A stretch of DNA of 64,000 bases from IMG/VR virus record IMGVR_UViG_3300044949_001928, positions 1-64,000 of that record; one strand, 5' to 3'. The number at the start of each line of letters is the position of its first letter. Position 1 is the stretch's first letter. Of this stretch, positions 1-64,000 are shown piece after piece. This DNA is from a virus. The notes below the pieces were generated by a model. That model was given only the letters and a program-made list of their open reading frames with translations, did no database searches and was not told the origin of the DNA. Both the position numbers and the translations under genes were made by a program.

Positions 1-42
1 TTCAACCACCGTACCGGTCCACATGCCGGTACGGTGGTTGAA
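1..42. repeat. Perfect 17-bp inverted repeat
   Basis: Bases 1-17 and 26-42 are exact reverse complements around an 8-nt loop, with CGTACC/GGTACG at the core of each arm. The same half-site recurs upstream of the RHH gene at 2523-2556. It could be an operator, part of a terminator cut by the window edge, or a coding palindrome, because a leftward reading frame also runs through it. Confidence 0.7.
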
Positions 43-99
43 GCGAATGGAGCGACCGCAGGGCCTGGAAGGATCGGTGCTGCTGCTGCTGCTGCTCAT
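1..99 (-). CDS. Partial leftward ORF, unknown, cut by window edge
   Basis: The frame starts at an ATG at 99 with a run of serine codons and stays open for 33 codons to the window edge. Its leader holds the GCCACAC element (114-120) found ahead of other early genes here, but I see no clear -10 box. The fragment has a basic, Asn-His-Arg-Thr-Gly type stretch and no recognisable domain. The perfect palindrome inside it makes a coding role uncertain. Confidence 0.35.
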   Translation of the reverse strand, partial: MSSSSSSTDPSRPCGRSIRFNHRTGMWTGTVVE

Positions 100-162
100 G
101 GCTGGCGGCGGCGGTGTGGCGTGGTGTTGCCGGGATTGGCTCCCGGCGGGCCGTGGGGCTGG

Positions 163-354
163 TCAGACGCGGCGGGCGCCGTCCTTGGTCAGGTCGGACC
201 AGAAGGCGCGCGCTTCGGTGCGGCTCATCTGAAAGGTGCCAGTGACCTGCCAGCGGCCAGTGCGGCCGTTTAGCGCTTGACGAAGCACGCTGATACCGGA
301 TTGATTAGGGGTGAAGGAGAACGTTTGGCAGCCGTCGGAGAGGGTGTGGGTCAT
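163..354 (-). CDS. Small protein, unknown
   Basis: A 63-residue protein. The start at 354 was chosen because the upstream ATG at 378 lies in the GCCACACC leader element shared by early genes of this phage, and the extended -10 sits at 403-411. The C-terminal part is helical and charged (EARAFWSDLTKDGARR). No domain is recognised. It is the last of a leftward cluster behind the helicase gene. Confidence 0.5.
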   Translation of the reverse strand: MTHTLSDGCQTFSFTPNQSGISVLRQALNGRTGRWQVTGTFQMSRTEARAFWSDLTKDGARRV

Positions 355-402
355 GACTGGTGGTTTGCGGTGTGGCATCGGGTCTCTCGCCCCGACCTCC
401 AT

Positions 403-411
403 ACTGTAACA
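403..411 (-). promoter_or_regulatory. Extended -10 promoter, TGTTACAGT
   Basis: Reads TGTTACAGT leftward, matching the TGnTAnnnT class seen at other early genes. The GCCACAC leader element follows at 370-376 and the ATG at 354. Confidence 0.5.
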
Positions 412-458
412 ACTGGCGCACAGGCTGGCGACCCTTCGCGTGGTCTGTTTACAAACTG

Positions 459-620
459 TCATGTATGACCAGCCAGTCGTGCCGGCACGTACTTCAGGCG
501 AGAACCAGACGCAGCTAGGCGGGCGTTCACCGCGGCGATCTCCTCCTCACTGGCCACCACCGCGTAGCGGATCGTGCCGGTATCGCGGTTGATGAGCAGC
601 CAGGGCAGCCGCTCACTCAT
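459..620 (-). CDS. Small protein, unknown (53 aa)
   Basis: Starts at an ATG that overlaps the stop of the helicase gene (ATGA at 617-620), a sign of translational coupling. The protein begins MSERLPWLLINRDTG and has a helical middle (SEEEIAAVNARLAA). No family is recognised. The intact frame and exact coupling make it a credible gene; its role is unknown. Confidence 0.6.
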   Translation of the reverse strand: MSERLPWLLINRDTGTIRYAVVASEEEIAAVNARLAASGSRLKYVPARLAGHT

Positions 621-1954
621 CCCCCCGCCCTCGCCAGCCGCGCCGCCAGGACGTGCTGAGCCCAGCCGCGGGGGTTCTTCATCCCGCGCTGCTTCCCCAG
701 TTCCACCAGCTCCTCCAGCGTCTGCGCCGTGCCCTGCTCCCGGCGGCGCTCACGGCGCTGCATCTCCACCTCCACCAGCTCGCCCTCGATGTGCTCCAAC
801 TCGCGGCGTTCTGCCACGAATTCATGACCGCAATGTGGGCACCTTGGCTTGCGGCTCTCAACCACGTTGAAGCAGCCAGGGCAAACCTTGAGCGAGAGAG
901 AGGCTTCGCGGGATTTCTTGGCGTGGCCGTAGAGGCTCCACTCGCGCTCCACCAGGGGGTGGTCAAGGCGGTTCGGGTCTGAGTTCCCAACATGATCAAG
1001 GATAATCAAGTCTTCTTTGCCGGGTGCAATTCGCATCCCTCGGCCGCAGCCCTGCAGCCAGTCCACCAGGCTGGCAGTCTTGCGCAGCCACAGCACCGCG
1101 TCGATCTCCGGCACGTCCACCCCGGCGATCCAGAGCTTCGCGCAGGCCACCAGGTCAAGCCTGCCGGCGCGGAGACCCCTGACGGCCTCCTTGCGCTGGT
1201 CCTTACTGCTGTGACCGTGAACGGCCATCGCCCGGTAGCCGGCGCGTCTCCACTGGTTAGCAACCGCTTCGGAGTGGGAAATGCTCATGCAGAATGACAC
1301 GCCTCGCCGGCCGGTGCAGTGTTGCCTCCAGTGGGAGAGGGCATCGCCGACCGCGAAGGTTCCGTCCTTCGAGATGCTCGCCAGGTTCGGATTGAACAGG
1401 CGCACCTTGGCCAGCAGGCCCTCCTCCATAAGCTCCAAGGTGGAGCAGGTCAGCACCAGGTGGTCGAAAACCTCAATCAGCCCGCGGTTGTCCAACCGCT
1501 GGGGGGTGCCGGTCAGGCCAAGCAGCAGGGGCCGGCCCATGCCGTTGATCACCTTCACGTAGGTGTCCGCCACGGCAAGGTGGCATTCGTCGATGATGAT
1601 CAGATCGGGCCGGGGCAGGTTGCGCCTGCCGATGGCGGCTGCGGCGGTTTGCACCATCACAACTTGCACGGGCCAGGTAAAATCGACGGGCCGGCCTGAG
1701 CGAATTTGGCCAAAATTGATACCAGCCGCTATGAGTCGCTCGGCGGTGTCGTCGAGGATCTCCTCCAGGTGGGCGAGGAACCAGACGCGCTTTCCTTTGG
1801 CGATGGCGCGTCGGACAATTTCCGTGGCGGTGGCCGTCTTGCCGAACCCTGTGGGCGCCACCAGGATCGGGGCGCGAAAGCCTTGCCTGTAGGCGTGCTG
1901 AACGTCACGGAGGGCCTTGTCTTGGCGGGGGCGGAGCGTGAGGGCGAGGGTCAC
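617..1954 (-). CDS. Superfamily 2 DNA helicase, DECH box
   Basis: A 445-residue SF2 helicase. Walker A is APTGFGKT near residue 34, the Walker B/DECH motif is IIIDECH near 118, and TGTP follows as motif III. The C-terminal RecA-like domain ends in QGCGRGMR (motif VI). A zinc ribbon with two CxxC pairs sits near residues 355-375, in front of a charged helical tail. It should unwind DNA or remodel forks in phage replication or recombination. It overlaps its upstream neighbour by ATGA (1951-1954) and its downstream neighbour the same way, so the genes form a coupled leftward operon. Confidence 0.9.
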   Translation of the reverse strand: MTLALTLRPRQDKALRDVQHAYRQGFRAPILVAPTGFGKTATATEIVRRAIAKGKRVWFLAHLEEILDDTAERLIAAGINFGQIRSGRPVDFTWPVQVVMVQTAAAAIGRRNLPRPDLIIIDECHLAVADTYVKVINGMGRPLLLGLTGTPQRLDNRGLIEVFDHLVLTCSTLELMEEGLLAKVRLFNPNLASISKDGTFAVGDALSHWRQHCTGRRGVSFCMSISHSEAVANQWRRAGYRAMAVHGHSSKDQRKEAVRGLRAGRLDLVACAKLWIAGVDVPEIDAVLWLRKTASLVDWLQGCGRGMRIAPGKEDLIILDHVGNSDPNRLDHPLVEREWSLYGHAKKSREASLSLKVCPGCFNVVESRKPRCPHCGHEFVAERRELEHIEGELVEVEMQRRERRREQGTAQTLEELVELGKQRGMKNPRGWAQHVLAARLARAGG

Positions 1955-2214
1955 CGGCTGAGCGCTCCGACGACAACCGCCGCGACCGCCAGGCCGATCA
2001 GCATGGAGGATGCCAGCCCACGCCAGAGCTCCAGCTCCAGCTGTTGCTTTGCAGAGACCCGCACCCCCAACGAGAGGGCAATGTAGAAGCCTTCCGCAAA
2101 AGCCTTTTTCGGGGTGACGTCCGGATCACTGGCGTAGGTGGCATTCCAAACTGTTTCGCCTTGTTGGCGCATCCGCAGCTCGATGTGCGGGGGGATGGGG
2201 GTTGGGGTGGTCAT
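1951..2214 (-). CDS. Small membrane-anchored protein, unknown
   Basis: An 87-residue protein with a soluble helical N-terminus and one C-terminal transmembrane segment of about 20 residues (SSMLIGLAVAAVVVGALSR). It is coupled at both ends by ATGA overlaps, between a very small protein and the helicase. A tail-anchored topology is inferred. No family is recognised. Confidence 0.7.
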   Translation of the reverse strand: MTTPTPIPPHIELRMRQQGETVWNATYASDPDVTPKKAFAEGFYIALSLGVRVSAKQQLELELWRGLASSMLIGLAVAAVVVGALSR

Positions 2215-2342
2215 GGGTTGCCAGCCTCGCGCCGACCAAGGAAAGCCGCCTTCGCCGTGTCAATGACATCCACAATGTGGGGCGCCCAGCGTGGGCCGTG
2301 GCGGTTGAGGCTTTCAATGCGCCGTTCAAATGCTGTTGTCAT
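2211..2342 (-). CDS. Very small basic helical protein, unknown
   Basis: A 43-residue protein from ATG 2342, with TTAFERRIESLNRHGPRW at its start. A longer frame goes up to 2486 but its first half has no protein-like pattern and covers the promoter region, so the short start is preferred. It is the first gene of the leftward operon and overlaps the next by ATGA. Confidence 0.5.
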   Translation of the reverse strand: MTTAFERRIESLNRHGPRWAPHIVDVIDTAKAAFLGRREAGNP

Positions 2343-2522
2343 GGTGGTGCGCGACTCAATTGGAAACCACCAACCCACCCCCTTACTGCCGTCCTCATGT
2401 TCGTTTTCGCCTAACGGCAGACCTCGGCGGGTCCACAAAATGACGAGTAGCCTGCTGAATCCCGCCGGGCGGCACGGGGCTGGCATCGTCGCGGAGGCGG
2501 TGGGGCGCGGTGGCAGACTGAG

Positions 2523-2558
2523 CGTACCATACGGAAACCGTACCGCCTAGGGTACGAT
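2523..2558. promoter_or_regulatory. Putative operator-promoter with CGTACC half-sites
   Basis: CGTACC lies at 2523-2528 and 2539-2544, and its inverse GGTACG at 2551-2556. The last two form an inverted repeat with a 6-bp spacer. The box TACGAT at 2553-2558 can serve as a -10 for the RHH gene starting at 2590. The 250-bp gap 2343-2589 between divergent genes holds nothing else that I can see. Binding by the RHH protein is an inference. Confidence 0.4.
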
Positions 2559-2589
2559 CGGATCGCGCTCCCGAGACCCCACCACGCCC

Positions 2590-2922
2590 ATGCCAGTCAG
2601 TAGCAGCCCCCAGGATCAGGACCCCAGGCCGACGCAAAGGATCAACATCCTGACACCCGCGCAATGGGTGGCCTGGCTGGACCGACAGGCCGCAGCTCAC
2701 CACCAGAAACGGGCGGGCGTCCTGCGGAACATCATCCTCCAAGGCATCGAGGCCCCCGGGCACCCCCCTGAACCGCCGACCCTGCCGCCGCCGTTTTTCT
2801 ACGTCGGGCTGGAAATCCGCAGCGACTGGCTCGCTGAACTTGATCGCCGCGCCGCCGCCCTTAACTGGAAACGACCGGACTACATCCGGGCGCTGATCTG
2901 GGCCGCCAGCCAGGAATCCTGA
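2590..2922 (+). CDS. Tandem ribbon-helix-helix DNA-binding protein
   Basis: A 110-residue protein with two copies of an RHH-like unit: a short strand (RINILTP near residue 18; FYVGLEI near 71) followed by two helices, with RAGVLRNIILQGI in the first copy and RPDYIRALIWAA in the second. A proline-rich linker joins them, so one chain may mimic an RHH dimer. RHH proteins are usually repressors of their own operon. Here the CGTACC repeats just upstream are the natural candidate site. It leads the primase-helicase operon and abuts that gene. Confidence 0.55.
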   Translation: MPVSSSPQDQDPRPTQRINILTPAQWVAWLDRQAAAHHQKRAGVLRNIILQGIEAPGHPPEPPTLPPPFFYVGLEIRSDWLAELDRRAAALNWKRPDYIRALIWAASQES

Positions 2923-5666
2923 TGCCATCCCCAACGCTCCAGGCCGCCGCCGGTCGGTGGGAGGAGATCCTCTGCGCCCTGGGTGGCATCACGCAAGAGC
3001 AGCTGTGCGACAGGGAAGGCCCCTGCCCATCGTGCTTCGTGCTCACCGGTGACGCGGGCACAACGCGGTTTCGCTGGGATTACAGGAAGGACCCCATCAG
3101 CGGCGGCTGGCATTGCAGTCACTGCGGCGGCATCGCCCGCACCGGAGGCGGTGGCTCGGGCCTCGATCTCCTCCAGCGACTCCGCGGCTGGGACACTGCA
3201 ACAGCACTAGACCGCGTCGATGGCTGGCTTGGCACCGCCGCACCAGCCCCGCCCGCAGCTGCTCAGCCCAAGCGCAAGGCCAGGCCGCACCGGATACCCG
3301 ACATCCCGCCGCCGGGCACGCCACCGCCAGCGCTGGGCAACGCCACTGAGCAATACCCCTACGGGCCCGATCGCGCAACCCCCTGGTTCTGGGTGCAGCG
3401 CATCCCCCTACCGCCCAAGGCACCCGGCGGCAAACCCGGGAAGGCCCTGATCCACAGAACCTGGCTCGATGGCCGCTGGCACTACCCCAGATCCCGCGGG
3501 CCTAACGCTGATCCATTCAGCTCCGAGTGGCCTAGCCCCAGGCCCCTCTACCGCCTGCCGGACCTCCTCGATCGGCCCGACGCACCGGTGCTACTCGTCG
3601 AGGGTGAGCCATCGGCCAATGCAGCTGCCGCGCTGTTCCCTGATCACGTTGCCGCCTGCTGGTACGGAGGCACCGGCGGCATCGGGCACGTCGACTGGGC
3701 GCCACTACAGGGCCGCACCGTTGTGCTCTGGCCCGATGCGGATGAGCAGGGCCGGCAGGCCATGGCGAAAATCGCCGGCCGCTTGCTCGCGCTGGACTGC
3801 ACCCTCAGCGCCTTCCACCCTCCGGCCGACTTGCCGGCAGGCTGGGACCTTGGCGACGCCAGATCGCAGGGGATGAGCGGCCAGCAGGTGGCGGAGCTCC
3901 TGCAGCAGAACCTCAAGGCGATCCTCCCACCAGAGCCGGAACCCGAGCCGGAGCCTCCCCCTGGTGGGCCTCCCCCCGCTCCGCTATCGGATGCACCGGA
4001 CCCTAGTAACTTGCCTTTCGTCTGCTTGGGATTCGATGGTGACAACTACTTTTACCAGCCCAACGAAACCGGACAAGTGCTCCGGTTCACTGGCAAAGGG
4101 CACACGTCAACGGCGCTCCTGCAACTTGCTAGTGAAGCGTGGTGGATGAATGCTTTCCCAGGGAAAACAGGCGTAAATTTTCAGAGTGCTTATTCTATGC
4201 TCTTTCGCCGTCAGGCACAGGTTGGCATCTACGATCCGGATAAGGTTCGCGGGCGTGGTGCTTGGCTGGATGGCGGGCGCTGCATCCTGCATCTTGGCGA
4301 TCGGCTCATTGCCGATGGAGTTGTTCATAGCATCATGCAACCTCCCGCCACTAAATACAGCTACCAACGTGCTGCATCCATCGACATCGATACAAATTTA
4401 GACCCCCTTACCGATCAGGAGGGCATGCGAATCATCGACATCGCCTGCCGTTTTAACTGGGAGGTTCCCGCCAGCGGGCTCCTTCTTGCCGGCTGGACGG
4501 CTCTCGCGCCTATCTGCGGGGCCCTCAGCTGGCGCCCTCATGCCTGGCTCACGGCCGGGGCTGGCTCCGGGAAATCAACCCTGCTCGATCGGTTTCTCGG
4601 GCCCCTACTGGCGGAGCTGGCAATCTGGCCGGAGGGAGCAACAACGGAGGCATTCATCCGGCAAAAACTTCGAGCTGACGCCAGGCCAGTGGTCTTTGAT
4701 GAAGCTGAATCCAACGAAAAGGCAGATCAGCACCGGATTCAAGCAATTTTGGCCTTAGCACGCGGCGCTTCATCCTCCGGCCGTGGCGTGATCGGCAAAG
4801 GTAGCGCTGCTGGCGACGCTCAGCAATTTACTATGCGCTCAATGTTTATGCTCTGCTCAATTAGCACGGCCCTCAAGCACGGCGCAGACCAGTCCCGATT
4901 CGCTCAGCTCACCATGCGCTCACCCAACCACCTCCCTCGCGAAGAGCGACAAGCTCACTGGCAGGCATTGAGTGCCGACCTGGACCTGATCACACCAGAA
5001 CTCGGCCATAGGCTGCTTCTGCGCTCCGTGCGCTCCATCGGTGTGATTCGTGAATCCGTCGCTGCTTTCAGGCGGGCCGCAGGCGATCGGTTTGACAGTC
5101 AGAGACATGGTGATCAGTACGGCACCTTACTGGCCGGAGCCTGGTCCTTAACCAGCGGAAGACCCGCAACCCATGAGGATGCACTGCAGCTCATCGACTC
5201 AAACAACTGGCAAACCTATCGAGAAGTGGAGGAGGCGGATGAGCAGAGATGCCTGCAGTACATCCTGCAGCATCAGGTAAGGGTTGAAACCGAGCGGATT
5301 GAGCTGACCGGCGCCAGGGTTCAGAGCACTGCGAAGGTTCTAACCCGCACCGTCTGGGAACTGGTGGAGGCAGCCAGAGCGGGCCGCGAGGCTGCAGACA
5401 TCCCCGCGGAGGTGGCGGAGTCACACCTCGGACGCATCGGGCTCCGGGTGATGGACGGTCGGCTTCTGGTGGCGAACACGGCCATCGGCCTTCAGCGGAT
5501 CCTGGCGGATACCCCGTGGGCTCACAGCTGGCCCACGGTGCTCGCCCGCATCCACGGCGCCCAGAAGCCCGGCAAGGTCCGCTTTAAGGGGATGAGCGGC
5601 AGTTCCAGGGCCGTATCGCTGCCGCTGGCGGGGGCGGAATCGCTGCCGCTGGCGGGGGCGGAGTAA
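2922..5666 (+). CDS. DNA primase-helicase fusion
   Basis: A 914-residue replication protein. A zinc-ribbon primase module has CPSC near residue 34 and CSHC near 65. A TOPRIM domain follows, with LLVEGEPSA near 225 and the DAD metal motif near 270. A proline/glutamate linker (about 335-355) leads to a C-terminal helicase-type ATPase with Walker A GAGSGKST near 546 and an acidic Walker B-like EAE. It likely makes primers and unwinds the fork, as T7 gp4-type and D5-type proteins do. The C-terminus carries a 24-bp tandem duplication (two copies of SLPLAGAE). A terminator follows at 5697. Confidence 0.85.
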   Translation: MPSPTLQAAAGRWEEILCALGGITQEQLCDREGPCPSCFVLTGDAGTTRFRWDYRKDPISGGWHCSHCGGIARTGGGGSGLDLLQRLRGWDTATALDRVDGWLGTAAPAPPAAAQPKRKARPHRIPDIPPPGTPPPALGNATEQYPYGPDRATPWFWVQRIPLPPKAPGGKPGKALIHRTWLDGRWHYPRSRGPNADPFSSEWPSPRPLYRLPDLLDRPDAPVLLVEGEPSANAAAALFPDHVAACWYGGTGGIGHVDWAPLQGRTVVLWPDADEQGRQAMAKIAGRLLALDCTLSAFHPPADLPAGWDLGDARSQGMSGQQVAELLQQNLKAILPPEPEPEPEPPPGGPPPAPLSDAPDPSNLPFVCLGFDGDNYFYQPNETGQVLRFTGKGHTSTALLQLASEAWWMNAFPGKTGVNFQSAYSMLFRRQAQVGIYDPDKVRGRGAWLDGGRCILHLGDRLIADGVVHSIMQPPATKYSYQRAASIDIDTNLDPLTDQEGMRIIDIACRFNWEVPASGLLLAGWTALAPICGALSWRPHAWLTAGAGSGKSTLLDRFLGPLLAELAIWPEGATTEAFIRQKLRADARPVVFDEAESNEKADQHRIQAILALARGASSSGRGVIGKGSAAGDAQQFTMRSMFMLCSISTALKHGADQSRFAQLTMRSPNHLPREERQAHWQALSADLDLITPELGHRLLLRSVRSIGVIRESVAAFRRAAGDRFDSQRHGDQYGTLLAGAWSLTSGRPATHEDALQLIDSNNWQTYREVEEADEQRCLQYILQHQVRVETERIELTGARVQSTAKVLTRTVWELVEAARAGREAADIPAEVAESHLGRIGLRVMDGRLLVANTAIGLQRILADTPWAHSWPTVLARIHGAQKPGKVRFKGMSGSSRAVSLPLAGAESLPLAGAE

Positions 5667-5696
5667 GCCCGTCGGACGTGTCGGGGCTTGGCGATG

Positions 5697-5726
5697 GCGT
5701 GGCCGGGATTTCCGGCCACGCTTTTT
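5697..5726 (+). terminator. Rho-independent terminator after primase-helicase
   Basis: A perfect 10-bp GC-rich stem (GCGTGGCCGG / CCGGCCACGC) with a 5-nt loop, followed directly by five T. Confidence 0.9.
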
Positions 5727-5756
5727 GTGCGATCAAGGGCAACCGTCGGGCCCAGT

Positions 5757-6041
5757 GGAACGCCCCCAAGGGGCCCCGAACGGAACGGCGGAACGCCAAG
5801 CGGAACACAAGAACCCTTGCAAACACTGGATTTGTTCCGTTGTCCCGCCTGTTCCGGCTTCCAGGCGAGAGGCCTACATGCGCATGTGCGGGTGCGTGCG
5901 TGCGCGCATGCGCGTATGTATCTGTATTTCTGTCTTTAGGTGGAACAACGGAACAAAACAGGGGCCGGCCTAGTTGCCGCAAGGGGTTTACCCCGTTCCG
6001 CTTTGCGTTCCGCCCCCGGAACAGAGCGGAACAAGCGGAAC
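5757..6041. repeat. GGAAC iteron-like cluster, candidate origin
   Basis: Thirteen GGAAC/GTTCC pentamers lie in 285 bp. Forward copies are at 5757, 5782, 5790, 5802, 5942, 5950, 6018, 6028 and 6037; reverse copies at 5834, 5851, 5995 and 6007. Many extend to CGGAACA, and several are 8-10 bp apart, about one helical turn. A purine-pyrimidine alternating stretch lies at about 5878-5920. No gene is supported in the 424-bp gap 5667-6090. Position beside the primase-helicase suggests a replication origin or a regulator-binding region; this is inferred. Confidence 0.55.
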
Positions 6042-6059
6042 AGGTACCCTCGGCTGCGC

Positions 6060-6078
6060 TACGATGCGGAAGCCACAC
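6060..6078 (+). promoter_or_regulatory. Early promoter with GCCACAC leader element
   Basis: TACGAT at 6060-6065 with TG 3 bases further upstream than ideal, then GCCACAC at 6072-6078. The same pair occurs at 46601-46619 with similar spacing to the ATG. It places the start of the next gene at 6091, not at the ATG inside the -10. Confidence 0.5.
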
Positions 6079-6090
6079 ACCACTCCGCCG

Positions 6091-7488
6091 ATGGACGACC
6101 CAAAGCCCTGCCCCGAGACATGGGCCCTGCACGCCAAAGCACAGATCGCCGCTCAGGCCATGCACCTGGCCGGCATCTGCCGGAACGACTCGCCAGCCGG
6201 CTGCGCAGATGCCAGCCCCAAGGTGTTCGCCGCCATGATCCAGGCCCATGCCATGAACCGCATCGCGGACGCCCTCGGGTCACTGGAGCGGATCGCTACG
6301 GCGCTGGAGACAGCAAAGGCCGAGAAGCCGCTGCCCGACGCGGCGAAACAGGAGCCCGCGGCGCGGGCTAATCCAGTGGCATCCTGGGGAGGCTGGCGCC
6401 GTGGTCGTCCTAGGTGGGTGGATTCTTCGAGGAGCTTCGTCGAAGTACCCGAAGGCGGCCAGCTCGCCATCCTGCCTATCGGGCGCAAATTTCGCGTCAA
6501 AGATTTCTGGGCGATCGGCGCCGCCGATCGCTGGGCGCCGATCGTCTGGGTTGACTGGTCCTTCGTCGAGGAACCCGCCAGCAGCCCCCTCGATCTCGAT
6601 CGGCCCCAGGGCGAGCGCTGGATCAGCCACCGCACGCCCACCCGCGAAGATGCCACCCCAACGCTTGGCGTTGTTGAGGTCCGGGTAGGTGGTGTAGAGC
6701 ACAAATGGCCCTCCGGTCGCCAAGCCCGGCTCAAAAATTGGCACGAAGTCGCACTCGGTGAGCCTTGGGCCCGCTGGTCACTGCCCCCCAAGGCCGCCAC
6801 CTGGTCACCGCCTCCCAAGGCCCCCACCACAGCCCCCCAGGAGCCCCCTGCAGGCGATCCCGACGCACTGGTGCTGGGCACATCGCAGGAGCGCCACACA
6901 GGCGGCTCTGAGGCGCTGCAGGGCGAGGGTAAGGGCCAGGACGTGCCAGAGGGGGAGCAAGGGGGTCGGGAGGGCCCTGCAGCTGCCCCTGGTGGGGAAT
7001 CGGAGAAGCTGAGCATGGACGAGCTGCTGGAGCAGGCGAACGAGCTGCTGGAGCTTGGGCTACCGGGGCTGGAGCGGGTGTTATCCGGGCCCCCTGCAAC
7101 TGCCCCTGGTGGGCATCCGCTTGATCGGGACGGATGGATCAGGAGCAGGCTGCCGACTCAAGGGGATGCGACTGCGAACGGTCGTGTGAAGACCCCTCAC
7201 GGGCGCGGGCAAAGCTGGTTCTGGATTTCGTGGCACGTTGTCACCTCGGGCCAGCCATGGGCGCCGGCTTCCACCGAACCCTCCCCTTACACCCCTCAAC
7301 CCCTCCCTGCCCACCTCGCTTACCCCACATCCGAAGGGTGGATCCATGACCGGGTGCCGGGGCCCGAGGATGGGGATAAGGAAGGGGATGTGTTCGTCGC
7401 TGGGGATGTGTTCGTCGCGGATATCCTCAGCGCCTACGCCCACTGGTCACACATCGTCCCCGGCCAACCCTGGCGGCCAATCTCCTGA
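6091..7488 (+). CDS. Protein with triplicated Trp-rich module, unknown
   Basis: About 465 residues from ATG 6091, chosen because an upstream in-frame ATG (6064) lies in the -10 box. The N-terminal part is helical (about 1-90). At least three copies of one module follow: W-I-x-x-R-x-P-T-x-x-D, then W, then V-x-x-G-x-P-W, starting near residues 200, 340 and 420, separated by proline/alanine and glutamate-rich linkers. The repeated W/PW pattern suggests a small beta-type binding unit. I do not recognise the family. It sits between the repeat region and the terminase genes. Confidence 0.6.
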   Translation: MDDPKPCPETWALHAKAQIAAQAMHLAGICRNDSPAGCADASPKVFAAMIQAHAMNRIADALGSLERIATALETAKAEKPLPDAAKQEPAARANPVASWGGWRRGRPRWVDSSRSFVEVPEGGQLAILPIGRKFRVKDFWAIGAADRWAPIVWVDWSFVEEPASSPLDLDRPQGERWISHRTPTREDATPTLGVVEVRVGGVEHKWPSGRQARLKNWHEVALGEPWARWSLPPKAATWSPPPKAPTTAPQEPPAGDPDALVLGTSQERHTGGSEALQGEGKGQDVPEGEQGGREGPAAAPGGESEKLSMDELLEQANELLELGLPGLERVLSGPPATAPGGHPLDRDGWIRSRLPTQGDATANGRVKTPHGRGQSWFWISWHVVTSGQPWAPASTEPSPYTPQPLPAHLAYPTSEGWIHDRVPGPEDGDKEGDVFVAGDVFVADILSAYAHWSHIVPGQPWRPIS

Positions 7489-7513
7489 CCCCATTCCGCA
7501 TTCGCATCACTGG

Positions 7514-7522
7514 TGGTATGCT
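7514..7522 (+). promoter_or_regulatory. Extended -10 promoter, TGGTATGCT
   Basis: TGGTATGCT lies 25 bp ahead of the TTG start at 7547 and fits the TGnTAnnnT class. The GCCACAC element is absent here. Confidence 0.4.
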
Positions 7523-7546
7523 GTTGGCGTTGCCGCATCGTGAACC

Positions 7547-8035
7547 TTGGCAGGAGGTAGACCCTCCAAACTGACGCCGGAACTGGTCGAGAGGGCTGGC
7601 GAGCTGGCGGAAAGGGGCTTACCTATGCCACTGATCGCCGCTCGTCTTGGCATCGGTCGCGCTACCGCTAGCCACTGGATGGCCGCCGCTGATGAGAATG
7701 GCGAAGACAGCCTGGAGTACAAGTTTCGACAAGCCATCTTTATAGCGGACGCCAATAGTTGCGAGCATTTACTTTCCGGCCTTGAACTTGCGGCCCGTGG
7801 GAGTCAGGAATCCGCCCCTAACGCTTGGGCTGCTACCTGGCTTCTTACCCATCACCCTCGCCTTCGTGATCACTTCAGCGACGCTGCCGCTGAGCGCAAA
7901 ACCGAACGCCGCACCGTCGCCACCGTCCTGGAGGCCGTCGCCGCCACCGGGCTGACGCCTGATCAGGAGCGCACACTGCTGTTGCAGATGCAAGCCCGTG
8001 GGCTGGGGGCGCTGCAGGGTGAGGGGGAGCAGTGA
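7547..8035 (+). CDS. Small-terminase-like HTH protein
   Basis: A 162-residue protein starting at TTG 7547; no ATG or GTG gives the conserved N-terminus. It opens with GGRPSKLTPELVER and a helix-turn-helix (LIAARLGIGRATASHWM), the usual start of phage small terminase subunits, and then a helical oligomerisation-type region. Such proteins recognise the packaging site and hand DNA to the large subunit. The large subunit lies 1.6 kb downstream, with three genes between. Its stop overlaps the thymidylate kinase start (GTGA). Confidence 0.6.
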   Translation: MAGGRPSKLTPELVERAGELAERGLPMPLIAARLGIGRATASHWMAAADENGEDSLEYKFRQAIFIADANSCEHLLSGLELAARGSQESAPNAWAATWLLTHHPRLRDHFSDAAAERKTERRTVATVLEAVAATGLTPDQERTLLLQMQARGLGALQGEGEQ

Positions 8036-8685
8036 CCGAACACGCCCCCGCCGGCCGCTTCATCGTCTTCGAGGGCATCGACGGCAGCGGTAAAACCACG
8101 CAGCTGCAGCGACTGGCCGAGTGGCTGCCCAACAGCGGCCTCATGCCCTCCGGGGCTCTGCTGCACGTCACCCGCGAACCCGGCGGCACCGCGCTAGGTC
8201 AGTCCCTGCGGCAGCTGCTGCTGCATCCTCCCGCTGGCACCGCTCCCTGCCCTATCGCTGAGCTGCTGCTCTATGCCGCCGATCGGGCTCAGCATGTCGA
8301 GACCGTAATTCGGCCGGCGCTGGCGGCAGGCGACTGGGTGCTCTGTGATCGCTTTACCGGATCTACTGCCGCTTACCAGGGCTATGGCCGCGGCTTTTCG
8401 CCGCGAGTCATCACCGAACTGGAGTGGATCGCTACCGGCGGTCTCCGGCCAGACCTGACCATCTGGCTGAAACTGCCAGTGGCGGAATCCCTGCGCCGCC
8501 GCGGCTACCGCCCCGCCGATCGCATCGAGGCCAGCGGTGAGGAGTTCCTGCAGCGCGTCGGGGACGGGTTCGCCCATCTGGCGTTGCAACGGGACTGGCA
8601 GCGCGTCAACGCGATGCAGTCAGTTGATGAGGTGGCAAAGGACTGCTCCCGCCTGGTGGGAGATTTCCTGCGGCGGGAGGCATGA
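8032..8685 (+). CDS. tmk: Thymidylate kinase
   Basis: A 217-residue dTMP kinase. It has the P-loop FEGIDGSGKTTQ near residue 15, the REPGGT motif near 47, AADRAQH near 80 and DRFTGSTAAYQG near 105. It phosphorylates dTMP to dTDP with ATP. Starting at GTG 8032, it overlaps the upstream stop by 4 nt and the downstream start by ATGA. With ThyX (48547) and dCTP deaminase (51859) it completes most of a phage-encoded dTTP route. The residue pattern is full length and intact. Confidence 0.92.
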   Translation: MTEHAPAGRFIVFEGIDGSGKTTQLQRLAEWLPNSGLMPSGALLHVTREPGGTALGQSLRQLLLHPPAGTAPCPIAELLLYAADRAQHVETVIRPALAAGDWVLCDRFTGSTAAYQGYGRGFSPRVITELEWIATGGLRPDLTIWLKLPVAESLRRRGYRPADRIEASGEEFLQRVGDGFAHLALQRDWQRVNAMQSVDEVAKDCSRLVGDFLRREA

Positions 8686-8957
8686 TCGAACTCACCCCAC
8701 GCCTGCTCTCCGCCCGCAGCATCGTCAGCGATCGGGTGATCCTCGATTGGCTGGAGGTGTGCAGACGTGCCGTGCCGATTGAGTTCGGCGTCCGTGGCCG
8801 TGGTGTTCGCACCGGTGACCTCGAGGACGCCTGGCACTGCTCGCAGTCGACGGTTTCCCGCCGGTTGGCAGCCATCAACGCAGCGCCGCCGGAGGCTGGC
8901 CTGGGGCGTGTTGAGCGCGCTCGGGGCGGCCAAGGGTGGTGGAGGGTGCTGGTGTGA
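8682..8957 (+). CDS. Small winged-helix-like protein, unknown
   Basis: A 91-residue protein with a likely helix-turn-helix in the middle (DLEDAWHCSQSTVSRRLAAI) and a C-terminal WWRV strand, like a winged helix. Two leftward genes at 58643 and 58948 share the general layout (CSSQTISRRL in one of them). It is coupled at both ends and sits between Tmk and a lysozyme-like gene. A regulatory role is possible but not shown. Confidence 0.5.
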   Translation: MIELTPRLLSARSIVSDRVILDWLEVCRRAVPIEFGVRGRGVRTGDLEDAWHCSQSTVSRRLAAINAAPPEAGLGRVERARGGQGWWRVLV

Positions 8958-9673
8958 CGCGCCGCGACCGCAGCCTCACCTACCTCCTCGGAAACCCGCC
9001 GGAGGTCGCCCCGCAGCACAGCGAGCAACCCCGATGGCTTGGGTATGTGACGGAAATCGTCACCGAACTATACAAGTTTCGGCCGGTTGCATATTGCCCG
9101 ATTCAGGAAGACGAGTATTGGCACATCGAACCAGGGAAAAAGACTACCGATCTTTGTATCGGCTACCGTCATATCGGGCCGGATGTAAGTTTCGGGCAGG
9201 TGATCACACAGGAGCAAGCTCTTCGATTACTGGTGACTGATCTCCAAGCGCTTGCCTCGAAGTTGAGCGATCTCCTGCCAGCATTTGATACGTGGTACCC
9301 ACAGATTCAAGCTGTTGTAGTCTCCCTGGTCTTCGATCAAGGATTCAATGGCTTCCGATACTCTCGGCTTGGAAGGGAAATGACGACAAACTGGTATGGC
9401 TATTATCAGCCGATGGAGTGCTACGAGGAATGCTATGAGAAATACTTCAGGAACAGGGATCGCAGCGGCAGGGATTATTCACTATACTGCGCTCACTTAG
9501 GCTTAATTGATGAGTGGCGGCTTTTGGTGCACAATCAGGCTAAGGCTAAAGCGGAGGCCAAGCGCGGCGCCAGGCGAGCAGCAATGAGGGCCAAGCGCAT
9601 CGAGGCCAGTCGATGCCATCGCGCTGGCCTGGCGACCTGGCGTGCCAGTAAGCAGACAGAGGCAGCCGCATGA
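8954..9673 (+). CDS. Degenerate lysozyme-fold protein
   Basis: About 239 residues from GTG 8954, which overlaps the upstream stop. Residues about 45-130 follow the phage T4-type lysozyme layout: a Glu-rich segment, then IGYRHIG in place of IGYGH, then TQEQALRLLVTDL, then QIQAVVVSLVFDQGFNGF in place of the usual LVSFAFNVG segment. The catalytic Glu/Asp/Thr spacing is disturbed, so activity is doubtful. The C-terminus is a basic Ala/Lys/Arg helix. The gene body (9030-9530) is much richer in A/T than its neighbours, a sign of separate origin. A second, intact lysozyme lies at 62125. Confidence 0.45.
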   Translation: MTRRDRSLTYLLGNPPEVAPQHSEQPRWLGYVTEIVTELYKFRPVAYCPIQEDEYWHIEPGKKTTDLCIGYRHIGPDVSFGQVITQEQALRLLVTDLQALASKLSDLLPAFDTWYPQIQAVVVSLVFDQGFNGFRYSRLGREMTTNWYGYYQPMECYEECYEKYFRNRDRSGRDYSLYCAHLGLIDEWRLLVHNQAKAKAEAKRGARRAAMRAKRIEASRCHRAGLATWRASKQTEAAA

Positions 9674-11082
9674 CCACCTCCCTCCGCTCTCGCCGCATCA
9701 CCACGCCCGAGGCGTTGCTGGCCGTGCTGGAGCTGGAGCGGAGGGCGTCGCCTCGCACCACCCTCGACATTCCCACCACCCTCACCGCCATCCGCGACGA
9801 CCTGCACGGGGGGCAGGTGGATCTATTCGATGACACCACAACACGAGAGATCGGTGTCGCAGCCGGCTACGGGGCCGGGAAGACCCTCGGCGCCTGCGCC
9901 AAAGCCTTCCAGCTTGCCACGCTCAATCAGGGGTTCGTCGGCTGCGTGCTGGAGCCGACCGGGCCGATGCTGCGGGACATCTGGATTCGGAAGTTCGACG
10001 CCTTCCTTGATCACTACCGCATCCCCTACACCTTCCGGGCCTCGCCGCTACCCGAGCACGTCCTACACCTTCCCTGTGGGGATACCCCAGTGCTCGCCCG
10101 CAGCTTCGAGAACTTTAAGCGGATCGTCGGACCGGACTGGGCGTGGGCGCTGGTGGACGAAGTTGACACCGTGCAGGAGCAGATCGCCGCACGGGGCTAC
10201 GAGAAGATTCTCGGCCGTATCCGGGTCGGCCACGTAAACCAACTGGCGTTCCTCTCCACTCCGGAGGGTTACGCCTGGCACTACAAAACCTTCGGCACCA
10301 ACGAGGCCGCGGCCGACACCGGTAAGCGGCTGATTCGCATGCGCAGCCAGGATAATCCACACTTACCGGAGAGCTACCTCGACAACATGCGCGAGCGCTA
10401 CACCAAGGCGATGCTTGACGCCTATATGAATGGCCTTTATGTCAACCTGAAGACCGGTCAGGTCTACGACCGCTTTAGCCGAGACCACCACGTCAAACCC
10501 CTGCCCGATGGTCTCCAGCCGTCCGACCACATTCTGGTGGGGATCGACTTCAACGTGGGCAACATGTCCGCCGTCCTGCTGGTGGCGCGAGGTCGCGCTG
10601 TTTATGCCTTCGGCGAGATCATGGGCGCCCATGACACCGACGACCTATGCCGCAAGGCCCGCCAGCGCTTCCCTCAGCGACCCCTCTACGCCTACCCTGA
10701 CGCCAGCGGAGCGAATCGCAGCACCAACGCTAGCCTGTCCGATATCGGGATCCTAAAATCCTACGGGTTTCAAAACCGGGCGCCAGAAGCAAACCCGCCG
10801 GTGCGGGACCGCGTGAATGTGGTGCAGGCCCTACTGCTCAATGCCAAGGGTGAGACGCGGCTATGGGTGTCCCCTGAATGCCCCCGCCTGATTGAATCGC
10901 TGGAGCGTCAAGGCTATGACGATCGTGGCGAGCCGGACAAAAAGAGCGGATATGACCACGCCTGCGACGCCCTGGGGTATCCATTGCACCGCCTGTTTGC
11001 CGCTGAACTAGGCTACGGTCTGAGCGGACCCATGCGCACCACCACCGCCTACATCGGCCGCGGCGGCCCCCCATCGCGGTAG
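9670..11082 (+). CDS. terL: Terminase large subunit
   Basis: A 470-residue packaging motor. The ATPase half has Walker A GYGAGKT near residue 65 and Walker B WALVDEVD near 160. The nuclease half has GIDFNVGNMSA near 295, YPDAS near 345 and GYDHACDALGY near 430, the acidic residues of the RNase H-like fold. It translocates DNA into the capsid and cuts it. ATG 9670 overlaps the upstream stop. Length and motifs are normal. Confidence 0.93.
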   Translation: MTTSLRSRRITTPEALLAVLELERRASPRTTLDIPTTLTAIRDDLHGGQVDLFDDTTTREIGVAAGYGAGKTLGACAKAFQLATLNQGFVGCVLEPTGPMLRDIWIRKFDAFLDHYRIPYTFRASPLPEHVLHLPCGDTPVLARSFENFKRIVGPDWAWALVDEVDTVQEQIAARGYEKILGRIRVGHVNQLAFLSTPEGYAWHYKTFGTNEAAADTGKRLIRMRSQDNPHLPESYLDNMRERYTKAMLDAYMNGLYVNLKTGQVYDRFSRDHHVKPLPDGLQPSDHILVGIDFNVGNMSAVLLVARGRAVYAFGEIMGAHDTDDLCRKARQRFPQRPLYAYPDASGANRSTNASLSDIGILKSYGFQNRAPEANPPVRDRVNVVQALLLNAKGETRLWVSPECPRLIESLERQGYDDRGEPDKKSGYDHACDALGYPLHRLFAAELGYGLSGPMRTTTAYIGRGGPPSR

Positions 11083-11108
11083 CTCACCCACCACCTCAAC
11101 CCACCACC

Positions 11109-11348
11109 ATGAGCGCCAACCCAGACGAGCAACACCAGCGGCAGATACAGGCCCGCATCGACGCCTGCCAAAGCGAGCTCGGCAACCTCGAAGCTGAACA
11201 GCAACGGCTAGCCGATCGCTACTCGACCCTGAGGGCTCGCATTGACGCGCTACGCGAGGAGCTGCAGCCATCGCACTGCCAGGCTGAGCCGTTTGATCAG
11301 TGGAGTGCCGATGCAGCCCTTGCGGAGAAGCGTGGGGGGCGGCCATGA
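11109..11348 (+). CDS. Small coiled-coil protein, unknown
   Basis: A 79-residue, heptad-rich protein (ELGNLEAEQQRLADRYSTL). Its ATG follows a CCCACCACC leader typical of start sites here. It is coupled to the next gene by ATGA. No family is recognised. Confidence 0.6.
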   Translation: MSANPDEQHQRQIQARIDACQSELGNLEAEQQRLADRYSTLRARIDALREELQPSHCQAEPFDQWSADAALAEKRGGRP

Positions 11349-11773
11349 TGCTCGATGCCAACGACCTCAACTTCGCCGCCCGCTACCCTTACGGCGCAAT
11401 TGTCCGCGATCGCTGGGGGAGGCGGATCCCTGGGGTGATCGCCTGTAACCCGGAGACGGGGGAGGTGATCACGTACGGCATGGGCTGGGTGGCGCACGCC
11501 TGGCACGGGTTCCTGTGGTCAGGGCCCAAGCGTGGCCCACTCACCTGGCGGTTCTACCGGCGCTTCCTGCCTGCCGGTGGCGGATACCTGGATCGCCGCC
11601 ACGGCTTTTGGCCGGCGCCGCTGACGATCGAGGCGAATTGGCGGGCCGGTACTGGCACGCCTGGCCCGAGCTCGGAGACGGCGACTAGGACTGAAGGCAT
11701 CCGCTTTACCGCGGCCATTCGGCGGTTGGATGCTGTGCTCAAGGCCAGGGCCGCTCACTCCCCCCGCGAGTGA
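11345..11773 (+). CDS. Hypothetical protein between terminase and sigma-like gene
   Basis: A 142-residue protein from ATG 11345, which overlaps the previous stop. It is rich in aromatic residues and glycine and has a YGAIVRDRWGRRIPGVI beta-type start. I do not recognise it. Confidence 0.55.
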   Translation: MMLDANDLNFAARYPYGAIVRDRWGRRIPGVIACNPETGEVITYGMGWVAHAWHGFLWSGPKRGPLTWRFYRRFLPAGGGYLDRRHGFWPAPLTIEANWRAGTGTPGPSSETATRTEGIRFTAAIRRLDAVLKARAAHSPRE

Positions 11774-11779
11774 ACCGCC

Positions 11780-12613
11780 ATGCTTGCAAAAAACTACCCA
11801 CTACCAAACAGTCAAAGCGAAAAGCTAATCACCCAAAACATTGGCCTGGCCGAGATGATGGCCAACCGCTGGGCTAGGCATACTCGGCAGGATTATGACG
11901 ACTTGATAGGCGTCGCAATGGAGGGGTTGATAATCGGTTGCAGGAAATACGATCCAGATCGTATTAACCCAGCAACGGGTGAGCCATATAAGATCTCAAC
12001 TATCGTGGTTACTACGATAAACTCTGAGATGATGCACTACTTTAGGGATCACGGATTCGTGGTTACCTTTTCCTCGAAGTGGCGAGAGAAGTGGGGCATG
12101 ATTCGACGTATGCGCGATGACGGCGCATCCATTGAGGAAATCGCGGCTAAGGCCGGCCTCAAGGGTGGCGCCACTGAGGTGCAGGAAATGCTCGCCGCCA
12201 TGAGGGGCTGCACCAACATCGACAAGGCGATCGACATCGAGGCCCGGCCCGATGGGTTCTGGATTCAGGAAAGCTCCCCCCTCCTGCAGCTGGTGCGCGA
12301 GGCATGGGCCAGCATTCGCCCGTCGGACTGCAACCTGATCCTCGCCTGGTGGGATGCCCGGCGACCGTCTGCCTCCCCGCCATCAGGGCCGATGCAGCAA
12401 CTTTCATGGCGGATCAGCGCCCTCAAGCGTGGGCAGACGCTGCGCAGGCATCAGGAGCTGACCCAGTTGGCTCTACCGGCTGAGGATCTGATCCCCGAGG
12501 GCTTTGGCCTCCTCCCCTCCGAGGTGCCGCAACTGCCGGAGCTGCAGAAGGCGCCTAGGCCAGCGCGATCGCGTCGCCGCGGCCAGGATGTGGTGCAGCT
12601 GGTGATGATATGA
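11780..12613 (+). CDS. Sigma-factor-like protein
   Basis: A 277-residue protein whose first 110 residues match sigma-70 region 2: NIGLAEMMANRW, DYDDLIGVAMEGLI, KYDP, then YKISTIVVTTINSEMMHYFRDHG. A region-3-like helix pair follows (IRRMRDDGASIEEIAAKAGL). Region 4 is not recognisable, although a basic, helical C-terminus remains. It could redirect the host RNA polymerase to late genes. It stands immediately before the first gene carrying the GGAAACCT start-associated sequence, but no direct link is shown. A related RNA-polymerase-binding or recombination protein cannot be excluded. Confidence 0.55.
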   Translation: MLAKNYPLPNSQSEKLITQNIGLAEMMANRWARHTRQDYDDLIGVAMEGLIIGCRKYDPDRINPATGEPYKISTIVVTTINSEMMHYFRDHGFVVTFSSKWREKWGMIRRMRDDGASIEEIAAKAGLKGGATEVQEMLAAMRGCTNIDKAIDIEARPDGFWIQESSPLLQLVREAWASIRPSDCNLILAWWDARRPSASPPSGPMQQLSWRISALKRGQTLRRHQELTQLALPAEDLIPEGFGLLPSEVPQLPELQKAPRPARSRRRGQDVVQLVMI

Positions 12614-12618
12614 GGCGG

Positions 12619-12630
12619 GGAAACCTGGGG
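12619..12630 (+). promoter_or_regulatory. Start-associated sequence 1 (GGAAACCTGGGG)
   Basis: Member of the GGAAACCTGAGG family; 16 nt separate it from ATG 12647. Confidence 0.75.
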
Positions 12631-12646
12631 CAGATCCTCTCCGCCG

Positions 12647-12940
12647 ATGGCTGTTCCTGATCGCGTACGGGCCCAGATCAAGCGGCTAGGACTGGAGGGC
12701 GTGAACAAGCCGAGGCGCACACCAGGGCACCCCACCAAGTCACACGTTGTCCTGGCGGCCGAGAACGGTCGGTACCAGGTGCTGAGGTTCGGTCAGCAAG
12801 GTGTCAGCGGCAGTCCCGCGAAGAAGGGTGAGAGCAAGGCCGCGAAGACTCGGCGGGCGTCATTCAAAGCCCGGCACGCGAAGAACATCGCAAAAGGGAA
12901 GATGAGCGCGGCGTACTGGGCAGATCGTGTAAAGTGGTGA
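12647..12940 (+). CDS. Conserved phage small basic protein
   Basis: A 97-residue basic protein with two stretches that I recall from many phage genomes, including cyanophages: RRTPGHPTKSHVVLA near residue 23, with RFGQQGV after it, and SFKARHAKNIAKGKMSAAYW near the end. The role is unknown. It usually lies near head genes, as it does here. It is the first gene with a GGAAACCT element. Confidence 0.75.
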   Translation: MAVPDRVRAQIKRLGLEGVNKPRRTPGHPTKSHVVLAAENGRYQVLRFGQQGVSGSPAKKGESKAAKTRRASFKARHAKNIAKGKMSAAYWADRVKW

Positions 12941-12960
12941 GCATCGGTCGGCTTCCCACC

Positions 12961-13179
12961 ATGCTCGCCCCGTCACTGTTTCTCTTGAGGCTCACATCCC
13001 TCTGCGGGGGGTTTGCCTTATTCCGCTCTGCAACGCTGCTTTACACCGGGCGTAGCGAGATGCCGTCGCCTGATTGCCTCTCGTTCTACCTTTTGTACTA
13101 CCTCCTGCAGGCTGCCGTGGCACTTTGTGTCATGCTGGCGTGGGGGTTTGTGGAGGAGAAGATGGGGGCGAGGGCATGA
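12961..13179 (+). CDS. Small membrane protein with two TM segments
   Basis: About 72 residues from ATG 12961, chosen for its CCCACC leader; a GTG at 12937 is possible. Two hydrophobic stretches (LFLLRLTSLCGGFALF and FYLLYYLLQAAVALCVMLAW) suggest a membrane hairpin. It is coupled by ATGA to the next gene. A holin-like role is possible but the context is not lytic. Confidence 0.5.
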   Translation: MLAPSLFLLRLTSLCGGFALFRSATLLYTGRSEMPSPDCLSFYLLYYLLQAAVALCVMLAWGFVEEKMGARA

Positions 13180-13508
13180 GCGCCGCAAGCAACGGAGGCC
13201 CTGTTCGGCCGGGTACTGCTTGGTCCGATCCCGACGAGCGGGAAGCCTTCTTCCCTGCTGCTGGAGCAATTCGGGCTACTGAGCGTGTTCTCACCGAAGA
13301 CTTGCAACCCGACCCGATCGCGTTGAGTGAGCGGCTACCAGGGGGTGGCGACATTCTCAAGGCCGGGCCGTGCTCTCTCGCCTGGCTTGGCCGTGAACTC
13401 CCAGGGGGGTACTGGGAGTGGGAGCTGGCAGACCTTTGCTTCGCCACTCTTTACACCCACTGGCTCCCCGCCAGCGTCCGATACCTGCCGGCGAGGGTGG
13501 AGCTGTGA
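13176..13508 (+). CDS. Hypothetical protein, ends in duplicated sequence
   Basis: A 110-residue soluble protein from ATG 13176. Its last eight codons lie in a 25-bp direct repeat found again at 14052-14076, so its C-terminus (LPARVEL) is the same as that of the 23-codon remnant at 14005. The family is unknown. Confidence 0.55.
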   Translation: MSAASNGGPVRPGTAWSDPDEREAFFPAAGAIRATERVLTEDLQPDPIALSERLPGGGDILKAGPCSLAWLGRELPGGYWEWELADLCFATLYTHWLPASVRYLPARVEL

Positions 13509-14008
13509 CCGAACACGACCCCACAGGCCGCGACCAGCACGAACCCGGTGCGAAGCTCGATGCCGGCAAGCCTCGCCCCGCCCTGGTGCTGGGCGGTTTC
13601 GTTCACGCCCTGAAGGCTGTCACTGAGGTCGGCACGTTCGGTGCCGCGAAGTACACCGACAACGGCTGGCGAACAGTCCCTGATGGCCCGCAGCGCTACA
13701 CCGATGCCATGCTCAGGCACTGGCTGGCCGATCCTGACGGCCTTTCGTCGGACCTCGACAGTGGCCTGGCCCATGCTGCGCACCTGGCATGGAATGCCCT
13801 GGCGCGACTGGAGCTGATGTTGGCGGAGAAGCGGAAGCTGCAAGCGATGTTGGACGAGGCGTTGGGGCAGAGCAACGCGGAGAGCGCTGAGCGATCGAGG
13901 CGCCGTGCGCCGGATGCCGGGTTGGGCCCGCTGCCAACCAGGGAGTTGGCGGACCGCCTGCCCAAGCTGGGCCAGATCGACTGGAGCCGGGTCGGGCCGT
14001 TCCTATGA
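13505..14008 (+). CDS. dATP/dGTP diphosphohydrolase-like protein
   Basis: A 167-residue protein from GTG 13505. Its N-terminal 100 residues match the dATP/dGTP diphosphohydrolase N-terminal domain (MazZ-like, DUF5664): GAKLDAGKPRPALV, EVGTFGAAKYTDNGW, AMLRHWLA and DSGLAHAAHLAWNALARLEL. This family is all-helical and MazG-related; it strips pyrophosphate from purine dNTPs. In some phages it belongs to 2-aminoadenine genome pathways, but no PurZ or DatZ is visible in this window. The C-terminal tail is unrelated and charged. Confidence 0.65.
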   Translation: MTEHDPTGRDQHEPGAKLDAGKPRPALVLGGFVHALKAVTEVGTFGAAKYTDNGWRTVPDGPQRYTDAMLRHWLADPDGLSSDLDSGLAHAAHLAWNALARLELMLAEKRKLQAMLDEALGQSNAESAERSRRRAPDAGLGPLPTRELADRLPKLGQIDWSRVGPFL

Positions 14009-14076
14009 CCCTCACCCTTCGCCGCGGCGACTACCTGGAGGCGCTGCGCACCCTGCCGGCGAGGGTGGAGCTGTGA
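14005..14076 (+). pseudogene. DNA methyltransferase N-terminal remnant (23 codons)
   Basis: Starts with ATGA coupling and reads MTLTLRRGDYLEALRTLP, the common N-terminus of phage adenine methyltransferases (GDxLExLRxLP, normally followed by a DPPY motif). It then runs directly into the 25-bp direct repeat and stops. The most economical reading is a methyltransferase gene lost by recombination, with the repeat at the breakpoint. Confidence 0.5.
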
Positions 14077-14339
14077 GCACTTTTGATGCTGGCGAGGAAG
14101 TAATCAGGCGAATTGAGGAGTTGACGGATTCCGTTAAGCGTCTGAACCTCATCCCGAAAGAGATCGTCCTTGGCAGAGCTGCGTGGAGAGCGCTGAGGTT
14201 GTTTTACCTGTTTCACCTGTTCAACTACTGCGAACGCCAGCCCGAGCAGTTCACCTTTAACGGCCTTCCAGTGACCAGCCTGCCGTCGGGCTCCGACCCG
14301 TGGCGCGTTGATGTGCGATCCTCGGCTCGGAGGGGGTAG
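14073..14339 (+). CDS. Small protein, unknown (88 aa)
   Basis: Starts at GTG 14073 inside the second copy of the direct repeat. A helical N-terminus (EEVIRRIEELTDSVKRL) is followed by an aromatic patch (LFYLFHLFNYCERQPEQF). No family is recognised. Confidence 0.55.
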   Translation: MSTFDAGEEVIRRIEELTDSVKRLNLIPKEIVLGRAAWRALRLFYLFHLFNYCERQPEQFTFNGLPVTSLPSGSDPWRVDVRSSARRG

Positions 14340-14343
14340 CCAA

Positions 14344-14517
14344 ATGACTACTGAACCCAGCAACTCCCCGATAAGCCTCGCGGATCTCATTGACGCCGAA
14401 AACCCTCCGCAAATGTACTACGTGCCGGATTCCAGGGGCTTCGAGCGGAGAATTCGCCGACACATCCGCGCAAACCGTCAAACCCCAGGCCCCACCGCGC
14501 CAACCCCGGAAACCTGA
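14344..14517 (+). CDS. Small basic-tailed protein, unknown
   Basis: A 57-residue protein from ATG 14344 with a good Shine-Dalgarno (GGAGGGGG). The C-terminus is basic (ERRIRRHIRANRQ). Its stop codon is the TGA inside the start-associated sequence of the portal gene, so gene end and element are fused. Confidence 0.6.
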   Translation: MTTEPSNSPISLADLIDAENPPQMYYVPDSRGFERRIRRHIRANRQTPGPTAPTPET

Positions 14518-14519
14518 GG
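14508..14519 (+). promoter_or_regulatory. Start-associated sequence 2 (GGAAACCTGAGG)
   Basis: Lies 19 nt ahead of the portal start GTG 14539 and supplies the stop (TGA 14515-14517) of the previous gene. Confidence 0.8.
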
Positions 14520-14538
14520 CAGAACCTGGCCTAGGCGC

Positions 14539-16002
14539 GTGGAGATCGACCACCCTACAGACGACGCGAAGCTCCCGAGTTACCACCACCCGACCCTGCG
14601 TGCCGTTGAGCCGCAACTGCGGAAGGCTTACCACGTCTGGACGGGGCTGACGGGGGAGGACGGCAACGGCAAGTCGATCAAAGAGCTGTACTTGCCAAAA
14701 GAGCCACGGGAGCCCCTCGACGCCTACGAGGCACGCCTCAAGCGCTCCGTGTTCTGCCACTTCCTCACGGAAGCTATTGTTGGCCTCGCTGGTGTGCTAA
14801 ATAGTTTCACGCTGGCATCGCCTCCGAAGTCGATGGAAGCGAGACTACAGAATATCGACGGCAAGGGCAACTCTCTTAAAACGTGGTTACTTGATGCCAA
14901 TTCTCTTATGCTTCGCGATGGAGCGCTGTGCATTCAGGTGGAGATGCCACCTAATGAGGCTCGGAACAATAAAGACGTACTCGATAATGGAATTGCTCCT
15001 TACCTTGTAAAGAGGGAGCGGTCTAAAGTCATTAACTGGAGATTTCACGAAGATGGCAAACTTGACTGGGTGATCTTCCTGGAAGCAGCGCAGGAACCTG
15101 ACGGGTCCAAATACGGGGTTAAGATCGTGTACCAGTATCGCGTAGTAGGCAGGGGCTATCAGCAAGTCTTACAGCTGAAACGTGATAAGTCGGGCAAGTT
15201 TACCGTTGTAGAACAGCCAAAAATTGAGATCCTCAACAGCAAAAGAGAACTCGCCGACCGCGTGCCCGTGGTGTGGTACCCGTCCAAAGAAGCGGACTTT
15301 GGCGAAGGTGAATTGCCGTTGCAGCAAGCAATTGACTTATCGGTCGCTTACTTTCAGAAGCTGTCGGATCTATGGGAGAAGGATCATGCTTGCAATGTAA
15401 TTATTCCTGTTATTGCGGGCCAGCTTCCGCTCGCACCAGGGCAGGAGCACAATGAACTGGTGATCGGCAACAATTCGGCGATTTTCCTGGAAAACGGCGG
15501 AACCTTTAACCTTGCAACTGCTGACCCCGGCAGCATGGCGGAATCGAGGGCGCAGATTCAGGATATCGAGCGAATGATTGCCACACAAGCATTAAACTTC
15601 CGTTACGGCGATCCCGGCAACACTAAAACCGCCACACAAGCGGGAATGGAGGGAGCGCAAACGGAAAGCAAGCTCCGCGATTCCGCTGATCGGATGGCCA
15701 GCATGATGGAGGAGGTGATGCGCGTTTGGTGCATGTTCACCGGTGAAACGCTGCAACCTGACGCGGGCCTGTCGATGGCACCCAGCGTCTTCGAGCGGCC
15801 ACTCGACGCCCAGGGCATCGCCCAGCTGCAAAGGCTCACCGGCGACGGCCAGCTCCTCAGCTCGCTCACAGCCATCACGGAACTCTCCCGCCGTGGCATC
15901 TACCCAGCCCTGGACAAACCAGAGGATGAGGTGACGCGGATCAACGAGGAACAGGCTGCCGCCAGTGACGTGGGGGTGAGCGACGAATTGCTGTTGCAGT
16001 GA
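14539..16002 (+). CDS. Portal protein (DUF4055 type)
   Basis: A 487-residue protein starting at GTG, placed by the start-associated sequence. The order of features (HPTLRAVEPQLRKAYHVW, FLPKEP-type, RAxFxHFLTEAIVGLAG, then a long helical core and the RYGDPGNTKTATQAGMEG stretch) fits DUF4055 portal proteins, which form the dodecameric DNA gate at the capsid vertex. The middle (14800-15500) is A/T-richer than the ends. The MuF-type gene follows one gene later, in keeping with head-assembly context. Confidence 0.8.
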   Translation: MEIDHPTDDAKLPSYHHPTLRAVEPQLRKAYHVWTGLTGEDGNGKSIKELYLPKEPREPLDAYEARLKRSVFCHFLTEAIVGLAGVLNSFTLASPPKSMEARLQNIDGKGNSLKTWLLDANSLMLRDGALCIQVEMPPNEARNNKDVLDNGIAPYLVKRERSKVINWRFHEDGKLDWVIFLEAAQEPDGSKYGVKIVYQYRVVGRGYQQVLQLKRDKSGKFTVVEQPKIEILNSKRELADRVPVVWYPSKEADFGEGELPLQQAIDLSVAYFQKLSDLWEKDHACNVIIPVIAGQLPLAPGQEHNELVIGNNSAIFLENGGTFNLATADPGSMAESRAQIQDIERMIATQALNFRYGDPGNTKTATQAGMEGAQTESKLRDSADRMASMMEEVMRVWCMFTGETLQPDAGLSMAPSVFERPLDAQGIAQLQRLTGDGQLLSSLTAITELSRRGIYPALDKPEDEVTRINEEQAAASDVGVSDELLLQ

Positions 16003-16016
16003 TGGCGGTGAAGGAT

Positions 16017-16028
16017 GGAAACCTGAGG
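16017..16028 (+). promoter_or_regulatory. Start-associated sequence 3 (GGAAACCTGAGG)
   Basis: Exact consensus; 19 nt before ATG 16048. Confidence 0.8.
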
Positions 16029-16047
16029 GGACCCCAACTTTCCCACC

Positions 16048-16284
16048 ATGGACGAGTTCACCACCGCGGCACAGGAGCCTGACGAGGCGATGCAGGAGCC
16101 CTTTGAGGCGCTGGCTGACGACATCGAGGAAACTATTGCTACCTTCACTACCATATTCCATGACATCGACGTTCGCGATGTTCTCAAGGCGTTGATTGCT
16201 GTCGCTATGGGGTACCTGCACGCGGAAGACGATGAGGATGACGAAGATGACGAAGATGACGAAGATGACGAAGGCGAGGTGTAA
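16048..16284 (+). CDS. Acidic protein with Asp/Glu repeat tail
   Basis: A 78-residue, strongly acidic protein. A helical body (about 15-60) ends in a tail of repeated DED units encoded by a 9-bp tandem repeat (gatgacgaa type, 16230-16275). Acidic head-associated proteins can act as DNA mimics or scaffold partners; the role here is unknown. It lies between portal and MuF-type protein. The repeat tract is prone to slippage. Confidence 0.65.
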   Translation: MDEFTTAAQEPDEAMQEPFEALADDIEETIATFTTIFHDIDVRDVLKALIAVAMGYLHAEDDEDDEDDEDDEDDEGEV

Positions 16285-16287
16285 CAA

Positions 16288-17379
16288 ATGGCGCCAGAGA
16301 TTCCAGCGCCCCTGCGGATAGTTGGCATAGTTGACAGCTACAGCAGGGAGCTGGACAAACTGGAGGCCCGTAGCACAAGGAACATCCGAGCAATCCTGCG
16401 TCGATCGCTGGCGCAGGTGCTCGGCTCTCTTCGCTACAGCTACCGCCAGTACACCAACGCCCTCGGCGCCCAAGGCCGCGACCCCGCTGGAAACCGGATC
16501 CGGCGGCCCGGCGAGTATGGCATCCTCGACTCAAGCGCCAGGCTCGGGCAGATCTACAGCGACGCGGCGGGGTTCCTGTCAGAGTCGGAGATCAGCCAAT
16601 GGCAGGCGCTCCACCAGCGCGACCTCGCCGAAGCGGCTGCACTGGGCGGCCGGCTCGGGCAGGAACTCGCCGACCTGGCCGACCGCTCCCCTGGTGGGGC
16701 GTTCCAATTCGCAGCCGCTGACCCCGCCGTGCTCCGTGCTGCAGCGCTGCGAACCGGGGCCTATATTCGCGGCGAGGGGGTGAAGTTCCGGGACGACCTG
16801 GTGCGGATCGTCGGCACCGGTGCAGCGCGAGGACTCGGGCCCCGCCAGCTGGAGGCCGACATCCGGAAGCTCCTCCGCGGCGCCCGTGACCCCAGGGGCC
16901 TGAACCGCCGGATTGGACTGGAGCAGCGCGCGGCGCTTGTCGCCACCTCTGAACTTTCGAACGTCTACGCCCAAGCGACACTGGCCAGGGCCCAGCAGCG
17001 GGGCGACAACTACGTGCGGGTGCTCGCCTCGAATGATGAGCGGGTGTGCCCGGTGTGCGCGTCCCGTAATGGCCGGGTGTTCCCCGCCGATCGCGTCACC
17101 CTGCCGTTTCACCCGAAATGCCGTTGCGTTGCCGTGCCGGTGCCGAACGAGGCGGTGCAGGAGCGGGACCTTTCGGTGCGGGGCATCCTGTTGGACAGCG
17201 AGCGATGGCGGGCGGAGCACGAGCGGGGTGTGGAGGCTTACGCGAAGGCGAAGGGGTTGGACATGGAAAAGGCCCGGGCAGATCTTGCCAAGGCCCTGAG
17301 AACGCCTACGCCAGCGGAGAAACGACTGTTTCCGAAGAATCCCCTGCCGCTGGTGGAATCGGTTCCGTTGTTCGATTAG
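16288..17379 (+). CDS. MuF-type head morphogenesis protein
   Basis: A 363-residue minor head protein. The C-terminal domain has ATSELSNVYAQATLARAQ followed by the zinc-type pattern CPVC near residue 251 and HPKCRC near 275, hallmarks of the SPP1 gp7/Mu F family. These proteins bind the portal and enter the head in a few copies. The N-terminal half is helical. A convergent gene follows. Confidence 0.85.
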   Translation: MAPEIPAPLRIVGIVDSYSRELDKLEARSTRNIRAILRRSLAQVLGSLRYSYRQYTNALGAQGRDPAGNRIRRPGEYGILDSSARLGQIYSDAAGFLSESEISQWQALHQRDLAEAAALGGRLGQELADLADRSPGGAFQFAAADPAVLRAAALRTGAYIRGEGVKFRDDLVRIVGTGAARGLGPRQLEADIRKLLRGARDPRGLNRRIGLEQRAALVATSELSNVYAQATLARAQQRGDNYVRVLASNDERVCPVCASRNGRVFPADRVTLPFHPKCRCVAVPVPNEAVQERDLSVRGILLDSERWRAEHERGVEAYAKAKGLDMEKARADLAKALRTPTPAEKRLFPKNPLPLVESVPLFD

Positions 17380-17434
17380 GGAGGCGCTACTTGAACAGAT
17401 CTTGCGAGAAGTAAACCGGGAAACAACGCCTCCC
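17379..17434. terminator. Possible bidirectional hairpin between convergent genes
   Basis: GGGAGGCG (17379-17386) pairs with CGCCTCCC (17427-17434) around a 40-nt loop, between the ends of the MuF-type and cyAbrB genes. There is no T-run, so this is weak. Confidence 0.3.
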
Positions 17435-17450
17435 GGCGGGGCGATGGGGT

Positions 17451-17903
17451 TTAGGCAGTGACGGGCTGCGAGTCGTAGGTGGCCACCGCGGGGAGGGAAG
17501 GCTCGGGGACGGGGCCGGTCGCCAGCAGGGGCACTACGTTCTCCTCATGGATCACGAGGCAGTTGTTGACGCGGAGCAGCTTCACCATGGCACCAGGCTC
17601 CAGGCCAAGCTCACCGATGTAGGCAGCCCCTACGACAACGGCGCCCCTGGGGCCAACGGTGGCCTTCCAAGACGGGGGTTTGCCGGTCCTGCCGGTGCCG
17701 GAACTGCGGGCGCTGGGGGTGATGAAGCCCAGTGCGATATTGAGAGCGCGGGTGAAGCCCCTGGTATCGGGCTTGTCGCCCTTGGTGGTGTAGCCACATG
17801 CCGTTGCCAGGTCCTCGACCGGCAGCGGTTTGATGCTGTCAACCTTGGCAATGAGATCCTGCCCAGTCAGGCGAGGGGCGGGCGTGGTGGTTTCTTCGGT
17901 CAT
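17451..17903 (-). CDS. cyAbrB-type transition-state regulator
   Basis: A 150-residue protein of the cyanobacterial AbrB family. The helical N-terminal part has LTGQDLIAKVDSI, then ACGYTTKGDK, RGFTRALNIALGF. A basic linker leads to the AbrB-type swapped-hairpin segment (ATVGPRGAVVVGAAYIGELG). In cyanobacteria cyAbrB proteins regulate carbon/nitrogen balance and other global programmes; almost every host carries two. A phage copy could compete with or replace the host regulator. It stands alone on the minus strand with its own promoter. It is the clearest host-range marker in the window. Confidence 0.75.
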   Translation of the reverse strand: MTEETTTPAPRLTGQDLIAKVDSIKPLPVEDLATACGYTTKGDKPDTRGFTRALNIALGFITPSARSSGTGRTGKPPSWKATVGPRGAVVVGAAYIGELGLEPGAMVKLLRVNNCLVIHEENVVPLLATGPVPEPSLPAVATYDSQPVTA

Positions 17904-17932
17904 TGGTCGGCGGTGGGTGAACCGGTTTGCTC

Positions 17933-17945
17933 TGCCATACTACCA
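17933..17945. promoter_or_regulatory. Overlapping divergent extended -10 boxes
   Basis: Rightward TGCCATACT (17933-17941) and leftward TGGTAGTAT (17945-17937) overlap by five bases. Each lies 20-35 bp from a start codon (ATG 17964 and ATG 17903). The two promoters could not be used together. Confidence 0.4.
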
Positions 17946-17963
17946 GTGCGGACCTACAACGGC

Positions 17964-18182
17964 ATGGAAGAGACCCCACAACTCCCCCCAGATCTACAGC
18001 TGTTCCTGGCGGCGCACAACACGCTGGCAAACCGCGACCCGGAAATGACACGGGATGTGCTCCGGGTTACCACGGAGACCCTGCCGCACTCGGAACAGAT
18101 CAAGGTCGCCAGGATGCTGCACAGTTCCACTTCGCCTAATGGTAGGGCATTGTTACAGAAGGTAATGAGGGGCGACGCGTGA
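17964..18182 (+). CDS. Small protein, unknown (72 aa)
   Basis: Starts at ATG 17964, just downstream of the divergent promoter. Helical throughout (PDLQLFLAAHNTLANRDPEM). No family is recognised. Confidence 0.5.
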   Translation: MEETPQLPPDLQLFLAAHNTLANRDPEMTRDVLRVTTETLPHSEQIKVARMLHSSTSPNGRALLQKVMRGDA

Positions 18183-18193
18183 TGGGAGATGAG

Positions 18194-18234
18194 TGCTACT
18201 ATTCAGGAGTCGGAAGCAAACCCGACAGCCACAC
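18194..18234 (+). promoter_or_regulatory. Early-type promoter with GCCACAC leader
   Basis: Extended -10 TGCTACTAT at 18194-18202 and GCCACAC at 18228-18234, ahead of ATG 18250. The GCCACAC is further downstream than at the other sites. Confidence 0.5.
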
Positions 18235-18249
18235 AACCGCAATCAGGCA

Positions 18250-18642
18250 ATGACTAGCACTCTTTTCCGCGCTGCTGGCTACCTAGCTGGCCATTCCGTT
18301 CGCCTCGCTCGACAGATCGACTGGCAAGAGGTCGGCGCCGTCGCGCTGGAAGCGCTCAAAATCGCGATCGTGCTCACCCTGCTGGCGGGCCGCGCCACTC
18401 GCTGGGTGTGGGACTCCCTGCCCAGCTGGAGCGAAGCCCTCGGGCGCTGGTACTCCTCCTCCCTGGTGGGAGAAGCTGAGCCCACCGGGGAGGAGCCCGC
18501 TGCGCCCGCCCTCGTGGCTCCCGTGGCCCCTGCCCCTGCAGCGCCGGCCAGGCCCGCCTCTCCCGCCCATGCCGCGGCTGCTATCCGGGTGCGGCGTCAT
18601 CGCGCGGCATTCTGGGCAACCCTGCAGCAGGTGGGAGCATGA
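18250..18642 (+). CDS. Single-pass membrane protein, unknown
   Basis: About 130 residues from ATG 18250; a GTG at 18193 overlaps the -10 box and is rejected. One hydrophobic helix (ALKIAIVLTLLAGRA) sits near residue 35. A long Pro/Ala linker and a basic C-terminal helix follow. The role is unknown. It is coupled to the next gene. Confidence 0.5.
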   Translation: MTSTLFRAAGYLAGHSVRLARQIDWQEVGAVALEALKIAIVLTLLAGRATRWVWDSLPSWSEALGRWYSSSLVGEAEPTGEEPAAPALVAPVAPAPAAPARPASPAHAAAAIRVRRHRAAFWATLQQVGA

Positions 18643-18788
18643 AGCCGCTGTTGCTCTTCAGGGCCGTCACCACGGGTGGCACCCTCGAACTGTGGGCTTC
18701 CAGCTCCGGGGAAGCAGTCGACCATGCGCTGGAGCTATGCGGCCCTGGCGCTACGCTCATCCGCTGCCAGCGGGAGGGTGACTGGTGA
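18639..18788 (+). CDS. Very small protein, unknown (49 aa)
   Basis: Starts by ATGA overlap with the previous stop and ends by GTGA overlap with the next gene. Begins MKPLLLFRAVTTGGTLELW and contains SSSGEAVDHALELCG, a small alpha/beta pattern. Double coupling supports a real gene. Confidence 0.6.
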   Translation: MKPLLLFRAVTTGGTLELWASSSGEAVDHALELCGPGATLIRCQREGDW

Positions 18789-19123
18789 GCACTCCTGAGA
18801 CACCGGGCGAGCTTCTCGCCATGCAGATTCTGTCAATACCCGACTTCCCAGGCGTCCCCGTCGACGCGGTCGGCAACGTGATGGAGCTGCTCACACAGGG
18901 CGGCACCACACCGGAAGAGTATCGGCTGATTGCGCTGGCGATCCTCGACCTCCTGATCGTTCACCACGAGGAGGCGTGCGACAGGCTCTCCAGAGTGCAA
19001 CTCACCGAACTGGATGCACGGCTCGCGCTGATCTTCTGGGCCGGCGACCTGGCAATACTGCGCCAGGCTGCCGCCATGGTGGACAATCTGGCAATGCTGG
19101 GCGCACAGGAGGAGGAGACATGA
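18785..19123 (+). CDS. Hypothetical helical protein (112 aa)
   Basis: Starts at GTG 18785, coupled to the previous stop. Acidic and helical, with LIALAILDLLIVHHEEACDR near the centre. I do not recognise it. Confidence 0.55.
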   Translation: MSTPETPGELLAMQILSIPDFPGVPVDAVGNVMELLTQGGTTPEEYRLIALAILDLLIVHHEEACDRLSRVQLTELDARLALIFWAGDLAILRQAAAMVDNLAMLGAQEEET

Positions 19124-19368
19124 GGGAGAAGGTTCCTACATCTGCGGCCGGAGGCGGAAACATGAAGCACCCGCCTCTGTCGTCGATGCCTCTCTACGTC
19201 GGCATCACAACCATGTCCTTCGCGGCCGTGCAGCAAGCGCCGACCGTCCTGGGGGTGAGTCTGACCCTGCCGCCGGAGATCCCCGAGGGTGGCGAGCTAA
19301 AAGTGCTGTGGCACGAGGACGACCACATCCGCCAGGAACGCAAGATCGTTTGGGTGAGGGAGGCGTGA
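19120..19368 (+). CDS. Hypothetical protein (82 aa)
   Basis: ATG 19120 follows GGAGGAGGA and overlaps the preceding stop. Beta-rich C-terminal half (GGELKVLWHEDDHIRQERKI). Unknown. It is the last rightward gene before the leftward basic-protein cluster. Confidence 0.55.
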   Translation: MREKVPTSAAGGGNMKHPPLSSMPLYVGITTMSFAAVQQAPTVLGVSLTLPPEIPEGGELKVLWHEDDHIRQERKIVWVREA

Positions 19369-19373
19369 TGCCC

Positions 19374-19427
19374 TCACCCACCACCGGCGAAACGACCGCT
19401 GCTGTCGCGCTTGCAGGTACGGGCCAT
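19374..19427 (-). pseudogene. 17-residue stub of the MARTYKRD family
   Basis: Reads MARTCKRDSSGRFAGGG and stops. It copies the first 17 residues of the basic proteins at 20618, 21446 and 22043. It has its own start-associated sequence 18 nt upstream. It looks like a truncated paralogue that kept only the start cassette. Confidence 0.6.
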
Positions 19428-19445
19428 GGGAACCGGAGGAGTCTG

Positions 19446-19457
19446 GTTCAGGTTTCC
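19446..19457 (-). promoter_or_regulatory. Start-associated sequence 4 (GGAAACCTGAAC)
   Basis: Minus strand; 18 nt before the ATG of the 17-codon stub at 19427. Confidence 0.7.
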
Positions 19458-19464
19458 AGCCTGA

Positions 19465-19650
19465 TCAGCGCTTCCGCTTCTTCCCAACCTTCGACGCTTC
19501 GCTCAGAGCGATGGCGACCGCCTGCTTCCGGGAGGCCACCTTCGGCCCCTTGCCGGGGCCTGGCTTGCTGGTGTGGAGGGTGCCGCGTTTGAACTCACCC
19601 ATCACGGTGCGGACCTTGGCCTGGGCTTTGGTCGGTTTCTTCTTGGCCAT
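19465..19650 (-). CDS. DUF6496-like small basic protein
   Basis: A 61-residue protein from ATG 19650 (MAKKKPTKAQAKVRTVMGEFK). The pattern MGEFKRGTLH, then KVASRKQAVAIALSEA, is that of a small phage/bacterial family I recall as DUF6496. Very basic tail (GKKRKR). It overlaps the 3' end of the gene at 19595-19777 in another frame. The role is unknown; nucleic-acid binding is likely from its charge. Confidence 0.6.
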   Translation of the reverse strand: MAKKKPTKAQAKVRTVMGEFKRGTLHTSKPGPGKGPKVASRKQAVAIALSEASKVGKKRKR

Positions 19651-19777
19651 GGGAGAGGGTGCGATCGAGGACGATGCGGGCGGAGCCATCGGGGCGGACG
19701 GCGACCACTCGATGGCGGCGGGGCTCGCCGTTACGGGGGCGGAGCCGGCGGCCTACGGCGGTGACGGGGGAGGGCAT
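19595..19777 (-). CDS. Small basic protein, unknown (60 aa)
   Basis: ATG 19777 is placed by a start-associated sequence 20 nt upstream and by a CCCACCACCCC leader. Arg-rich (RRLRPRNGEPRRHRVVAV). It overlaps the DUF6496-like gene by 56 nt in a different frame. No family is recognised. Confidence 0.45.
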   Translation of the reverse strand: MPSPVTAVGRRLRPRNGEPRRHRVVAVRPDGSARIVLDRTLSHGQEETDQSPGQGPHRDG

Positions 19778-19797
19778 GGGGTGGTGGGAGGGGGACG

Positions 19798-19809
19798 GCT
19801 TAGGTTTCC
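19798..19809 (-). promoter_or_regulatory. Start-associated sequence 5 (GGAAACCTAAGC)
   Basis: Minus strand; 20 nt before ATG 19777. Confidence 0.65.
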
Positions 19810-19811
19810 GG

Positions 19812-20618
19812 TCAGCGGCGGCGAGAGCGGGGTTCCCTGAATCCGGGGCGCAACATTTGGTCAAGCTCGATATTCGCGACTGGATCTCCGGTCCTGTAAA
19901 CCTTCTGCGCTCTAATAGCTGTTGCTCGCTTTTGCCACTGCTTTTTATTTTTTCTCATGACCCGCGGTCCCACCTCAAGCTGGTTTCGCATTGCACGCTC
20001 TAGCCTTGCATTCCCGCCGCTGGAGGGTGTCGGCTTCAGCTTAATTCTTGCTGCTTGTTGCTCTGCATTTCTTGAGCGTTCTTTTAATCTATTAACTTCA
20101 TCCCGCAATTTTACAGCCTGCTGCATTTTTGCGTGCATTCTATCCCGTTCTGCAGTTTTTACTCCTTGAGTGTAGAAAGCGCTATCCTTGGACCTGTATT
20201 CTTTCTCTAATCTTGCAATTTTCACTTCTAATGCCTTGGCGCGGCTTGCACTTTTGACAGCCCCTTTTTCCAGTGATTGCTTCCTGGCCTCTGCACTAGA
20301 AATCGGCGTTGCCGGTCTTGCCGCTTTCCCCTTCAACGCCCCCGGCTTCAACCCCCTCGGCTTCCCGACAACACCCGACCGCTGCAGCGACATCCTCGCC
20401 ACCACCGCGCCACGCTTGTTCCCTGCCGCGGTCTTGAGCCTGCCCCCTCGGGCCGTGGCGCCCTGGCCACCTACCGACGTGATTCGCCCCGCGTTGTCCC
20501 GTGTCAGGCGGTTCCTCCCTCTGGTGGGAGGCTTGGCAGCCTTTGCCTCGCCCCCGCTGGAGCTGGTGCCACCAGAGGCGAAGCGCCCCCGGTTATCACG
20601 CTTGTAAGTTCTGGCCAT
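19812..20618 (-). CDS. MARTYKRD-family basic protein A
   Basis: A 268-residue, strongly basic protein. The N-terminal 75 residues carry the family cassette: MARTYKRDNRGRFASGG, then NRLTRDNAGRITSVGGQG, ATARGGRLKTAAGNKRGA. The rest is a helical, coiled-coil-like region (ALEVKIARLEKEYRSKDS, KLRDEVNRLKERSRNAEQ) encoded by clearly A/T-richer DNA (about 19890-20260). Two paralogues (20649 and 22043) share only the N-terminus. Its place near portal and tail genes suggests a minor virion protein, but that is not shown. Confidence 0.65.
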   Translation of the reverse strand: MARTYKRDNRGRFASGGTSSSGGEAKAAKPPTRGRNRLTRDNAGRITSVGGQGATARGGRLKTAAGNKRGAVVARMSLQRSGVVGKPRGLKPGALKGKAARPATPISSAEARKQSLEKGAVKSASRAKALEVKIARLEKEYRSKDSAFYTQGVKTAERDRMHAKMQQAVKLRDEVNRLKERSRNAEQQAARIKLKPTPSSGGNARLERAMRNQLEVGPRVMRKNKKQWQKRATAIRAQKVYRTGDPVANIELDQMLRPGFREPRSRRR

Positions 20619-20637
20619 GGCGTAGGCGACGGTCCTA

Positions 20638-20649
20638 CCCTAGGTTTCC
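20638..20649 (-). promoter_or_regulatory. Start-associated sequence 6 (GGAAACCTAGGG)
   Basis: Minus strand; 19 nt before ATG 20618. Confidence 0.75.
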
Positions 20650-21446
20650 TACTTCTTCCTCCGGCCGCGCTTTTTCTTTGGTGGGGGGTTCGCGTTGCGG
20701 GGGCCTGGAATGATGTTGCTGGCAGCCTTCTTTTTCGGCTTACCAGGGCCCATGAACGCCATCTGGTTTCCATAGATCTTCAGGGCCTTCTTACCCTTCT
20801 CGCTGCCCTTTGCCGCCAGTGCAGCGGCTCTCTCGGCACGCCTGCGGACGACTGGCATCCCGTACTTTGTGCCCATCGACTTGATGGTTATTCCGGCCAG
20901 GTCGCCGTCAATTCCCTTCTTGTTTCGATCGGCCATGGCTCGGGCAACCATTCGCCCCGTCCAGTTCTTCGTCTCATTAGCACGGCCTTTCAGTGATTTG
21001 AGGTCATCACTCATCCCCTTGACGGCGCCTCGTATCTGCCGGTCACCTTGCGCCATCCGTCCGTCGAAAGTAGCGGGCCTGTAGGGGCGGATCGTGTTGA
21101 CGGGCTTCTTGAGCAGGGGTGTGCCGGTGCGCTTGATCGTGTTCTTCGCGCTGGCCTTTGGCCGGCTTCCGCTCCCTCCCTTGCTGACCGGCCGCCGCAC
21201 CTTCCCGCTCGGGCCCGCTGGCCGCTGCACCTTGGCCAGTTGCGTGGCCCGCTGCTTGCCGCTGGCGGTGCGCAGTCTGCCGCCCCTCGCCGTTGCGCCA
21301 TTGCCGGTGCCCGTGATCCGCCCAGCGTTATCCCGCGTCAGGCGGTTCGCGCCCTTGCTCACAGCCCTGGCGGCGGGCTTAGCGCTGCGAGTGCTCCCAC
21401 CAGAGGCGAATCGGCCGTTGGCATCGCGCTTGTATTGCCTGGCCAT
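20649..21446 (-). CDS. MARTYKRD-family basic protein B
   Basis: A 265-residue basic protein with the same N-terminal cassette (MARQYKRDANGRFASGG, NRLTRDNAGRITGTGNGATARGG split over two segments). The C-terminus differs from the paralogues: helical with MVARAMADRNKKGIDGDLAG and RRRAERAAALAAKG, and a Lys/Pro-rich end (PPPKKKRGRRKK). Its stop codon lies next to the start-associated sequence of protein A. Confidence 0.65.
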   Translation of the reverse strand: MARQYKRDANGRFASGGSTRSAKPAARAVSKGANRLTRDNAGRITGTGNGATARGGRLRTASGKQRATQLAKVQRPAGPSGKVRRPVSKGGSGSRPKASAKNTIKRTGTPLLKKPVNTIRPYRPATFDGRMAQGDRQIRGAVKGMSDDLKSLKGRANETKNWTGRMVARAMADRNKKGIDGDLAGITIKSMGTKYGMPVVRRRAERAAALAAKGSEKGKKALKIYGNQMAFMGPGKPKKKAASNIIPGPRNANPPPKKKRGRRKK

Positions 21447-21462
21447 CAGCGCCCCATCGCTA

Positions 21463-21496
21463 CATCAGGTTTCCAGGGAGAAGCGGAAACCTGAGG
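21463..21496. promoter_or_regulatory. Divergent pair of start-associated sequences 7 and 8
   Basis: Minus copy GGAAACCTGATG (21474-21463) is 16 nt before ATG 21446. Plus copy GGAAACCTGAGG (21485-21496) is 16 nt before ATG 21513. Confidence 0.8.
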
Positions 21497-21512
21497 CAAC
21501 GGTCACCGTGTC

Positions 21513-22010
21513 ATGCCGCTAACGATTCCGCCACTCCTCTCGCCGTGGCGTTCCACCGATCGCCTGAAGGTTCTGGAGTACGCGAATTGGCCCGCATCGA
21601 ATCATAACGTTTCGGTGCTAACCCAGGCGATGAATCGCGTTGCGGATACCCTGCCCGATCAAGTGACGCAGGCACAGGGCTGGATCGATCAAGCGGAAAG
21701 ACTGCGGCAGGACTGGGAGGATCAGATCGAGGATGGAACAGCTCACATCGGCAATGCTGCCGAGTATGAGGGGCCCCGGCCTGGCGCCACCATCACCCAG
21801 GATGACAGACAGGTGAAGCTCGATGTGATCGAGTGGGCGCCGCATCCCGACCTGAAGATTCGCACCGTGACCGGCGGCAGGGCTGACGCCACCGCTGGGG
21901 GGCTGACGCAAGGGCTCATCGCGAATCTCCGGCTGCGGGTGCTTCAGTCGATCGGGATCCAGGCCGCGCCAAACCTCAGCGGTGGCGGCACAAGGGTGGT
22001 GAGGAGCTGA
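21513..22010 (+). CDS. Hypothetical structural-region protein (165 aa)
   Basis: A 165-residue protein with a helical first half (LTQAMNRVADTLPDQVTQAQ) and a mixed second half. It lies between head and tail genes where adaptor proteins are usual, but no family is recognised. Confidence 0.55.
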   Translation: MPLTIPPLLSPWRSTDRLKVLEYANWPASNHNVSVLTQAMNRVADTLPDQVTQAQGWIDQAERLRQDWEDQIEDGTAHIGNAAEYEGPRPGATITQDDRQVKLDVIEWAPHPDLKIRTVTGGRADATAGGLTQGLIANLRLRVLQSIGIQAAPNLSGGGTRVVRS

Positions 22011-22014
22011 GCCC

Positions 22015-22026
22015 GGAAACCTGAGG
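22015..22026 (+). promoter_or_regulatory. Start-associated sequence 9 (GGAAACCTGAGG)
   Basis: Exact consensus; 16 nt before ATG 22043. Confidence 0.8.
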
Positions 22027-22042
22027 AGACCGGGGGAGATGG

Positions 22043-22783
22043 ATGGCACGCACCTACAAGCGCGATAGCAGGGGGCGATTCGCTAGCGGTGGCAGCGCAC
22101 GGAGCACCCCGAAGACCCGCGTGGTGACGGGTGCGAGGGCTGTGAGCGGCGGCAAGAACCGCCTCACCCGTGACAATGCTGGCAGGATCACCAGTGTTGG
22201 CGGCCAGGGTGCTACCGCTCGCGGGGGGCGGCTGCGAACCGCCAGCGGAGCGAAGCGCGGGGCTGTAATAGTGAGGATGAACAGCACCGGCGGGAAGCTG
22301 CGGAAGCCGATCGGCGGGGGCGCCCGGATCAGCCGCGCTGAGCCCCTGGCGACCGGCGGCACCCTGGCGGCCCGCTCGTCCCTGGCCCGTGCGAGGCGGA
22401 AGCTGGCCGAGAACGCCACGCCAGCGCAGCGGGGAGCGGTCACCAGGGCGAAGAAGTACGCGGCGCAGTCCTATGACAGGAACACGCAGCCGAAGACGTT
22501 TGGCAGGCCCGCCAGTGTGATGCGGAAGCGGCCACCGGAGGCGCCGCTGCGATGGCAGGTTGGGGGTGGGAAGGGGGAAAACATGCGCGATAAAGATACT
22601 CGTCAGCAAAAAATTAATCAAGAAAGCGTTAAATCACTGCTAGCGGCAGGCCGCGCAGTAGCAGTTTATCCGAAAAAGGGAATCGTTGTAATCGACGGCT
22701 TTCAAAGGCAAAAAGTATCTAAAGCAATGGCGGCAGCTTTAGGCAAAATAGTCAAAGAACATTTACCGTCTCGCCCCCGCTAA
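22043..22783 (+). CDS. MARTYKRD-family basic protein C
   Basis: A 246-residue paralogue on the plus strand. The N-terminal cassette (MARTYKRDSRGRFASGG, NRLTRDNAGRITSVGGQG, ATARGGRLRTASG) is nearly identical to protein A. The last 70 residues (from about MRDKDTRQQKINQESVKSLL) are encoded by A/T-rich DNA with AAA/AAT codons (22580-22780), unlike the GC-rich first part. This sharp change inside one frame suggests a domain joined from another source. Role unknown. Confidence 0.65.
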   Translation: MARTYKRDSRGRFASGGSARSTPKTRVVTGARAVSGGKNRLTRDNAGRITSVGGQGATARGGRLRTASGAKRGAVIVRMNSTGGKLRKPIGGGARISRAEPLATGGTLAARSSLARARRKLAENATPAQRGAVTRAKKYAAQSYDRNTQPKTFGRPASVMRKRPPEAPLRWQVGGGKGENMRDKDTRQQKINQESVKSLLAAGRAVAVYPKKGIVVIDGFQRQKVSKAMAAALGKIVKEHLPSRPR

Positions 22784-22785
22784 CC

Positions 22786-22962
22786 ATGCCCCGCAACAAA
22801 CCCCCCGGCCTCTACGCCAACATCGCCGCCAAGCGCCGCCGGATCAAAGCCGGCTCCAAGGAACGCATGGCCCGCCCCGGCGAGGCAGGCCGACCGACCG
22901 GTGCGGCGTTCAAGGCCGCGGCGAAGACGGCGGGGAAACGCCGCCGCATACCCCGCCGCTAA
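22786..22962 (+). CDS. Conserved small basic phage protein
   Basis: A 58-residue protein starting MPRNKPPGLYANIAAKRRRI, then KAGSKERMARPGEAGRPT and FKAAAKTAGK. This GLYANI...KRRRIKAGS pattern is familiar to me from short proteins in many tailed phages, usually near structural genes. Function unknown. It follows protein C after 2 nt. Confidence 0.7.
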   Translation: MPRNKPPGLYANIAAKRRRIKAGSKERMARPGEAGRPTGAAFKAAAKTAGKRRRIPRR

Positions 22963-22964
22963 CC

Positions 22965-23441
22965 ATGCCCTCCCCCTTCTCCCCCTACGCCAACCTCCGC
23001 ATCCTCATCCCCAGGCCCGCAGCCTCGCTCAACTTCCGCGGTGGCTCGCCCCCATCGAACGGGCACTGGCTCATCCACTGCTACGCCAAGGGCCCCACCA
23101 CAGGCGCCACTGATCTCCCCACCGTTTCCCCCAGGGTTCGCAGCCTCGCCGGCTACATCACAGCATGGGCGCTGCTCCCCACTGGTGGGAACTGGCTCGC
23201 CGCGACAACCGGCTTCACATGGGAAACCACGGGCACCGCGCCATCGGGTCTGCGCATCGGCATGGGCGGACGCGGGTTCCTCGGGGCGCTCCCTGATCTG
23301 CCCACCAAGACCGGCACCTGGCAGGAGGGTGAGGCCACCATCACCAGCCTCTCGGGGCAGTTCGGCCCTGGTGGGATCGGCGCACAGATCCGGGCGCAAG
23401 CGGGCGATGCGATCACAATCGAACTGCAGGTCGCCGCCTGA
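22965..23441 (+). CDS. Head-tail region structural protein, unknown
   Basis: A 158-residue, Gly/Pro/Thr-rich beta-type protein. It begins with the same CCATGCCC context as its upstream neighbour. It sits directly before a gp10-like gene, so a head-tail connector role is plausible by position only. Confidence 0.5.
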   Translation: MPSPFSPYANLRILIPRPAASLNFRGGSPPSNGHWLIHCYAKGPTTGATDLPTVSPRVRSLAGYITAWALLPTGGNWLAATTGFTWETTGTAPSGLRIGMGGRGFLGALPDLPTKTGTWQEGEATITSLSGQFGPGGIGAQIRAQAGDAITIELQVAA

Positions 23442-23905
23442 TGAGCGTCACGGTCAAGCTCGATTCCAGCAACTTCAGGGCCAAGGCCGAGCAGACCGCT
23501 CAGCGTGCCGCGCAGATCACGATGGGCGAACTGTCGGCGGCCTTTCAGCAGTCGTTTACCGCCGTAGCTTGGACCTGGCCCCGCCGGACCGTGCGGAGCG
23601 GGGGAGAGGTTGCCGGCAGCCCGCGGAACCTGATCGATACCGCCAACCTCCGGCAGTCCCACAGCTGGGCCATGACCGGCCCCTATGAGGCCACCTTCAA
23701 GTGGGGCGCCAGATATGCCACCGCTGTCCACGAGGGGGCCCACATCCGCCCCTGGGGGAACGAGGATGCTGATCTGGTGTACCTGCCGCCGCGGCCCTGG
23801 TGTCGCGCCACCCTTGGGCTGGAAAACGTCGATGGGGTGGTGGTCTACAAACTGGATGAACGGCTGCGCAACGTCTGGATGGGGTACCTCAAGGTTGGGG
23901 GGTGA
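23441..23905 (+). CDS. HK97 gp10-like tail completion protein
   Basis: A 154-residue protein. Helical start, then WTWPRRTVR, a middle GPYEATFKWGARYATAVHEGA and PPRPWCRATL, the layout of HK97 gp10/minor tail Z-like proteins that finish the tail-side joint. It precedes the tail chaperone and major tail genes, which fits. Confidence 0.65.
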   Translation: MSVTVKLDSSNFRAKAEQTAQRAAQITMGELSAAFQQSFTAVAWTWPRRTVRSGGEVAGSPRNLIDTANLRQSHSWAMTGPYEATFKWGARYATAVHEGAHIRPWGNEDADLVYLPPRPWCRATLGLENVDGVVVYKLDERLRNVWMGYLKVGG

Positions 23906-23908
23906 CCC

Positions 23909-23920
23909 GGAAACCTGAAG
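23909..23920 (+). promoter_or_regulatory. Start-associated sequence 10 (GGAAACCTGAAG)
   Basis: 20 nt before GTG 23941. It argues against the earlier in-frame GTG at 23902, which lies upstream of it. Confidence 0.75.
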
Positions 23921-23940
23921 CACCACCACCGTCCCCTGCC

Positions 23941-24708
23941 GTGAAGCTCCCCTTCCGCACCTCGCCAACCATTACCACCGAAACCGTTTCGGCGGTGGTC
24001 AATGGCCAGAAGCTGGAGCTCGACTTCCCCGTCATCGGGGCCATCACCGTGGGGGAGTCGAACGTCATCAACGATCACCAGCATCGTGCCGTCTTCTTCC
24101 GGCTTTGCATGGAACTGGCGGATGCCATGCTCACCGAAGGGACTGCTGAGCGGATCCTGCAGGAACGCGGCGACACCGCCGATGGGGCCACCGCTGAATC
24201 CACCGCCGAACTTTCGGCGCTCCGGATTCTCTCCCGCACCGCCGGGATCCCCACCCAGCTCGATGCAGCCGAAACCCGCGCGCGGATCCATCACAGGGGC
24301 CTGGTGACCAGGGCTAGGACTGAGATGGACACGGAGAACGCAGCGCTCCAGTGCCGAACCGCAACGGCGCTCATCTCCCGCCGGTTGCCCGGTTGCGAGG
24401 GCTGGCAAGAGGCCGATACCGAGGGGTTGCCCCTCGCGCTCATCGCGGCGATCAACGAATTCGCGGCGCGGGAACAGAACGGCGGCGCTCCGGAGCGCAC
24501 GGCAGAGGAGATCCTCGCGGAGATGGCCGAAACGCTGGGAAAGCGCGATCCGGCCGGGGACCCCTCGACCCACCAGACTGGGAAGACCTCTTCTGGCGAT
24601 GCCGGGAACTCTGGCCCCATGCCCTCGAGTTCGGACCCGATCGATTCGCCGACCTCCCAGCCCCCTACGTCTACCAGGCCATCGCGAAAGGCGAAGAGCG
24701 ACGGCTGA
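23941..24708 (+). CDS. Tail assembly chaperone, short form (gpG-like)
   Basis: About 255 residues from GTG 23941. The N-terminal two thirds are a structured domain (KLPFRTSPTITTETVSAVV, later NEFAAREQNGG). The last 55 residues past the slip site are low-complexity Ser/Thr/Pro, as expected for a by-product frame. In lambda-like phages the short form and the frameshifted long form chaperone the tape measure. Position before the tail genes fits. Confidence 0.65.
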   Translation: MKLPFRTSPTITTETVSAVVNGQKLELDFPVIGAITVGESNVINDHQHRAVFFRLCMELADAMLTEGTAERILQERGDTADGATAESTAELSALRILSRTAGIPTQLDAAETRARIHHRGLVTRARTEMDTENAALQCRTATALISRRLPGCEGWQEADTEGLPLALIAAINEFAAREQNGGAPERTAEEILAEMAETLGKRDPAGDPSTHQTGKTSSGDAGNSGPMPSSSDPIDSPTSQPPTSTRPSRKAKSDG

Positions 24709-25187
24709 GGGACCTGCATGATGCAGAGAAGCCCATCGCTAACCTGCACTGGCGGCTCATCGCGGTCAACGCCACCAAGGCGGAGGACATCCCGCCGGTA
24801 GAAGATCTCTTCGTATTCCGCCAGCGGCAGCCCGGAGAGCTTCCCCCGGCGGCTGCAGGCGCTGCGATGCTCGCACTCGTGGCGCTCGATCAATGCCCGC
24901 CGTTCGCGCTGGCGTTCTACGAATCCCTGGCCGCCGCGGGAGGGGACCAACCGGCCCCGCCGCGCCTGGCGCTCATCGCCGAGGACGCCATCCTGTTGGC
25001 CCCCACGCCTTCCCCTGGTGGGTGGAGCGGGTTCCTGATTGCGGATTGCTCGGCAGCGGGCCAGGTTCGGGCGTTTCATCTCCCTGGGGAGGAGGAGTCG
25101 ATCGCGCGGCTTCTCGTGCCGCCTCCCGCCGACGGATCAGTGGCAGGAGTGTGGGCGGCGGAACGCTCCACGCTTCCCAACGGCTGA
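23941..25187 (+). CDS. Tail assembly chaperone, -1 frameshift product (gpGT-like)
   Basis: The heptamer GGGAAAG at 24537-24543 is in register (G GGA AAG) for a -1 slip. Translation then continues for about 214 codons to 25187, starting ARSGRGPLDPPDWEDLFW. The new frame is protein-like (LEFGPDRFADLPAPYVYQAI, NLHWRLIAVN) and extends well past the zero-frame stop at 24708. GGGAAAG is also the slip site of lambda G/GT. The product would be about 415 residues, longer than lambda gpGT. The major tail gene lies after it instead of before, unlike lambda. Confidence 0.7.
24537..24543 (+). other. Programmed -1 frameshift slip site GGGAAAG
   Basis: Heptamer X XXY YYZ in the correct register at codons 200-201 of the chaperone gene. 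GC-rich inverted sequences (CCGGCCGG) follow within 20 nt. Confidence 0.75.
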
Positions 25188-25341
25188 TCTCGTCGTAAAC
25201 GTGCTTGACTGCAGCTTCGGCGGCCATGACGGTGGCGTAGTACCCGAGGCTCCAGCGCCGGCCGCGGTACCAAACCCTTGCCTGATACGGCCGAGAAGAC
25301 GCCAACGGGTGAAACGAAACCCCTCGCGGGTAGCAGCTCAC
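24973..25341 (-). CDS. AP2-domain DNA-binding protein, antisense
   Basis: A 122-residue protein from GTG 25341. Residues about 5-50 match the AP2/ERF fold: RGVSFHPLASSRPYQARVWY, RRWSLGYYATVMAAEAAV and YDEI. Phage AP2 domains bind DNA and often accompany homing endonucleases, but none is seen here. Its 3' 215 nt overlap the frameshifted chaperone on the other strand. A minus-strand start-associated sequence lies 24 nt before the start, which supports it as a real gene. Confidence 0.6.
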   Translation of the reverse strand: MSCYPRGVSFHPLASSRPYQARVWYRGRRWSLGYYATVMAAEAAVKHVYDEISRWEAWSVPPPTLLPLIRRREAAREAARSTPPPQGDETPEPGPLPSNPQSGTRSTHQGKAWGPTGWRPRR

Positions 25342-25365
25342 AGGATCGGGGCGCGGTGGGGGTTA

Positions 25366-25377
25366 CCACAGGTTTCC
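25366..25377 (-). promoter_or_regulatory. Start-associated sequence 11 (GGAAACCTGTGG)
   Basis: Minus strand; 24 nt before GTG 25341 of the AP2 gene. Confidence 0.7.
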
Positions 25378-25405
25378 GATTAAGCCGCTAGGGCGGCTTG
25401 CTGGC

Positions 25406-26284
25406 GTGCGGACTGCTGAAGATGAAGCGTTCATCAACCCAATGGGCCAACAAGTTTTCGAGCAGGCACTCGGCATCGAGTTGTACGTGCAACCGGTAAG
25501 GCTGGAGTTTATTGATTTTGATTTGATTGTCCCTAATTCCGGCTTTGGTGTCGGCAAGTTTATGGACGGCACTACTCTCACTCCGCAAACTAACCGCGTA
25601 ATTGCGGCGGGTGCTGGTGACAATTACAACATCTTTTCCGGCACACCCAAGGCAATCACCAAAGCCGCCGTCGCAACCGGAACAGCGACCCTCACGTTCG
25701 CCGCAGCCCACGGGATCACGGTCGGTGGCACGATCATCGTGAGGGATCTGCCAGCGCCGTTTACTGCCCTCAATGGCGTCGCGGTTGTCACCGCTGCCAC
25801 TACGTCAGCGCCGTTCACCCTGGCCTTTACCACTACCGCGGCGACTATTGCCGAGGCAACTGTGACGGCCGGTACCGCCATGTCGGGTGCCCTGAAGCTC
25901 GATGGAACTGATCCGCCGTTTCGCCTGCAGGGCCTCAACAACTGCTCGGAGCAGCGGGGTGCTAACGAAGAAACTACCACCCTCTACGACTCAAGTAATC
26001 TCGGCTTTTCGCAGGGGTTAACTGTATCGCAATCGGTGACCTGGTCAGTTGCTGGCATGGTGAACTACAGTGACCCGGCTTATTGGGTTATCTACTATCA
26101 CTCCCTTAGCCTTTCGGATCAGCAGATCCTGCTGAAATACGTGCGAATCAACAAGAAAGGCATTGCTAAGTACGGATATGGGAAAATATCCGAGTGGAAC
26201 GAACCGGCGGAAGCGGCAACCCTTGTCAAGTACAACAACAACCTCGTCGGCTACGGCCCCATGGCAGTAGATAAGCCCTACTGA
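25406..26284 (+). CDS. Major tail protein
   Basis: A 292-residue protein starting at GTG 25406. The body is beta-rich with an inserted Thr/Ala-rich domain (about 80-165, TLTFAAAHGITVGGTIIV) of the kind seen in tail-tube decorations. The C-terminal part (WVIYYHSLSLSDQQILLKYV) is tube-like. A strong terminator follows, as is common after highly expressed virion genes. Call made from position before the tape measure and from fold pattern. Confidence 0.6.
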   Translation: MRTAEDEAFINPMGQQVFEQALGIELYVQPVRLEFIDFDLIVPNSGFGVGKFMDGTTLTPQTNRVIAAGAGDNYNIFSGTPKAITKAAVATGTATLTFAAAHGITVGGTIIVRDLPAPFTALNGVAVVTAATTSAPFTLAFTTTAATIAEATVTAGTAMSGALKLDGTDPPFRLQGLNNCSEQRGANEETTTLYDSSNLGFSQGLTVSQSVTWSVAGMVNYSDPAYWVIYYHSLSLSDQQILLKYVRINKKGIAKYGYGKISEWNEPAEAATLVKYNNNLVGYGPMAVDKPY

Positions 26285-26517
26285 ACCTGCTCGCTCATCA
26301 TCGCCCCAGCCGTTTCCGCGGTCGGGGCTTTTTGCTGCCACCGCGGTGGCAGGTTCTGCCGCATCGCCCAAGCAGTGGCGGCACGCTGCACCTGCCAGGA
26401 CTGCAGAAGCATTTTGCACAGCCTTTGAAGCACCGCCGGGTCTGTGGTGTTGTCGATCGCGCGGCTCATCCGCTCCAGCTCGAAGGACTGGGCGGTGGTC
26501 AGGGACATGCCGTCCAT
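26278..26517 (-). CDS. Small helical protein, antisense, unknown
   Basis: A 79-residue, all-helical protein from ATG 26517 (ATG 26508 also possible). Core: TTAQSFELERMSRAIDNTTD, then WQVQRAATAWAMRQNL. The layout resembles short helical proteins that I recall from cyanophages and picocyanobacteria, but I cannot name a family. It has a start-associated sequence 18 nt upstream. Its end overlaps the terminator of the tail gene on the other strand. Confidence 0.55.
   Translation of the reverse strand: MDGMSLTTAQSFELERMSRAIDNTTDPAVLQRLCKMLLQSWQVQRAATAWAMRQNLPPRWQQKAPTAETAGAMMSEQVQ
26303..26333 (+). terminator. Rho-independent terminator after major tail gene
   Basis: GCCCC...GGGGC stem with an inner CCG/CGG pair and a 2-nt internal loop, followed by five T (26329-26333). 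Confidence 0.75.
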
Positions 26518-26535
26518 CGGCGGGTGGCGGGGTTC

Positions 26536-26560
26536 CTGCAGGTTTCCCGGAAACCTGGGG
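26536..26560. promoter_or_regulatory. Divergent pair of start-associated sequences 12 and 13
   Basis: Back-to-back copies one base apart: minus GGAAACCTGCAG (26547-26536) 18 nt before ATG 26517, and plus GGAAACCTGGGG (26549-26560) 16 nt before GTG 26577. Confidence 0.8.
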
Positions 26561-26576
26561 TAGTACCGGTGCCACC

Positions 26577-27002
26577 GTGACGCTGCCGACGACTGCTGAG
26601 GGGATCTACGACCTCCTGGTGGGCGATACGGCCGTGCTCGCTGCACTGGGCACCTACACCAGCGACACGGGCGCCACGGGCCCCGCCATCGCCGTGCTGG
26701 CCGCGAATGAGAAGCTCCCCGAGGGGGTGGCCGTCAGCGGGATTGAACTCAAGATCACCCGCATCCCAGGGTTCGCCCCGCAGGCTCTCATGGATGCCAC
26801 CGTGACGAATCCGACATGGCGGATCTACGCGATCGGCTGGCAGACGGCTGACGGGCTCCAGGCGATGGCGGAGCGGCTCATGGCGCTGTTGCCAGGCGCC
26901 ACCGCGGCAGATGTGGCCGGTGACGCCCCTGGCAGCGGGATCGGGGTGCTCGATCAGGTAGTCATCCGCTGGACGAATCCAACAATCGCGGTAACAGCAT
27001 GA
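26577..27002 (+). CDS. Tail-region protein, tail-terminator candidate
   Basis: A 141-residue protein starting at GTG 26577, fixed by the start-associated sequence. The pattern (TTAEGIYDLLVGDTAVLAALG, WRIYAIGW, AERLMALLPG) resembles short phage tail-terminator proteins, and it is coupled to the tape measure by ATGA. The call rests on pattern and position only. Confidence 0.45.
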   Translation: MTLPTTAEGIYDLLVGDTAVLAALGTYTSDTGATGPAIAVLAANEKLPEGVAVSGIELKITRIPGFAPQALMDATVTNPTWRIYAIGWQTADGLQAMAERLMALLPGATAADVAGDAPGSGIGVLDQVVIRWTNPTIAVTA

Positions 27003-30000
27003 GCAACGGAGACTTCACTTATACAGTTGGTGGCGACTTCTCGCAGATCCTACGGGGGTTCGCGCAGCTGGAAACAGAGGCGGGAAATGTTGGCAAGTCA
27101 ATCGGGAATGAGCTTGATAAAGGTGTCCAAGAGGGCGTCGTCAGCTTTGGTAAACTACAGAAAGAACTTAGGAGGCTCAAGGATGAGCGAGCCAAGCTGC
27201 CGGTTGATTCGTCTGAGTACAGAGAAGCGGAGCAGAGAATCGCGGCGATCGGCAAGGCTATTGGCGACCTGAAAAGAAAAAAGGTAGAACTGGATGCGGA
27301 TCCAGCGATTAGCGATCTCAGGGTACTTGATGCTGCAGTGCAAGGTATCGCTTTTTCGCTCTCCAATGCTGTAGTCGACGCTGCCGCCCGTGCGATGGCG
27401 GCGCTTGGTGGGCTCATCGGCGATTACGCGAAGCTTGACACTGAGATCAGGAAAGCAGCCGGTGCGGCAGGAGAAACCGGGGCCTATGAACGGATAGCGG
27501 CCACCATCGACAAGGTCGGCATCGATGCCGCCGGGACCACCCTGGAAGTAGCGCAGCTCTACACCGAGCTGGTGCGCGGTGGGATGAGCATCGATCAGGC
27601 AAATGCCAGCTTGAGCGCGATCGTGCGGGGCGCGGAAGCTACCGGCACATCGTTTGACACGATGGGCAGAAACGTATCCGCCTCGCTGAAGGGCTTCGGC
27701 CTCGAAGCGGAAGACGCAACCCGTGTGGTTGACGCCATGGTGCAGGGCGCTAACGCCAGTGCCAGCAGCGTCGAAGGGATGGGCATGGCGTTCAAATACG
27801 CGGCGCCCGTCGCAAGGATCCTGGGGCTTTCGATCGAAGACCTCGGGATTACAGTTGGCCTACTTACAAATGCAGGGATTGACGCCTCTGAGGCTGGTGT
27901 AACCCTGCGCAATGGCCTCTCGAAGCTCGCCAGCGCTGCCCCGCAGACGGGCGCAAATGTGCAGAAGCTCAGCGGACAGGCCGCCGATGCAGCGCGGGCG
28001 ATGCGAACGCTTGGCGTGGACATCTATAACGCAGATGGCACCTTGAAGCCGATGCAGGAAACCCTGCTGCAGCTCAAGGGTGCGTTTGACAAACTCGCAC
28101 CAGCCGCAAAAATTCGGCTAGCGGCAAGCCTCTTTGGCGGGGAAGATGACGGGACAAAATGGCTGGCTCTGCTGAATCAGAGCGAAGAAGAGATAAAGAA
28201 AATGAGCGCCACGATGGCGAACACCAAAGGCGCCACCGATACGGCTAGGGATGCGATGCAGGGTTTCGAGTTGCTGATGAAGCAGCTCGGCGGGACCGTT
28301 GACTCGATCAACAACACCCTGGCCGGAACCGCTGCGACGGCACTACTGCCGCTCATCAACGCAGCCAATGCCGCGGTTGGGGCGATCGCGCTCCTCCCCG
28401 GCCCGATCAAGCAGACTGCCGCCGCTGCCATCCTCCTCTCTGGTGGGCTCATCGCGGCCAGGACCTCAGCGCTCCTGTTCCAGCAGGCGATGAATGCGGC
28501 AGCAGTCCGAGAGGCGGCGCAGGGGATCCTGCAGCTCGGCGGAGCATTACGGGGGCGGCTGGCGGCAGATCTCGCGATTGCAGCAGCAGCGTGGGGCAGA
28601 ATGACCCTGGCCGTGGTGGCATTCGATCGGGCGAGTATCTCCATCCCCAGCGTCGCCATGGCGGTCAAGGCAAGCCTCGTCAGCGCGGCGACTGCTGGCA
28701 CAACAGCATTCAAGGGGCTTACGGCAACGGTTACATCCGGAGCGTTACTGCAGGGGCTGCAGGCGATCACCTATTCAGCCAGGGCGGCCATCGCGGGATA
28801 CCTGCCGTTGATCGTTGCCTTCGCCAAGTTGTCGGCTGGCGTTGCGGCGCTTGCGGGTGCTTACCTACTCTGGAAAGGCACCATGGAGGGGGCGGATCAG
28901 GTATCTAAAGGGCTTGAATCCACGAATAAATCAGTTGATGAATCTATTGCAAAACTTGGCGATAGTTTCGGGAAGCAAACCGTAGCAGTTGTCAAGACGC
29001 GCAACGCTTTTCAGGAGCTGTATCGCGCACAGACAGAGGGCAATGCACTCAACAGGCTGGGAAAGGAAATGGATAGCCTACAGGCCAAGTTTGATGACAC
29101 TACAGACAGAGCCGTATTTTTCTACACTCAGCTCAAAGGGTCTGGATCTATCTCAGCTGAGCAGGTTGAGCAGGCGAAGAAAATGGCTTCCGCCCTTGAC
29201 GTGCAAGCCAAGGCAGCCCGGAATGTGGCCAGCAGCTACCGGGTGCAGGCCGATGCGGAAAGCGCAAAGGGAAACGAGACACTGGCCCAGGCGCTGCGAA
29301 TGCGGGCGAATCAGCTGGAAGCCACGGCGCGGGTACAAGGGAACCTTGCGGAGAGCACCAGGGAGCTCACGGGCCTCACCAAGGCGCAAACGGAGGCGGT
29401 GGTCAATGCTGAGCAGGCCGAGCGGAGTCGCCTGGCTACAGCGAAGCTGCAGGTCACCCAGCAGGAGGTGAGGATCGCCCGGCGACGGGAGGAGGGGCAG
29501 ATCACGGCCGAACAGGCGCGAGAGGAAGAACGGTTGCTGGAGCTACGGGCCGCACAGGCGGAGCTTGAAGTGCAGCGCGGCAAGGTGCAGGCTGGTGGCG
29601 GGGCGGGTGGCCAGGCGGAACTTGACGCACGGCAGCGCGTCGCGGAGCTGGAAAAGCGAATCGCGGAGCTGAAAGTGCAAGGCACGGAGAATGCGCTGCG
29701 GAATTCGCAACGAGAGTATGACATCGCGGTAGAAACGCTAAATATCGCCAGAACACGCCTCGACTTAGAGACGCAAGCCGCAAACCTAATTGCTTCGAGG
29801 ATTAGGGCGCAGCAGGATTACGGGAATGCGGAGCTAGCATTTCGGGCGGCTTACAACGACTTAGTGCAGAGCGAATTCAACGTAGACCGCGCGAGGCAGG
29901 ATTACGCAATCCAAGCGGCCGAAAATCAGCTGCAACTTATGCGACTGCGTGGCGTCGGGGCGGGTGACATTGCCGCACAGGAAGCTTACATTGCAGACCT

Positions 30001-31060
30001 TAAGCGTGGATCCGAGGATATCGAGCGGCGGGCGCTAGAGTTCGCCATTGAAGGGGCAAAAGAGCGATTTAGGATAGAAGGAGAAATGCTGCGCCTTAAG
30101 CAGGCTCAGCAAGTCATTGAAGCCCAAAATGCCGAAAGAGCATCAAGGCAAAACGCAAACAAGCAACAGGGCGACCTTCTTGGCCTGAAGCGCCAAGCAC
30201 TTGACCCAAGTCTTACACCCGATCAACTGTCAAACCTGGAAGAAGCTATTCGGCTGCAGCAACAATCTGTGGAACTTGCCAAGCAGCAGCAAGACGCAGA
30301 CCGAAGCAGATACCAAGGCCTAGCAGGTATTCAGTCTTTAGAGCGCGATACTCTTCAGATGCAGCAGCTGTCAACCGCTAACGGATTTCGTGCGCAAGCC
30401 GCTGCGAAGGGATGGGAAAGCTCACTTCGCGGGCCACTGGATCGGCTGGACTCAGCAGCACAGGCCAGTGGTACGATTGCAGACGGCACTAGATCTATCT
30501 CTCGTGGTTTTATCTCCGCAGGCGGACAGGTTATTGAGTTTCGCGATACGGTTTATGGCATTAAAGATGCAACCGAAACAACCAGCCGCGCAGCTGGCTC
30601 CCTTGCCGGCGGATACGCTAACGCCAACGTGGAAGCCAAAGCCCTGCTCGATACCCTGCAGAAACTTGCAGCTACGAAACCCGCACGCTGGGCTGGTGGC
30701 CCCGTTGATCCGTCAGTCGCGTACCAGGTCAATGAGCTTGGCCAGGAATCATTCCTCTCCCCTGGTGGGATGCTCAGCCTCATCCACGCCCCCGCACGCG
30801 GCACCTGGCGCCCACCAGCGAGGGGTACCGTCCTACCGGCTGGCGTGACGGCTGGCCTCAAGGCGCAGGGTGCCTTTGGCGGGGCCCCCGCGGCGATCAG
30901 CGGAGGGGGCAGCGCCGCGGGCGATGCGATCGGAAACCTGGGGCAGGCCGTGCGGGAGCTGCGGGCAGAGGTGCGGGAGTTGCGCATGAAAACCTGGACG
31001 ACCGAGGTCCGTGTGCCGGGCAACGCCGCGATCCTCGGCGCGATCGGCGGGCTATCCTGA
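26999..31060 (+). CDS. Tail tape measure protein
   Basis: A 1353-residue protein. The TP901-type core is at about 150-430 (RAAGAAGETGAYERIAATID-like, VAQLYTELVRGGMSIDQANA, GSLFGGEDD-like). Hydrophobic stretches at about 480-625 (AAAAILLSGGLIA, LPLIVAFAKLSAGVAALAGA) fit membrane insertion. A long coiled coil spans about 640-1150 and a Gly/Ala-rich C-terminus ends it. It sets tail length and crosses the envelope on ejection. A start-associated-like sequence lies near its 3' end. Confidence 0.92.
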   Translation: MSNGDFTYTVGGDFSQILRGFAQLETEAGNVGKSIGNELDKGVQEGVVSFGKLQKELRRLKDERAKLPVDSSEYREAEQRIAAIGKAIGDLKRKKVELDADPAISDLRVLDAAVQGIAFSLSNAVVDAAARAMAALGGLIGDYAKLDTEIRKAAGAAGETGAYERIAATIDKVGIDAAGTTLEVAQLYTELVRGGMSIDQANASLSAIVRGAEATGTSFDTMGRNVSASLKGFGLEAEDATRVVDAMVQGANASASSVEGMGMAFKYAAPVARILGLSIEDLGITVGLLTNAGIDASEAGVTLRNGLSKLASAAPQTGANVQKLSGQAADAARAMRTLGVDIYNADGTLKPMQETLLQLKGAFDKLAPAAKIRLAASLFGGEDDGTKWLALLNQSEEEIKKMSATMANTKGATDTARDAMQGFELLMKQLGGTVDSINNTLAGTAATALLPLINAANAAVGAIALLPGPIKQTAAAAILLSGGLIAARTSALLFQQAMNAAAVREAAQGILQLGGALRGRLAADLAIAAAAWGRMTLAVVAFDRASISIPSVAMAVKASLVSAATAGTTAFKGLTATVTSGALLQGLQAITYSARAAIAGYLPLIVAFAKLSAGVAALAGAYLLWKGTMEGADQVSKGLESTNKSVDESIAKLGDSFGKQTVAVVKTRNAFQELYRAQTEGNALNRLGKEMDSLQAKFDDTTDRAVFFYTQLKGSGSISAEQVEQAKKMASALDVQAKAARNVASSYRVQADAESAKGNETLAQALRMRANQLEATARVQGNLAESTRELTGLTKAQTEAVVNAEQAERSRLATAKLQVTQQEVRIARRREEGQITAEQAREEERLLELRAAQAELEVQRGKVQAGGGAGGQAELDARQRVAELEKRIAELKVQGTENALRNSQREYDIAVETLNIARTRLDLETQAANLIASRIRAQQDYGNAELAFRAAYNDLVQSEFNVDRARQDYAIQAAENQLQLMRLRGVGAGDIAAQEAYIADLKRGSEDIERRALEFAIEGAKERFRIEGEMLRLKQAQQVIEAQNAERASRQNANKQQGDLLGLKRQALDPSLTPDQLSNLEEAIRLQQQSVELAKQQQDADRSRYQGLAGIQSLERDTLQMQQLSTANGFRAQAAAKGWESSLRGPLDRLDSAAQASGTIADGTRSISRGFISAGGQVIEFRDTVYGIKDATETTSRAAGSLAGGYANANVEAKALLDTLQKLAATKPARWAGGPVDPSVAYQVNELGQESFLSPGGMLSLIHAPARGTWRPPARGTVLPAGVTAGLKAQGAFGGAPAAISGGGSAAGDAIGNLGQAVRELRAEVRELRMKTWTTEVRVPGNAAILGAIGGLS
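30932..30943 (+). promoter_or_regulatory. Start-associated-like sequence inside tape measure gene
   Basis: GGAAACCTGGGG within the coding region, followed in frame by ATG 30988 and GTG codons. No separate gene follows closely. It may be chance, a relic of a fused gene or an internal start. Confidence 0.35.
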
Positions 31061-31063
31061 CCC

Positions 31064-31834
31064 ATGCCGGTATCCACCGCCACAATCAGCTACGGCGGGA
31101 CGACCTTCACGTTCCCCAACCTCACAGAAGCGCCCCTCTCACTGGAGGTGTCCGACGCCAGCAGGGGCCGGGTTGCTGAATCGCTGCGGGTGGTATCGCT
31201 GCTCAAGAAGGAGCAGGCGGGGACGTTGTGGACGCTCTGCAGGGCGTGGAGCGCTGCGAAGCTGCCGGAGGAGGATGCCGTCAAGACGGGAACCCTCGGC
31301 GCCACCGTGTCGGTCACGGCGACGGTTCCCGGCTGGTTTACGTGGTCAGCTCGCCCCTGCTGGATCATCGACGGGCCCTCAAGCACCGCGGCGGGGTCCT
31401 ACCTGCGGACATCGATCGGCCTGGTGGATGCTGCCGCTCAGCTGGCGATTCGCCTCCGGGAGATCGAGGAGGGGCTCGAGCAGGAGGAGGCGTTGGGCCT
31501 CGGGACGATCACCCTGGGCGGCGCGGTCATCAACCTGACGGCCTACGCCGAAACACTCGGGGACCTGCCCCAGGGGAACCTCAGCCCCACGGGGGCCCAT
31601 GTGCTCTCTGGCCCGCTGGTGGTGGAGGAGGTGCGAGAGATCAGGGGCTGGGTGACGGCTGCGCATCTCACCAGCCTCAGATCCTGGGTGATGACTTCCG
31701 TTGCCAGCACGCCAACAGTCGGGGCCTGGTGGCCGCGATCGTGGAGCACACCTGAGGCGTTTCTGCGCACCAACGCTGGGGTGGTGGCCGTCGCCTACCG
31801 GGTGCAGCTGACGGTGTTTAAGGTTCGCGGATGA
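31064..31834 (+). CDS. Distal tail protein candidate
   Basis: A 256-residue protein directly after the tape measure, where distal tail proteins usually lie. Beta-rich, starts TATISYGGTTFTFPNLTEAP. It is coupled to the hub gene by ATGA. I do not recognise the family from sequence. Confidence 0.5.
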   Translation: MPVSTATISYGGTTFTFPNLTEAPLSLEVSDASRGRVAESLRVVSLLKKEQAGTLWTLCRAWSAAKLPEEDAVKTGTLGATVSVTATVPGWFTWSARPCWIIDGPSSTAAGSYLRTSIGLVDAAAQLAIRLREIEEGLEQEEALGLGTITLGGAVINLTAYAETLGDLPQGNLSPTGAHVLSGPLVVEEVREIRGWVTAAHLTSLRSWVMTSVASTPTVGAWWPRSWSTPEAFLRTNAGVVAVAYRVQLTVFKVRG

Positions 31835-34797
31835 CCATCGACACACGTCACTACGCCTGGTGCTCGCTCGGGCCCCTCGCCGCCCCACCAGCGGGGGCGA
31901 CAACCCTGGCGGATGATCATGTTCAGCGAAAGGGGGTGGTCACCACCAGGGGGACGGTCATCCTGCAGGGGATGCACCGGCCGGCCGCGGGGACGCCCGT
32001 GGCGCTGGCCTATGGCAATGGGGTGTGGGTTGCGAGGGTTCCCAAGCGGCTGCGGGTGCTGAGTTCGTTCGCCGATCCGCTGCGGGGGATCACGACGGTC
32101 AGCGTGGGGTGTCTGTTCGCGTATCACGAGAACCGGAAGCCGCCGGTTGAGGTGTTTGAGGAGATAGCGCAAAACAGTACACTAACGCACGCAATAAGTA
32201 ATACATTTGCCGGCTCGGGAAGCAGCTTGCCGGTTGGCGTATCAAATAGCGCAGCTGTTTACGAAAACGTGCGAAAGAAAGTTGTCTTACCGATGCGCGC
32301 TTCGTGGGTTATAAATAGAATTATCACTGGGCTAGGTCTTACCCTAGCCTCTCCGGTTCCGTTTGAGATTTATAGATCCGTTGACGAATGGGACACGTCG
32401 GCGGGCTATGTAGAAGAACTTGATAGAATTGTTCAATCAGCCGGATATTTTTGTTGGATCAATGACGACGAAAAGGTAGAGTTTGTTTTCAAAGGGGGAA
32501 ACTCTGCGCCCGGCCCTCTGATTCTCGGTTCGCGCATTATTGACATGCAACCGGTAAACGTTGGCGAAATGCCAGGTGATGCGGTTTATGCCAAATTTAC
32601 ATCCACAAAACTTACGCGGCCGAGGCCCAAGGATCCAGAAAAGCCGGATGATCCAGAAGATCCCGAAGATCCGCCAAGCGATGAAGATAGGCGGAGAAGT
32701 TGGGAATGGGAAAAAACCGATGGCGGAGCGGTGCAGATTATTCATACTTACACAAAACCCAACGGAACCACAGAGAAAGAATATGCGACTTTTGTGGATT
32801 ATTCGTATTCTGAGACACGGTATGACGCTAAGGACAGGGCAGTATTCAGGCGGGAGGTTAAAAATGGGCCCACGGGCGAAAGTATAACGATCACGAGAAC
32901 ATTTTATGACCCTAGCAGTACGTCACCACGGGAGCAAGTAACAGAAGAGTTTTCGCCGGTCGCTAATGTGGCTAGCTCTTGCGGGTTTGAGGGCAACCTC
33001 AGCCAGCTTCGGAGCCTTGGTTCTCATCGGTCTCGGACCGTGTCTATTGCCTATGAAAAAGACAGATCCACGGGAAACACTCTTACAAAAACAAGGCAGC
33101 ATGTGCCATACATAAATACCCCTTTCGGATCTGACATTATATCCAGACTCCGAGAGGAGCGCAGGCCAAGCGAGCCAATTCAAGAACTGATAGACCAGGC
33201 CTCTGAACTTGTTCCCTATGGTGGGAGCGTGCAGATCAGGACTGAGCGCGACTTCGGTGCCCAAACCAGGCCGAGGCAGCAGGAGAGGAATAAGGATGAC
33301 CTACGGAAGAGGCAGGGACAAGCGGGGCAGGATGATGAAGAACAGCGAGAACAAGAAACTAGGTTTGTCTGGGAAACTATTTCTGATACGGCTCAAAATG
33401 CTATCGAGTTGAGCCCACCTTACGTGTCTGACGACTATACAATTATAGAAGCCGTCTCCTCTGGGCAATTGAAATATAATAATTACAGAAGTCTTCCGTA
33501 TTTAGAGGCCCTTCGCTACGCTCGAATCGAAAACCGCCTGCTTCTTGGCAACCGCAACGGTGCTGGCATCCAACTGGCGCCTGTTGACATGCCAGCGAGG
33601 CCGTTCTCGCTGTTCTACATCCGCGCCAACGGTGTAACGGGCGCCTATCGCACCAACGGCACGACGTGGACCATCACGGCCAATGGGAACATCGTCTGCA
33701 GCACCGACGCGCTCTTCTGGGGTGCGGTGGACGGCAACCCCCAGGCCGCGTTTTTCCCCCTGCCGCCGGGCGCCACAACCCTCCCACCAGAGGTGACAGC
33801 GACGGGCAACGCCAACCCCGCGCCAGCCAATGCGATCACGCCACCAGCGGGCTTCAACCCTGCGGCCCCCGACCTGGTGGGCCTGTTTGCGGCGCTGCCC
33901 ACCACGCAAGCGGCGGTACCGCGGGCGACCGTCAGCCCGGCTCAGATCGTCACCCCATGGAATGAGACGCTGCAGGTTGCCGCGGGCGTGCAGGTTGGGG
34001 CAGTGGCAACCGTGCAGCGCTGGCTGCCCAAGGTGGTCACAGCTGCCGCCGGGGTCAGGGTCGGCGCGGTGTCGTCCGTTCCGGACATGGCCATTGGCAC
34101 CGGTGAGGCCGGAGCCGTGGGCTACCCGGTGACCCTGGAGCTGGGGGCCTTCGGTGGCGAAATGGCGGTTGGCACCGCGGAAGCAGGCGCCGAGGCGTTC
34201 CCGGTTGAGATCGAGCAGGAGGCCGGCCCGATTACTGGTGACGTGGAACTGCAGATCATTCCTGCACTGGCGGAGGCAAGTGCGGCTTCTGTCGACGCCA
34301 CTACCGGACAGGGGGGAGACGTAGTAGTTGCGACATCTTCAGCTGTGGCGTCTGCGACCGGTTATTCGGTTGACATAGATACTGGTTTTAGATTGTCGGA
34401 TATAATTTACAGCCAGTCCACTGTATGGCCTAACACTACGCCAGCTTCTGCGGCGATTATGCAAGACGGTAGTTTTACCAATACCGGAGCGGGAACGAAC
34501 TACGATAACACCCCCCAGTGGGTTAAGATGGACCTTGGCCGGGTTGTAGTTGTTACTGGGGTAGTCATAGGTACGGCCACTAATAATATTCCAGGTGGGT
34601 GGAGCAGGGCTTTTACATCGTTCCTGCCTGTCCAGTATTCACTTGACAATGTCACTTGGACAACAGCTTTTACCACCCCCAATTTTACCGAAGACGGCAT
34701 CTATACATTTAACACCAGTTTTTCGGCTAGGTATGTGAGGATTTTCTCAAGCGGCAGCTACGCCGCATTGTCTGAGTTCTACGTTTTCGCGACTTAG
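31831..34797 (+). CDS. Tail hub/tip protein with C-terminal discoidin domain
   Basis: A 988-residue baseplate-hub-like protein. The first 250 residues are beta-rich with hub-type layout. An acidic DPEDPEDPPSDED loop lies near 275. Repeats with GVQVGAV/GVRVGAV are near 710-740. The last 140 residues are an F5/8 type C (discoidin) fold: QWVKMDLGRVVVVTGVVIG, VQYSLDNVTW and RYVRIF. Such domains bind glycans, so the tip may touch the host surface. DNA at 32170-33500 is A/T-richer than the ends, a sign of module exchange. Confidence 0.7.
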   Translation: MTIDTRHYAWCSLGPLAAPPAGATTLADDHVQRKGVVTTRGTVILQGMHRPAAGTPVALAYGNGVWVARVPKRLRVLSSFADPLRGITTVSVGCLFAYHENRKPPVEVFEEIAQNSTLTHAISNTFAGSGSSLPVGVSNSAAVYENVRKKVVLPMRASWVINRIITGLGLTLASPVPFEIYRSVDEWDTSAGYVEELDRIVQSAGYFCWINDDEKVEFVFKGGNSAPGPLILGSRIIDMQPVNVGEMPGDAVYAKFTSTKLTRPRPKDPEKPDDPEDPEDPPSDEDRRRSWEWEKTDGGAVQIIHTYTKPNGTTEKEYATFVDYSYSETRYDAKDRAVFRREVKNGPTGESITITRTFYDPSSTSPREQVTEEFSPVANVASSCGFEGNLSQLRSLGSHRSRTVSIAYEKDRSTGNTLTKTRQHVPYINTPFGSDIISRLREERRPSEPIQELIDQASELVPYGGSVQIRTERDFGAQTRPRQQERNKDDLRKRQGQAGQDDEEQREQETRFVWETISDTAQNAIELSPPYVSDDYTIIEAVSSGQLKYNNYRSLPYLEALRYARIENRLLLGNRNGAGIQLAPVDMPARPFSLFYIRANGVTGAYRTNGTTWTITANGNIVCSTDALFWGAVDGNPQAAFFPLPPGATTLPPEVTATGNANPAPANAITPPAGFNPAAPDLVGLFAALPTTQAAVPRATVSPAQIVTPWNETLQVAAGVQVGAVATVQRWLPKVVTAAAGVRVGAVSSVPDMAIGTGEAGAVGYPVTLELGAFGGEMAVGTAEAGAEAFPVEIEQEAGPITGDVELQIIPALAEASAASVDATTGQGGDVVVATSSAVASATGYSVDIDTGFRLSDIIYSQSTVWPNTTPASAAIMQDGSFTNTGAGTNYDNTPQWVKMDLGRVVVVTGVVIGTATNNIPGGWSRAFTSFLPVQYSLDNVTWTTAFTTPNFTEDGIYTFNTSFSARYVRIFSSGSYAALSEFYVFAT

Positions 34798-34851
34798 TCG
34801 CCTTCTCCTTTCGCCGTGCGCATTGCGCAACCGATTTCAGCCACCAACCAC

Positions 34852-34863
34852 GGAAACCTAGAG
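34852..34863 (+). promoter_or_regulatory. Start-associated sequence 14 (GGAAACCTAGAG)
   Basis: 22 nt before GTG 34886, with CCCACCACC directly ahead of the start. Confidence 0.75.
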
Positions 34864-34885
34864 CAGGAACACCAGACCCACCACC

Positions 34886-35569
34886 GTGCCAGCCTGTCGC
34901 CCGATCTTCTTTCACGACTTCCTTCCTGCAGCTGCGGGGAGGGCGGTTCACGCGTTAGACAGCCACAGCATCCGGATGGCGCTTGTGACGGCTGTGCCAT
35001 CGATGCAAAGCGCTGCGCTGCTTACAGACGTAGCGCAAGTGGCTACCGGCAACGGCTATCCCGCTGGTGGGGTGCCTGTGACCGTGACACAACCTACACA
35101 GACCGGCGGTATCTTCAGGTTTGTAGTGACATCCGTGCCGGTTATTACTGGCACCGGTGCGGGGTTTACTCATATTGGAGCGTTGTTTTATAACAACACT
35201 GCAGCGGGTAAGAATCTGATATGCGCGGTGTATCAAAGCGGAAATGGGCAGATGCCCATCACGAACGTAGCGCAAAGTGGTCTGGTTGCCACCTTGACAG
35301 CCGTAAATCATCAGTTTAGCAACGGTGACACGGTAGTAACCGACGGGATTCCATTCTCGCGGTTGAATGGCACATTTACTGTGTCTGGGGTTACCGCGAA
35401 CACGTTTAATATAAACTCTCCTGTCTCCGCGTCAATCGCAAGTCAGGTATCAACGGGAGGCCTCGTCATAAAACCGGAAACCGTCAATACAGGAACGGGA
35501 TTAACCTATACAGTCACAACCGATCAAGCGAATGGCCTTCTCGTTGTTGCTCCTAAGGGGCTAGCCTGA
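34886..35569 (+). CDS. Tail-associated beta-rich protein
   Basis: A 227-residue protein starting at GTG 34886. The central part (ATLTAVNHQFSNGDTVVTDG, LNGTFTVSGVTANTFNI) is a small beta-domain common in phage virion proteins. It lies after the hub gene. Exact role unknown. Confidence 0.6.
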   Translation: MPACRPIFFHDFLPAAAGRAVHALDSHSIRMALVTAVPSMQSAALLTDVAQVATGNGYPAGGVPVTVTQPTQTGGIFRFVVTSVPVITGTGAGFTHIGALFYNNTAAGKNLICAVYQSGNGQMPITNVAQSGLVATLTAVNHQFSNGDTVVTDGIPFSRLNGTFTVSGVTANTFNINSPVSASIASQVSTGGLVIKPETVNTGTGLTYTVTTDQANGLLVVAPKGLA

Positions 35570-36015
35570 TGAGCGTCGCTTTTACGATGAGTAACGCCAG
35601 CCTGGCTAGGGTCTACGCGGCGTCTTTTCAGGGGCGAATCGCCCGCGCTTGCCTGGCGGTCAATCCGGGCACGCTGGATGAAAACAGCACTACCGCTCAG
35701 TGGGATGCAGCGGAAATCACCAGCCAAGCCGCTAACGGCTACACGCGGTTTACCTGGACAATCCCGGCAGGCACCTATGACCCGGTTCTAGCCCTGTTTC
35801 GTGGAGCTGCTACGGCGGTATCCTTTCAGGCCAATACCAGCGGCACAGGGATCACGTACGACACCGTTTACGTTGTTACAGGCACGGGTGGTACGTGGGA
35901 TACGAACGTAGAAATGATCCTGCTAGATCCGCAGGCGCTCCCGGCGGGTGCCCCGATAGCCTATAACGTTTCTTTCTTGGCTGACAACATCACATCGGCA
36001 CCTTCAGGGCTGTGA
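35569..36015 (+). CDS. Tail-region structural protein, unknown
   Basis: A 148-residue beta-rich protein whose start overlaps the previous stop (TGATG). Ser/Thr/Ala-rich. No family is recognised. Confidence 0.55.
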   Translation: MSVAFTMSNASLARVYAASFQGRIARACLAVNPGTLDENSTTAQWDAAEITSQAANGYTRFTWTIPAGTYDPVLALFRGAATAVSFQANTSGTGITYDTVYVVTGTGGTWDTNVEMILLDPQALPAGAPIAYNVSFLADNITSAPSGL

Positions 36016-37634
36016 AACGGGTAAACGTAAACATTCCGCCGGAGGTGCTCGAAACATCCAGGGCGCTGCAGGCTGCCAACCGGGACAGACTGGTGCGGCG
36101 GGAACGGGATGAGCGCACCAGGCGAGAGGCTGAGCGGCAGGCACGGAAAGCGCGGGAGGAACAGGCCCGCTCCTCGGCAGGCGGCAAGAAGGACCCCAAA
36201 AACCGAGGCGTGCCGGATGTGGAAGATCCTCCGTTTTTTCCGCTGCATCGGCGGGGGCAGAAGTTCAAGGTGGCAGGGGCTTATTGTCAGGTTTGGCCGG
36301 GGCAGTTGAGAGTTTTTACTCCTGACAGGCAGGTTTCTGAGTTTATCCCAGCCCCTAGATTTGTGCGCACTACCATTTATGAATCTAATGCAACTTCCAC
36401 ATTTCCGGCTTTTGTCGTGGCAATGCCAGGCGGAGCCGGAAGAACCGTCATTACTTTCTGCTTTGATACATGGGATTATTCTGAAGCTTTTTACCTTTTG
36501 GTTAGAGTGGATATAGAGAGATCGAAATATTACGAGAGAATAGGTAGCACTGTAAAAGTAAGACGGGATATGATTTTAGATGATTTCCGAAATGCTATAG
36601 CATTTAAGTCTTGCGTCGTAACAGACGATCGCATCAATGTAATCGATACGCCGCCAGTAATGTCAACTATATTAAAAAGGCTTTACCCGCGCAAGAATCC
36701 CGCAATAGAGATTTCGACTGCTTACTTTCCATCACATGCTCTCTGGAACGTTTTTGATTTTTTCTTTCAAAAAGATGGAGCACGTATCAAGAGCAGCGAG
36801 TATATTGCTTCCATAGACTACGGAAAAGATACAAACTTTTACGATAGATTACTGCTATCATCGTATGGCTACGGGTATTTAGTCAACAGGGAGTCGACCA
36901 CAGCCGCGGCCAACATTAAAGCGAGCATTGGCCGGGCAATCTCCAATGGGCAAAGTCTGTCAAGTATCGCATCGCTCAACTCAACACCAGTACAGCTCGA
37001 CAATCGCGGCTTTGCAACTCCGGCGGTCTTTGCTTTTATGTATAAATACGAAGGAGAATTTGATGGGAACAATGCAACTCGAAGCGAGGCGATGGATTAC
37101 AAGTATATTAGCGACAATTACTTTTCGGGGTCTTTGGCTGGTGGCGCCACTGGTTCAGGTCCTCGTTACATGCTGACCGTCGGCTACCAGCCAGAAGGTG
37201 TAACGACCGATAAAACGGCAAACCTTTTCTACTTTCGCCCTCCACTTGATACAAATACCTTCCTCGCTCCTCCAATCCTGCCAAAGGAAGGCAAGGGGGC
37301 AGACGAAGAGCGGGTCATGGCCGCACCGCCATTGCCAAACATGGGACGACGGGCCTTCAGCTCGCTTTGGGACTGGAAGCTGATTAGAGATATTAAGGCT
37401 CAAAGTGGGGATGAGTATAGTGATTCCAGTATCATTCAGGCCACTTCATCCGCATCCGTCGGCGAGGCAACCGCCATCAACACCTGGGACTGGGGGCGGC
37501 CTCTCGCCTGCATCCTCGAACTGCTGAGCCTGGGCTTCTCACCGGCGGCTCTCATGCTCACCGCGGAGGAGCTTGAGGCCGTAGCCAACGCCACGCCAGC
37601 CGATCGCTTTAACTTCTCCTCCTCCCCGCCATGA
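36012..37634 (+). CDS. Large tail-region protein with charged N-terminal helix
   Basis: A 540-residue protein starting at GTG 36012. Residues 10-65 form a highly charged helix (RLVRRERDERTRREAERQAR). The body (about 75-530) has no family that I recognise. DNA from 36300 to 37200 is A/T-rich compared with both sides, as in the hub gene. Coupled at both ends, so it belongs to the tail operon. Confidence 0.6.
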   Translation: MKRVNVNIPPEVLETSRALQAANRDRLVRRERDERTRREAERQARKAREEQARSSAGGKKDPKNRGVPDVEDPPFFPLHRRGQKFKVAGAYCQVWPGQLRVFTPDRQVSEFIPAPRFVRTTIYESNATSTFPAFVVAMPGGAGRTVITFCFDTWDYSEAFYLLVRVDIERSKYYERIGSTVKVRRDMILDDFRNAIAFKSCVVTDDRINVIDTPPVMSTILKRLYPRKNPAIEISTAYFPSHALWNVFDFFFQKDGARIKSSEYIASIDYGKDTNFYDRLLLSSYGYGYLVNRESTTAAANIKASIGRAISNGQSLSSIASLNSTPVQLDNRGFATPAVFAFMYKYEGEFDGNNATRSEAMDYKYISDNYFSGSLAGGATGSGPRYMLTVGYQPEGVTTDKTANLFYFRPPLDTNTFLAPPILPKEGKGADEERVMAAPPLPNMGRRAFSSLWDWKLIRDIKAQSGDEYSDSSIIQATSSASVGEATAINTWDWGRPLACILELLSLGFSPAALMLTAEELEAVANATPADRFNFSSSPP

Positions 37635-37780
37635 CCGACCCCATCCCCACCACCGAACTCGTGCCGCTCGAAGCCCGCGAAACCGCGATGCTGCTGGCCT
37701 TCGCCAACCGTCAGCGGCTACTGCGCGAGGAAGATCGCCGACGCGTCATCCAGGAAGCGGTACGACTGGCGAAGACTTAG
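37631..37780 (+). CDS. Very small helical protein, unknown (49 aa)
   Basis: ATG 37631 overlaps the previous stop. Charged and helical (FANRQRLLREEDRRRVIQEA). Its stop codon TAG ends where the next start-associated sequence begins. No family is recognised. Confidence 0.6.
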   Translation: MTDPIPTTELVPLEARETAMLLAFANRQRLLREEDRRRVIQEAVRLAKT

Positions 37781-37791
37781 GAAACCTGGGG
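37780..37791 (+). promoter_or_regulatory. Start-associated sequence 15 (GGAAACCTGGGG)
   Basis: 25 nt before ATG 37817 of the scaffold gene. Confidence 0.75.
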
Positions 37792-37816
37792 TGTACCGCG
37801 GCGTGATGCCAAAGAC

Positions 37817-38584
37817 ATGAAAACCCACCGCAAGCTCTTCCCCGAGCTGTTCCACAACGTCACCCCACCCGATCCCGCCCCAGACGGCGGGGCTGGTGGT
37901 GGTGGCGCTCCCGATCCCGCTGACTCCTCCACTGGTGGGGAAGGGCCGACAGCGGACGACGTCAGGAGGCTGCAGGAGGCGCTCAAGAAGGAGCGGAATC
38001 TGAAGGAACAGGTCGAGAGGCGCCTAAAGGCCATTGACCCCAACCAGGTGGAGGAGGCCCGCCGGGAGGCCGAGGAGGCGCGGCAGGCCAGGGAACTGGC
38101 CGAGCGTGATGCGTCCACCAGAATCGCCGCGATTCAGCAACGAGCACAGAAGGAGCTGCAGGAAGCCAGGGAGGAGGCCGCGAAGGCCGTGGAAGACGCG
38201 CGGCGCCTGAAGGTACGTGTCAAGTGGGAAAGCGAATTTGTCGCGTCCGGAGGGTTCACCGAGCCCAGCGAGATCGATGGCACCACCTCGTTCGATCTCC
38301 TCTGGAAGCATGATGGCGCCACGTTTGAAGAGGACGAGCAGGGCCTTTACCTGAAGGGCGCCGACGGCCTAGCCGTGATCGACAAGGAAACCGGCAAGCG
38401 CGTTACCCCACGCCAGCACTTCGAGCGGCTCCGGAACGACCGCCTCTATTCGGCGCACTTCCAGCCGATCGGTGGCAGCGGTGGCGGCAGCGGGGCCGGT
38501 GTGCGGGGGAGGGTGCAGCACAAGCAGAGCCTTGATGGCATGTCCTCGCGGGATCTGCTGCGGCTCGGACTGGAGGGCAGATAA
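37817..38584 (+). CDS. Capsid scaffold protein
   Basis: A 255-residue protein. Gly/Pro/Ala-rich start, then a long coiled coil at about 50-140 (EALKKERNLKEQVERRLKAI, EEARREAEEARQARELAERD), and a globular C-terminal part ending SSRDLLRLGLEGR. This is the usual make-up of phage scaffold proteins, and the major capsid gene follows. No protease motif is evident. Confidence 0.75.
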   Translation: MKTHRKLFPELFHNVTPPDPAPDGGAGGGGAPDPADSSTGGEGPTADDVRRLQEALKKERNLKEQVERRLKAIDPNQVEEARREAEEARQARELAERDASTRIAAIQQRAQKELQEAREEAAKAVEDARRLKVRVKWESEFVASGGFTEPSEIDGTTSFDLLWKHDGATFEEDEQGLYLKGADGLAVIDKETGKRVTPRQHFERLRNDRLYSAHFQPIGGSGGGSGAGVRGRVQHKQSLDGMSSRDLLRLGLEGR

Positions 38585-38605
38585 CGGCTTAGGCGGGGTT
38601 GGCCT

Positions 38606-38665
38606 ACTGGTGGTAAGCGACGTTGGCGTGATGCCCTCCGAGCCCACGGCGTGATGCCACCAGTA
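38606..38665 (+). other. Structured leader of the capsid gene
   Basis: TACTGGTGG (38606-38614) pairs with CCACCAGTA (38657-38665), and the loop holds two direct copies of GGCGTGATGCC. It fills the 110-bp gap before the capsid gene. It may be an mRNA-stability or attenuation structure. Confidence 0.4.
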
Positions 38666-38694
38666 ACCATTGCCACCCTTCAAGGTATTCACCA

Positions 38695-39645
38695 GTGACC
38701 GCTCTGACTCTTCTGGAGTCCGCCAAGGCCGCGGAAAACCCAGTCCAACGCGCTCTCTACCAGGAACTCAGCCTCGGCGAGCTTTCCGGCCTCATCCCCT
38801 TCGAGAACACCCCAGGCCCCGGCGTGTTCTACAACAAAGTTGCCAAGCTGCCACAGGTCGGCTTCCGTGGCGTCAACGAGGCGAACGATCCGGATTACGG
38901 GATCATCAACCCGCAGTCCGAGGCCTACAAGATGATGCAGGCCGACATCGACGTCGACCTATTCCAGCTGCGGACCGAAGGCCCCGAGGCCCGAATCAAT
39001 CAGATCACCATGCAGATGGAATCTATGCGATTCCTGTTGGAGGATCGGTTCATCAACGGCAATGAGGCCGTAAACGTCCGGGAATTCGACGGCCTCCGCA
39101 CGCGAATCAACGTCGGCAGTTCTCAGGCGATCAACGCCAACGGCGCTCTGTCCTTGGCCGCCCTCGATGAGCTGAACGATGCCACCGACGCCCTTGGTGG
39201 CCGGAAGGTGTTCATCATGAACCAGCAGATGGGCCGTCGGATCGCAGCCGCCGCTCGCAACAACGGGCTCAGTGGTCTCTACACCACGGACCTGAACGAG
39301 TTTGGCCGCCGCGCTCGCTTCTATGACGGCGTGGAGATCGTCACCACCAAGGTCAACGGCCAGAACCTCCCGATTCAGCCGTTCACCGAAAACGCCAACG
39401 GTATCGACCCGACTGGTGGAGCCACAACCTCCATCTACTGCGTCGCGTTCGGACCGAACCTGGTCACCATGCACCAGGGCCGGATGCAGAACGGCGAGTT
39501 CGGCCCCACCCTCCGTGCCCTTGGCGAGCAGGGTGATGGCGTGGTCGATCGCACCCGCTTTGAGTGGGACATCCTGATGACCATCAAAAACGGTCGGTCT
39601 GCTTCGCGCCTCTACGGGGTGACGAATGCTGCTGTCGTGGCCTGA
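38695..39645 (+). CDS. Major capsid protein (HK97-fold type)
   Basis: A 316-residue protein starting at GTG 38695. N-arm with helices (ALYQELSLGELSGLIPFENT), then a body with FEWDILMTIKNGRSASRLYG near the end. Length, position behind a scaffold gene and the beta-rich body support the call. The P-domain-like stretch QMESMRFLLEDRFINGNEAV is typical of small phage capsid proteins. It is placed 21 kb downstream of the portal, after the tail genes, which is unusual. Confidence 0.75.
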   Translation: MTALTLLESAKAAENPVQRALYQELSLGELSGLIPFENTPGPGVFYNKVAKLPQVGFRGVNEANDPDYGIINPQSEAYKMMQADIDVDLFQLRTEGPEARINQITMQMESMRFLLEDRFINGNEAVNVREFDGLRTRINVGSSQAINANGALSLAALDELNDATDALGGRKVFIMNQQMGRRIAAAARNNGLSGLYTTDLNEFGRRARFYDGVEIVTTKVNGQNLPIQPFTENANGIDPTGGATTSIYCVAFGPNLVTMHQGRMQNGEFGPTLRALGEQGDGVVDRTRFEWDILMTIKNGRSASRLYGVTNAAVVA

Positions 39646-39682
39646 TTTCTCCTTCTTCTTTCACCCCGAGAGGTAACCCCAA

Positions 39683-40144
39683 ATGGGACAACGTGCAACC
39701 GGTCTTGCCACTCGACTGGCAATGCCATTCGACGCCCTCACCGTGCTGGTGGGCAGCGTCCTCCGCGGCCCTCGTGGCCGTGTGGCTGAAACCCGCACCG
39801 GTGCGGCTCAGCTCCTGAATACGTCTCTGAATCACCAGGACGTCTACCGGATCGTAGCCAGCGGGTCTTCCGCCTCTGCTGGCACCTACACGATCCAGGC
39901 GGCGCATGTGCCCGAGGGTGGCGCCCTGGCCTCTGCCAGCACCTACGCCACCATCGCCGTGATCACCTGCGCTCCCGGCATCCAGCGGATCGCCCTGCAA
40001 GGCGACACCGTTGAGCGGTTGGTGCGAGCTGCTGGCAGCCTCACCGGCGAAGTGTCGGTGCGTGCCGTCCGGGCTGTGGCCGGTACCGCTGGCGATGCGC
40101 CGGCTGGCACCAACACGATTCGCATCGTGCCGATCTACGACTGA
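39683..40144 (+). CDS. Capsid decoration or head fibre candidate
   Basis: A 153-residue, Ala/Thr/Gly-rich beta protein (GTYTIQAAHVPEGGALASAS) with a Shine-Dalgarno (GAGAGG). It directly follows the capsid gene and is closed by a strong terminator, which suggests a high-copy virion protein. Role inferred from position. Confidence 0.5.
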   Translation: MGQRATGLATRLAMPFDALTVLVGSVLRGPRGRVAETRTGAAQLLNTSLNHQDVYRIVASGSSASAGTYTIQAAHVPEGGALASASTYATIAVITCAPGIQRIALQGDTVERLVRAAGSLTGEVSVRAVRAVAGTAGDAPAGTNTIRIVPIYD

Positions 40145-40154
40145 TCACCTCACG

Positions 40155-40173
40155 GGGCCCTTCGGGGCCCTTT
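40155..40173 (+). terminator. UUCG-loop terminator after capsid genes
   Basis: GGGCCC stem with a TTCG tetraloop and TTT after it. Confidence 0.75.
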
Positions 40174-40182
40174 CCTATCGCA

Positions 40183-40359
40183 ATGAGCTACGCCATTCCA
40201 ATCGGCATGACCCCCGAACAGGTCGCCCAGATCATGAACCCCGACACCAAACCCGCGGAGCCCGGTATCGCACCGGAGGACGCCCAGCAGGATCCCGACC
40301 TGGTGGGTGAACGCAAGCGCCCGCGCCGTGCGGAGAAGCCTCCGGAGGCGGAAACCTGA
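40183..40359 (+). CDS. Small charged protein, unknown (58 aa)
   Basis: ATG 40183. Starts MSYAIPIGMTPEQVAQIM; ends basic (ERKRPRRAEKPPEAET). Its stop codon TGA (40357-40359) lies inside the next start-associated sequence, as for the gene ending at 14517; both proteins end in ET. Confidence 0.55.
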   Translation: MSYAIPIGMTPEQVAQIMNPDTKPAEPGIAPEDAQQDPDLVGERKRPRRAEKPPEAET

Positions 40360-40361
40360 GG
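40350..40361 (+). promoter_or_regulatory. Start-associated sequence 16 (GGAAACCTGAGG)
   Basis: Exact consensus, but only one base before ATG 40363; one of two copies that break the usual spacing. Confidence 0.7.
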
Positions 40362-40362
40362 C

Positions 40363-40710
40363 ATGGAACCGATCAGCATCGCATTCCCGATCCAGCAAGG
40401 CGCACCGGCTTCGTTGCATCTTCGCTGGCGCAAAAGCGACGGGCCTGTTGTGCTGACCGGTTATACCGCAAACTGGGAGATATGGGACCCGAAGCGACGG
40501 ACTAAGTACGCGGAAGTAACTGTAGAATTTCCTAACCGCAACGATGGGCAGATCCGCGGTCGCTTAACTGCAGAGCAAACCCTGGCAATTCCCACCAGGG
40601 CAGGGAGGGCTGTTCATGATCTGCACTTGTTCCCACCTTCTGGCGACTCGTTTTACCTGGTTCACGGGTCAGCGGTTGCAACGCCTCGCGTTTCTCACGG
40701 TGCGCCATGA
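40363..40710 (+). CDS. Virion-region protein, unknown (115 aa)
   Basis: A 115-residue beta-rich protein (IQQGAPASLHLRWRKSDGPV, IRGRLTAEQTLAIPT). The pattern resembles small phage proteins encoded near tail fibres. Coupled by ATGA to its neighbour. Confidence 0.55.
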   Translation: MEPISIAFPIQQGAPASLHLRWRKSDGPVVLTGYTANWEIWDPKRRTKYAEVTVEFPNRNDGQIRGRLTAEQTLAIPTRAGRAVHDLHLFPPSGDSFYLVHGSAVATPRVSHGAP

Positions 40711-41114
40711 GTGAAGACATCATCGATGTAATGACCACTTGGGGACCGGGGACGACATCCCAGGGCACGAGTGAAACCACTCTTATAGATGTGTTGCCAG
40801 AGGTGGCGCCGGGGATTGTAGAAGTATCACTAGACGATCCCGTTTTAGAACTGGAGCGGGAAGCCGCAACCATTGAGGTGCTAACGCCCGCGGAGCCTGG
40901 GACCGGGCTGCCGACATGGAGCGAGCTTGTTTTGCGGTGGGATTCGCAGCCTGTGAAACTGGGACAGATTGCAGCTGGCAGTGTTTACTCTTACACGCTT
41001 CAAGGGGTAACCAGGTACCGACTTGTCCCATCGCCTTACGTGATGGCGCAAGATGGGTTCTATGGCTCCTACGTTAATGGCGTGTTAATGGGCCTTATTA
41101 CGTCGCGGGTGTGA
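40707..41114 (+). CDS. Virion-region protein, unknown (135 aa)
   Basis: A 135-residue acidic, beta-rich protein starting MSEDIIDVMTTWGPG. Encoded just before the spike gene. No family is recognised. Confidence 0.5.
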   Translation: MSEDIIDVMTTWGPGTTSQGTSETTLIDVLPEVAPGIVEVSLDDPVLELEREAATIEVLTPAEPGTGLPTWSELVLRWDSQPVKLGQIAAGSVYSYTLQGVTRYRLVPSPYVMAQDGFYGSYVNGVLMGLITSRV

Positions 41115-41117
41115 AGC

Positions 41118-43586
41118 ATGGCAGCTATCACCAGCGCACAAACAGGCCTCGCGTCCGCTACGACGACCTGGGTGGGTGGCGTGGTACCCGGCGAGTTCGA
41201 CACGGTGACCATCGCGACAGGGCACACGGTGACCCTGGACGGCGCCTTCATCTGGGGGAACGACGTGACAGGCGGCCTGGTCGTCAACGGGCGCCTAAGG
41301 GCCAGCCGCGCGGCCAACAGCCTGCTGACGCTCAAGACGACCGTCGCCAACGCCACCACGGGGGAATGGGACTGGGGGGTTGAGGGTGACACCATCCCGG
41401 CATCGGTGACCGCGGGGATCCGGATCAACTACTCCGGGGCGATGGCGAATAACAAATACGACATCCGACTCGGCACCACCAATCGCTTCAATCTCATCGG
41501 GATGCGTGGCGTAAACAAGCGCCGTCACACCAAGACCACAACGGCGGTGGTGGGTGGCACCACCGTCACCTTCACGGTCGAAGATGCGACCGGCTGGGCG
41601 GTTGGCGACTGGCTCATCATCAGCGCCGATACGAACACCGTCAGTGCTCTAGTCGAATCCAAGCAGATCAGCGCAATCAGCGGAAACGATGTCACGGTGG
41701 CGACGGCGTGGACGAACAGTCGCGCTGCCGGGGCCGTGGTCGCGAACGTGTGGAGCAACGTATACGTCGAGCACTTCAATGCGGCGAATTTTGCTACGTT
41801 TTCAATCATCCCGCGCACGGGGATGCCTGCCAATTCGATAGACATAAAGAATGTCAGCTTTCATGGTGGTGGAACAACGCTTGACCAATCTGCTTTCGGG
41901 GTCACAAGCGCGCCCTTCTTCGCCAACTCGACCGCCGTGTTCCGTGATGGCGTGGTCGAGCGGTGCGCGGCGACCAACCTTCGCCGTGACGGAACGCTAC
42001 CGACAATCGCGACGGGTGCCGGGCAAGGCTTCGGAATGGCCTTTAGCGCCATCGAGTTTGAATATCTGGAATGTGTGGCGGCGTTTCGTGCAGGGCCAAA
42101 CTTTGGTTCTTCTTATCGCGCTGCCTCGAACGCAATCGGTGTTGGCTTCCGGCGATGCTGCACCTTGAATATTTCCAACGCGCTCTTGTGCAACTTCTCC
42201 GAGGGCGGGCAGGGCATCCAGATCACCGACATGGTGGTTCGCAACGTCTCGCTTATCTCCAGCGTCACGCCGGGTAATGCAATCACCTGGAACGGCGGCG
42301 ACTTCGATAGATACGACCGCTTCGCCGCTCCCGGTGCGGGCTCCATTATCGTGAACGGTGCCAATTTCGGCACCAACAACTCGGGCTTCATCGGTAACAG
42401 CCTGTCCACGTCGCTTGCGCTACAAACCTGCGTGATAAACAACTCAACCGTCGGGTTGATGCAGTTGTTCAGTTCAATCTTCACGACCGGCCCTGCAAAC
42501 CCGCTGGCCGAGTTCTCGTTCGTCAACAAGAACTCCGATGTGACGGTGCAGGAAATCCAGACGGCTCGCGGGTTCATCGCTCGGGATAACGCCGTCGACA
42601 AGCGAAGCACCTCCTCTATCCGCTTTCAGCCGCAGCGGGCCGGCGTGGCCCATGGCCGCTCCTATTCGCTGGTGGGCGCGGTTGCGGGTCGTCAGGTCAT
42701 GGTGCGAGGCAGCCTGCGATTTGACACCACCTACGGCACGGCCACACCGCCATCGGTCACGCTGTCGGGCCAGGGCAGCACCCCGGCAACTTTTACGGCT
42801 CCGGCCACGGCAAACAGCTGGCACGACTTCGCTCTGACCGTGACGCCCGCGTCCACGGGTGACCTGACTCTCACGGTGAGCGGCACCTCCGTAAACACCA
42901 CGGGCAACTACTACCTGGATGGGGTTATTATTGCACCTTTTGTGGTGGCAGCACGACACTACGGCTACCTGTACAATAATGCTGTATTTCAAACAGTCGA
43001 TCCCGTTATAAGTGTCAGCAATGAGGCTGCAGTCGCGGCCTACACCGGTATCAGCATCAACCACGCTACGGATACGATCACGCTGACCGTCAGTCGCACC
43101 ATCGCGCAGCTCTATGACTACCTCCGCTATGACCTGGGCCTAACCGCAAACCTGGCCGAGCCGGACTACGTGGGTGGCACCCTGGCATCGCTGAGCATCG
43201 GGGCCTACAGCCTCGTCATCAACGGCTGCACCCTCACCAGTGGCGGATCGCTGACCACTACGGGCACGATCACCCTGACCAACGGCGGGGCCTTCGTCGG
43301 CGCCAGAACTGACAGCACGGGCACGGTCACATCGGCCACACTGACCGTGACGAACCTGGTGCCGGGGTCACTGGTGCGCATTCGCCGCACTGACACGCAG
43401 GCCGTTCTCGCGAGGACAACCGTAGCCGGTACTACGTTCACTTACAACTACAGCCACACAGTTAATGTGCCTATTGATGTAAGTGTGCGCAAATCCACCG
43501 GACTACCGGCCTACCAGGAGTGGTTTAACACAGCCACTCTCCTGGCCGGCGGTGTATCGCTAACCGCTAACCAAGTACTCGACTGA
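41118..43586 (+). CDS. Tail spike/fibre with G8-like N-terminus and beta-helix
   Basis: An 822-residue protein. The first 60 residues (WVGGVVPGEFDTVTIATGHT, VNGRLRASR) match the G8-domain pattern of surface beta-helix proteins. The middle (about 180-500) has repeated short beta-turns typical of a parallel beta-helix. Two small beta-sandwich modules end it. Such proteins bind or cut surface glycans. No catalytic residues can be assigned by eye. Confidence 0.6.
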   Translation: MAAITSAQTGLASATTTWVGGVVPGEFDTVTIATGHTVTLDGAFIWGNDVTGGLVVNGRLRASRAANSLLTLKTTVANATTGEWDWGVEGDTIPASVTAGIRINYSGAMANNKYDIRLGTTNRFNLIGMRGVNKRRHTKTTTAVVGGTTVTFTVEDATGWAVGDWLIISADTNTVSALVESKQISAISGNDVTVATAWTNSRAAGAVVANVWSNVYVEHFNAANFATFSIIPRTGMPANSIDIKNVSFHGGGTTLDQSAFGVTSAPFFANSTAVFRDGVVERCAATNLRRDGTLPTIATGAGQGFGMAFSAIEFEYLECVAAFRAGPNFGSSYRAASNAIGVGFRRCCTLNISNALLCNFSEGGQGIQITDMVVRNVSLISSVTPGNAITWNGGDFDRYDRFAAPGAGSIIVNGANFGTNNSGFIGNSLSTSLALQTCVINNSTVGLMQLFSSIFTTGPANPLAEFSFVNKNSDVTVQEIQTARGFIARDNAVDKRSTSSIRFQPQRAGVAHGRSYSLVGAVAGRQVMVRGSLRFDTTYGTATPPSVTLSGQGSTPATFTAPATANSWHDFALTVTPASTGDLTLTVSGTSVNTTGNYYLDGVIIAPFVVAARHYGYLYNNAVFQTVDPVISVSNEAAVAAYTGISINHATDTITLTVSRTIAQLYDYLRYDLGLTANLAEPDYVGGTLASLSIGAYSLVINGCTLTSGGSLTTTGTITLTNGGAFVGARTDSTGTVTSATLTVTNLVPGSLVRIRRTDTQAVLARTTVAGTTFTYNYSHTVNVPIDVSVRKSTGLPAYQEWFNTATLLAGGVSLTANQVLD

Positions 43587-43597
43587 GGACTCTCATC

Positions 43598-45040
43598 ATG
43601 CCAATCGGGAACGATTTCTCTGTCAATCCAAACGGTGACATCCGCAGGCAGGCGGGCGCATCTGGCACTATTTACACCACACTGGAACTGCACGCCTGGC
43701 TGCAGGATCTGGCGGATGATGAACAGTTTTCTGGCGACGATGAACTTGATTGTTTCTCGCCCAACCCCAGCAAGCTAGACGGGCCTCGCGATGCGGCGGT
43801 CGCGTCCAGATTGAACCTGCTAAGCGAAGGATCGATAGCATTCAACCTGGATGCAGCTGCAGCTCAGTTCATAAACTTTGGGTCGATCAAGCAGCAAAGC
43901 GGAGCGGTTCAGTACTCGGGCCTCAAGACCATCGGCGGAATCGTCGCGGCTTCGCCCGTTTATGTCGTACAGAATGGCAATAAAATTACGAAATTCTGGA
44001 ACAATGGGCATATTCAGATCCTCGTCCAAGTTCGCAGCGGCGGCAACCTTATCGATTCCGGGAACGTAACCGCCTTCTCCCGTAAGTGGGGGCAAACCTA
44101 CAGCCACTTCGATGTAAACCTTTCGGCTGGTGGCGAGTCGAACGCGGCGCTTTCAACTCAAATCGACTCAAGCATCGCACTGACCGAGGCCCAAGCGGCG
44201 GCGCTATCGAGCAAAGTTACGGTCACATTTGGTGACACAACGCTCGACCTTGGCAACGACAACGGCTCGCGCAGTTACAAGGGTACCATTGCCTTGTCCG
44301 GTAACTGCACCTTACAGGAAGCCTACCAGTATCTGCAGTACATCACCCGCGAAGGATCCACTACCACGCTGAACGGTGTGCCGGGCTGGCGCTACCGCGT
44401 GCTTAATTCCACCTATCCCGAAATTCCAGCGGCACCGTTTGGCGCTTTCGCTGGTGGCACGTTCTTCGTTGCTCGTGGCTGGGCGCTGACCGGAGTGCTT
44501 GCCGCGGAAGCGCGGCAGTATCAACTGATCGATCACGATGGCGTTACCCAGGTCCCGCCCACGCTGGCAACTATCACCATTGGCAACCTGGTGGCAGGCG
44601 ATCGTGTTCTTTGCGTTCGCAGCACCGAAGGCGGCGCCCTACTCATTGATGAATACACTCCTGTGCCAGCGGCCAGCGGTGCCACATCGCTACAGGTTGC
44701 AGAACCCATCAAAGGCGATACGCCCACCAGTGGGGTCATTCGCATTAAGAAGCGGCGCTACACTTATACAGCATATTCCGCTAGCACAAAAACCTTTAAC
44801 GGACTTTCACCGGTTCTGGCGTCTGCAATCGTTGCCACTGATGATGTGTTTGTTCCGCTCATTGATCGCGCGGCAACCGCAACCAGCGAGAGTGTAACTT
44901 TCCCTTATGCGAGCAATTTTAGCGCAAGGGTTGACGTACGGAATGGATCCGGGATTTTGCCTATCATTCCGTTCGCCACTATCCTGTCTGTAAATCCCAT
45001 AGGCGGAAGCGTAAATGCAATTCGCCAATATGATGTGTAA
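43598..45040 (+). CDS. Fibre-like virion protein
   Basis: A 480-residue protein with a GAGG Shine-Dalgarno. Starts MPIGNDFSVNPNGDIRRQAG, then TLELHAWLQDLADDEQFSGD, a layout I recall from long virion proteins of several environmental phages. Beta-rich throughout. Probably a tail or head fibre; role not shown. Confidence 0.55.
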   Translation: MPIGNDFSVNPNGDIRRQAGASGTIYTTLELHAWLQDLADDEQFSGDDELDCFSPNPSKLDGPRDAAVASRLNLLSEGSIAFNLDAAAAQFINFGSIKQQSGAVQYSGLKTIGGIVAASPVYVVQNGNKITKFWNNGHIQILVQVRSGGNLIDSGNVTAFSRKWGQTYSHFDVNLSAGGESNAALSTQIDSSIALTEAQAAALSSKVTVTFGDTTLDLGNDNGSRSYKGTIALSGNCTLQEAYQYLQYITREGSTTTLNGVPGWRYRVLNSTYPEIPAAPFGAFAGGTFFVARGWALTGVLAAEARQYQLIDHDGVTQVPPTLATITIGNLVAGDRVLCVRSTEGGALLIDEYTPVPAASGATSLQVAEPIKGDTPTSGVIRIKKRRYTYTAYSASTKTFNGLSPVLASAIVATDDVFVPLIDRAATATSESVTFPYASNFSARVDVRNGSGILPIIPFATILSVNPIGGSVNAIRQYDV

Positions 45041-45042
45041 AG

Positions 45043-45555
45043 ATGTCTTACTACGCGGTTCCTTTCACTTTTAACTTTCAGGCCTCGAAGATCGATATTG
45101 ACCTTGGAGCGACTGACGTAGATTGCCAAGACCTCTATGATGCCTGTAAACTTGCGCAGGCAAGCGAGGAAGGGATCCTCTATGACCCAATCGCAGTCGG
45201 CTCCGGCCTCTCGGTCCTCGGCCCCGGTGTCCAGGTCGGTCTCACCGTCAAGCTACTGGGGAACTGGCAACTTCAATTCCCACCCGGCGACTACAACGTC
45301 GGAAGGGTTGCCGGAGGAAACCTTGTCGGAGGCCCCGGAGACGACCCCATCGCCTACACCCCAGGAGTCCAGATCCTCCTGATCCAGTCGGCTGCATCGA
45401 CCGTAGTGGTCACTGGTGGGTCATCGCTGACGCCACAGGAGTCCGCAAGGCTGATGGCGCTTGACACGAATGCGGTCAGGGCGGATCTTGCCGTCGTCAA
45501 CCGGGGCGTACAAAACGCGTCGCTGCTGATCCCGCACGGGGAGAATCTTCCCTGA
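45043..45555 (+). CDS. Virion-region protein, unknown (170 aa)
   Basis: A 170-residue protein (YYAVPFTFNFQASKIDID, DLYDACKLAQASEEGI). The pairing with the preceding gene suggests that the two belong together in the particle. No family is recognised. Confidence 0.5.
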   Translation: MSYYAVPFTFNFQASKIDIDLGATDVDCQDLYDACKLAQASEEGILYDPIAVGSGLSVLGPGVQVGLTVKLLGNWQLQFPPGDYNVGRVAGGNLVGGPGDDPIAYTPGVQILLIQSAASTVVVTGGSSLTPQESARLMALDTNAVRADLAVVNRGVQNASLLIPHGENLP

Positions 45556-45561
45556 TGACGC

Positions 45562-45573
45562 GGAAACCTTGAG
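45562..45573 (+). promoter_or_regulatory. Start-associated sequence 17 (GGAAACCTTGAG)
   Basis: One base before ATG 45575; second copy with atypical spacing, and with an extra T. Confidence 0.6.
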
Positions 45574-45574
45574 C

Positions 45575-45934
45575 ATGAGCGCCCTCACCCCCGACTACCG
45601 CTACGAACTCGACCGGGTAGTGCGCGTCATCGACGGCGACACCATTGAGGTGGTCGTGGGCCGAGACGTGGGCTTCCGCTGCCGCCCCACCTGGCAGATC
45701 CGGGTACGGCTGGAGGGGGGCGATACCCCGGAAGTCCGCGGTGGCACGCCAGCGGACCAGGTGCGGGCCCACCAGGCCAGGGAATTAGCGGCGGCGTGGC
45801 TTGCGAGGGGGGCGGCGATCGTGGCCACCAGCGGGCGGACAACCTTCGAGCGGTGGCTCGCGACGATCACCCGCGGAGAGGAATCCCTGGCGGACGCGCT
45901 CGTGCTCGCCGGGCTGGCGCGGAGGGTGGGATGA
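45575..45934 (+). CDS. Staphylococcal-nuclease-like (SNc) protein
   Basis: A 119-residue protein. It has DRVVRVIDGDTIEVVV, RVRLEGGDTPEVRGG, then AAAWLARG and TFERWLATITRGEESLADAL, the order of the thermonuclease fold including the IDGDT and R-x-x-G-x-D-TPE motifs. It could be a secreted or virion-borne nuclease; there is no signal peptide. A TTG at 45569 is an alternative start. Confidence 0.75.
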   Translation: MSALTPDYRYELDRVVRVIDGDTIEVVVGRDVGFRCRPTWQIRVRLEGGDTPEVRGGTPADQVRAHQARELAAAWLARGAAIVATSGRTTFERWLATITRGEESLADALVLAGLARRVG

Positions 45935-46380
45935 GCGGCGAGATTGCGCGGCCGTCACAGCAGCAGCCACCCCAGGACCTCAACTACGCCATCGGCCTCC
46001 TGGTGGGAACGGTTGATTCCCTGACGAAAGCGGTAGGGAAGCAGGAGGAAAGCCTCCACGCTGCCATCAAGCGATGTGAAGGTCAATCCGCCGCATACCT
46101 GAAAAGGCTAGAGGAGATGGAGCGTCGCTTCTATACGTTAGAAAGCAACCTGGTAACAAGGGAAGACTTCAAAGACTTATCCGATACCGTGCAAAAACTT
46201 AGCGAATCATCCGCAAGGCGTGAGGGCGGAACAAGTTTCTTGGGAGTTGTTTCCGATAAGGCTGCTACCTGGCTGACTCTGATTATCGCAGGGGCGGCGC
46301 TGGTGGTTTCGCTCACCTCACGCGAGGCCCCGGCGCCAAAGGACCTTCCGGAGCAACCGGAGCGGATCGGCCAACAGTGA
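45931..46380 (+). CDS. Coiled-coil protein with C-terminal membrane anchor
   Basis: A 149-residue protein. A helical, coiled-coil body (QEESLHAAIKRCEGQSAAYL, LEEMERRFYTLESNL) leads to one transmembrane segment near residue 120 (ATWLTLIIAGAALVVSL) and an acidic tail. This layout is found in holin-like and spanin-like proteins, but the lysin lies 16 kb away, so its role is open. It overlaps the nuclease gene by ATGA. Confidence 0.6.
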   Translation: MSGEIARPSQQQPPQDLNYAIGLLVGTVDSLTKAVGKQEESLHAAIKRCEGQSAAYLKRLEEMERRFYTLESNLVTREDFKDLSDTVQKLSESSARREGGTSFLGVVSDKAATWLTLIIAGAALVVSLTSREAPAPKDLPEQPERIGQQ

Positions 46381-46597
46381 AAAATGCTGGCGATGCCCGG
46401 CGAACCGAGCACCGCTGCCACACGCGCGACGGATCGAGCATGACGCCGTGGGAACCACCCCGCGGCGTTCACCAACCGTAGCAGATCCAGAGCGGAGAGA
46501 AGCCCCTGGGCCGCGTGGATTCCAGGGGCAGAACCCACCATCCTCAGTAGGCCGGGGTTCGGCAAGCCGCGCGAACAGTGCGAATCCGGAACGGGTC

Positions 46598-46620
46598 TGC
46601 TACGATTGCGGAGCCACACC
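46598..46620 (+). promoter_or_regulatory. Early promoter with GCCACAC leader
   Basis: TGCTACGAT at 46598-46606 and GCCACACC at 46613-46620, 14 nt before ATG 46634. The 250-bp gap 46381-46633 upstream holds an 8-bp inverted repeat (GCCCCTGG/CCAGGGGC, around 46504-46531) and no supported gene. Confidence 0.6.
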
Positions 46621-46633
46621 ACGAGAGCACCCC

Positions 46634-46777
46634 ATGCCCTACTGGGATCCCGAGGACGACCTCCACCCGCACGACTACGAGGACTACGAGCCGGGCGAGG
46701 ACGACCGCGACGACTACGAAGGCGCCGAAGCCCTGACCGCAGCCGAGCGAAACCCCTCCATGCTGCGGGGGGTGTGA
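46634..46777 (+). CDS. Small acidic protein (47 aa)
   Basis: Asp/Glu/Tyr-rich (WDPEDDLHPHDYEDYEPGED). First gene after the early promoter, coupled to the Gp157-like gene by TGATG. Small acidic early proteins may mimic DNA or bind host proteins; nothing specific can be claimed. Confidence 0.6.
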   Translation: MPYWDPEDDLHPHDYEDYEPGEDDRDDYEGAEALTAAERNPSMLRGV

Positions 46778-47391
46778 TGAGTGGCGGGACGCTGTTCGCT
46801 CTCACGGGCGAAGGTCTCGCCCTGCAGCGGCAGATCGACAAAGAAGCCCAGCGCCTGTTCTCTGACGATCCGGCGGAGGTGGCGGAAGCCACTTCAGCCC
46901 TAGAAGCCCTGATCACCGCGGAAGCGAAGAACCGCAGCGCGCTGGAAGCCAAGGCAGATGCCTGGTGCTGGGTGATCGACGGCCTACGGGCCCGAGCCGC
47001 CGCGCAGAAAGAGCACGGCAAGCGGCTGGCCTCCCTGGCAAAGGAGGCCGAGCAGCGGGCCGATGCCCTGCAGGATCGCCTCGTGGCGGCCCTATTGCGG
47101 GTTCGCCCCGATGAGACCTCGTTCACCCTGCCCGAGCACAAGCTCACCAGCAGGAGGAGCACGGCGGTGGAGGTGGATCCGGATTTAGATCTGGGAGATC
47201 TTCCCGCAGGGCTCTACCGGATGAAGATCGAGCCGGACAAGGACGCTGTCAAAAAGCGGATCCAGGCCGCTATCGCCGCGGCCACCGCCGGCCTAGAGGG
47301 CGAAGAAGCCGCCATCGCCGCCGCCACTGCCGCCGTGACCGCCATTCCTGGGATTTCCCTGGTAGAACGGCGAAGCTGGGCAATCGGCTGA
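46777..47391 (+). CDS. Siphovirus Gp157-like protein
   Basis: A 204-residue protein matching the Gp157 family layout: LFALTGEGLALQRQI at the start, a helical ALEALITAEAKNRSALEAKA region, RLASLAKEAEQRADALQDRL, then TLPEHKLTSRRSTAVEV and a C-terminal LVERRSWAIG strand. The family is common in early or recombination operons of siphoviruses; its function is not settled. Confidence 0.7.
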   Translation: MSGGTLFALTGEGLALQRQIDKEAQRLFSDDPAEVAEATSALEALITAEAKNRSALEAKADAWCWVIDGLRARAAAQKEHGKRLASLAKEAEQRADALQDRLVAALLRVRPDETSFTLPEHKLTSRRSTAVEVDPDLDLGDLPAGLYRMKIEPDKDAVKKRIQAAIAAATAGLEGEEAAIAAATAAVTAIPGISLVERRSWAIG

Positions 47392-47422
47392 TCCCCTACC
47401 CCCACCAGGTACCCGCCATGCT

Positions 47423-47460
47423 CTGACCCGCTGCGCCTCGCCGGGGGGCAAAACCCGGTG
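47423..47460 (+). repeat. 38-bp intergenic hairpin repeat, copy 1
   Basis: Near-identical (34/38) to 47889-47926. Begins with CTGACCCGCTGCGCC and folds as CGCCGGG with CCCGGTG (one G-T pair). Confidence 0.6.
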
Positions 47461-47490
47461 CATCACTCACATTTCACCCCATTGCATTCC

Positions 47491-47892
47491 GTGAACAGCA
47501 AACACCTCGCGGCCTCTTGGCTCTTTTTCATCGCTGGTAGCGCCGCAGCGCTTGCCTTCGTTATCTGGCTCATTCCACAACTTGGCATTTACTACGCCAC
47601 TAGCAACGGCAAGGCGGCTTTAATGGAAGCTGAATCCACCAGGCAGGTCCGCGTTCTTGAATCCAGGGCCAAAAAGGACGCCGCCACTTATGAGGCAGAT
47701 GCCGAAATTGAACGAGCTAAAGGCGTTGCTCAAGCCAACAAAATTATCGGTGATAGCCTGAAAGATAACCCTCGCTATCTGCAGTATCTCTACATCACGG
47801 GACTGCAAGAGGGATCTGAGAAAGGCAACCGCACCATCTACGTCCCCACTGAGGGCGGGATGCCTGTTCCTACCTTGGACATTGAACGCTGA
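47491..47892 (+). CDS. SPFH-like C-terminal fragment with membrane anchor
   Basis: About 133 residues from GTG 47491, chosen over GTG 47458 because the latter lies in the hairpin repeat. One transmembrane helix near residue 18 (FFIAGSAAALAFVIWLI), then a charged helix (AESTRQVRVLESRAKKDAAT), then the C-terminal pattern of prohibitin/stomatin-type proteins (GVAQANKIIGDSL, YLQYLYITGL, TIYVPTEGG). Similar short forms occur in other phages. Role unknown. Confidence 0.6.
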   Translation: MNSKHLAASWLFFIAGSAAALAFVIWLIPQLGIYYATSNGKAALMEAESTRQVRVLESRAKKDAATYEADAEIERAKGVAQANKIIGDSLKDNPRYLQYLYITGLQEGSEKGNRTIYVPTEGGMPVPTLDIER

Positions 47893-47926
47893 CCCGCTGC
47901 GCCTCGCCGGGGACCGAAACCCGGCG
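47889..47926 (+). repeat. 38-bp intergenic hairpin repeat, copy 2
   Basis: Includes the TGA stop of the SPFH-like gene and folds as a perfect CGCCGGG/CCCGGCG stem. The base change relative to copy 1 preserves pairing. Confidence 0.6.
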
Positions 47927-47961
47927 ATTTCGCCGCCGCTCGCCCGTATCCCCCATCCACC

Positions 47962-48339
47962 ATGCCAGCCACTCCAATCAACCGCCCGCAATCAAGCAAG
48001 GCGCTCGCTTACATGCACGATATCCTTGACGCCGCTCACGACATCATCCCCCGCGAGGCCCGGCTTCCCGCCGCGGGGGAAAGGAACGGCCGGCAGGTTC
48101 TCATCCTGGAGGCCCTTCTCCGTGCTGCCGCCGCAACCGCTCGCGGCATCGCCGACAACACGCAGGAGGACCGCTCCCCCCTGGTGGGCAGCGTGGCCAG
48201 TCCCTTGCTGAGGCTCACGGGCGTCATCACCACCGCCATTACCGATGCCACCAACCCACAGCACGGCAACACATGGGGAGCTCCGGCCAGCACCCAGGGC
48301 CTCGGCATGCCGTCGATGAGCGGGGAGGAGCTGGTGTGA
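47962..48339 (+). CDS. Hypothetical protein (125 aa)
   Basis: ATG 47962 with CATCCACC leader, 35 nt after the second hairpin repeat. Helical (ALAYMHDILDAAHDIIPREA, LILEALLRAAAATARGI). No family is recognised. Confidence 0.55.
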   Translation: MPATPINRPQSSKALAYMHDILDAAHDIIPREARLPAAGERNGRQVLILEALLRAAAATARGIADNTQEDRSPLVGSVASPLLRLTGVITTAITDATNPQHGNTWGAPASTQGLGMPSMSGEELV

Positions 48340-48340
48340 G

Positions 48341-48487
48341 ATGATGTGCATTATCACCTACCCAAATAGGTATGGGCTCACCACAATGGAGTGGATCGCC
48401 CCGGCAGGGTGGACACTGCAACAGGTCTCGGACGCCTTCCGTAGACAGCACCAAGTGCAACCGCTGCACATCACCATCATCCCCTAA
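48341..48487 (+). CDS. Very small protein, unknown (48 aa)
   Basis: ATG 48341 follows GGGGAGGAG. Sequence pattern alpha/beta (CIITYPNRYGLTTMEWIAPA, PLHITIIP). A terminator follows its stop within 10 nt. The good Shine-Dalgarno and placement support it. Confidence 0.6.
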   Translation: MMCIITYPNRYGLTTMEWIAPAGWTLQQVSDAFRRQHQVQPLHITIIP

Positions 48488-48493
48488 CCTATC

Positions 48494-48522
48494 GCCACGG
48501 TCGCTATCGGCCGTGGCTTTTT
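48494..48522 (+). terminator. Rho-independent terminator before thyX
   Basis: GCCACGG (48494-48500) pairs with CCGTGGC (48511-48517), followed by five T. Confidence 0.85.
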
Positions 48523-48546
48523 ACCATGACAGCACATTCTCCCACC

Positions 48547-49278
48547 ATGCCAATTGACCCACGCTTCCGGGTGGAACTCATCACAGCCACGCCAAACCCG
48601 CAGCAGGTTGTTTATGCAGCCATGCACCAGGACTACAGCGAGGGCTTTGTCGCCGACGATCGAGGCGACTGGCCCGATGAGAAGACAGCCGGTGAGATCT
48701 GCATCAAACGCCTGCTGGCCGGCGAACGGGGCCACTACGGGCCACTAGAGCACGCCCAGATCGTGCTAAATGTGGGCTGGTTTCCCCATTCGGTGATGCA
48801 ACAGGCCCGCACCCACAGGGTGGGGGTTTCGTTTGACGTGCAGTCGATGCGTTACACGGGTGAGCGTATCTGCCGCGCTGCGATGGGGCAGATCGACATA
48901 GAGGAGGTGTTTTACTTGCGGCCGGTTGGCGACTACAGCGACCGCCAGGGCAAAAAATACCACTACGGCCAGAACCAGCGGGGGATCGATCGGGAGCTTT
49001 GCCGCAACGCCGCCGAGCGCTACCGCGACCTGCTGGCCTCCGGCTTCGCCGAAGAGCACGCCCGCGGGATTCTCCCTTTCGACTACCGGCAACATTTCGT
49101 GGTGAGCTTCACCCTGCGAGCCCTGCTGCACTTCCTCGACCTGCGGGCCAAGCTCGATGCACAGCAGGAGATCCGCTGGCTGTGTGAGCTGATCTGGCCC
49201 CACCTGCAGGGATGGGCGCCAGAGATTGCCGCCTGGTACGAGAAAAGCCGCCTACACCGGGCCCGGCTGGCGCCGTAG
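48547..49278 (+). CDS. thyX: FAD-dependent thymidylate synthase
   Basis: A 243-residue enzyme. The ThyX signature is present as RTHRVGVSFDVQSMRY near residue 85, close to RHRxxSxNxxSxRY. Other family features are HYGPLEHAQI and FRQH-type residues near 170 (FDYRQHFVVSFTLRALLHFL). It makes dTMP from dUMP with folate, FAD and NADPH. ATG 48547 is preferred over ATG 48526 for its CCCACC leader; the earlier ATG lies directly after the terminator. With Dcd and Tmk it forms a thymidylate route. Confidence 0.93.
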   Translation: MPIDPRFRVELITATPNPQQVVYAAMHQDYSEGFVADDRGDWPDEKTAGEICIKRLLAGERGHYGPLEHAQIVLNVGWFPHSVMQQARTHRVGVSFDVQSMRYTGERICRAAMGQIDIEEVFYLRPVGDYSDRQGKKYHYGQNQRGIDRELCRNAAERYRDLLASGFAEEHARGILPFDYRQHFVVSFTLRALLHFLDLRAKLDAQQEIRWLCELIWPHLQGWAPEIAAWYEKSRLHRARLAP

Positions 49279-49506
49279 GGCGATGCGCGGCTCGTGCGCG
49301 TAGGCGCGGGCCAGCTCCCTCAGCCGCCGATGCTCGGGGCGATCTGGTGGGATGTACGCCTCACAGAACAGCGCGATGATCGGCGGCGGCAGGTTGCTGC
49401 TTCCCTCCCCTGCCGGCGCGGTTCGTCGCTGGCAGTCCTGGCACTCCTCCAGCCAGTCATCAGGGCCGTCACCCCATCCGGGGCAGTGGGCGATGGGGTC
49501 AACCAC
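49252..49506 (-). CDS. Small cysteine-containing protein, unknown
   Basis: About 84 residues from GTG 49506. It has a putative zinc site (HCPGWGDGPDDWLEECQDCQ). Overlaps the upstream gene by 8 nt and the 3' end of thyX by 27 nt on the other strand. It is the last gene of the long leftward array. Confidence 0.5.
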   Translation of the reverse strand: MVDPIAHCPGWGDGPDDWLEECQDCQRRTAPAGEGSSNLPPPIIALFCEAYIPPDRPEHRRLRELARAYAHEPRIALRRQPGPV

Positions 49507-50122
49507 GTTGACCCTCCAGCTCGGCTGCGATGGCGCGGAGCTTGCGCTTGAAGTTGGCGACTCCCAGTCCGTACCAGCGTTGCTGTTGCCCGGGAACATG
49601 GGTGATGCTCAGCGGCACGTCTATCTCATCCGCAACAGCACGCAAGGCGGCGGCCAAGCAGGCAGGATCGCCTAGCATCCGCTGCCCGCGTTCGCTACTC
49701 AGCCAGGCATCCACCACCGCCCGAGCGGCAGGGCTCAGCGGCGGGTGGCTGGTGTCGGTAATCACTCCCCCCGCATCTGCCTTGGCGGCTTCCGTGGTGA
49801 GCATGGCGCGGATTGCCTGGCGTTGCTCCCACGCTTTTTCCATCACCCGCCACAGCGGCTCAGCGGATGCAGTGGTCGGGTCCGCTTCCACCGCGGGGGA
49901 TTCCACCACGGGGGGCGTCGGCAGGTCGCGAGGGGCCCTCTGGGCGCGATCGGCGGCGATGGCGCGGGCTTGCGCCCATCCCAGCTGCTCGTCGAGACCC
50001 AGGTTGTCCCAATGATTAAGCTCTACATCCGCCTGCGCGTTCCACTGTTCTCTCAGTTCGTCTTCTGAAAACGGCGCGGGTGGGATGTCGTCGCTGGTTA
50101 GTCCGTGGTGGTTGGTGCTCAT
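49499..50122 (-). CDS. Early modular protein with WNAQAD and LWRVME segments
   Basis: A 207-residue helical protein. Segment EDELREQWNAQADVELNHWD, then EQLGWAQARAIAADRAQ, recurs in the protein at 54227. Segment PLWRVMEKAWEQRQAIRAML recurs at 51154. So this gene combines two modules that occur separately elsewhere in the array. Start preceded by the ACC-rich leader. Function unknown. Confidence 0.55.
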   Translation of the reverse strand: MSTNHHGLTSDDIPPAPFSEDELREQWNAQADVELNHWDNLGLDEQLGWAQARAIAADRAQRAPRDLPTPPVVESPAVEADPTTASAEPLWRVMEKAWEQRQAIRAMLTTEAAKADAGGVITDTSHPPLSPAARAVVDAWLSSERGQRMLGDPACLAAALRAVADEIDVPLSITHVPGQQQRWYGLGVANFKRKLRAIAAELEGQRG

Positions 50123-50146
50123 GGTTCGGCGGTGGTGGTGGGTGGT

Positions 50147-50365
50147 TCAGTTGTAAGTGCGATCGATTCGATGCCAAGTTGTAAATATGCCATTGCTACC
50201 AATATCCCAAGCATTACGCCATTGCTTGTTTTGGGGGTTGCTTAGGCTGCAAAGACGCACTACACCTGGCCTTTTTTCCTTATCGCATTTCCATTCTTCA
50301 CCTTGCGGCGATCGCCATGTGTCGCCAACTCGAAAACGATCGGCCGGGGGTGGGGTGATGGGCAT
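50147..50365 (-). CDS. Small single-domain early protein
   Basis: A 72-residue protein built of one module (FRVGDTWRSPQGEEWKC, VVRLCSLSNPQNKQWRN) that also ends the protein at 50679. ACC-rich leader. A small beta-barrel-like domain is likely. Function unknown. Confidence 0.6.
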   Translation of the reverse strand: MPITPPPADRFRVGDTWRSPQGEEWKCDKEKRPGVVRLCSLSNPQNKQWRNAWDIGSNGIFTTWHRIDRTYN

Positions 50366-50412
50366 GGTTCGGCGGTGGCGGGTGGTGGGTGGTGGTGAAA
50401 CCTAGATAGATA

Positions 50413-50682
50413 CTACTCCCCTGAAAGCGCTTTTTCAATCTCAGCGGTAAGCTCAGCGCGAATCCAACAGCGCTCTTGCCATCGCTGATACACCGCTGAG
50501 CGCTTGGGGTTGGTAAGGCTGTCAAAAACCCAATCACTCTCATCCGGCACGATCCTGTCGCGTATTACAGCGAGCTTCTCGGCGCACCATTTATTGTTGG
50601 GTACGCTCCCACCAGTGGGGAGCATTATCTGCCGCCACAATGGGGTTGCGGATGGATCTGGATTGGCTTTGGGGGTGGTCAT
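50413..50682 (-). CDS. Small early protein, unknown (89 aa)
   Basis: ATG 50682 lies in an ATGA overlap after CACCACCACCGAACC. Helical C-terminus (AVYQRWQERCWIRAELTAEI). No family is recognised. Confidence 0.55.
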   Translation of the reverse strand: MTTPKANPDPSATPLWRQIMLPTGGSVPNNKWCAEKLAVIRDRIVPDESDWVFDSLTNPKRSAVYQRWQERCWIRAELTAEIEKALSGE

Positions 50683-51161
50683 GGTTCGGTGGTGGTGGCG
50701 GTAGTAACCCATGCGGCAGATATGCGAACCCATCCAATAACTCCATCCCATCGCACATAACGCAATCGCCCTTCACTCGGGTTTGGCTCGGAATATGGAC
50801 CCCGTAAACTGCGCAATGTGGCGATACCGCCAACCTCGCTTGAGTAGACGTAGTAATAACTGCCGCGTTGCGACTGCCAACGTTCGCCAGGCTTGAAAAC
50901 TTCGCAGTCTCCGTATTGAGTGATGTCGCGTTTCATGGTTGGAGGGGTGGTAGGGGGTGGCTGCTCCACTGGTGGGAACGGCGTGGACGTGGCCAATCGG
51001 CGATCCGCTCCGCAGCTGGGGCAGTAGTTAAATCGAAGCCAGGATGTGCCAGTCATGTGAGGCATTACTAGCACAGTGGGGTCGTCTTCTGCTGGATACC
51101 ACGCGACACGATCAGCCCATGCCGGCCATGCATCGCAACATGGTGGGGTGGGGTCAGCCAT
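50679..51161 (-). CDS. Fusion of two early modules through a translated leader
   Basis: A 160-residue protein. The first part (about 1-55) is a cysteine-bearing module (CCDAWPAWADRVAWYP, NYCPSCGADRR). The second part (from MKRDITQYGD, near residue 76) is the FKPGERWQSQRG module also seen at 50147. The joining PPPTTPPT stretch is encoded by a sequence that looks like the ACC-rich leader used elsewhere ahead of ATG. An internal start at the second ATG is possible. Confidence 0.55.
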   Translation of the reverse strand: MADPTPPCCDAWPAWADRVAWYPAEDDPTVLVMPHMTGTSWLRFNYCPSCGADRRLATSTPFPPVEQPPPTTPPTMKRDITQYGDCEVFKPGERWQSQRGSYYYVYSSEVGGIATLRSLRGPYSEPNPSEGRLRYVRWDGVIGWVRISAAWVTTATTTEP

Positions 51162-51417
51162 CGCCTCGCTCCGCACGGTCGGCCTCGGCGGTGAGCATGG
51201 CGCGAAGGCGTTGATTGTGCCGCCAGATAATGTGGCGCTGCTCGAAGCGGTATCCCGGCTCTGGCTCCGGGTCATCAGGCAGCCAATCCCGCACGGCGCG
51301 GATCTGGGCGGCGTAGAGGTTACCGGCAATGCTCCACTGGGGAGCTGGAGCGTCAATAACCGCTTGCTCCATCACCCGCCACAACTGCGGGCGGTCGGGG
51401 GTGGGGTGAGTGCTCAT
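51154..51417 (-). CDS. Early LWRVME-module protein
   Basis: An 87-residue helical protein; QLWRVMEQAVIDAP and RLRAMLTAEADRAER match a segment of the protein at 49499. Coupled at both ends. Function unknown. Confidence 0.55.
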   Translation of the reverse strand: MSTHPTPDRPQLWRVMEQAVIDAPAPQWSIAGNLYAAQIRAVRDWLPDDPEPEPGYRFEQRHIIWRHNQRLRAMLTAEADRAERGDG

Positions 51418-51653
51418 GGTTCAATGATGGCGGTGGGGGCCATGGCATCAATCCCGAAATACGGGCAACGAAAATCACCAAAGTGGCCACAGTCGTCAAC
51501 ATTTGATGGGCAGACTCCGCATTTGTGGCACCGCTGAACTCGCACCGGCCTGCCGTCTCCAATGTCTTTCCATTCGTACTCGCTGGGTATTGCCCCCTCC
51601 CCCACCGAGAACGGCGGATGGGTCTGCGGGCCAGGGATCGGTCGTTCTTTCAT
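51414..51653 (-). CDS. Small zinc-site protein, unknown (79 aa)
   Basis: Contains a likely zinc knuckle (RCHKCGVCPSNVDDCGHFGD). Overlaps the next start by ATGA; the C-terminus APTAIIEP is encoded by the ACC-rich junction. Confidence 0.55.
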   Translation of the reverse strand: MKERPIPGPQTHPPFSVGEGAIPSEYEWKDIGDGRPVRVQRCHKCGVCPSNVDDCGHFGDFRCPYFGIDAMAPTAIIEP

Positions 51654-51859
51654 GATCCGGGTAATGTGGTGGTGGACAATTCCATAGCATCATCAATCAT
51701 TTGTCGGAATCCATCTAGTTCATCGGTTGCAGTCGGCTCAGCATGGCCTTCCCGTTCTGCTATTTGCATTGCATAGTCGTAGCGATCTTTTTTTAGAGCT
51801 GCGATTCCTTCTACACAATTTTCCATCAGCCATCGAAGGCGTTTGCTGTCGCTTGCCAT
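51650..51859 (-). CDS. Small helical early protein (69 aa)
   Basis: Starts by TGATG overlap with the dcd stop; GTG 51862 is possible. Helical (KRLRWLMENCVEGIAALKKD). The C-terminus STTTLPGS comes from the ACC-rich junction. Confidence 0.55.
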   Translation of the reverse strand: MASDSKRLRWLMENCVEGIAALKKDRYDYAMQIAEREGHAEPTATDELDGFRQMIDDAMELSTTTLPGS

Positions 51860-52476
51860 CACACCCTCGCTCCCACGACCCGCTCCGGTTGCCCCTGGTA
51901 CTTCCCAGCCCGATCGGCATAGGTCGTCTCACACGGCTCCCCCTCGAAGAACAGCAGCTGGCAGATGCCCTCCTCCGCGTAGATGCGGCAGTCGGCACCG
52001 CTGGAATTGCTGAACTCCAGGGTGAGATGCCCCTCCCAACCGGCTTCGGCGGGGGTGGTGTTGACGATGATGCCAAGCCGGGCGTAGGTGCTCTTACCCA
52101 GGCAGATCACAGTGATGTTCGGCGGCACCCGCAGCCGCTCCAGCGCCACCCCCAGGCCGTAGGTGTGGGCCGGCAGGATGAAGTAGCGCCCGTCCTCGTC
52201 CTGGTGCAGCGGCGCCGGCTCCAGGTTGGCGGGGTTGAACCGCTTCGGGTTCATCACCGTGCCGGGCACATGGCGGAAGATCAGGAACTCCGCAGCCGAA
52301 AGGCGTAGGTCGTAGCCGTAGCTGCTGGTGCCGTAGGACAGGGCCGGGATGATGCGGGGGCCATACGGGCAATGGCCGCTCTCGTGGATTTCGAGTGTCC
52401 GCACCAACTCAGGCACGAAAGGTTCGATCATGCCGGCGGCGGCTTGTTGGCGGATCCAGCGGTCGTTTTTTAGCAT
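51859..52476 (-). CDS. dcd: dCTP deaminase
   Basis: A 205-residue trimeric-dUTPase-fold enzyme. Family features: SYGYDLRL near residue 53, LPAHTYGLGVALERLRVP near 100, GKSTYARLGIIVNTTPAEAG near 125 with the catalytic Glu, and EEGICQLLFFE near 170. It turns dCTP into dUTP, or dUMP if bifunctional. No separate dUTPase is visible, so the bifunctional option matters for the ThyX pathway. Confidence 0.9.
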   Translation of the reverse strand: MLKNDRWIRQQAAAGMIEPFVPELVRTLEIHESGHCPYGPRIIPALSYGTSSYGYDLRLSAAEFLIFRHVPGTVMNPKRFNPANLEPAPLHQDEDGRYFILPAHTYGLGVALERLRVPPNITVICLGKSTYARLGIIVNTTPAEAGWEGHLTLEFSNSSGADCRIYAEEGICQLLFFEGEPCETTYADRAGKYQGQPERVVGARV

Positions 52477-52479
52477 GGG

Positions 52480-52773
52480 TCAGTTTTCGGTGGGGAGATC
52501 GGGGCAATCACTGAATGAGATATCGCGTAGTTTTTTGATCTGCTTTTCTAGGCTTGCGATCTTCTTTTCGCGTTGCGCTTCCGCGGCTGCAATGGCTTCG
52601 CCTTTTGTGGCGTGCCATCTGGAGGGGGGAATTGCATTTAGTGCTCTGCAAATCCCGCGTTGCTCGTAAACAACAAGACCCTTTATCGCGTCGGGATAAA
52701 TTGGGGCCTCTAGCCTTCTTATTGCTATGCCAGCGGTTAGCGCGTAGCTGGTGTCGTAAACGTGGTGTTGCAT
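52480..52773 (-). CDS. Small early protein with C-terminal helix (97 aa)
   Basis: N-terminal beta part, then a charged helix (AEAQREKKIASLEKQIKKLR). The leader has the CACCACCACC element. Function unknown. Confidence 0.55.
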   Translation of the reverse strand: MQHHVYDTSYALTAGIAIRRLEAPIYPDAIKGLVVYEQRGICRALNAIPPSRWHATKGEAIAAAEAQREKKIASLEKQIKKLRDISFSDCPDLPTEN

Positions 52774-52811
52774 GGGTCAGTCCTCGGTGGTGGTGGGGTT
52801 CGTTGTCAAAA

Positions 52812-53081
52812 TCACTTCTCTTTTTCCTCCGCTTCCCAGTGGTCATCTTCTACTGTCACTTCCCATGGGCGGGGGCAGTAGCAAACATTTCCACGGTTGA
52901 ATTGGTCAAGCAATTCGACGCCTTGAAGCCTTGCGCCGCTTTCGATGTCATCATCAAGCATCCTATCTAGCGCTTCGCCCGCCACATCAAAGGCCTTCCC
53001 TTTCGCTTCGTCTTCTGACCTAGCTTCAACGGACAGGCAGACATGGCCTGCCATTGGAATCATGACGTAGAAGGTTTTCAT
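52812..53081 (-). CDS. Early protein, unknown (89 aa)
   Basis: ATG 53081 is preceded by a long ACC-rich leader. Alpha/beta pattern (TFYVMIPMAGHVCLSVEARS, DEAKGKAFDVAGEALDRM). An upstream in-frame extension is His/Thr-rich leader and is rejected. Confidence 0.55.
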   Translation of the reverse strand: MKTFYVMIPMAGHVCLSVEARSEDEAKGKAFDVAGEALDRMLDDDIESGARLQGVELLDQFNRGNVCYCPRPWEVTVEDDHWEAEEKEK

Positions 53082-53413
53082 TGCGGTTGGGGTGGTGTGG
53101 TGGTGGTGGTGGGGGTGGTTCGCGTAGTGTCTATTCTCCAGTATTTGCATTGTTCTTTCCGCATTCCTTTGCGCGCGTAAATACAGTCGTGGAATTCTTC
53201 TGTATCGATAACGCAACTCGTGGGAAACATGCCGGGTTCAAGGTCAACATGGCAGCCGTATCGAAGTTCTCCGATATTCTCGGCCATCTGCTTAACTGCA
53301 TCGGCTGCATCGTGCAAACCTAGCCGATTCGCTACTGATATCAGGCCAGCCATCTGATCCGCCAGTGGTTCCTGAGATTGAGGCCATGCCGGGAGTTTGC
53401 TGAGATCGATCAT
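53078..53413 (-). CDS. Early protein, unknown, Thr/Pro tail (111 aa)
   Basis: Starts MIDLSKLPAWPQSQEPL at 53413. Helical body (LADQMAGLISVANRLGLHDA). Its last residues (TTRTTPTTTTTPPQPQ) are encoded by the ACC-rich leader of the next gene, which it overlaps by ATGA. Confidence 0.55.
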   Translation of the reverse strand: MIDLSKLPAWPQSQEPLADQMAGLISVANRLGLHDAADAVKQMAENIGELRYGCHVDLEPGMFPTSCVIDTEEFHDCIYARKGMRKEQCKYWRIDTTRTTPTTTTTPPQPQ

Positions 53414-53739
53414 GGTGACTCCGTGGTGGTGGTTTTGTCTGCTGGGGGGCGCATTCCGACTATGTTGCCGTAAAGACCCTGAGCACGCTTTAGTTGCGAC
53501 CTGGCTTGATCTAGATGCCTGTGTGCACGTGCCATCAGCTCGTTGTGAGCTTCTTCCCATGTGTTAAACACCCGGCCGGCTTTTTTGAGCCTATCTTGAG
53601 TAGTTCTTCCATACCGGTTGGGTATTTTTAAGGTGGCAAAAGCCGTAGTTTCATTTACTAACTCGCATCTTAAAATCCTTGCCTCCGGAGTGAATTTTTC
53701 CGATTCCAGTACATACCTGTAAATTTTTGGCTCGGTCAT
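53410..53739 (-). CDS. Early protein, unknown (109 aa)
   Basis: ATG 53739 within an ATGA overlap. Beta start (KIYRYVLESEKFTPEARILR) and helical C-terminal half (AHNELMARAHRHLDQARSQL). Tail KTTTTESP is junction-encoded. Encoded by somewhat A/T-richer DNA. Confidence 0.55.
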   Translation of the reverse strand: MTEPKIYRYVLESEKFTPEARILRCELVNETTAFATLKIPNRYGRTTQDRLKKAGRVFNTWEEAHNELMARAHRHLDQARSQLKRAQGLYGNIVGMRPPADKTTTTESP

Positions 53740-54230
53740 GGCTGATCCTTGGTGGTGGTGGGTTCGTCTGCAAGCCTGGTCAAACCTTCCAAAGCCTGGC
53801 CAGTGGTCATATCTCCCCATGCTTGCTGGAGAGACTCTTCTCGTTCGTCTGATGGGACCGGGGCCTTCCCCGTCCCGCCGCACGCCTTGCACGGGCGGTA
53901 CTCGGTGCCATTGGCAGCGCTCACCCGCCAGGCGATGCGGCCTTCCCCGCCGCACTTCGGGCACAGCCCTGTGGCCGCTACCCATTCGGCTGTGGCGGCG
54001 GCCACTTCGGCAGGGGTAACGATCACTTCCCGCCACTTGCTTCGTGGCGGCCACTTCGGCCTGCCCTTGCGGGGGCCTTGGCTGATCACCCCCACCGGAA
54101 CGGCGCCGGTGAGGCTGTAGCCGATCGTGACGCGGGCGTCGCCAAGTACCCGGTAGATACGGGGCTCCCACTCGTCGGGCAGGCGATGGACCTGGCGGGC
54201 GGCCATGGCGTGGAAGTCGGGGGCGCTCAT
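53736..54230 (-). CDS. DnaJ-type zinc-finger protein
   Basis: A 164-residue protein with two CxxCxGxG motifs (CPKCGGEG and CKACGGTG, about 95-125), the DnaJ-type zinc pattern. A TPAEVAAATAEWVAATG helix comes before it. Phages carry many such short zinc-ribbon proteins of unknown role. Tail PTTTKDQP is junction-encoded. Confidence 0.6.
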   Translation of the reverse strand: MSAPDFHAMAARQVHRLPDEWEPRIYRVLGDARVTIGYSLTGAVPVGVISQGPRKGRPKWPPRSKWREVIVTPAEVAAATAEWVAATGLCPKCGGEGRIAWRVSAANGTEYRPCKACGGTGKAPVPSDEREESLQQAWGDMTTGQALEGLTRLADEPTTTKDQP

Positions 54231-54595
54231 AACGCCTCCCTGGCGCGCTTGGTGTTGACGCGCTGCCAAACCCGCAGCTGTCGCTCCGTTAGCGCGTCGT
54301 AGCAGGTCCGAGCGGTGGGGTGGCCGATACCCACCAGGTTGCCGCCAGGGGTCTGCCTGGCGACCCATATCGGCTGCCCGAGGGATTCTTCGCGTAAGAT
54401 CTGGTGACCATCGCCAGCGGCATACAACAGGGGCCGCAGCCGCTTGTAATCATCCCGGTCGGCGAGGATTGCCTGCTGTTGCGCCCAGTTCAGGCGGTCG
54501 GGTTCAGTAATTTCCTCCCAGCGGCGATTTTGGCCGGATCCGTTCCATCTCTTCGCCAGTTCTGCAGGAGTGAACAGGTCGATGTCGTCGATCAT
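54227..54595 (-). CDS. Early WN-module protein (122 aa)
   Basis: Begins with the same module as the protein at 49499 (TPAELAKRWNGSGQNRRWEE, RLNWAQQQAILADRDD). The C-terminal part is different (LTERQLRVWQRVNTKRA). Function unknown. Confidence 0.6.
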   Translation of the reverse strand: MIDDIDLFTPAELAKRWNGSGQNRRWEEITEPDRLNWAQQQAILADRDDYKRLRPLLYAAGDGHQILREESLGQPIWVARQTPGGNLVGIGHPTARTCYDALTERQLRVWQRVNTKRAREAL

Positions 54596-54951
54596 GGTTG
54601 ATCTCCCTGGTGGGCGCTGGTTAGCATCTTGGCAAGGCTTAAGAATTTCAAGCGAACATGAATATCCTTCATCTCAAAGCAGGCATCTGCAGGTAGCACA
54701 GCATCCACTGCGGCGCGTATACCGTTCGCTACGCATTGCCTGTAAACCGGATCGCCAATAAGATGGACGTTGCCATTGGTAGCCGCGTGCATCACATTAA
54801 ACGCATCGGCGCTCAATTGTTTCAGGTCACTGCTCATTGGGTTGTTCCTCACTGGTGGGTTGGCCGATCCACAATCCTGTGCAAACATTGCGCATATTGA
54901 GTTCATCGCATCTAATTCGTCGGCGCTCAATAGCTTCCACTCACTGCTCAT
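54592..54951 (-). CDS. Early protein with internal duplicated start region
   Basis: 119 residues from ATG 54951. The first about 38 residues (MSSEWKLLSADELDAM ... NPPVRNNP) are repeated in the next segment (MSSDLKQLSADAFNVM). At DNA level about 80 bp, including leader and ATG, are duplicated in frame, with an identical 24-bp core. Translation may also start at the second ATG (54837). Function unknown. Confidence 0.5.
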   Translation of the reverse strand: MSSEWKLLSADELDAMNSICAMFAQDCGSANPPVRNNPMSSDLKQLSADAFNVMHAATNGNVHLIGDPVYRQCVANGIRAAVDAVLPADACFEMKDIHVRLKFLSLAKMLTSAHQGDQP

Positions 54952-55117
54952 CAGGTTGTTCCTCACTGGTGGGTTGGTTGTCAACACACAACCCTGTATA
55001 AAGGTTGTGCATTTTGTGCCCTGGATCATCGCGGCCATCCGCGAGATACAGAGCCTCAAGGCGTGCCTGGCGTGCGGCTTGTTTGGCGTGATCTGCCGGG
55101 GCTGGTGGGGTGGTCAT
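54941..55117 (-). CDS. Small early protein (58 aa)
   Basis: ATG 55117, overlapping the upstream stop by ATGA. Starts MTTPPAPADHAKQAARQ; acidic end (PTSEEQPDEQ). Its last 11 nt overlap the next start. No family is recognised. Confidence 0.55.
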   Translation of the reverse strand: MTTPPAPADHAKQAARQARLEALYLADGRDDPGHKMHNLYTGLCVDNQPTSEEQPDEQ

Positions 55118-55371
55118 GGCTGCTGGGATGAGGGGTGGGGCGAGAATGGGTTAGAAATAGCCCAGTGGGGAAGACTGACAGTCTCATGACCGAGGCACTC
55201 CGATGGCTTCTGGAGAACCCATTTCGACTTCTCACCCGGCCTAAGCTCAAGTGACTTAAACCAACACCTTCCTTCATCATCGCAGTATCCATCGTATCGC
55301 TCCCATGGTGGCCTATAAAAATGGTTGACCATGGCTGCTACATCGAATGACTGGGGTTGTGGGGTGGTCAT
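55114..55371 (-). CDS. Early PWER...LPHWAI module protein (85 aa)
   Basis: Contains PPWERYDGYCDDEGRCWF and LPHWAI, the same module as the C-terminal half of the protein at 56387. Function unknown. Confidence 0.6.
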   Translation of the reverse strand: MTTPQPQSFDVAAMVNHFYRPPWERYDGYCDDEGRCWFKSLELRPGEKSKWVLQKPSECLGHETVSLPHWAISNPFSPHPSSQQP

Positions 55372-55664
55372 GGCTGCTGATTGTGCACTTCAGTTACGGT
55401 AACTGTGCCACCATATTTGCGCTCAAACCTGTAAAGTACGCCATTGCGTGGATTCGCCATAGACAGAAATATCTCATCAGAAAACCGCACTCCGTGAATA
55501 GTCCAACAAGCGGTACACGGGTCAAACCCGCAATCCCGTTGCAGTAACCACAAAGCAGAGCACCCAGGGAATAGCGTAAAGTGGAAAACACGTAACCACC
55601 ACGGCAGGATCATACCTGGTGGTACATCACGAACTAACCATCGCCATACAGTAGATCTGAACAT
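55368..55664 (-). CDS. Early protein, unknown (98 aa)
   Basis: ATG 55664, with GGAGG 7 nt upstream from the repeated junction cassette. N-terminal Trp-rich hydrophobic stretch (WWLRVFHFTLFPGCSALWLL), perhaps membrane-associated, with two Cys. No family is recognised. Confidence 0.55.
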   Translation of the reverse strand: MFRSTVWRWLVRDVPPGMILPWWLRVFHFTLFPGCSALWLLQRDCGFDPCTACWTIHGVRFSDEIFLSMANPRNGVLYRFERKYGGTVTVTEVHNQQP

Positions 55665-55852
55665 CACGCCACCTCCCCGCCCTGGGGCGGCTGGGGGCAG
55701 CTTGCTGCAAAACCCCATAGCGGATGCTCGGTGTCATGCCAGAGGCACGTCTCACCGCAAACGATGCACTCTTTCATTTCGTCATTGACGCAGCCCATAA
55801 CCCTGCTGATCGTGGGGCCGCCGATCGCGGCGCAATCTGCGGGGCGGCTCAC
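55664..55852 (-). CDS. Small Cys-rich early protein (62 aa)
   Basis: Starts at GTG 55852 after GGAGG from the junction cassette. Zinc-like pattern CIVCGETCLWHD. Tail PPQGGEVA is cassette-encoded. Coupled to both neighbours. Confidence 0.55.
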   Translation of the reverse strand: MSRPADCAAIGGPTISRVMGCVNDEMKECIVCGETCLWHDTEHPLWGFAASCPQPPQGGEVA

Positions 55853-56217
55853 GGCTGCACCTCCCCGCCCTGGGGCGGTCGCAGGTCACCGCTGGCAAAT
55901 GGCCTTAACTCGTGATTACAAGCGTAATCATATTCGGTGCTTGCCCAGTATTCCCCGGCTTCGTCGTAACCGTCGTCGTCTAGCTTACCTACTCGGTCCT
56001 TCCGGTCAACCTCCGCGACATGGTGGGTTACGACCCCGGCGTTAATCATGGTTACTTCATCGTTCCATTCCCCATCAGAAAGATAATCTTCAATCAAATC
56101 CCTGGCCGCCTTATCGCGCTCCTCTTCTGTCCGATAAAATGTCAGACCATCGTTAGGGCAATAGAGAAAGAATCTATATTCTATGCTAGGGCTTGACTTG
56201 CAGTCCTTTGTTGTCAC
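55849..56217 (-). CDS. Early acidic protein, unknown (122 aa)
   Basis: GTG 56217 after the junction cassette. Begins MTTKDCKSSPSIEYRFFL and has a YCPNDGLTFYRTEEERDKAA stretch; acidic middle (DDDGYDEAGEY). Tail PPQGGEVQP is cassette-encoded. Confidence 0.55.
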   Translation of the reverse strand: MTTKDCKSSPSIEYRFFLYCPNDGLTFYRTEEERDKAARDLIEDYLSDGEWNDEVTMINAGVVTHHVAEVDRKDRVGKLDDDGYDEAGEYWASTEYDYACNHELRPFASGDLRPPQGGEVQP

Positions 56218-56390
56218 GACTGCACCTCCCCGCCCTGGGGCGGCTGGATGTCGTCATGGGCGATCCACAAAATGCTTGCGCTGTGATCGGTCATCGAAAA
56301 TCCAAGGTTCCACATTTTGAGCGCATAAGACTCGGTTCCGTTCTCCGGGGTCACCTTCAGCGTCCCGTCTTGCAGGATGGTGGCTTTCAC
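56214..56390 (-). CDS. Small early protein (58 aa)
   Basis: GTG 56390 overlaps the upstream stop (GTGA) and lies 7 nt after GGAGG. Beta-type start (KATILQDGTLKVTPENGTES). Tail PPQGGEVQS is cassette-encoded. Confidence 0.55.
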   Translation of the reverse strand: MKATILQDGTLKVTPENGTESYALKMWNLGFSMTDHSASILWIAHDDIQPPQGGEVQS

Positions 56391-56794
56391 TCCGCCACCT
56401 CCCCGCCCTGGGGCGACTGGGGGTCGGGAATGGCCCAGTGGGGGAGGCAGAAGTCTCCATAAGGACCTCCATCGGCAAGTTGCCACTCAGGGATCCCAGC
56501 CCGGTTAAACCACCAGCACCTGCCCTCCACATCGCACCACCCTTCGCGCTCCCACGGACGCTCAGCCACCGCCACCGGCACAGCAGCCGGCGCCGGGGGC
56601 TCCGCTGCCAGGGCGGCGCGGCCAGCAGCGATGGCATCGCCAAGCCAGATCGAAGACTCGCCACCCTCTAGCAGGGATGACCACGGCTCTAAACCTCCGT
56701 TCATGTCGAGGCCGCTGACTCCTTCAGAGGCGGCGGCCAATAAATCGATCTCCGTTATCAGATGGGTTAGCGCATCACGAATAGGGTTAGTCAT
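56387..56794 (-). CDS. Early two-module protein (135 aa)
   Basis: The N-terminus (MTNPIRDALTHLITEIDLL) matches the start of the next gene upstream. The C-terminal half (RPWEREGWCDVEGRCWWF, LPHWAI) matches the protein at 55114. So it joins two array modules. Tail SPQGGEVAE is cassette-encoded. Confidence 0.6.
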   Translation of the reverse strand: MTNPIRDALTHLITEIDLLAAASEGVSGLDMNGGLEPWSSLLEGGESSIWLGDAIAAGRAALAAEPPAPAAVPVAVAERPWEREGWCDVEGRCWWFNRAGIPEWQLADGGPYGDFCLPHWAIPDPQSPQGGEVAE

Positions 56795-57258
56795 TGATTC
56801 TCCTGTTGATGAGTAGGATTCATGGCTGCAAGTTCCCGGCGAGCGTAGGCCCAGCCGCATCGAATTCCGCGAGCCCATGCCGTGTCCGCAATATCCTCTG
56901 CTCTCCATTCCTCTGGGCAATCCGGCAACTCCGGCCATTCCGCTGGCGCCGGGGTCGGCGCGGCATACAACGCCATGTCACAGTCGCTATACCGCTCCCT
57001 CCAGCCGCTGAATGACTGGCGCTTCTCCGCGGCGGCCATGAAGTCGCCGGAATTGCACCATGCCACTGGCGCCGGAGGCGGGGCGGCGGCCGGGGGCGGG
57101 GCGGCCATGGCGGCTTGCCGAAGCAGCTGCCGTATCGCCTCGCTGTTGGCCGTGATCACTCGCGAGGAGAGCGCAATGGCGTTGTTGGCGTTGCCAAAGA
57201 ACTGCTCGTTTACCGCCTCCACCAGTTCAATCAACGCATCGCGAATAGGATCACTCAT
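56791..57258 (-). CDS. Early PIRDAL-module protein (155 aa)
   Basis: Starts MSDPIRDALIELVEAVNEQ, a paralogue of the N-terminus at 56387. Ala/Pro-rich linker, then an acidic C-terminal part with Trp (EDIADTAWARGIRCGWAYAR). ATG overlaps the FGE gene end. Function unknown. Confidence 0.55.
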   Translation of the reverse strand: MSDPIRDALIELVEAVNEQFFGNANNAIALSSRVITANSEAIRQLLRQAAMAAPPPAAAPPPAPVAWCNSGDFMAAAEKRQSFSGWRERYSDCDMALYAAPTPAPAEWPELPDCPEEWRAEDIADTAWARGIRCGWAYARRELAAMNPTHQQENQ

Positions 57259-58426
57259 CACCACCCTCCCATGCGCTGCCATCAACAGGGGCTCCCTCGT
57301 AGTTCGGGTGCCATTGATCTAGGCACCATTCCCATACGTTGCCGTGCATGTCGTACAACCCCCAGTCATTGGGCGGGAATATTCCTACCGGTGTGGTCTG
57401 CTGGCGATATTCGCCGCGGGGGCCACCGTTATAGGTGTAGCCCCCATCGTAATTAGCTTGGTCTGGGGTTATGGTTTTGCCAAAGTGAAACGGCGTGGTA
57501 GTGCCAGCTCGGCAGGCATACTCCCATTGAGCCTCACTGGGCAAGGTGTAGGTGTCGCCGGTTTGCTCGCTCAGCCGCTGGCAGAATTCCATGGCGTCAT
57601 GCCAACTTACGCACTCTACAGGGAGGTCTTCGCCCTTGAAGTGGGAGGGGTTGTCTCCCATGACACTCACCCATTGCGCCTGGGTGATGGGGAATTGGCT
57701 CATCCAGAAGGTTTCTAGAGTTACCTTGTGTTGAGGTGATTCGCTGGCGAAGTGGCTTTCCTCGCTGGTGGGTGAGCCCATCAAGAAGCTACCGGTTGGG
57801 ATTTTCACCATCACAATATCGGTGGCGGGAGCTTGGGAGGTGACGCGGAACCCAACGAAGCCGTTGGAGTTGGCCGGGTGCTCCCTGCCCCGGTAGGCCG
57901 AGCGGCAGTCCTGAGGAGCGTCGAACCAGGAGCCGCCGCGCAGAACTCGGAAAATTCGAGACATGATGCCAAGGGTGGGATGGGAGAGGCAACACACACG
58001 GAAGCCGATGAAGTTGATGGCATAGGCGGGGTGGAGGTAGGTGCGGCAGGCCGAGCGGCAGGGCACCGGGAGGCTGCGCCAGGAGCCGCCGCGCAATATG
58101 CGGAAAATTCGAGCCATGATGCTGGGGGTGGGGTGGGGGAAGCGACAGACGCGGAAACCGCCAAGGGTGGAGGAGAGATCGGAAGGGCTGTAGAAGCGGG
58201 AGGCCGAGCGGCAGTAACCCGGTTTATTGATCCAGGATCCACCGCGCAATACTCGGAGAATTAGAGCCACGATGCTGGGGCTGGGTTGAGAGATGCAGAC
58301 AACACGGAAGCCGATGCCGTAGTTGAAGGCAAAGGCGGGGTGGTAGCTGAGACGGCGGGCCGAGCGGCAGCCCTGGGGACTGCTAAAGCAGGAGCCACCG
58401 CGCAGCAGGCGTTCCTTAGAAAACAT
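57251..58426 (-). CDS. FGE-fold protein with four tandem variable modules
   Basis: A 391-residue protein in one frame. Residues 1 to about 200 hold four copies of a 51-52 residue unit (RGGSW-xxx-P-xx-CRSA-x-R ... GFRV). A formylglycine-generating-enzyme-type domain follows (about 205-391: KIPTGSFLMGSP, VSWHDAMEFC, LPSEAQWEYACRAG, GNVWEWC). In usual FGE-type proteins the RGGSW-GFRV unit is the C-terminus after GNVWEWC; here the domain stops after GSAWEGGDE and the units come first. The variable codons are mostly NNC/NNT, and CRSA is conserved base for base. This is the pattern of DGR variable regions. The active-site Cys pair of FGE is not recognisable, so binding rather than catalysis is likely. 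Confidence 0.75.
   Translation of the reverse strand: MFSKERLLRGGSCFSSPQGCRSARRLSYHPAFAFNYGIGFRVVCISQPSPSIVALILRVLRGGSWINKPGYCRSASRFYSPSDLSSTLGGFRVCRFPHPTPSIMARIFRILRGGSWRSLPVPCRSACRTYLHPAYAINFIGFRVCCLSHPTLGIMSRIFRVLRGGSWFDAPQDCRSAYRGREHPANSNGFVGFRVTSQAPATDIVMVKIPTGSFLMGSPTSEESHFASESPQHKVTLETFWMSQFPITQAQWVSVMGDNPSHFKGEDLPVECVSWHDAMEFCQRLSEQTGDTYTLPSEAQWEYACRAGTTTPFHFGKTITPDQANYDGGYTYNGGPRGEYRQQTTPVGIFPPNDWGLYDMHGNVWEWCLDQWHPNYEGAPVDGSAWEGGDE
57841..58405 (-). repeat. Four tandem DGR-like variable regions
   Basis: Cores at about 58301-58405, 58149-58250, 57993-58096 and 57841-57943, with a 153-156 bp period. A 13-mer (CTGCCGCTCGGCC) is identical in all four. No template repeat, with AAC codons at the variable sites, is found in the window. 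Confidence 0.75.
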
Positions 58427-58619
58427 CGACAAGCCCCGCCGCACGATCTACCAGGGCAGCGTCAGCGAAACGATTTTCTCTGCGCAATGCAATGACCAGT
58501 GCGGACAGTCGCTCAGAGAACTCTTCATTCGACAAGGCGGCGCACGCGTCTTTGGCGCTGCTTATTTTCTCATTGAGATGAACCAGCTCGGGCAGTTCGG
58601 CAGGGAAAACGATCGGCAT
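58416..58619 (-). CDS. Small helical early protein ahead of the FGE gene (67 aa)
   Basis: ATG 58619, downstream of an early promoter (58634-58655). All helical (PELVHLNEKISSAKDACAAL, LSALVIALRRENRFADAALV). It overlaps the FGE-like gene by 11 nt and is cotranscribed with it. A link to the variable protein is possible but unproven. Confidence 0.6.
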   Translation of the reverse strand: MPIVFPAELPELVHLNEKISSAKDACAALSNEEFSERLSALVIALRRENRFADAALVDRAAGLVDVF

Positions 58620-58633
58620 GATCGGGTGGGGCG

Positions 58634-58655
58634 GTGTGGCTCTCACACTGTAGCA
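58634..58655 (-). promoter_or_regulatory. Early promoter with GCCACAC leader
   Basis: Leftward TGCTACAGT (58655-58647) then GCCACAC (58640-58634), 15 nt before ATG 58619. Confidence 0.6.
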
Positions 58656-58948
58656 CGTTGCCGGGGCTCTGGCGCGGGTCCTATCCGGCGAATCAGGTAG
58701 CCAGGACGGGCGCTGGAGCCCGGCTCGTAGTCGAGCAGGCCAGCACGGTGCAGATCGGACAACCGCTTACTGAGCGAAGGCGCACAGCAGCCGAACCAAT
58801 CGCACATCTGCCAAACCAGATACCGCCTGGCGGCCTGCCGACCGCGCTTCCTTGTCTGGTGGGCAAGGTGCAAACAGTCGACAATAACAGCGTTGGTATA
58901 ATTGCGGCGATTCATCATAAGATAGACGGCGAGATCAGGGGTATCCAT
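58643..58948 (-). CDS. Winged-helix DNA-binding protein (101 aa)
   Basis: 101 residues. HTH YLVWQMCDWFGCCAPSLSKR followed by LSDLHRAGLLDYEPGSSARP and a GYLIRR strand, a winged-helix pattern. The next gene upstream is a paralogue (same GSSARPGY wing). Start overlaps the previous stop by one base (TAATG). Likely an early regulator. Confidence 0.65.
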   Translation of the reverse strand: MDTPDLAVYLMMNRRNYTNAVIVDCLHLAHQTRKRGRQAARRYLVWQMCDWFGCCAPSLSKRLSDLHRAGLLDYEPGSSARPGYLIRRIGPAPEPRQRATV

Positions 58949-59340
58949 TACTTTTTCCTCTGTTTCGGCGCCCGGCCGATGGATCCAGCGGGCTTGCGCA
59001 CCGCGGTTTTTCGTTTTGGTCGCGGCCTGGGGATGGGCCGCGGGAGGGGTACCCCACCAGGGGGGAGGCCGACATGGGTAAAACGGTAGCCAGGACGGGC
59101 GCTGGAGCCCTTGTCGTACGTGACCAGGCCGTGACGGACGAGGTAGACCAGCCGGCGGGAAATAGTCTGAGAGCTGCATCCCCAGCGGCGCTGGAGCTTT
59201 TCCCGTTTGATCGGCTGATCAGGGCCGATCTCGCAATTAGACCATAACCTGTACAAAAAGATCAGATCTAGCAGTCCTTTGGCCTGGTAGGTGGATTGAT
59301 GCCTTTCGGCAAAATCCAGAATCTGCTCAATTGCTTCCAT
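58948..59340 (-). CDS. Winged-helix DNA-binding protein (130 aa)
   Basis: 130 residues. HTH LQRRWGCSSQTISRRLVYLV with wing VTYDKGSSARPGYRFTHVG, then a basic Pro/Lys/Arg tail (PKRKTAVRKPAGSIGRAPKQ). Paralogue of the protein at 58643. The tail is extra. Confidence 0.65.
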   Translation of the reverse strand: MEAIEQILDFAERHQSTYQAKGLLDLIFLYRLWSNCEIGPDQPIKREKLQRRWGCSSQTISRRLVYLVRHGLVTYDKGSSARPGYRFTHVGLPPGGVPLPRPIPRPRPKRKTAVRKPAGSIGRAPKQRKK

Positions 59341-59593
59341 ACGCCTCCGGCCAATTGTTGCGGATCATGCGGTCAATCCGCGAAGGCAGCGGCAATGGCT
59401 GCCCCGTTTCGTCAAGCGGGAAGGGGCCAATGGCCCCTCTAAACTTCCGCTCCGGCCTTGCCCGGATGGACAGGTACGCATACCGGCGGTCCCCCCAGCG
59501 GTCGGGCGCCCCCCACTGGAGGGAGGCGATGACCAGGGTGCCGTAGTTGATACGCCACTCGGTGGGGGAGTGGCGCTGCCAGGGAAGGTTCAA
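59327..59593 (-). CDS. Small early protein, unknown (88 aa)
   Basis: Trp/Arg-rich, beta-type (WRINYGTLVIASLQWGAPDR, YAYLSIRARPERKFRGAI). Overlaps the SSB stop and the next gene. No family is recognised. Confidence 0.55.
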   Translation of the reverse strand: MNLPWQRHSPTEWRINYGTLVIASLQWGAPDRWGDRRYAYLSIRARPERKFRGAIGPFPLDETGQPLPLPSRIDRMIRNNWPEAYGSN

Positions 59594-60072
59594 AATGGCA
59601 CCTCATCATTCGAGTCGTCGGACTTGCTGGTGAGCCAGGTGGCCGGGCTTGGGGTGGGGGCAGATGGACGGGACTGGGCGGGGGTGCGGGGCTGTGCCGT
59701 GGCGGGGGCGGGTGGCGCGGTGGTGTCAACCGGTGACCAGCTGTGAACTTTGAGCGCCATCGCGTAGCGAGGCTCACCGGTGTTCTTGTCTTCCCACTTA
59801 TCAAAGTACACCCGGCCGGTCACGTCGATCAACTGACCCTTCCGTGTGCCGTCTACAAATGGTTGGGCGGCTTCAAACCAGACTTTAAGGGTCAGCCAAT
59901 CCGGCTGCTTGTCATCATTGCGGCCTTTCTTTTCGGGATGATCTATGGCGATCCGGGCCGAAGCGACTTGGGTACCAGATTCAAGGTATCTGATCTCCGG
60001 ATCAGCCACCAAACGACCGCGAAAGAAGTAGGTTTGGGCCCGAAGCAGGCTTTGAAGAAGTTCCGAGTTCAT
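59590..60072 (-). CDS. ssb: Single-stranded DNA-binding protein
   Basis: 160 residues from ATG 60072. OB fold: FFRGRLVADPEIRYLESGTQ, ASARIAID, WLTLKVWFEAAQPFVDGTRK, LIDVTGRVYFDKWEDKNTGE. Pro-rich linker and an acidic tip (SNDEVPF), the usual bacterial SSB tail, with the cyanobacterial-type VPF end. It should protect ssDNA and recruit partners. Lies just downstream of the Sak4-like gene. Confidence 0.85.
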   Translation of the reverse strand: MNSELLQSLLRAQTYFFRGRLVADPEIRYLESGTQVASARIAIDHPEKKGRNDDKQPDWLTLKVWFEAAQPFVDGTRKGQLIDVTGRVYFDKWEDKNTGEPRYAMALKVHSWSPVDTTAPPAPATAQPRTPAQSRPSAPTPSPATWLTSKSDDSNDEVPF

Positions 60073-60110
60073 TGTGTGAAGCGTGAATTGCAGGGCGAGG
60101 GTGAGCGTCG

Positions 60111-61274
60111 TCAAGCCGCCGGAGCGGCTGTGGTCATGGCGGCCAGGTCTGCCGGGTCGGCGAGGCCCTGGCCCCAGGTGGCGGGGGATTCGTCGTCGGG
60201 GTCGGAGCCGACACCGGACTCGTCGGCCAGGTCGACATCGTCCTCGTGGTGATCGGGAACGGTGGTGGCTGGAGCGAGAGAGTGGCTCAACCGGTTGGTA
60301 GCAGCGGCGGCGGCAACGCGACGAGCCACCGCCTCCTCCTCCGCTGCTTCCCCGGCTCGCGTGCAACCCACTCCCAGGTCGGCGCCGGTGCGGCTGTCCT
60401 GCCCGGCGTTCCAGGCCCGGATTGTCGCGGGGAGGTTTAGGGCTTGGTTCAGGATCTGGGCCTGCAGCTTGGGAGGCATGGCCTCCAGCGGCTTCCCATC
60501 ATTGCACTGCGTCAGAAGCGCTTGCATCCCGATCGCAGTCAGCCCCACGGCGCGGGCTTTGGCCCGGATCTGATCGGGAATAGACATCGGAGGGGCGCCT
60601 TCGTCAAGCCAGGCGGCCATTTCGGCGCCCAGGGGCTCGCCTGGGTTTTGCAGGTACTGGTCCTGAAACTTGCCGGAGCGGTCTTTGATGACCGTGAGAA
60701 TATGTTCGGTCGACAGTTCTAGCAACATGTCAAATTCATATTCAATGCCTTTACCTTGCTCTGGGCTCAGACCAACCCGGACAGGCTTGTCCTTGCCGTT
60801 GCGGTCTTTCTCGGTTGTCCACTCTGTTTTGGATCGCATGGTTGCGATCACGTGGCCAGGGTAGTCAAGAATTGCGTCAATAAGTTTCCTTTGCTTGGGA
60901 GTGCCATCGCTCCAGGCACTCCAGGTGTTGCCTTTGTACTTGGCCTTGGCAAGCGCGTCAACCTCAGTCAGGAGCTCCTGCCAGGCGTGGGTAAGGCTGT
61001 CAATGATCAGCACTCCATAGCCCGCTTCGCCCGCTTCGTGAATTGCGGTCACATAGTCACTAATTCGATGCTGGCCGGTACCCAGGTCGCAAACATCAAA
61101 ATCAAACCGGTCCGCGTACTTACTTGCAGTACGGCGCTCGCTGTCGATGACGGCAATGCGGCCACCGATGCCAGTGGCAAGGCGGAGTGATGTGAAAGTC
61201 TTGCCGGCCCCTGACGGCCCAAAAATTGCCGCTCGAAGTTTTGCGGCTTCTTTGGTGGCCTTTTTGAAAGCCAT
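60111..61274 (-). CDS. Sak4/AAA_24-type RecA-like ATPase
   Basis: About 387 residues from ATG 61274. P-loop FGPSGAGKT near residue 18, Walker B GVLIIDSLTH near 88, and a downstream basic ATPase core (KGIEYEFDMLLEL). This is the phage nucleotide-binding family that in several phages acts with SSB in recombination (Sak4). A long acidic, Ala-rich C-terminal tail (about 300-387) is extra and may be partly unstructured. The promoter lies at 61286-61307. Confidence 0.8.
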   Translation of the reverse strand: MAFKKATKEAAKLRAAIFGPSGAGKTFTSLRLATGIGGRIAVIDSERRTASKYADRFDFDVCDLGTGQHRISDYVTAIHEAGEAGYGVLIIDSLTHAWQELLTEVDALAKAKYKGNTWSAWSDGTPKQRKLIDAILDYPGHVIATMRSKTEWTTEKDRNGKDKPVRVGLSPEQGKGIEYEFDMLLELSTEHILTVIKDRSGKFQDQYLQNPGEPLGAEMAAWLDEGAPPMSIPDQIRAKARAVGLTAIGMQALLTQCNDGKPLEAMPPKLQAQILNQALNLPATIRAWNAGQDSRTGADLGVGCTRAGEAAEEEAVARRVAAAAATNRLSHSLAPATTVPDHHEDDVDLADESGVGSDPDDESPATWGQGLADPADLAAMTTAAPAA

Positions 61275-61285
61275 GGTCTTTTGCG

Positions 61286-61307
61286 GTGTGGCCAGCACAT
61301 CATAGCA
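61286..61307 (-). promoter_or_regulatory. Early promoter with GCCACAC leader
   Basis: Leftward TGCTATGAT (61307-61299) then GCCACAC (61292-61286), 11 nt before ATG 61274. Confidence 0.65.
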
Positions 61308-61345
61308 CGGCGGTTCAGGATCCGCATCGTCTGACCCGCCGCCGC

Positions 61346-61783
61346 TCACCCGTGGGCGCCAAACGGTCCCGACACGATCGCCTGCGCCTCCTCGACGGAT
61401 CGGGCGACACCAGCCAGCCCGCCAAGGCCGCGGACCATTTGGATGAAACTCGCCTGCTCCGGTGTCGGGCGGGTCGCTGCCTTGAACTCAACCGCCGAGA
61501 ACACCGCCACCCGGCGGCCAACGTGCTCGGGCAGGATCAGCCGCGAGGACAGGCCGATGCTATCCGAGCTGCCAGGGCACAAGCCGGCACGCAGGGGGCG
61601 GGCGGCGCGGATCACAATGTCCCCAGGGCGGAGCGACGCACCTACGGCGCCGCGGTTGCTATCGGTCACCTTGTCGGTTCTCCCAACCCAGCCGGTCCCC
61701 ACGTTGTTCCGGTACATCCTGGTATGTTCGCCGGCCATTGCCAGAATCGCTCTTTGTTGCACTTCGTGCTCACGGCTGGCCAT
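61346..61783 (-). CDS. VRR-NUC nuclease
   Basis: About 145 residues from ATG 61783, chosen over 61807 for its CACCACC leader. EHEVQQRAILAMAGEHTRMY at the start, GDIVIRAAR, SDSIGLSSRLILPE and AVFSAVEFKA follow the order of VRR-NUC nucleases, with an Asp and ExK-type metal ligands. These cut branched or flap DNA. The GC-rich insert near 60-75 is longer than usual. Confidence 0.65.
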   Translation of the reverse strand: MASREHEVQQRAILAMAGEHTRMYRNNVGTGWVGRTDKVTDSNRGAVGASLRPGDIVIRAARPLRAGLCPGSSDSIGLSSRLILPEHVGRRVAVFSAVEFKAATRPTPEQASFIQMVRGLGGLAGVARSVEEAQAIVSGPFGAHG

Positions 61784-61823
61784 GGTGGTGCTTGGTGGGA
61801 ATGCCATGGTGCCACAACCAACC

Positions 61824-61835
61824 GGAAACCTGGTG
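61824..61835 (+). promoter_or_regulatory. Start-associated sequence 18 (GGAAACCTGGTG)
   Basis: 17 nt before GTG 61853; this spacing favours GTG 61853 over GTG 61835. Confidence 0.65.
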
Positions 61836-61852
61836 TGTCTGCGAAGGGCAGC

Positions 61853-62128
61853 GTGCCGCGGCGAATCTCCACTCGCACCCTGGTCATCGCCTGCAGCGTG
61901 CTGGCGTTGCTGGCGCTCGCCTACCGGACCGCGTACATCGTGGACTGCCGGCGATCGACCGGCCGCCTTGAGCGCTGTTGGCAGGAGGGCCCGCTGGTGA
62001 TCTCCATCGACGAGGCCATGCGGCTGGCGACCATCTCAGGCCTGGCGGGCTGGGCTGGATTTAACACCTACAACCCTGGGCTAAGCGCCCCTCGTAAACG
62101 CGATCCCAAACAACCCCCACCGCAATGA
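61853..62128 (+). CDS. Holin candidate
   Basis: About 91 residues from GTG 61853. One strong transmembrane helix near residue 15 (LVIACSVLALLALAYRTAYI) and a weaker hydrophobic stretch near 60 (AMRLATISGLAGWAGFNTY). Charged tail. It overlaps the lysin gene by ATGA and carries a start-associated sequence, so it is expressed with late genes. Holin by position and topology. Confidence 0.55.
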   Translation: MPRRISTRTLVIACSVLALLALAYRTAYIVDCRRSTGRLERCWQEGPLVISIDEAMRLATISGLAGWAGFNTYNPGLSAPRKRDPKQPPPQ

Positions 62129-63354
62129 GCACTCCCACCACGGTCCCGATCGGGAACTTTGTCGACCACTTGGACATGGCCAAGCCGCACCACAGGGCGT
62201 TCTTCCAGTGGGTGCTCGAACGGCTGCAGCAGCTGGACCCCACCGCGCTGCGGCGAGACTCGGAGGGCTATGCCATCTGGCAGGGTGCCGTGCCCAGTAA
62301 GGCCTTGGCCTTCGCCTTGCCCCTCGTGCAGGAGTTCGAGGGATGCAAGCTGACGGCCTATCCCGATCCCGGCACCGGCGGCGAGCCGTGGACGATCGGG
62401 TGGGGGAGCACCGGCTACGGCGACGGCCGGCCGGTGCGGCAGGGGGACACCATCACCCAGGCCGAAGCCGATGAGCTGCTGACCCAGCGGCTGGAGCGGG
62501 ACTACAAGGTGCTGGCGGGGCGCATCCCGCGGTGGGGGGAACTGAATGCCCACCAGCAGGCGGCGCTGCTGTCGTTCTCCTACAACGTGGGGGTGAACTG
62601 GTACGACAGCGAGGGGTTTGCCACGATCAGCACGTACATTCGCGGCTGGCATCTGCCGCTAGTACCGGGGGCCATGCTCCTCTACGTCAACCCAGGGACG
62701 CGCGTGGAGGAGGGTCTGCGGCGCAGGAGGGTGGCCGAGGGGAAGCTGTTCACATCTGGTGGGCCAGCACCGGCACCAACACCGGCAGCAGCTGCGCCCA
62801 CGGCTCCGAGTGAGTGGGCTACCAGGGTGAGGGCACTGAACCTCAGCCAACCGGATTCGAGCACCTGCCAGGCAACGTGCATCGCCATGGCGGTCAGGGA
62901 TCCCGACATCATGGCGATTCGCCGCAAACTGGTGAACATTGGATCAGCTGGAGACCCTGCGGTTATGAGGCGGGTGATTCAGTCCTACAATGTCAAGTAT
63001 GAATACGATGGTAACGCTAGCCTGGAAAAGGTATACGGCTGGCTCAAGGCTGGTGAACTGCTCATCACCCACGGCTGGTTTACTGGGAGTGGTCATGTCA
63101 TCTGCCTCGATGGGTTGAAGAAAAAACCGGACGGCTCGCATGACATAAGTGTCAAAGATCCATGGTCTAAATTCAACGCAGAATCCTGGGGATACAATAG
63201 CTCAGAGAAGTTCTACGATGGCTTCTATAGCGACCGCGAGATCTATGCGGCTTGCGTTGCGGGCGCCGGTGCTGGCGATGCTAGGCGCATTTACCAGTCC
63301 GGCGCCTTTGACGCAAAACGAGGCGGGATGTGGGTTCACCGGTTCCTGGTGTAG
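62125..63354 (+). CDS. Two-domain lysin: T4-type lysozyme plus C39-like peptidase
   Basis: 409 residues. Residues about 65-205 are a GH24-type lysozyme (FEGCKLTAYPDPGTGGEPWT, IGWGSTGYG, ITQAEADELLTQRL, LLSFSYNVG). After a Pro/Ala linker, residues about 230-380 resemble a C39-like peptidase (QPDSSTCQATCIAMAV, SGHVICLDG, DPWSKF). The first attacks the glycan, the second may cleave peptides, so the chain could break murein at two points. The N-terminal 60 residues are of unknown use. Confidence 0.8.
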   Translation: MSTPTTVPIGNFVDHLDMAKPHHRAFFQWVLERLQQLDPTALRRDSEGYAIWQGAVPSKALAFALPLVQEFEGCKLTAYPDPGTGGEPWTIGWGSTGYGDGRPVRQGDTITQAEADELLTQRLERDYKVLAGRIPRWGELNAHQQAALLSFSYNVGVNWYDSEGFATISTYIRGWHLPLVPGAMLLYVNPGTRVEEGLRRRRVAEGKLFTSGGPAPAPTPAAAAPTAPSEWATRVRALNLSQPDSSTCQATCIAMAVRDPDIMAIRRKLVNIGSAGDPAVMRRVIQSYNVKYEYDGNASLEKVYGWLKAGELLITHGWFTGSGHVICLDGLKKKPDGSHDISVKDPWSKFNAESWGYNSSEKFYDGFYSDREIYAACVAGAGAGDARRIYQSGAFDAKRGGMWVHRFLV

Positions 63355-63366
63355 GATTCACTGGTA

Positions 63367-63397
63367 AACACGGAGCGGCTGGCACTGTTTCCGTGTT
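63367..63397 (+). terminator. Hairpin after lysin gene
   Basis: AACACGGA pairs with TCCGTGTT around a 15-nt loop. There is no long T-run, so terminator status is moderate. Confidence 0.45.
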
Positions 63398-63407
63398 GAT
63401 CGTCCTC

Positions 63408-63653
63408 TCAGGTTTTGGCCTGGGGGGATTTCGCCTTTCGGGCCCGCCGCATCCGCAGGCGGTTTTCCTCTTTGCCAGCCGGTGAGCCACGCCAGCAACG
63501 TGAGCACAAGGGGGCGGTTTTGGCGCTCCGGATCTGGCAGCCGCAGGGGCAGACTGCCAGCGGTGGTAGCTCGCCCCGCTGGCGCTGCCGATGGCGCTTG
63601 ACGCGATCACTGGAGGGGGAGGGGTCAGGCACTGGGGGTGCCGAGTCCGTCAA
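63408..63653 (-). CDS. Small basic zinc-type protein (81 aa)
   Basis: 81 residues with CPCGC and CSRCW pairs around residue 35-53, between basic arms (RVKRHRQRQR, RLRMRRARKAK). DNA- or RNA-binding is likely. Overlaps the upstream gene. Confidence 0.55.
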   Translation of the reverse strand: MTDSAPPVPDPSPSSDRVKRHRQRQRGELPPLAVCPCGCQIRSAKTAPLCSRCWRGSPAGKEENRLRMRRARKAKSPQAKT

Positions 63654-63858
63654 TCATGTGCATTACGGCGGAGTAAACGCTGGTGGTTTCTTCTTGGACC
63701 AAAAAAAGCTGGTTATTTGTCGCTTTAATACATGTTCTTCTTGTGCCGCCACTATCGGCCGCTATTTGTTGTATCGAAATAATCGTTGAAGGATCTAGGT
63801 AAATCAGCTCTCCTGTTCTCCAATTTGTCAATTCGATGAACTGGGTGGCTTTGGTCAT
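63625..63858 (-). CDS. Small early protein (77 aa)
   Basis: 77 residues, beta-type (FIELTNWRTGELIYLDPSTI, NNQLFLVQEETTSVYSAVMH). This looks like a short phage beta-domain. Overlaps the next gene by 29 nt. The leader has CCCCACCGCACCACGCACACC-type ACC richness. Confidence 0.55.
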   Translation of the reverse strand: MTKATQFIELTNWRTGELIYLDPSTIISIQQIAADSGGTRRTCIKATNNQLFLVQEETTSVYSAVMHMIDGLGTPSA

Positions 63859-63908
63859 GGTGTGCGTGGTGCGGTGGGGTAAAACAGTTTCGGGTACAGA
63901 GGCGCGGG

Positions 63909-64000
63909 CTAGGGCATCCCGCGAACCGTCACGAGCGTGCGCGGCATCGCGGTAGGCGGGGCTGCAGCCTTCGCGTCTCCATAGGTGATCAGCGGCCCGA
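63909..64000 (-). CDS. Partial ORF cut by right window edge
   Basis: An open frame reads in from the right edge and ends with TAG at 63909-63911 (GPLITYGDAKAAAPPTAMPR, then TLVTVRGMP). Too short to assign. Real only if it continues outside the window. Confidence 0.3.
   Translation of the reverse strand, partial: GPLITYGDAKAAAPPTAMPRTLVTVRGMP

Follow-up and report, generated by a model that had tools for sequence, protein, structure and literature searches.

Arrays of hypervariable segments in cyanophages without a detected reverse transcriptase, possibly diversified in trans

A phage inferred to infect freshwater picocyanobacteria encodes a protein with four stacked segments that behave as variable regions (VRs) of a diversity-generating retroelement (DGR), two of which are directly shown to vary, almost exclusively at positions where template repeats (TRs) of Cyanobium bacteria have an adenine. 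No reverse transcriptase (RT) was found in the record of this phage or in 48 related or VR-array phage records, while bacteria related to its likely host carry DGR-type RTs with closely matching templates. We consider it fairly likely that these are VR arrays of RT-less phages, diversified in trans, most likely by the DGR of the host, although the exact TR has not been found, the host is inferred, and rewriting in place has not been separated from recombination.

The Array Gene and Its Phage

The window analyzed here is a stretch of 64,000 nucleotides, part of a 65,114-bp virus record (IMGVR_UViG_3300044949_001928) that encodes terminase, portal, major head, tape measure, primase, helicase, SSB, Sak4-like annealing protein and endolysin genes. 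The closest named portal proteins are from Synechococcus and Prochlorococcus phages (S-CRES3, S-CBS2, PSS2), and the closest primase is from Synechococcus phage S-H1. The array gene lies near the replication-type genes and not in the tail cluster, tightly packed among small genes. The features of the locus are as follows.

58416..58619, minus strand: upstream small ORF (67 aa) whose TAA overlaps the ATG of the array gene (tight operon; supports the start at 58426)
57251..58426, minus strand: permuted VR array plus FGE-like protein (391 aa)
58301..58402, minus strand: unit 1, VR-like, with RGGSC and one extra codon; identical in the sister phage (locus L001)
58148..58246, minus strand: unit 2, VR-like; absent from L001 (deletion of about one repeat length)
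57995..58093, minus strand: unit 3, a VR close to the class-A Cyanobium TR
57842..57940, minus strand: unit 4, a VR close to the class-B Cyanobium TR (TGGTTC..CCTCA..CGGAACAGS), directly joined to the FGE domain
57254..57811, minus strand: FGE-like domain without its own C-terminal RGGSW..GFRV segment
56791..57258, minus strand: downstream ORF starting ATGA across the stop of the array gene; no Pfam family

The ORF starts with ATG at 58426, and an upstream GTG at 58444 keeps the frame open. The four units, of 33-34 residues (RGGSW...GFRV) with linkers, have start-to-start spacing of 156, 153 and 153 bp, and the tandem repeat scores 375 in TRF. The sequence-only reading, which had described four tandem DGR-like units in a permuted order in front of an FGE-fold domain, is thus confirmed, with the corrections that unit 1 has RGGSC instead of RGGSW and one extra codon, and that variability is shown directly only for units 3 and 4. 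TGCCGCTCGGCC, encoding CRSA, is identical in all four units, and nearly all variable codons end in C or T. The Pfam family FGE-sulfatase (PF03781) covers the protein at E=5.6e-64 with five stretches. Each unit matches profile positions ~213-254 of 255, the last segment of the FGE/C-type-lectin fold, and the following domain matches positions 5-211, so the order is truly permuted, with the C-terminal segment multiplied and placed in front. All four units are at the 5' end of the gene and not, as in a standard DGR target, at the 3' end.

Variation at Template Adenines

Evidence for targeted mutation is presented by the sister phage L001, which carries the same permuted gene with three units. The FGE part differs between the two phages at only 6 of 564 bases, unit 1 is identical and unit 2 is missing, while units 3 and 4 differ at 13 and 16 bases, respectively. 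With Cyanobium TRs as an independent ruler (that of locus L013 for unit 3), 13/13 and 15/16 of these differences fall at template A (Fisher p about 1e-9 and 3e-11), that is 28 of 29 in total, and none falls at a third codon position. The interpretation offered by the sequence-only reading, of DGR variable regions with mutagenesis supplied from outside the window or by the host in trans, is supported by this pattern, as well as by the presence of A-specific templates in Cyanobium and the absence of a detected RT from the phage record and of a TR from the window, though the part on supply from the host remains an inference.

A decaying relic, with the units as dead copies of an FGE gene end fused by chance, could be considered, as unit 1 has lost the W, carries an extra codon and is frozen, unit 2 is lost in L001, and some relatives have units in the wrong frame. 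We find this very unlikely, as the ORF stays open through all units, with in-frame spacing and with start and stop codons overlapping those of its neighbors, as units 3 and 4 differ almost only at TR-A sites with no stop codons and no synonymous drift, and as the architecture recurs in other phages.

Import of ready-made VRs by homologous recombination with hypervariable FGE genes of the host, without any mutagenesis on phage DNA, is a possibility that we hold to be doubtful. The VRs share CGCGGCGG..TGG, TGCCGCTCGGCC and GGCTTCCG blocks with host targets, and host genomes hold many VR copies. Further, between positions 57240 and 58520 of the window, the array gene and its upstream start are about 99-100% identical to those of L001, while neighboring DNA is mostly 81-91% identical, suggesting recent exchange of this locus. 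However, idiosyncratic non-A bases of units 3 and 4 are the same in both sister phages while the A sites change, and import would need donors with the same unusual non-A bases. As in-place retrohoming would also need a matching template, this argument is not decisive.

Templates and Reverse Transcriptases

A search for a TR-like pattern identified only one phage record (L009/G008) but complete DGRs in picocyanobacteria, represented by Cyanobium Cruz CV13-4-11 (L013), Cyanobium LBMAG epi.bin3 (L032) and an uncultured cyanobacterium MAG (L023, in which the RT end lies just upstream of the TR). The TR lies just after the RT in L013 and L032, and downstream of RTs in the further loci L052, L060, L062 and L069. 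The TRs come in two classes, A, SWNNNPRNCRSAYRN.N..., and B, SWFNEPHNCRAANRNSNHPANINTN..., with unit 3 resembling class A and unit 4 resembling class B, and the 3' VR tails resemble the TR tail (GGCTTCCGYGTNTGTTGCCTC). No TR matches unit 3 or unit 4 at every non-A base, the best real TRs leaving 6/73 and 12/76 non-A mismatches, respectively, and thus the cognate template is unseen. A TR inferred from the VRs of related class-I phages (see below), with adenines filled in by the NNC rule and thus partly assumed, matches a Cyanobium TR at 95% over 120 nt. Ten of 42 genomes of the genus have matches.

Seven host RTs share the invariant DGR-type motif LPIGNLTSQ, and this picocyanobacterial clade (A4) is 62-71% identical to its first member. 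NCBIfam and PADLOC gave no specific DGR name for the host RT, the best hits being generic RT or group II intron models. In Cyanobium L013 (1-1490, plus strand) a gene fusing a phage lysozyme domain to a hypervariable FGE domain is positioned beside the RT and TR.

In contrast, a search for RVT_1 gave no matches in any of 49 phage records, including eleven of 60-88 kb, while the same search finds the Cyanobium RTs. Within the window, the CRSA core with up to 3 mismatches occurs only in the units (3 hits; 0.03 expected by chance). A scan of IMG/VR with the RT alignment found 114 phage RTs, the best of which do not exceed 45% identity to the picocyanobacterial clade. The phage may nevertheless have a DGR of its own, with RT and TR in unassembled sequence or carried by a co-infecting phage or satellite, as the IMG/VR records are called linear and may be fragments, and as DGR-like RTs are common in phages. 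One array phage (L009/G008; IMG/VR 3300046777_002218, 348-887, plus strand; also locus L118) carries an unmutated TR-like unit (NNNPRNCRSAYRNHNEPDNANNNVGFRV) in frame before a mutated VR, in an ORF without an FGE domain or RT, and this may be a phage-borne template for a host RT. Against a phage-encoded DGR stand the lack of an RT in all the records searched, the distance of the best IMG/VR phage RTs from the picocyanobacterial clade, and the recurrence of record lengths of 64.1-65.1 kb, which suggests near-complete genomes, and we consider this explanation unlikely.

Recurrence in Other Cyanophages

Two searches for closely spaced VRs identified many more phage records, in two classes. Class I is represented by canonical FGE genes followed by VR1 and VR2 at 124, 127 or 130 bp, without exception 1 mod 3 (L002, L003, L004, L007, L130, L138, L221-L225, L235), so the FGE frame enters VR2 but reads VR1 out of frame, as a Pro/Ala/Ser/Thr-rich stretch. 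Class II is represented by VRs before an FGE domain (the window phage, L001, L134 with two units, and L132, L137/L131 and L136 with one), or by VR-only arrays and fusions to non-FGE proteins (G008, with three units in a 292-aa ORF, and L136, with four units). One example is L140 (1937-3532, plus strand), with one VR in front of the FGE domain and at least six behind it, most out of frame and two with identical unit sequence. Another example is L123, in which three VR units (1159-2034) and one VR unit (1977-2660) are fused to the N-termini of non-FGE proteins of the same phage record. A phage record without RT, L005 (2502-6014, plus strand), encodes four complete FGE target genes in tandem, each with a C-terminal VR, and a three-VR tandem array in different frames is found in a bacterial assembly (L079, 1469-1922; Cyanobium genome G019, contig C150), possibly a prophage or phage contig. 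The number of units changes by whole repeats (window versus L001; L223 versus L230).

In six class-I phages, every one of 26 template adenines is variable both in VR2 (32 variable columns, p=2e-18) and in the out-of-frame VR1 (38 columns, p=5e-15). Since VR1 is not translated in the VR frame within the FGE protein, selection on that protein surface cannot easily create the pattern, and we take this to mean that the mutagenesis acts on DNA and not by protein selection. Ordinary positive selection on a binding surface without any retroelement, while compatible with all 19 changed codons in units 3 and 4 being nonsynonymous, is thus strongly disfavored, also because near-matching TRs are present beside DGR RTs in likely hosts. 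An (AAC)n template gives NNC, NCN or CNN codons in the three frames (NNC, 15 residues; NCN, only A/P/S/T; CNN, only H/L/P/Q/R), none of which can be a stop, and VR1 in the FGE frame is 73% P/A/S/T.

Predicted Fold

An AlphaFold model of the whole protein with 13 sequences was not interpretable (mean pLDDT 46). A model of unit 4 plus FGE, from an alignment of 43 sequences, gave pLDDT 71.5 and pTM 0.76, confident for the FGE core and fair for the GFRV region, which forms a strand before the FGE start (block pLDDT 70-89), but with values <50 for residues 1-29 and the variable loop unresolved, and thus circular permutation is plausible but unproven. Foldseek matches of the model include FGE, PvdO and the DGR protein TvpA.

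A Model for Diversification in Trans

In the model we favor, the gene is a DGR target of a picocyanobacterial siphovirus that has no DGR of its own, and each unit is a VR that was multiplied and moved in front of a scaffold missing that segment. An RT and A-rich templates supplied in trans, most likely by the Cyanobium-type host, would produce cDNA mutated at template adenines that overwrites single units, while units are also gained and lost by whole-repeat duplication and deletion. Unit 4 probably takes the vacant C-terminal place of the fold, by circular permutation, and units 1-3 would add further variable surfaces. The product is probably an early intracellular protein facing variable host or competitor partners. 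One host target (L023) is a WD40-FGE-VR protein next to an AAA ATPase, similar in outline to the putative conflict systems described by Dore 2024 (PMC10907252), and a phage decoy of the host's hypervariable FGE sensors is a speculative role.

In a broader form, which we consider about as likely as not, a group of cyanophages carries no DGR but keeps arrays of DGR landing sites that grow and shrink by whole units and are detached from the canonical C-terminal position by circular permutation, so that the host's own hypermutation machinery diversifies phage proteins in trans, with out-of-frame VRs, stop-free in all three frames, serving as diversified linkers. If the host supplies the mutagenesis, phages can gain targeted protein hypervariation without carrying the machinery, and surveys that look for VRs near an RT miss this class (remote targets are stated not to be detected in Roux 2021, PMC8144416). 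These arrays also offer a natural test of whether a DGR can act between two replicators, of how many VRs one scaffold tolerates, and of VR mutation without selection, in the out-of-frame copies.

Comparison with Known Systems

Remote targets within one genome and tandem VR domains are already known (PMC7517822, PMC10907252), while no report of RT-less phage VR arrays, or of host DGRs acting on phage targets, was found in an incomplete collection of open-access literature. The FGE-like C-type-lectin DGR variable protein TvpA of Treponema denticola (PDB 2Y3C) is matched by the structural model at E=5.8e-6. Bordetella phage BPP-1 (PMC3240598) likewise diversifies a phage gene, by A-specific mutagenic retrohoming into a VR of the C-type-lectin fold (Mtd), but it encodes its RT and TR beside one C-terminal VR in a tail protein, while here no RT was detected in the phage record and no TR in the window, several VRs are present, and the gene is near replication genes. 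Cyanobacterial DGR targets with FGE/CLec domains (Vallota-Eastman 2020, PMC7517822) share the fold and the kind of VR, and include remote targets without a neighboring RT, but there VR matches lie "exclusively" near the 3' end of the CLec gene and the RT is in the same genome, while here the VRs are N-terminal and stacked, in phages without a detected RT. The DGRs of Thiohalocapsa PB-PSB1 (Dore 2024, PMC10907252) include targets with several VRs in tandem CLec domains, diversified in trans by an RT and TR elsewhere, with unequal activity of VRs within one target, but these are all within one bacterial genome and whole CLec domains are repeated, while here only the VR segment is repeated, and target and RT appear to be in different replicators.
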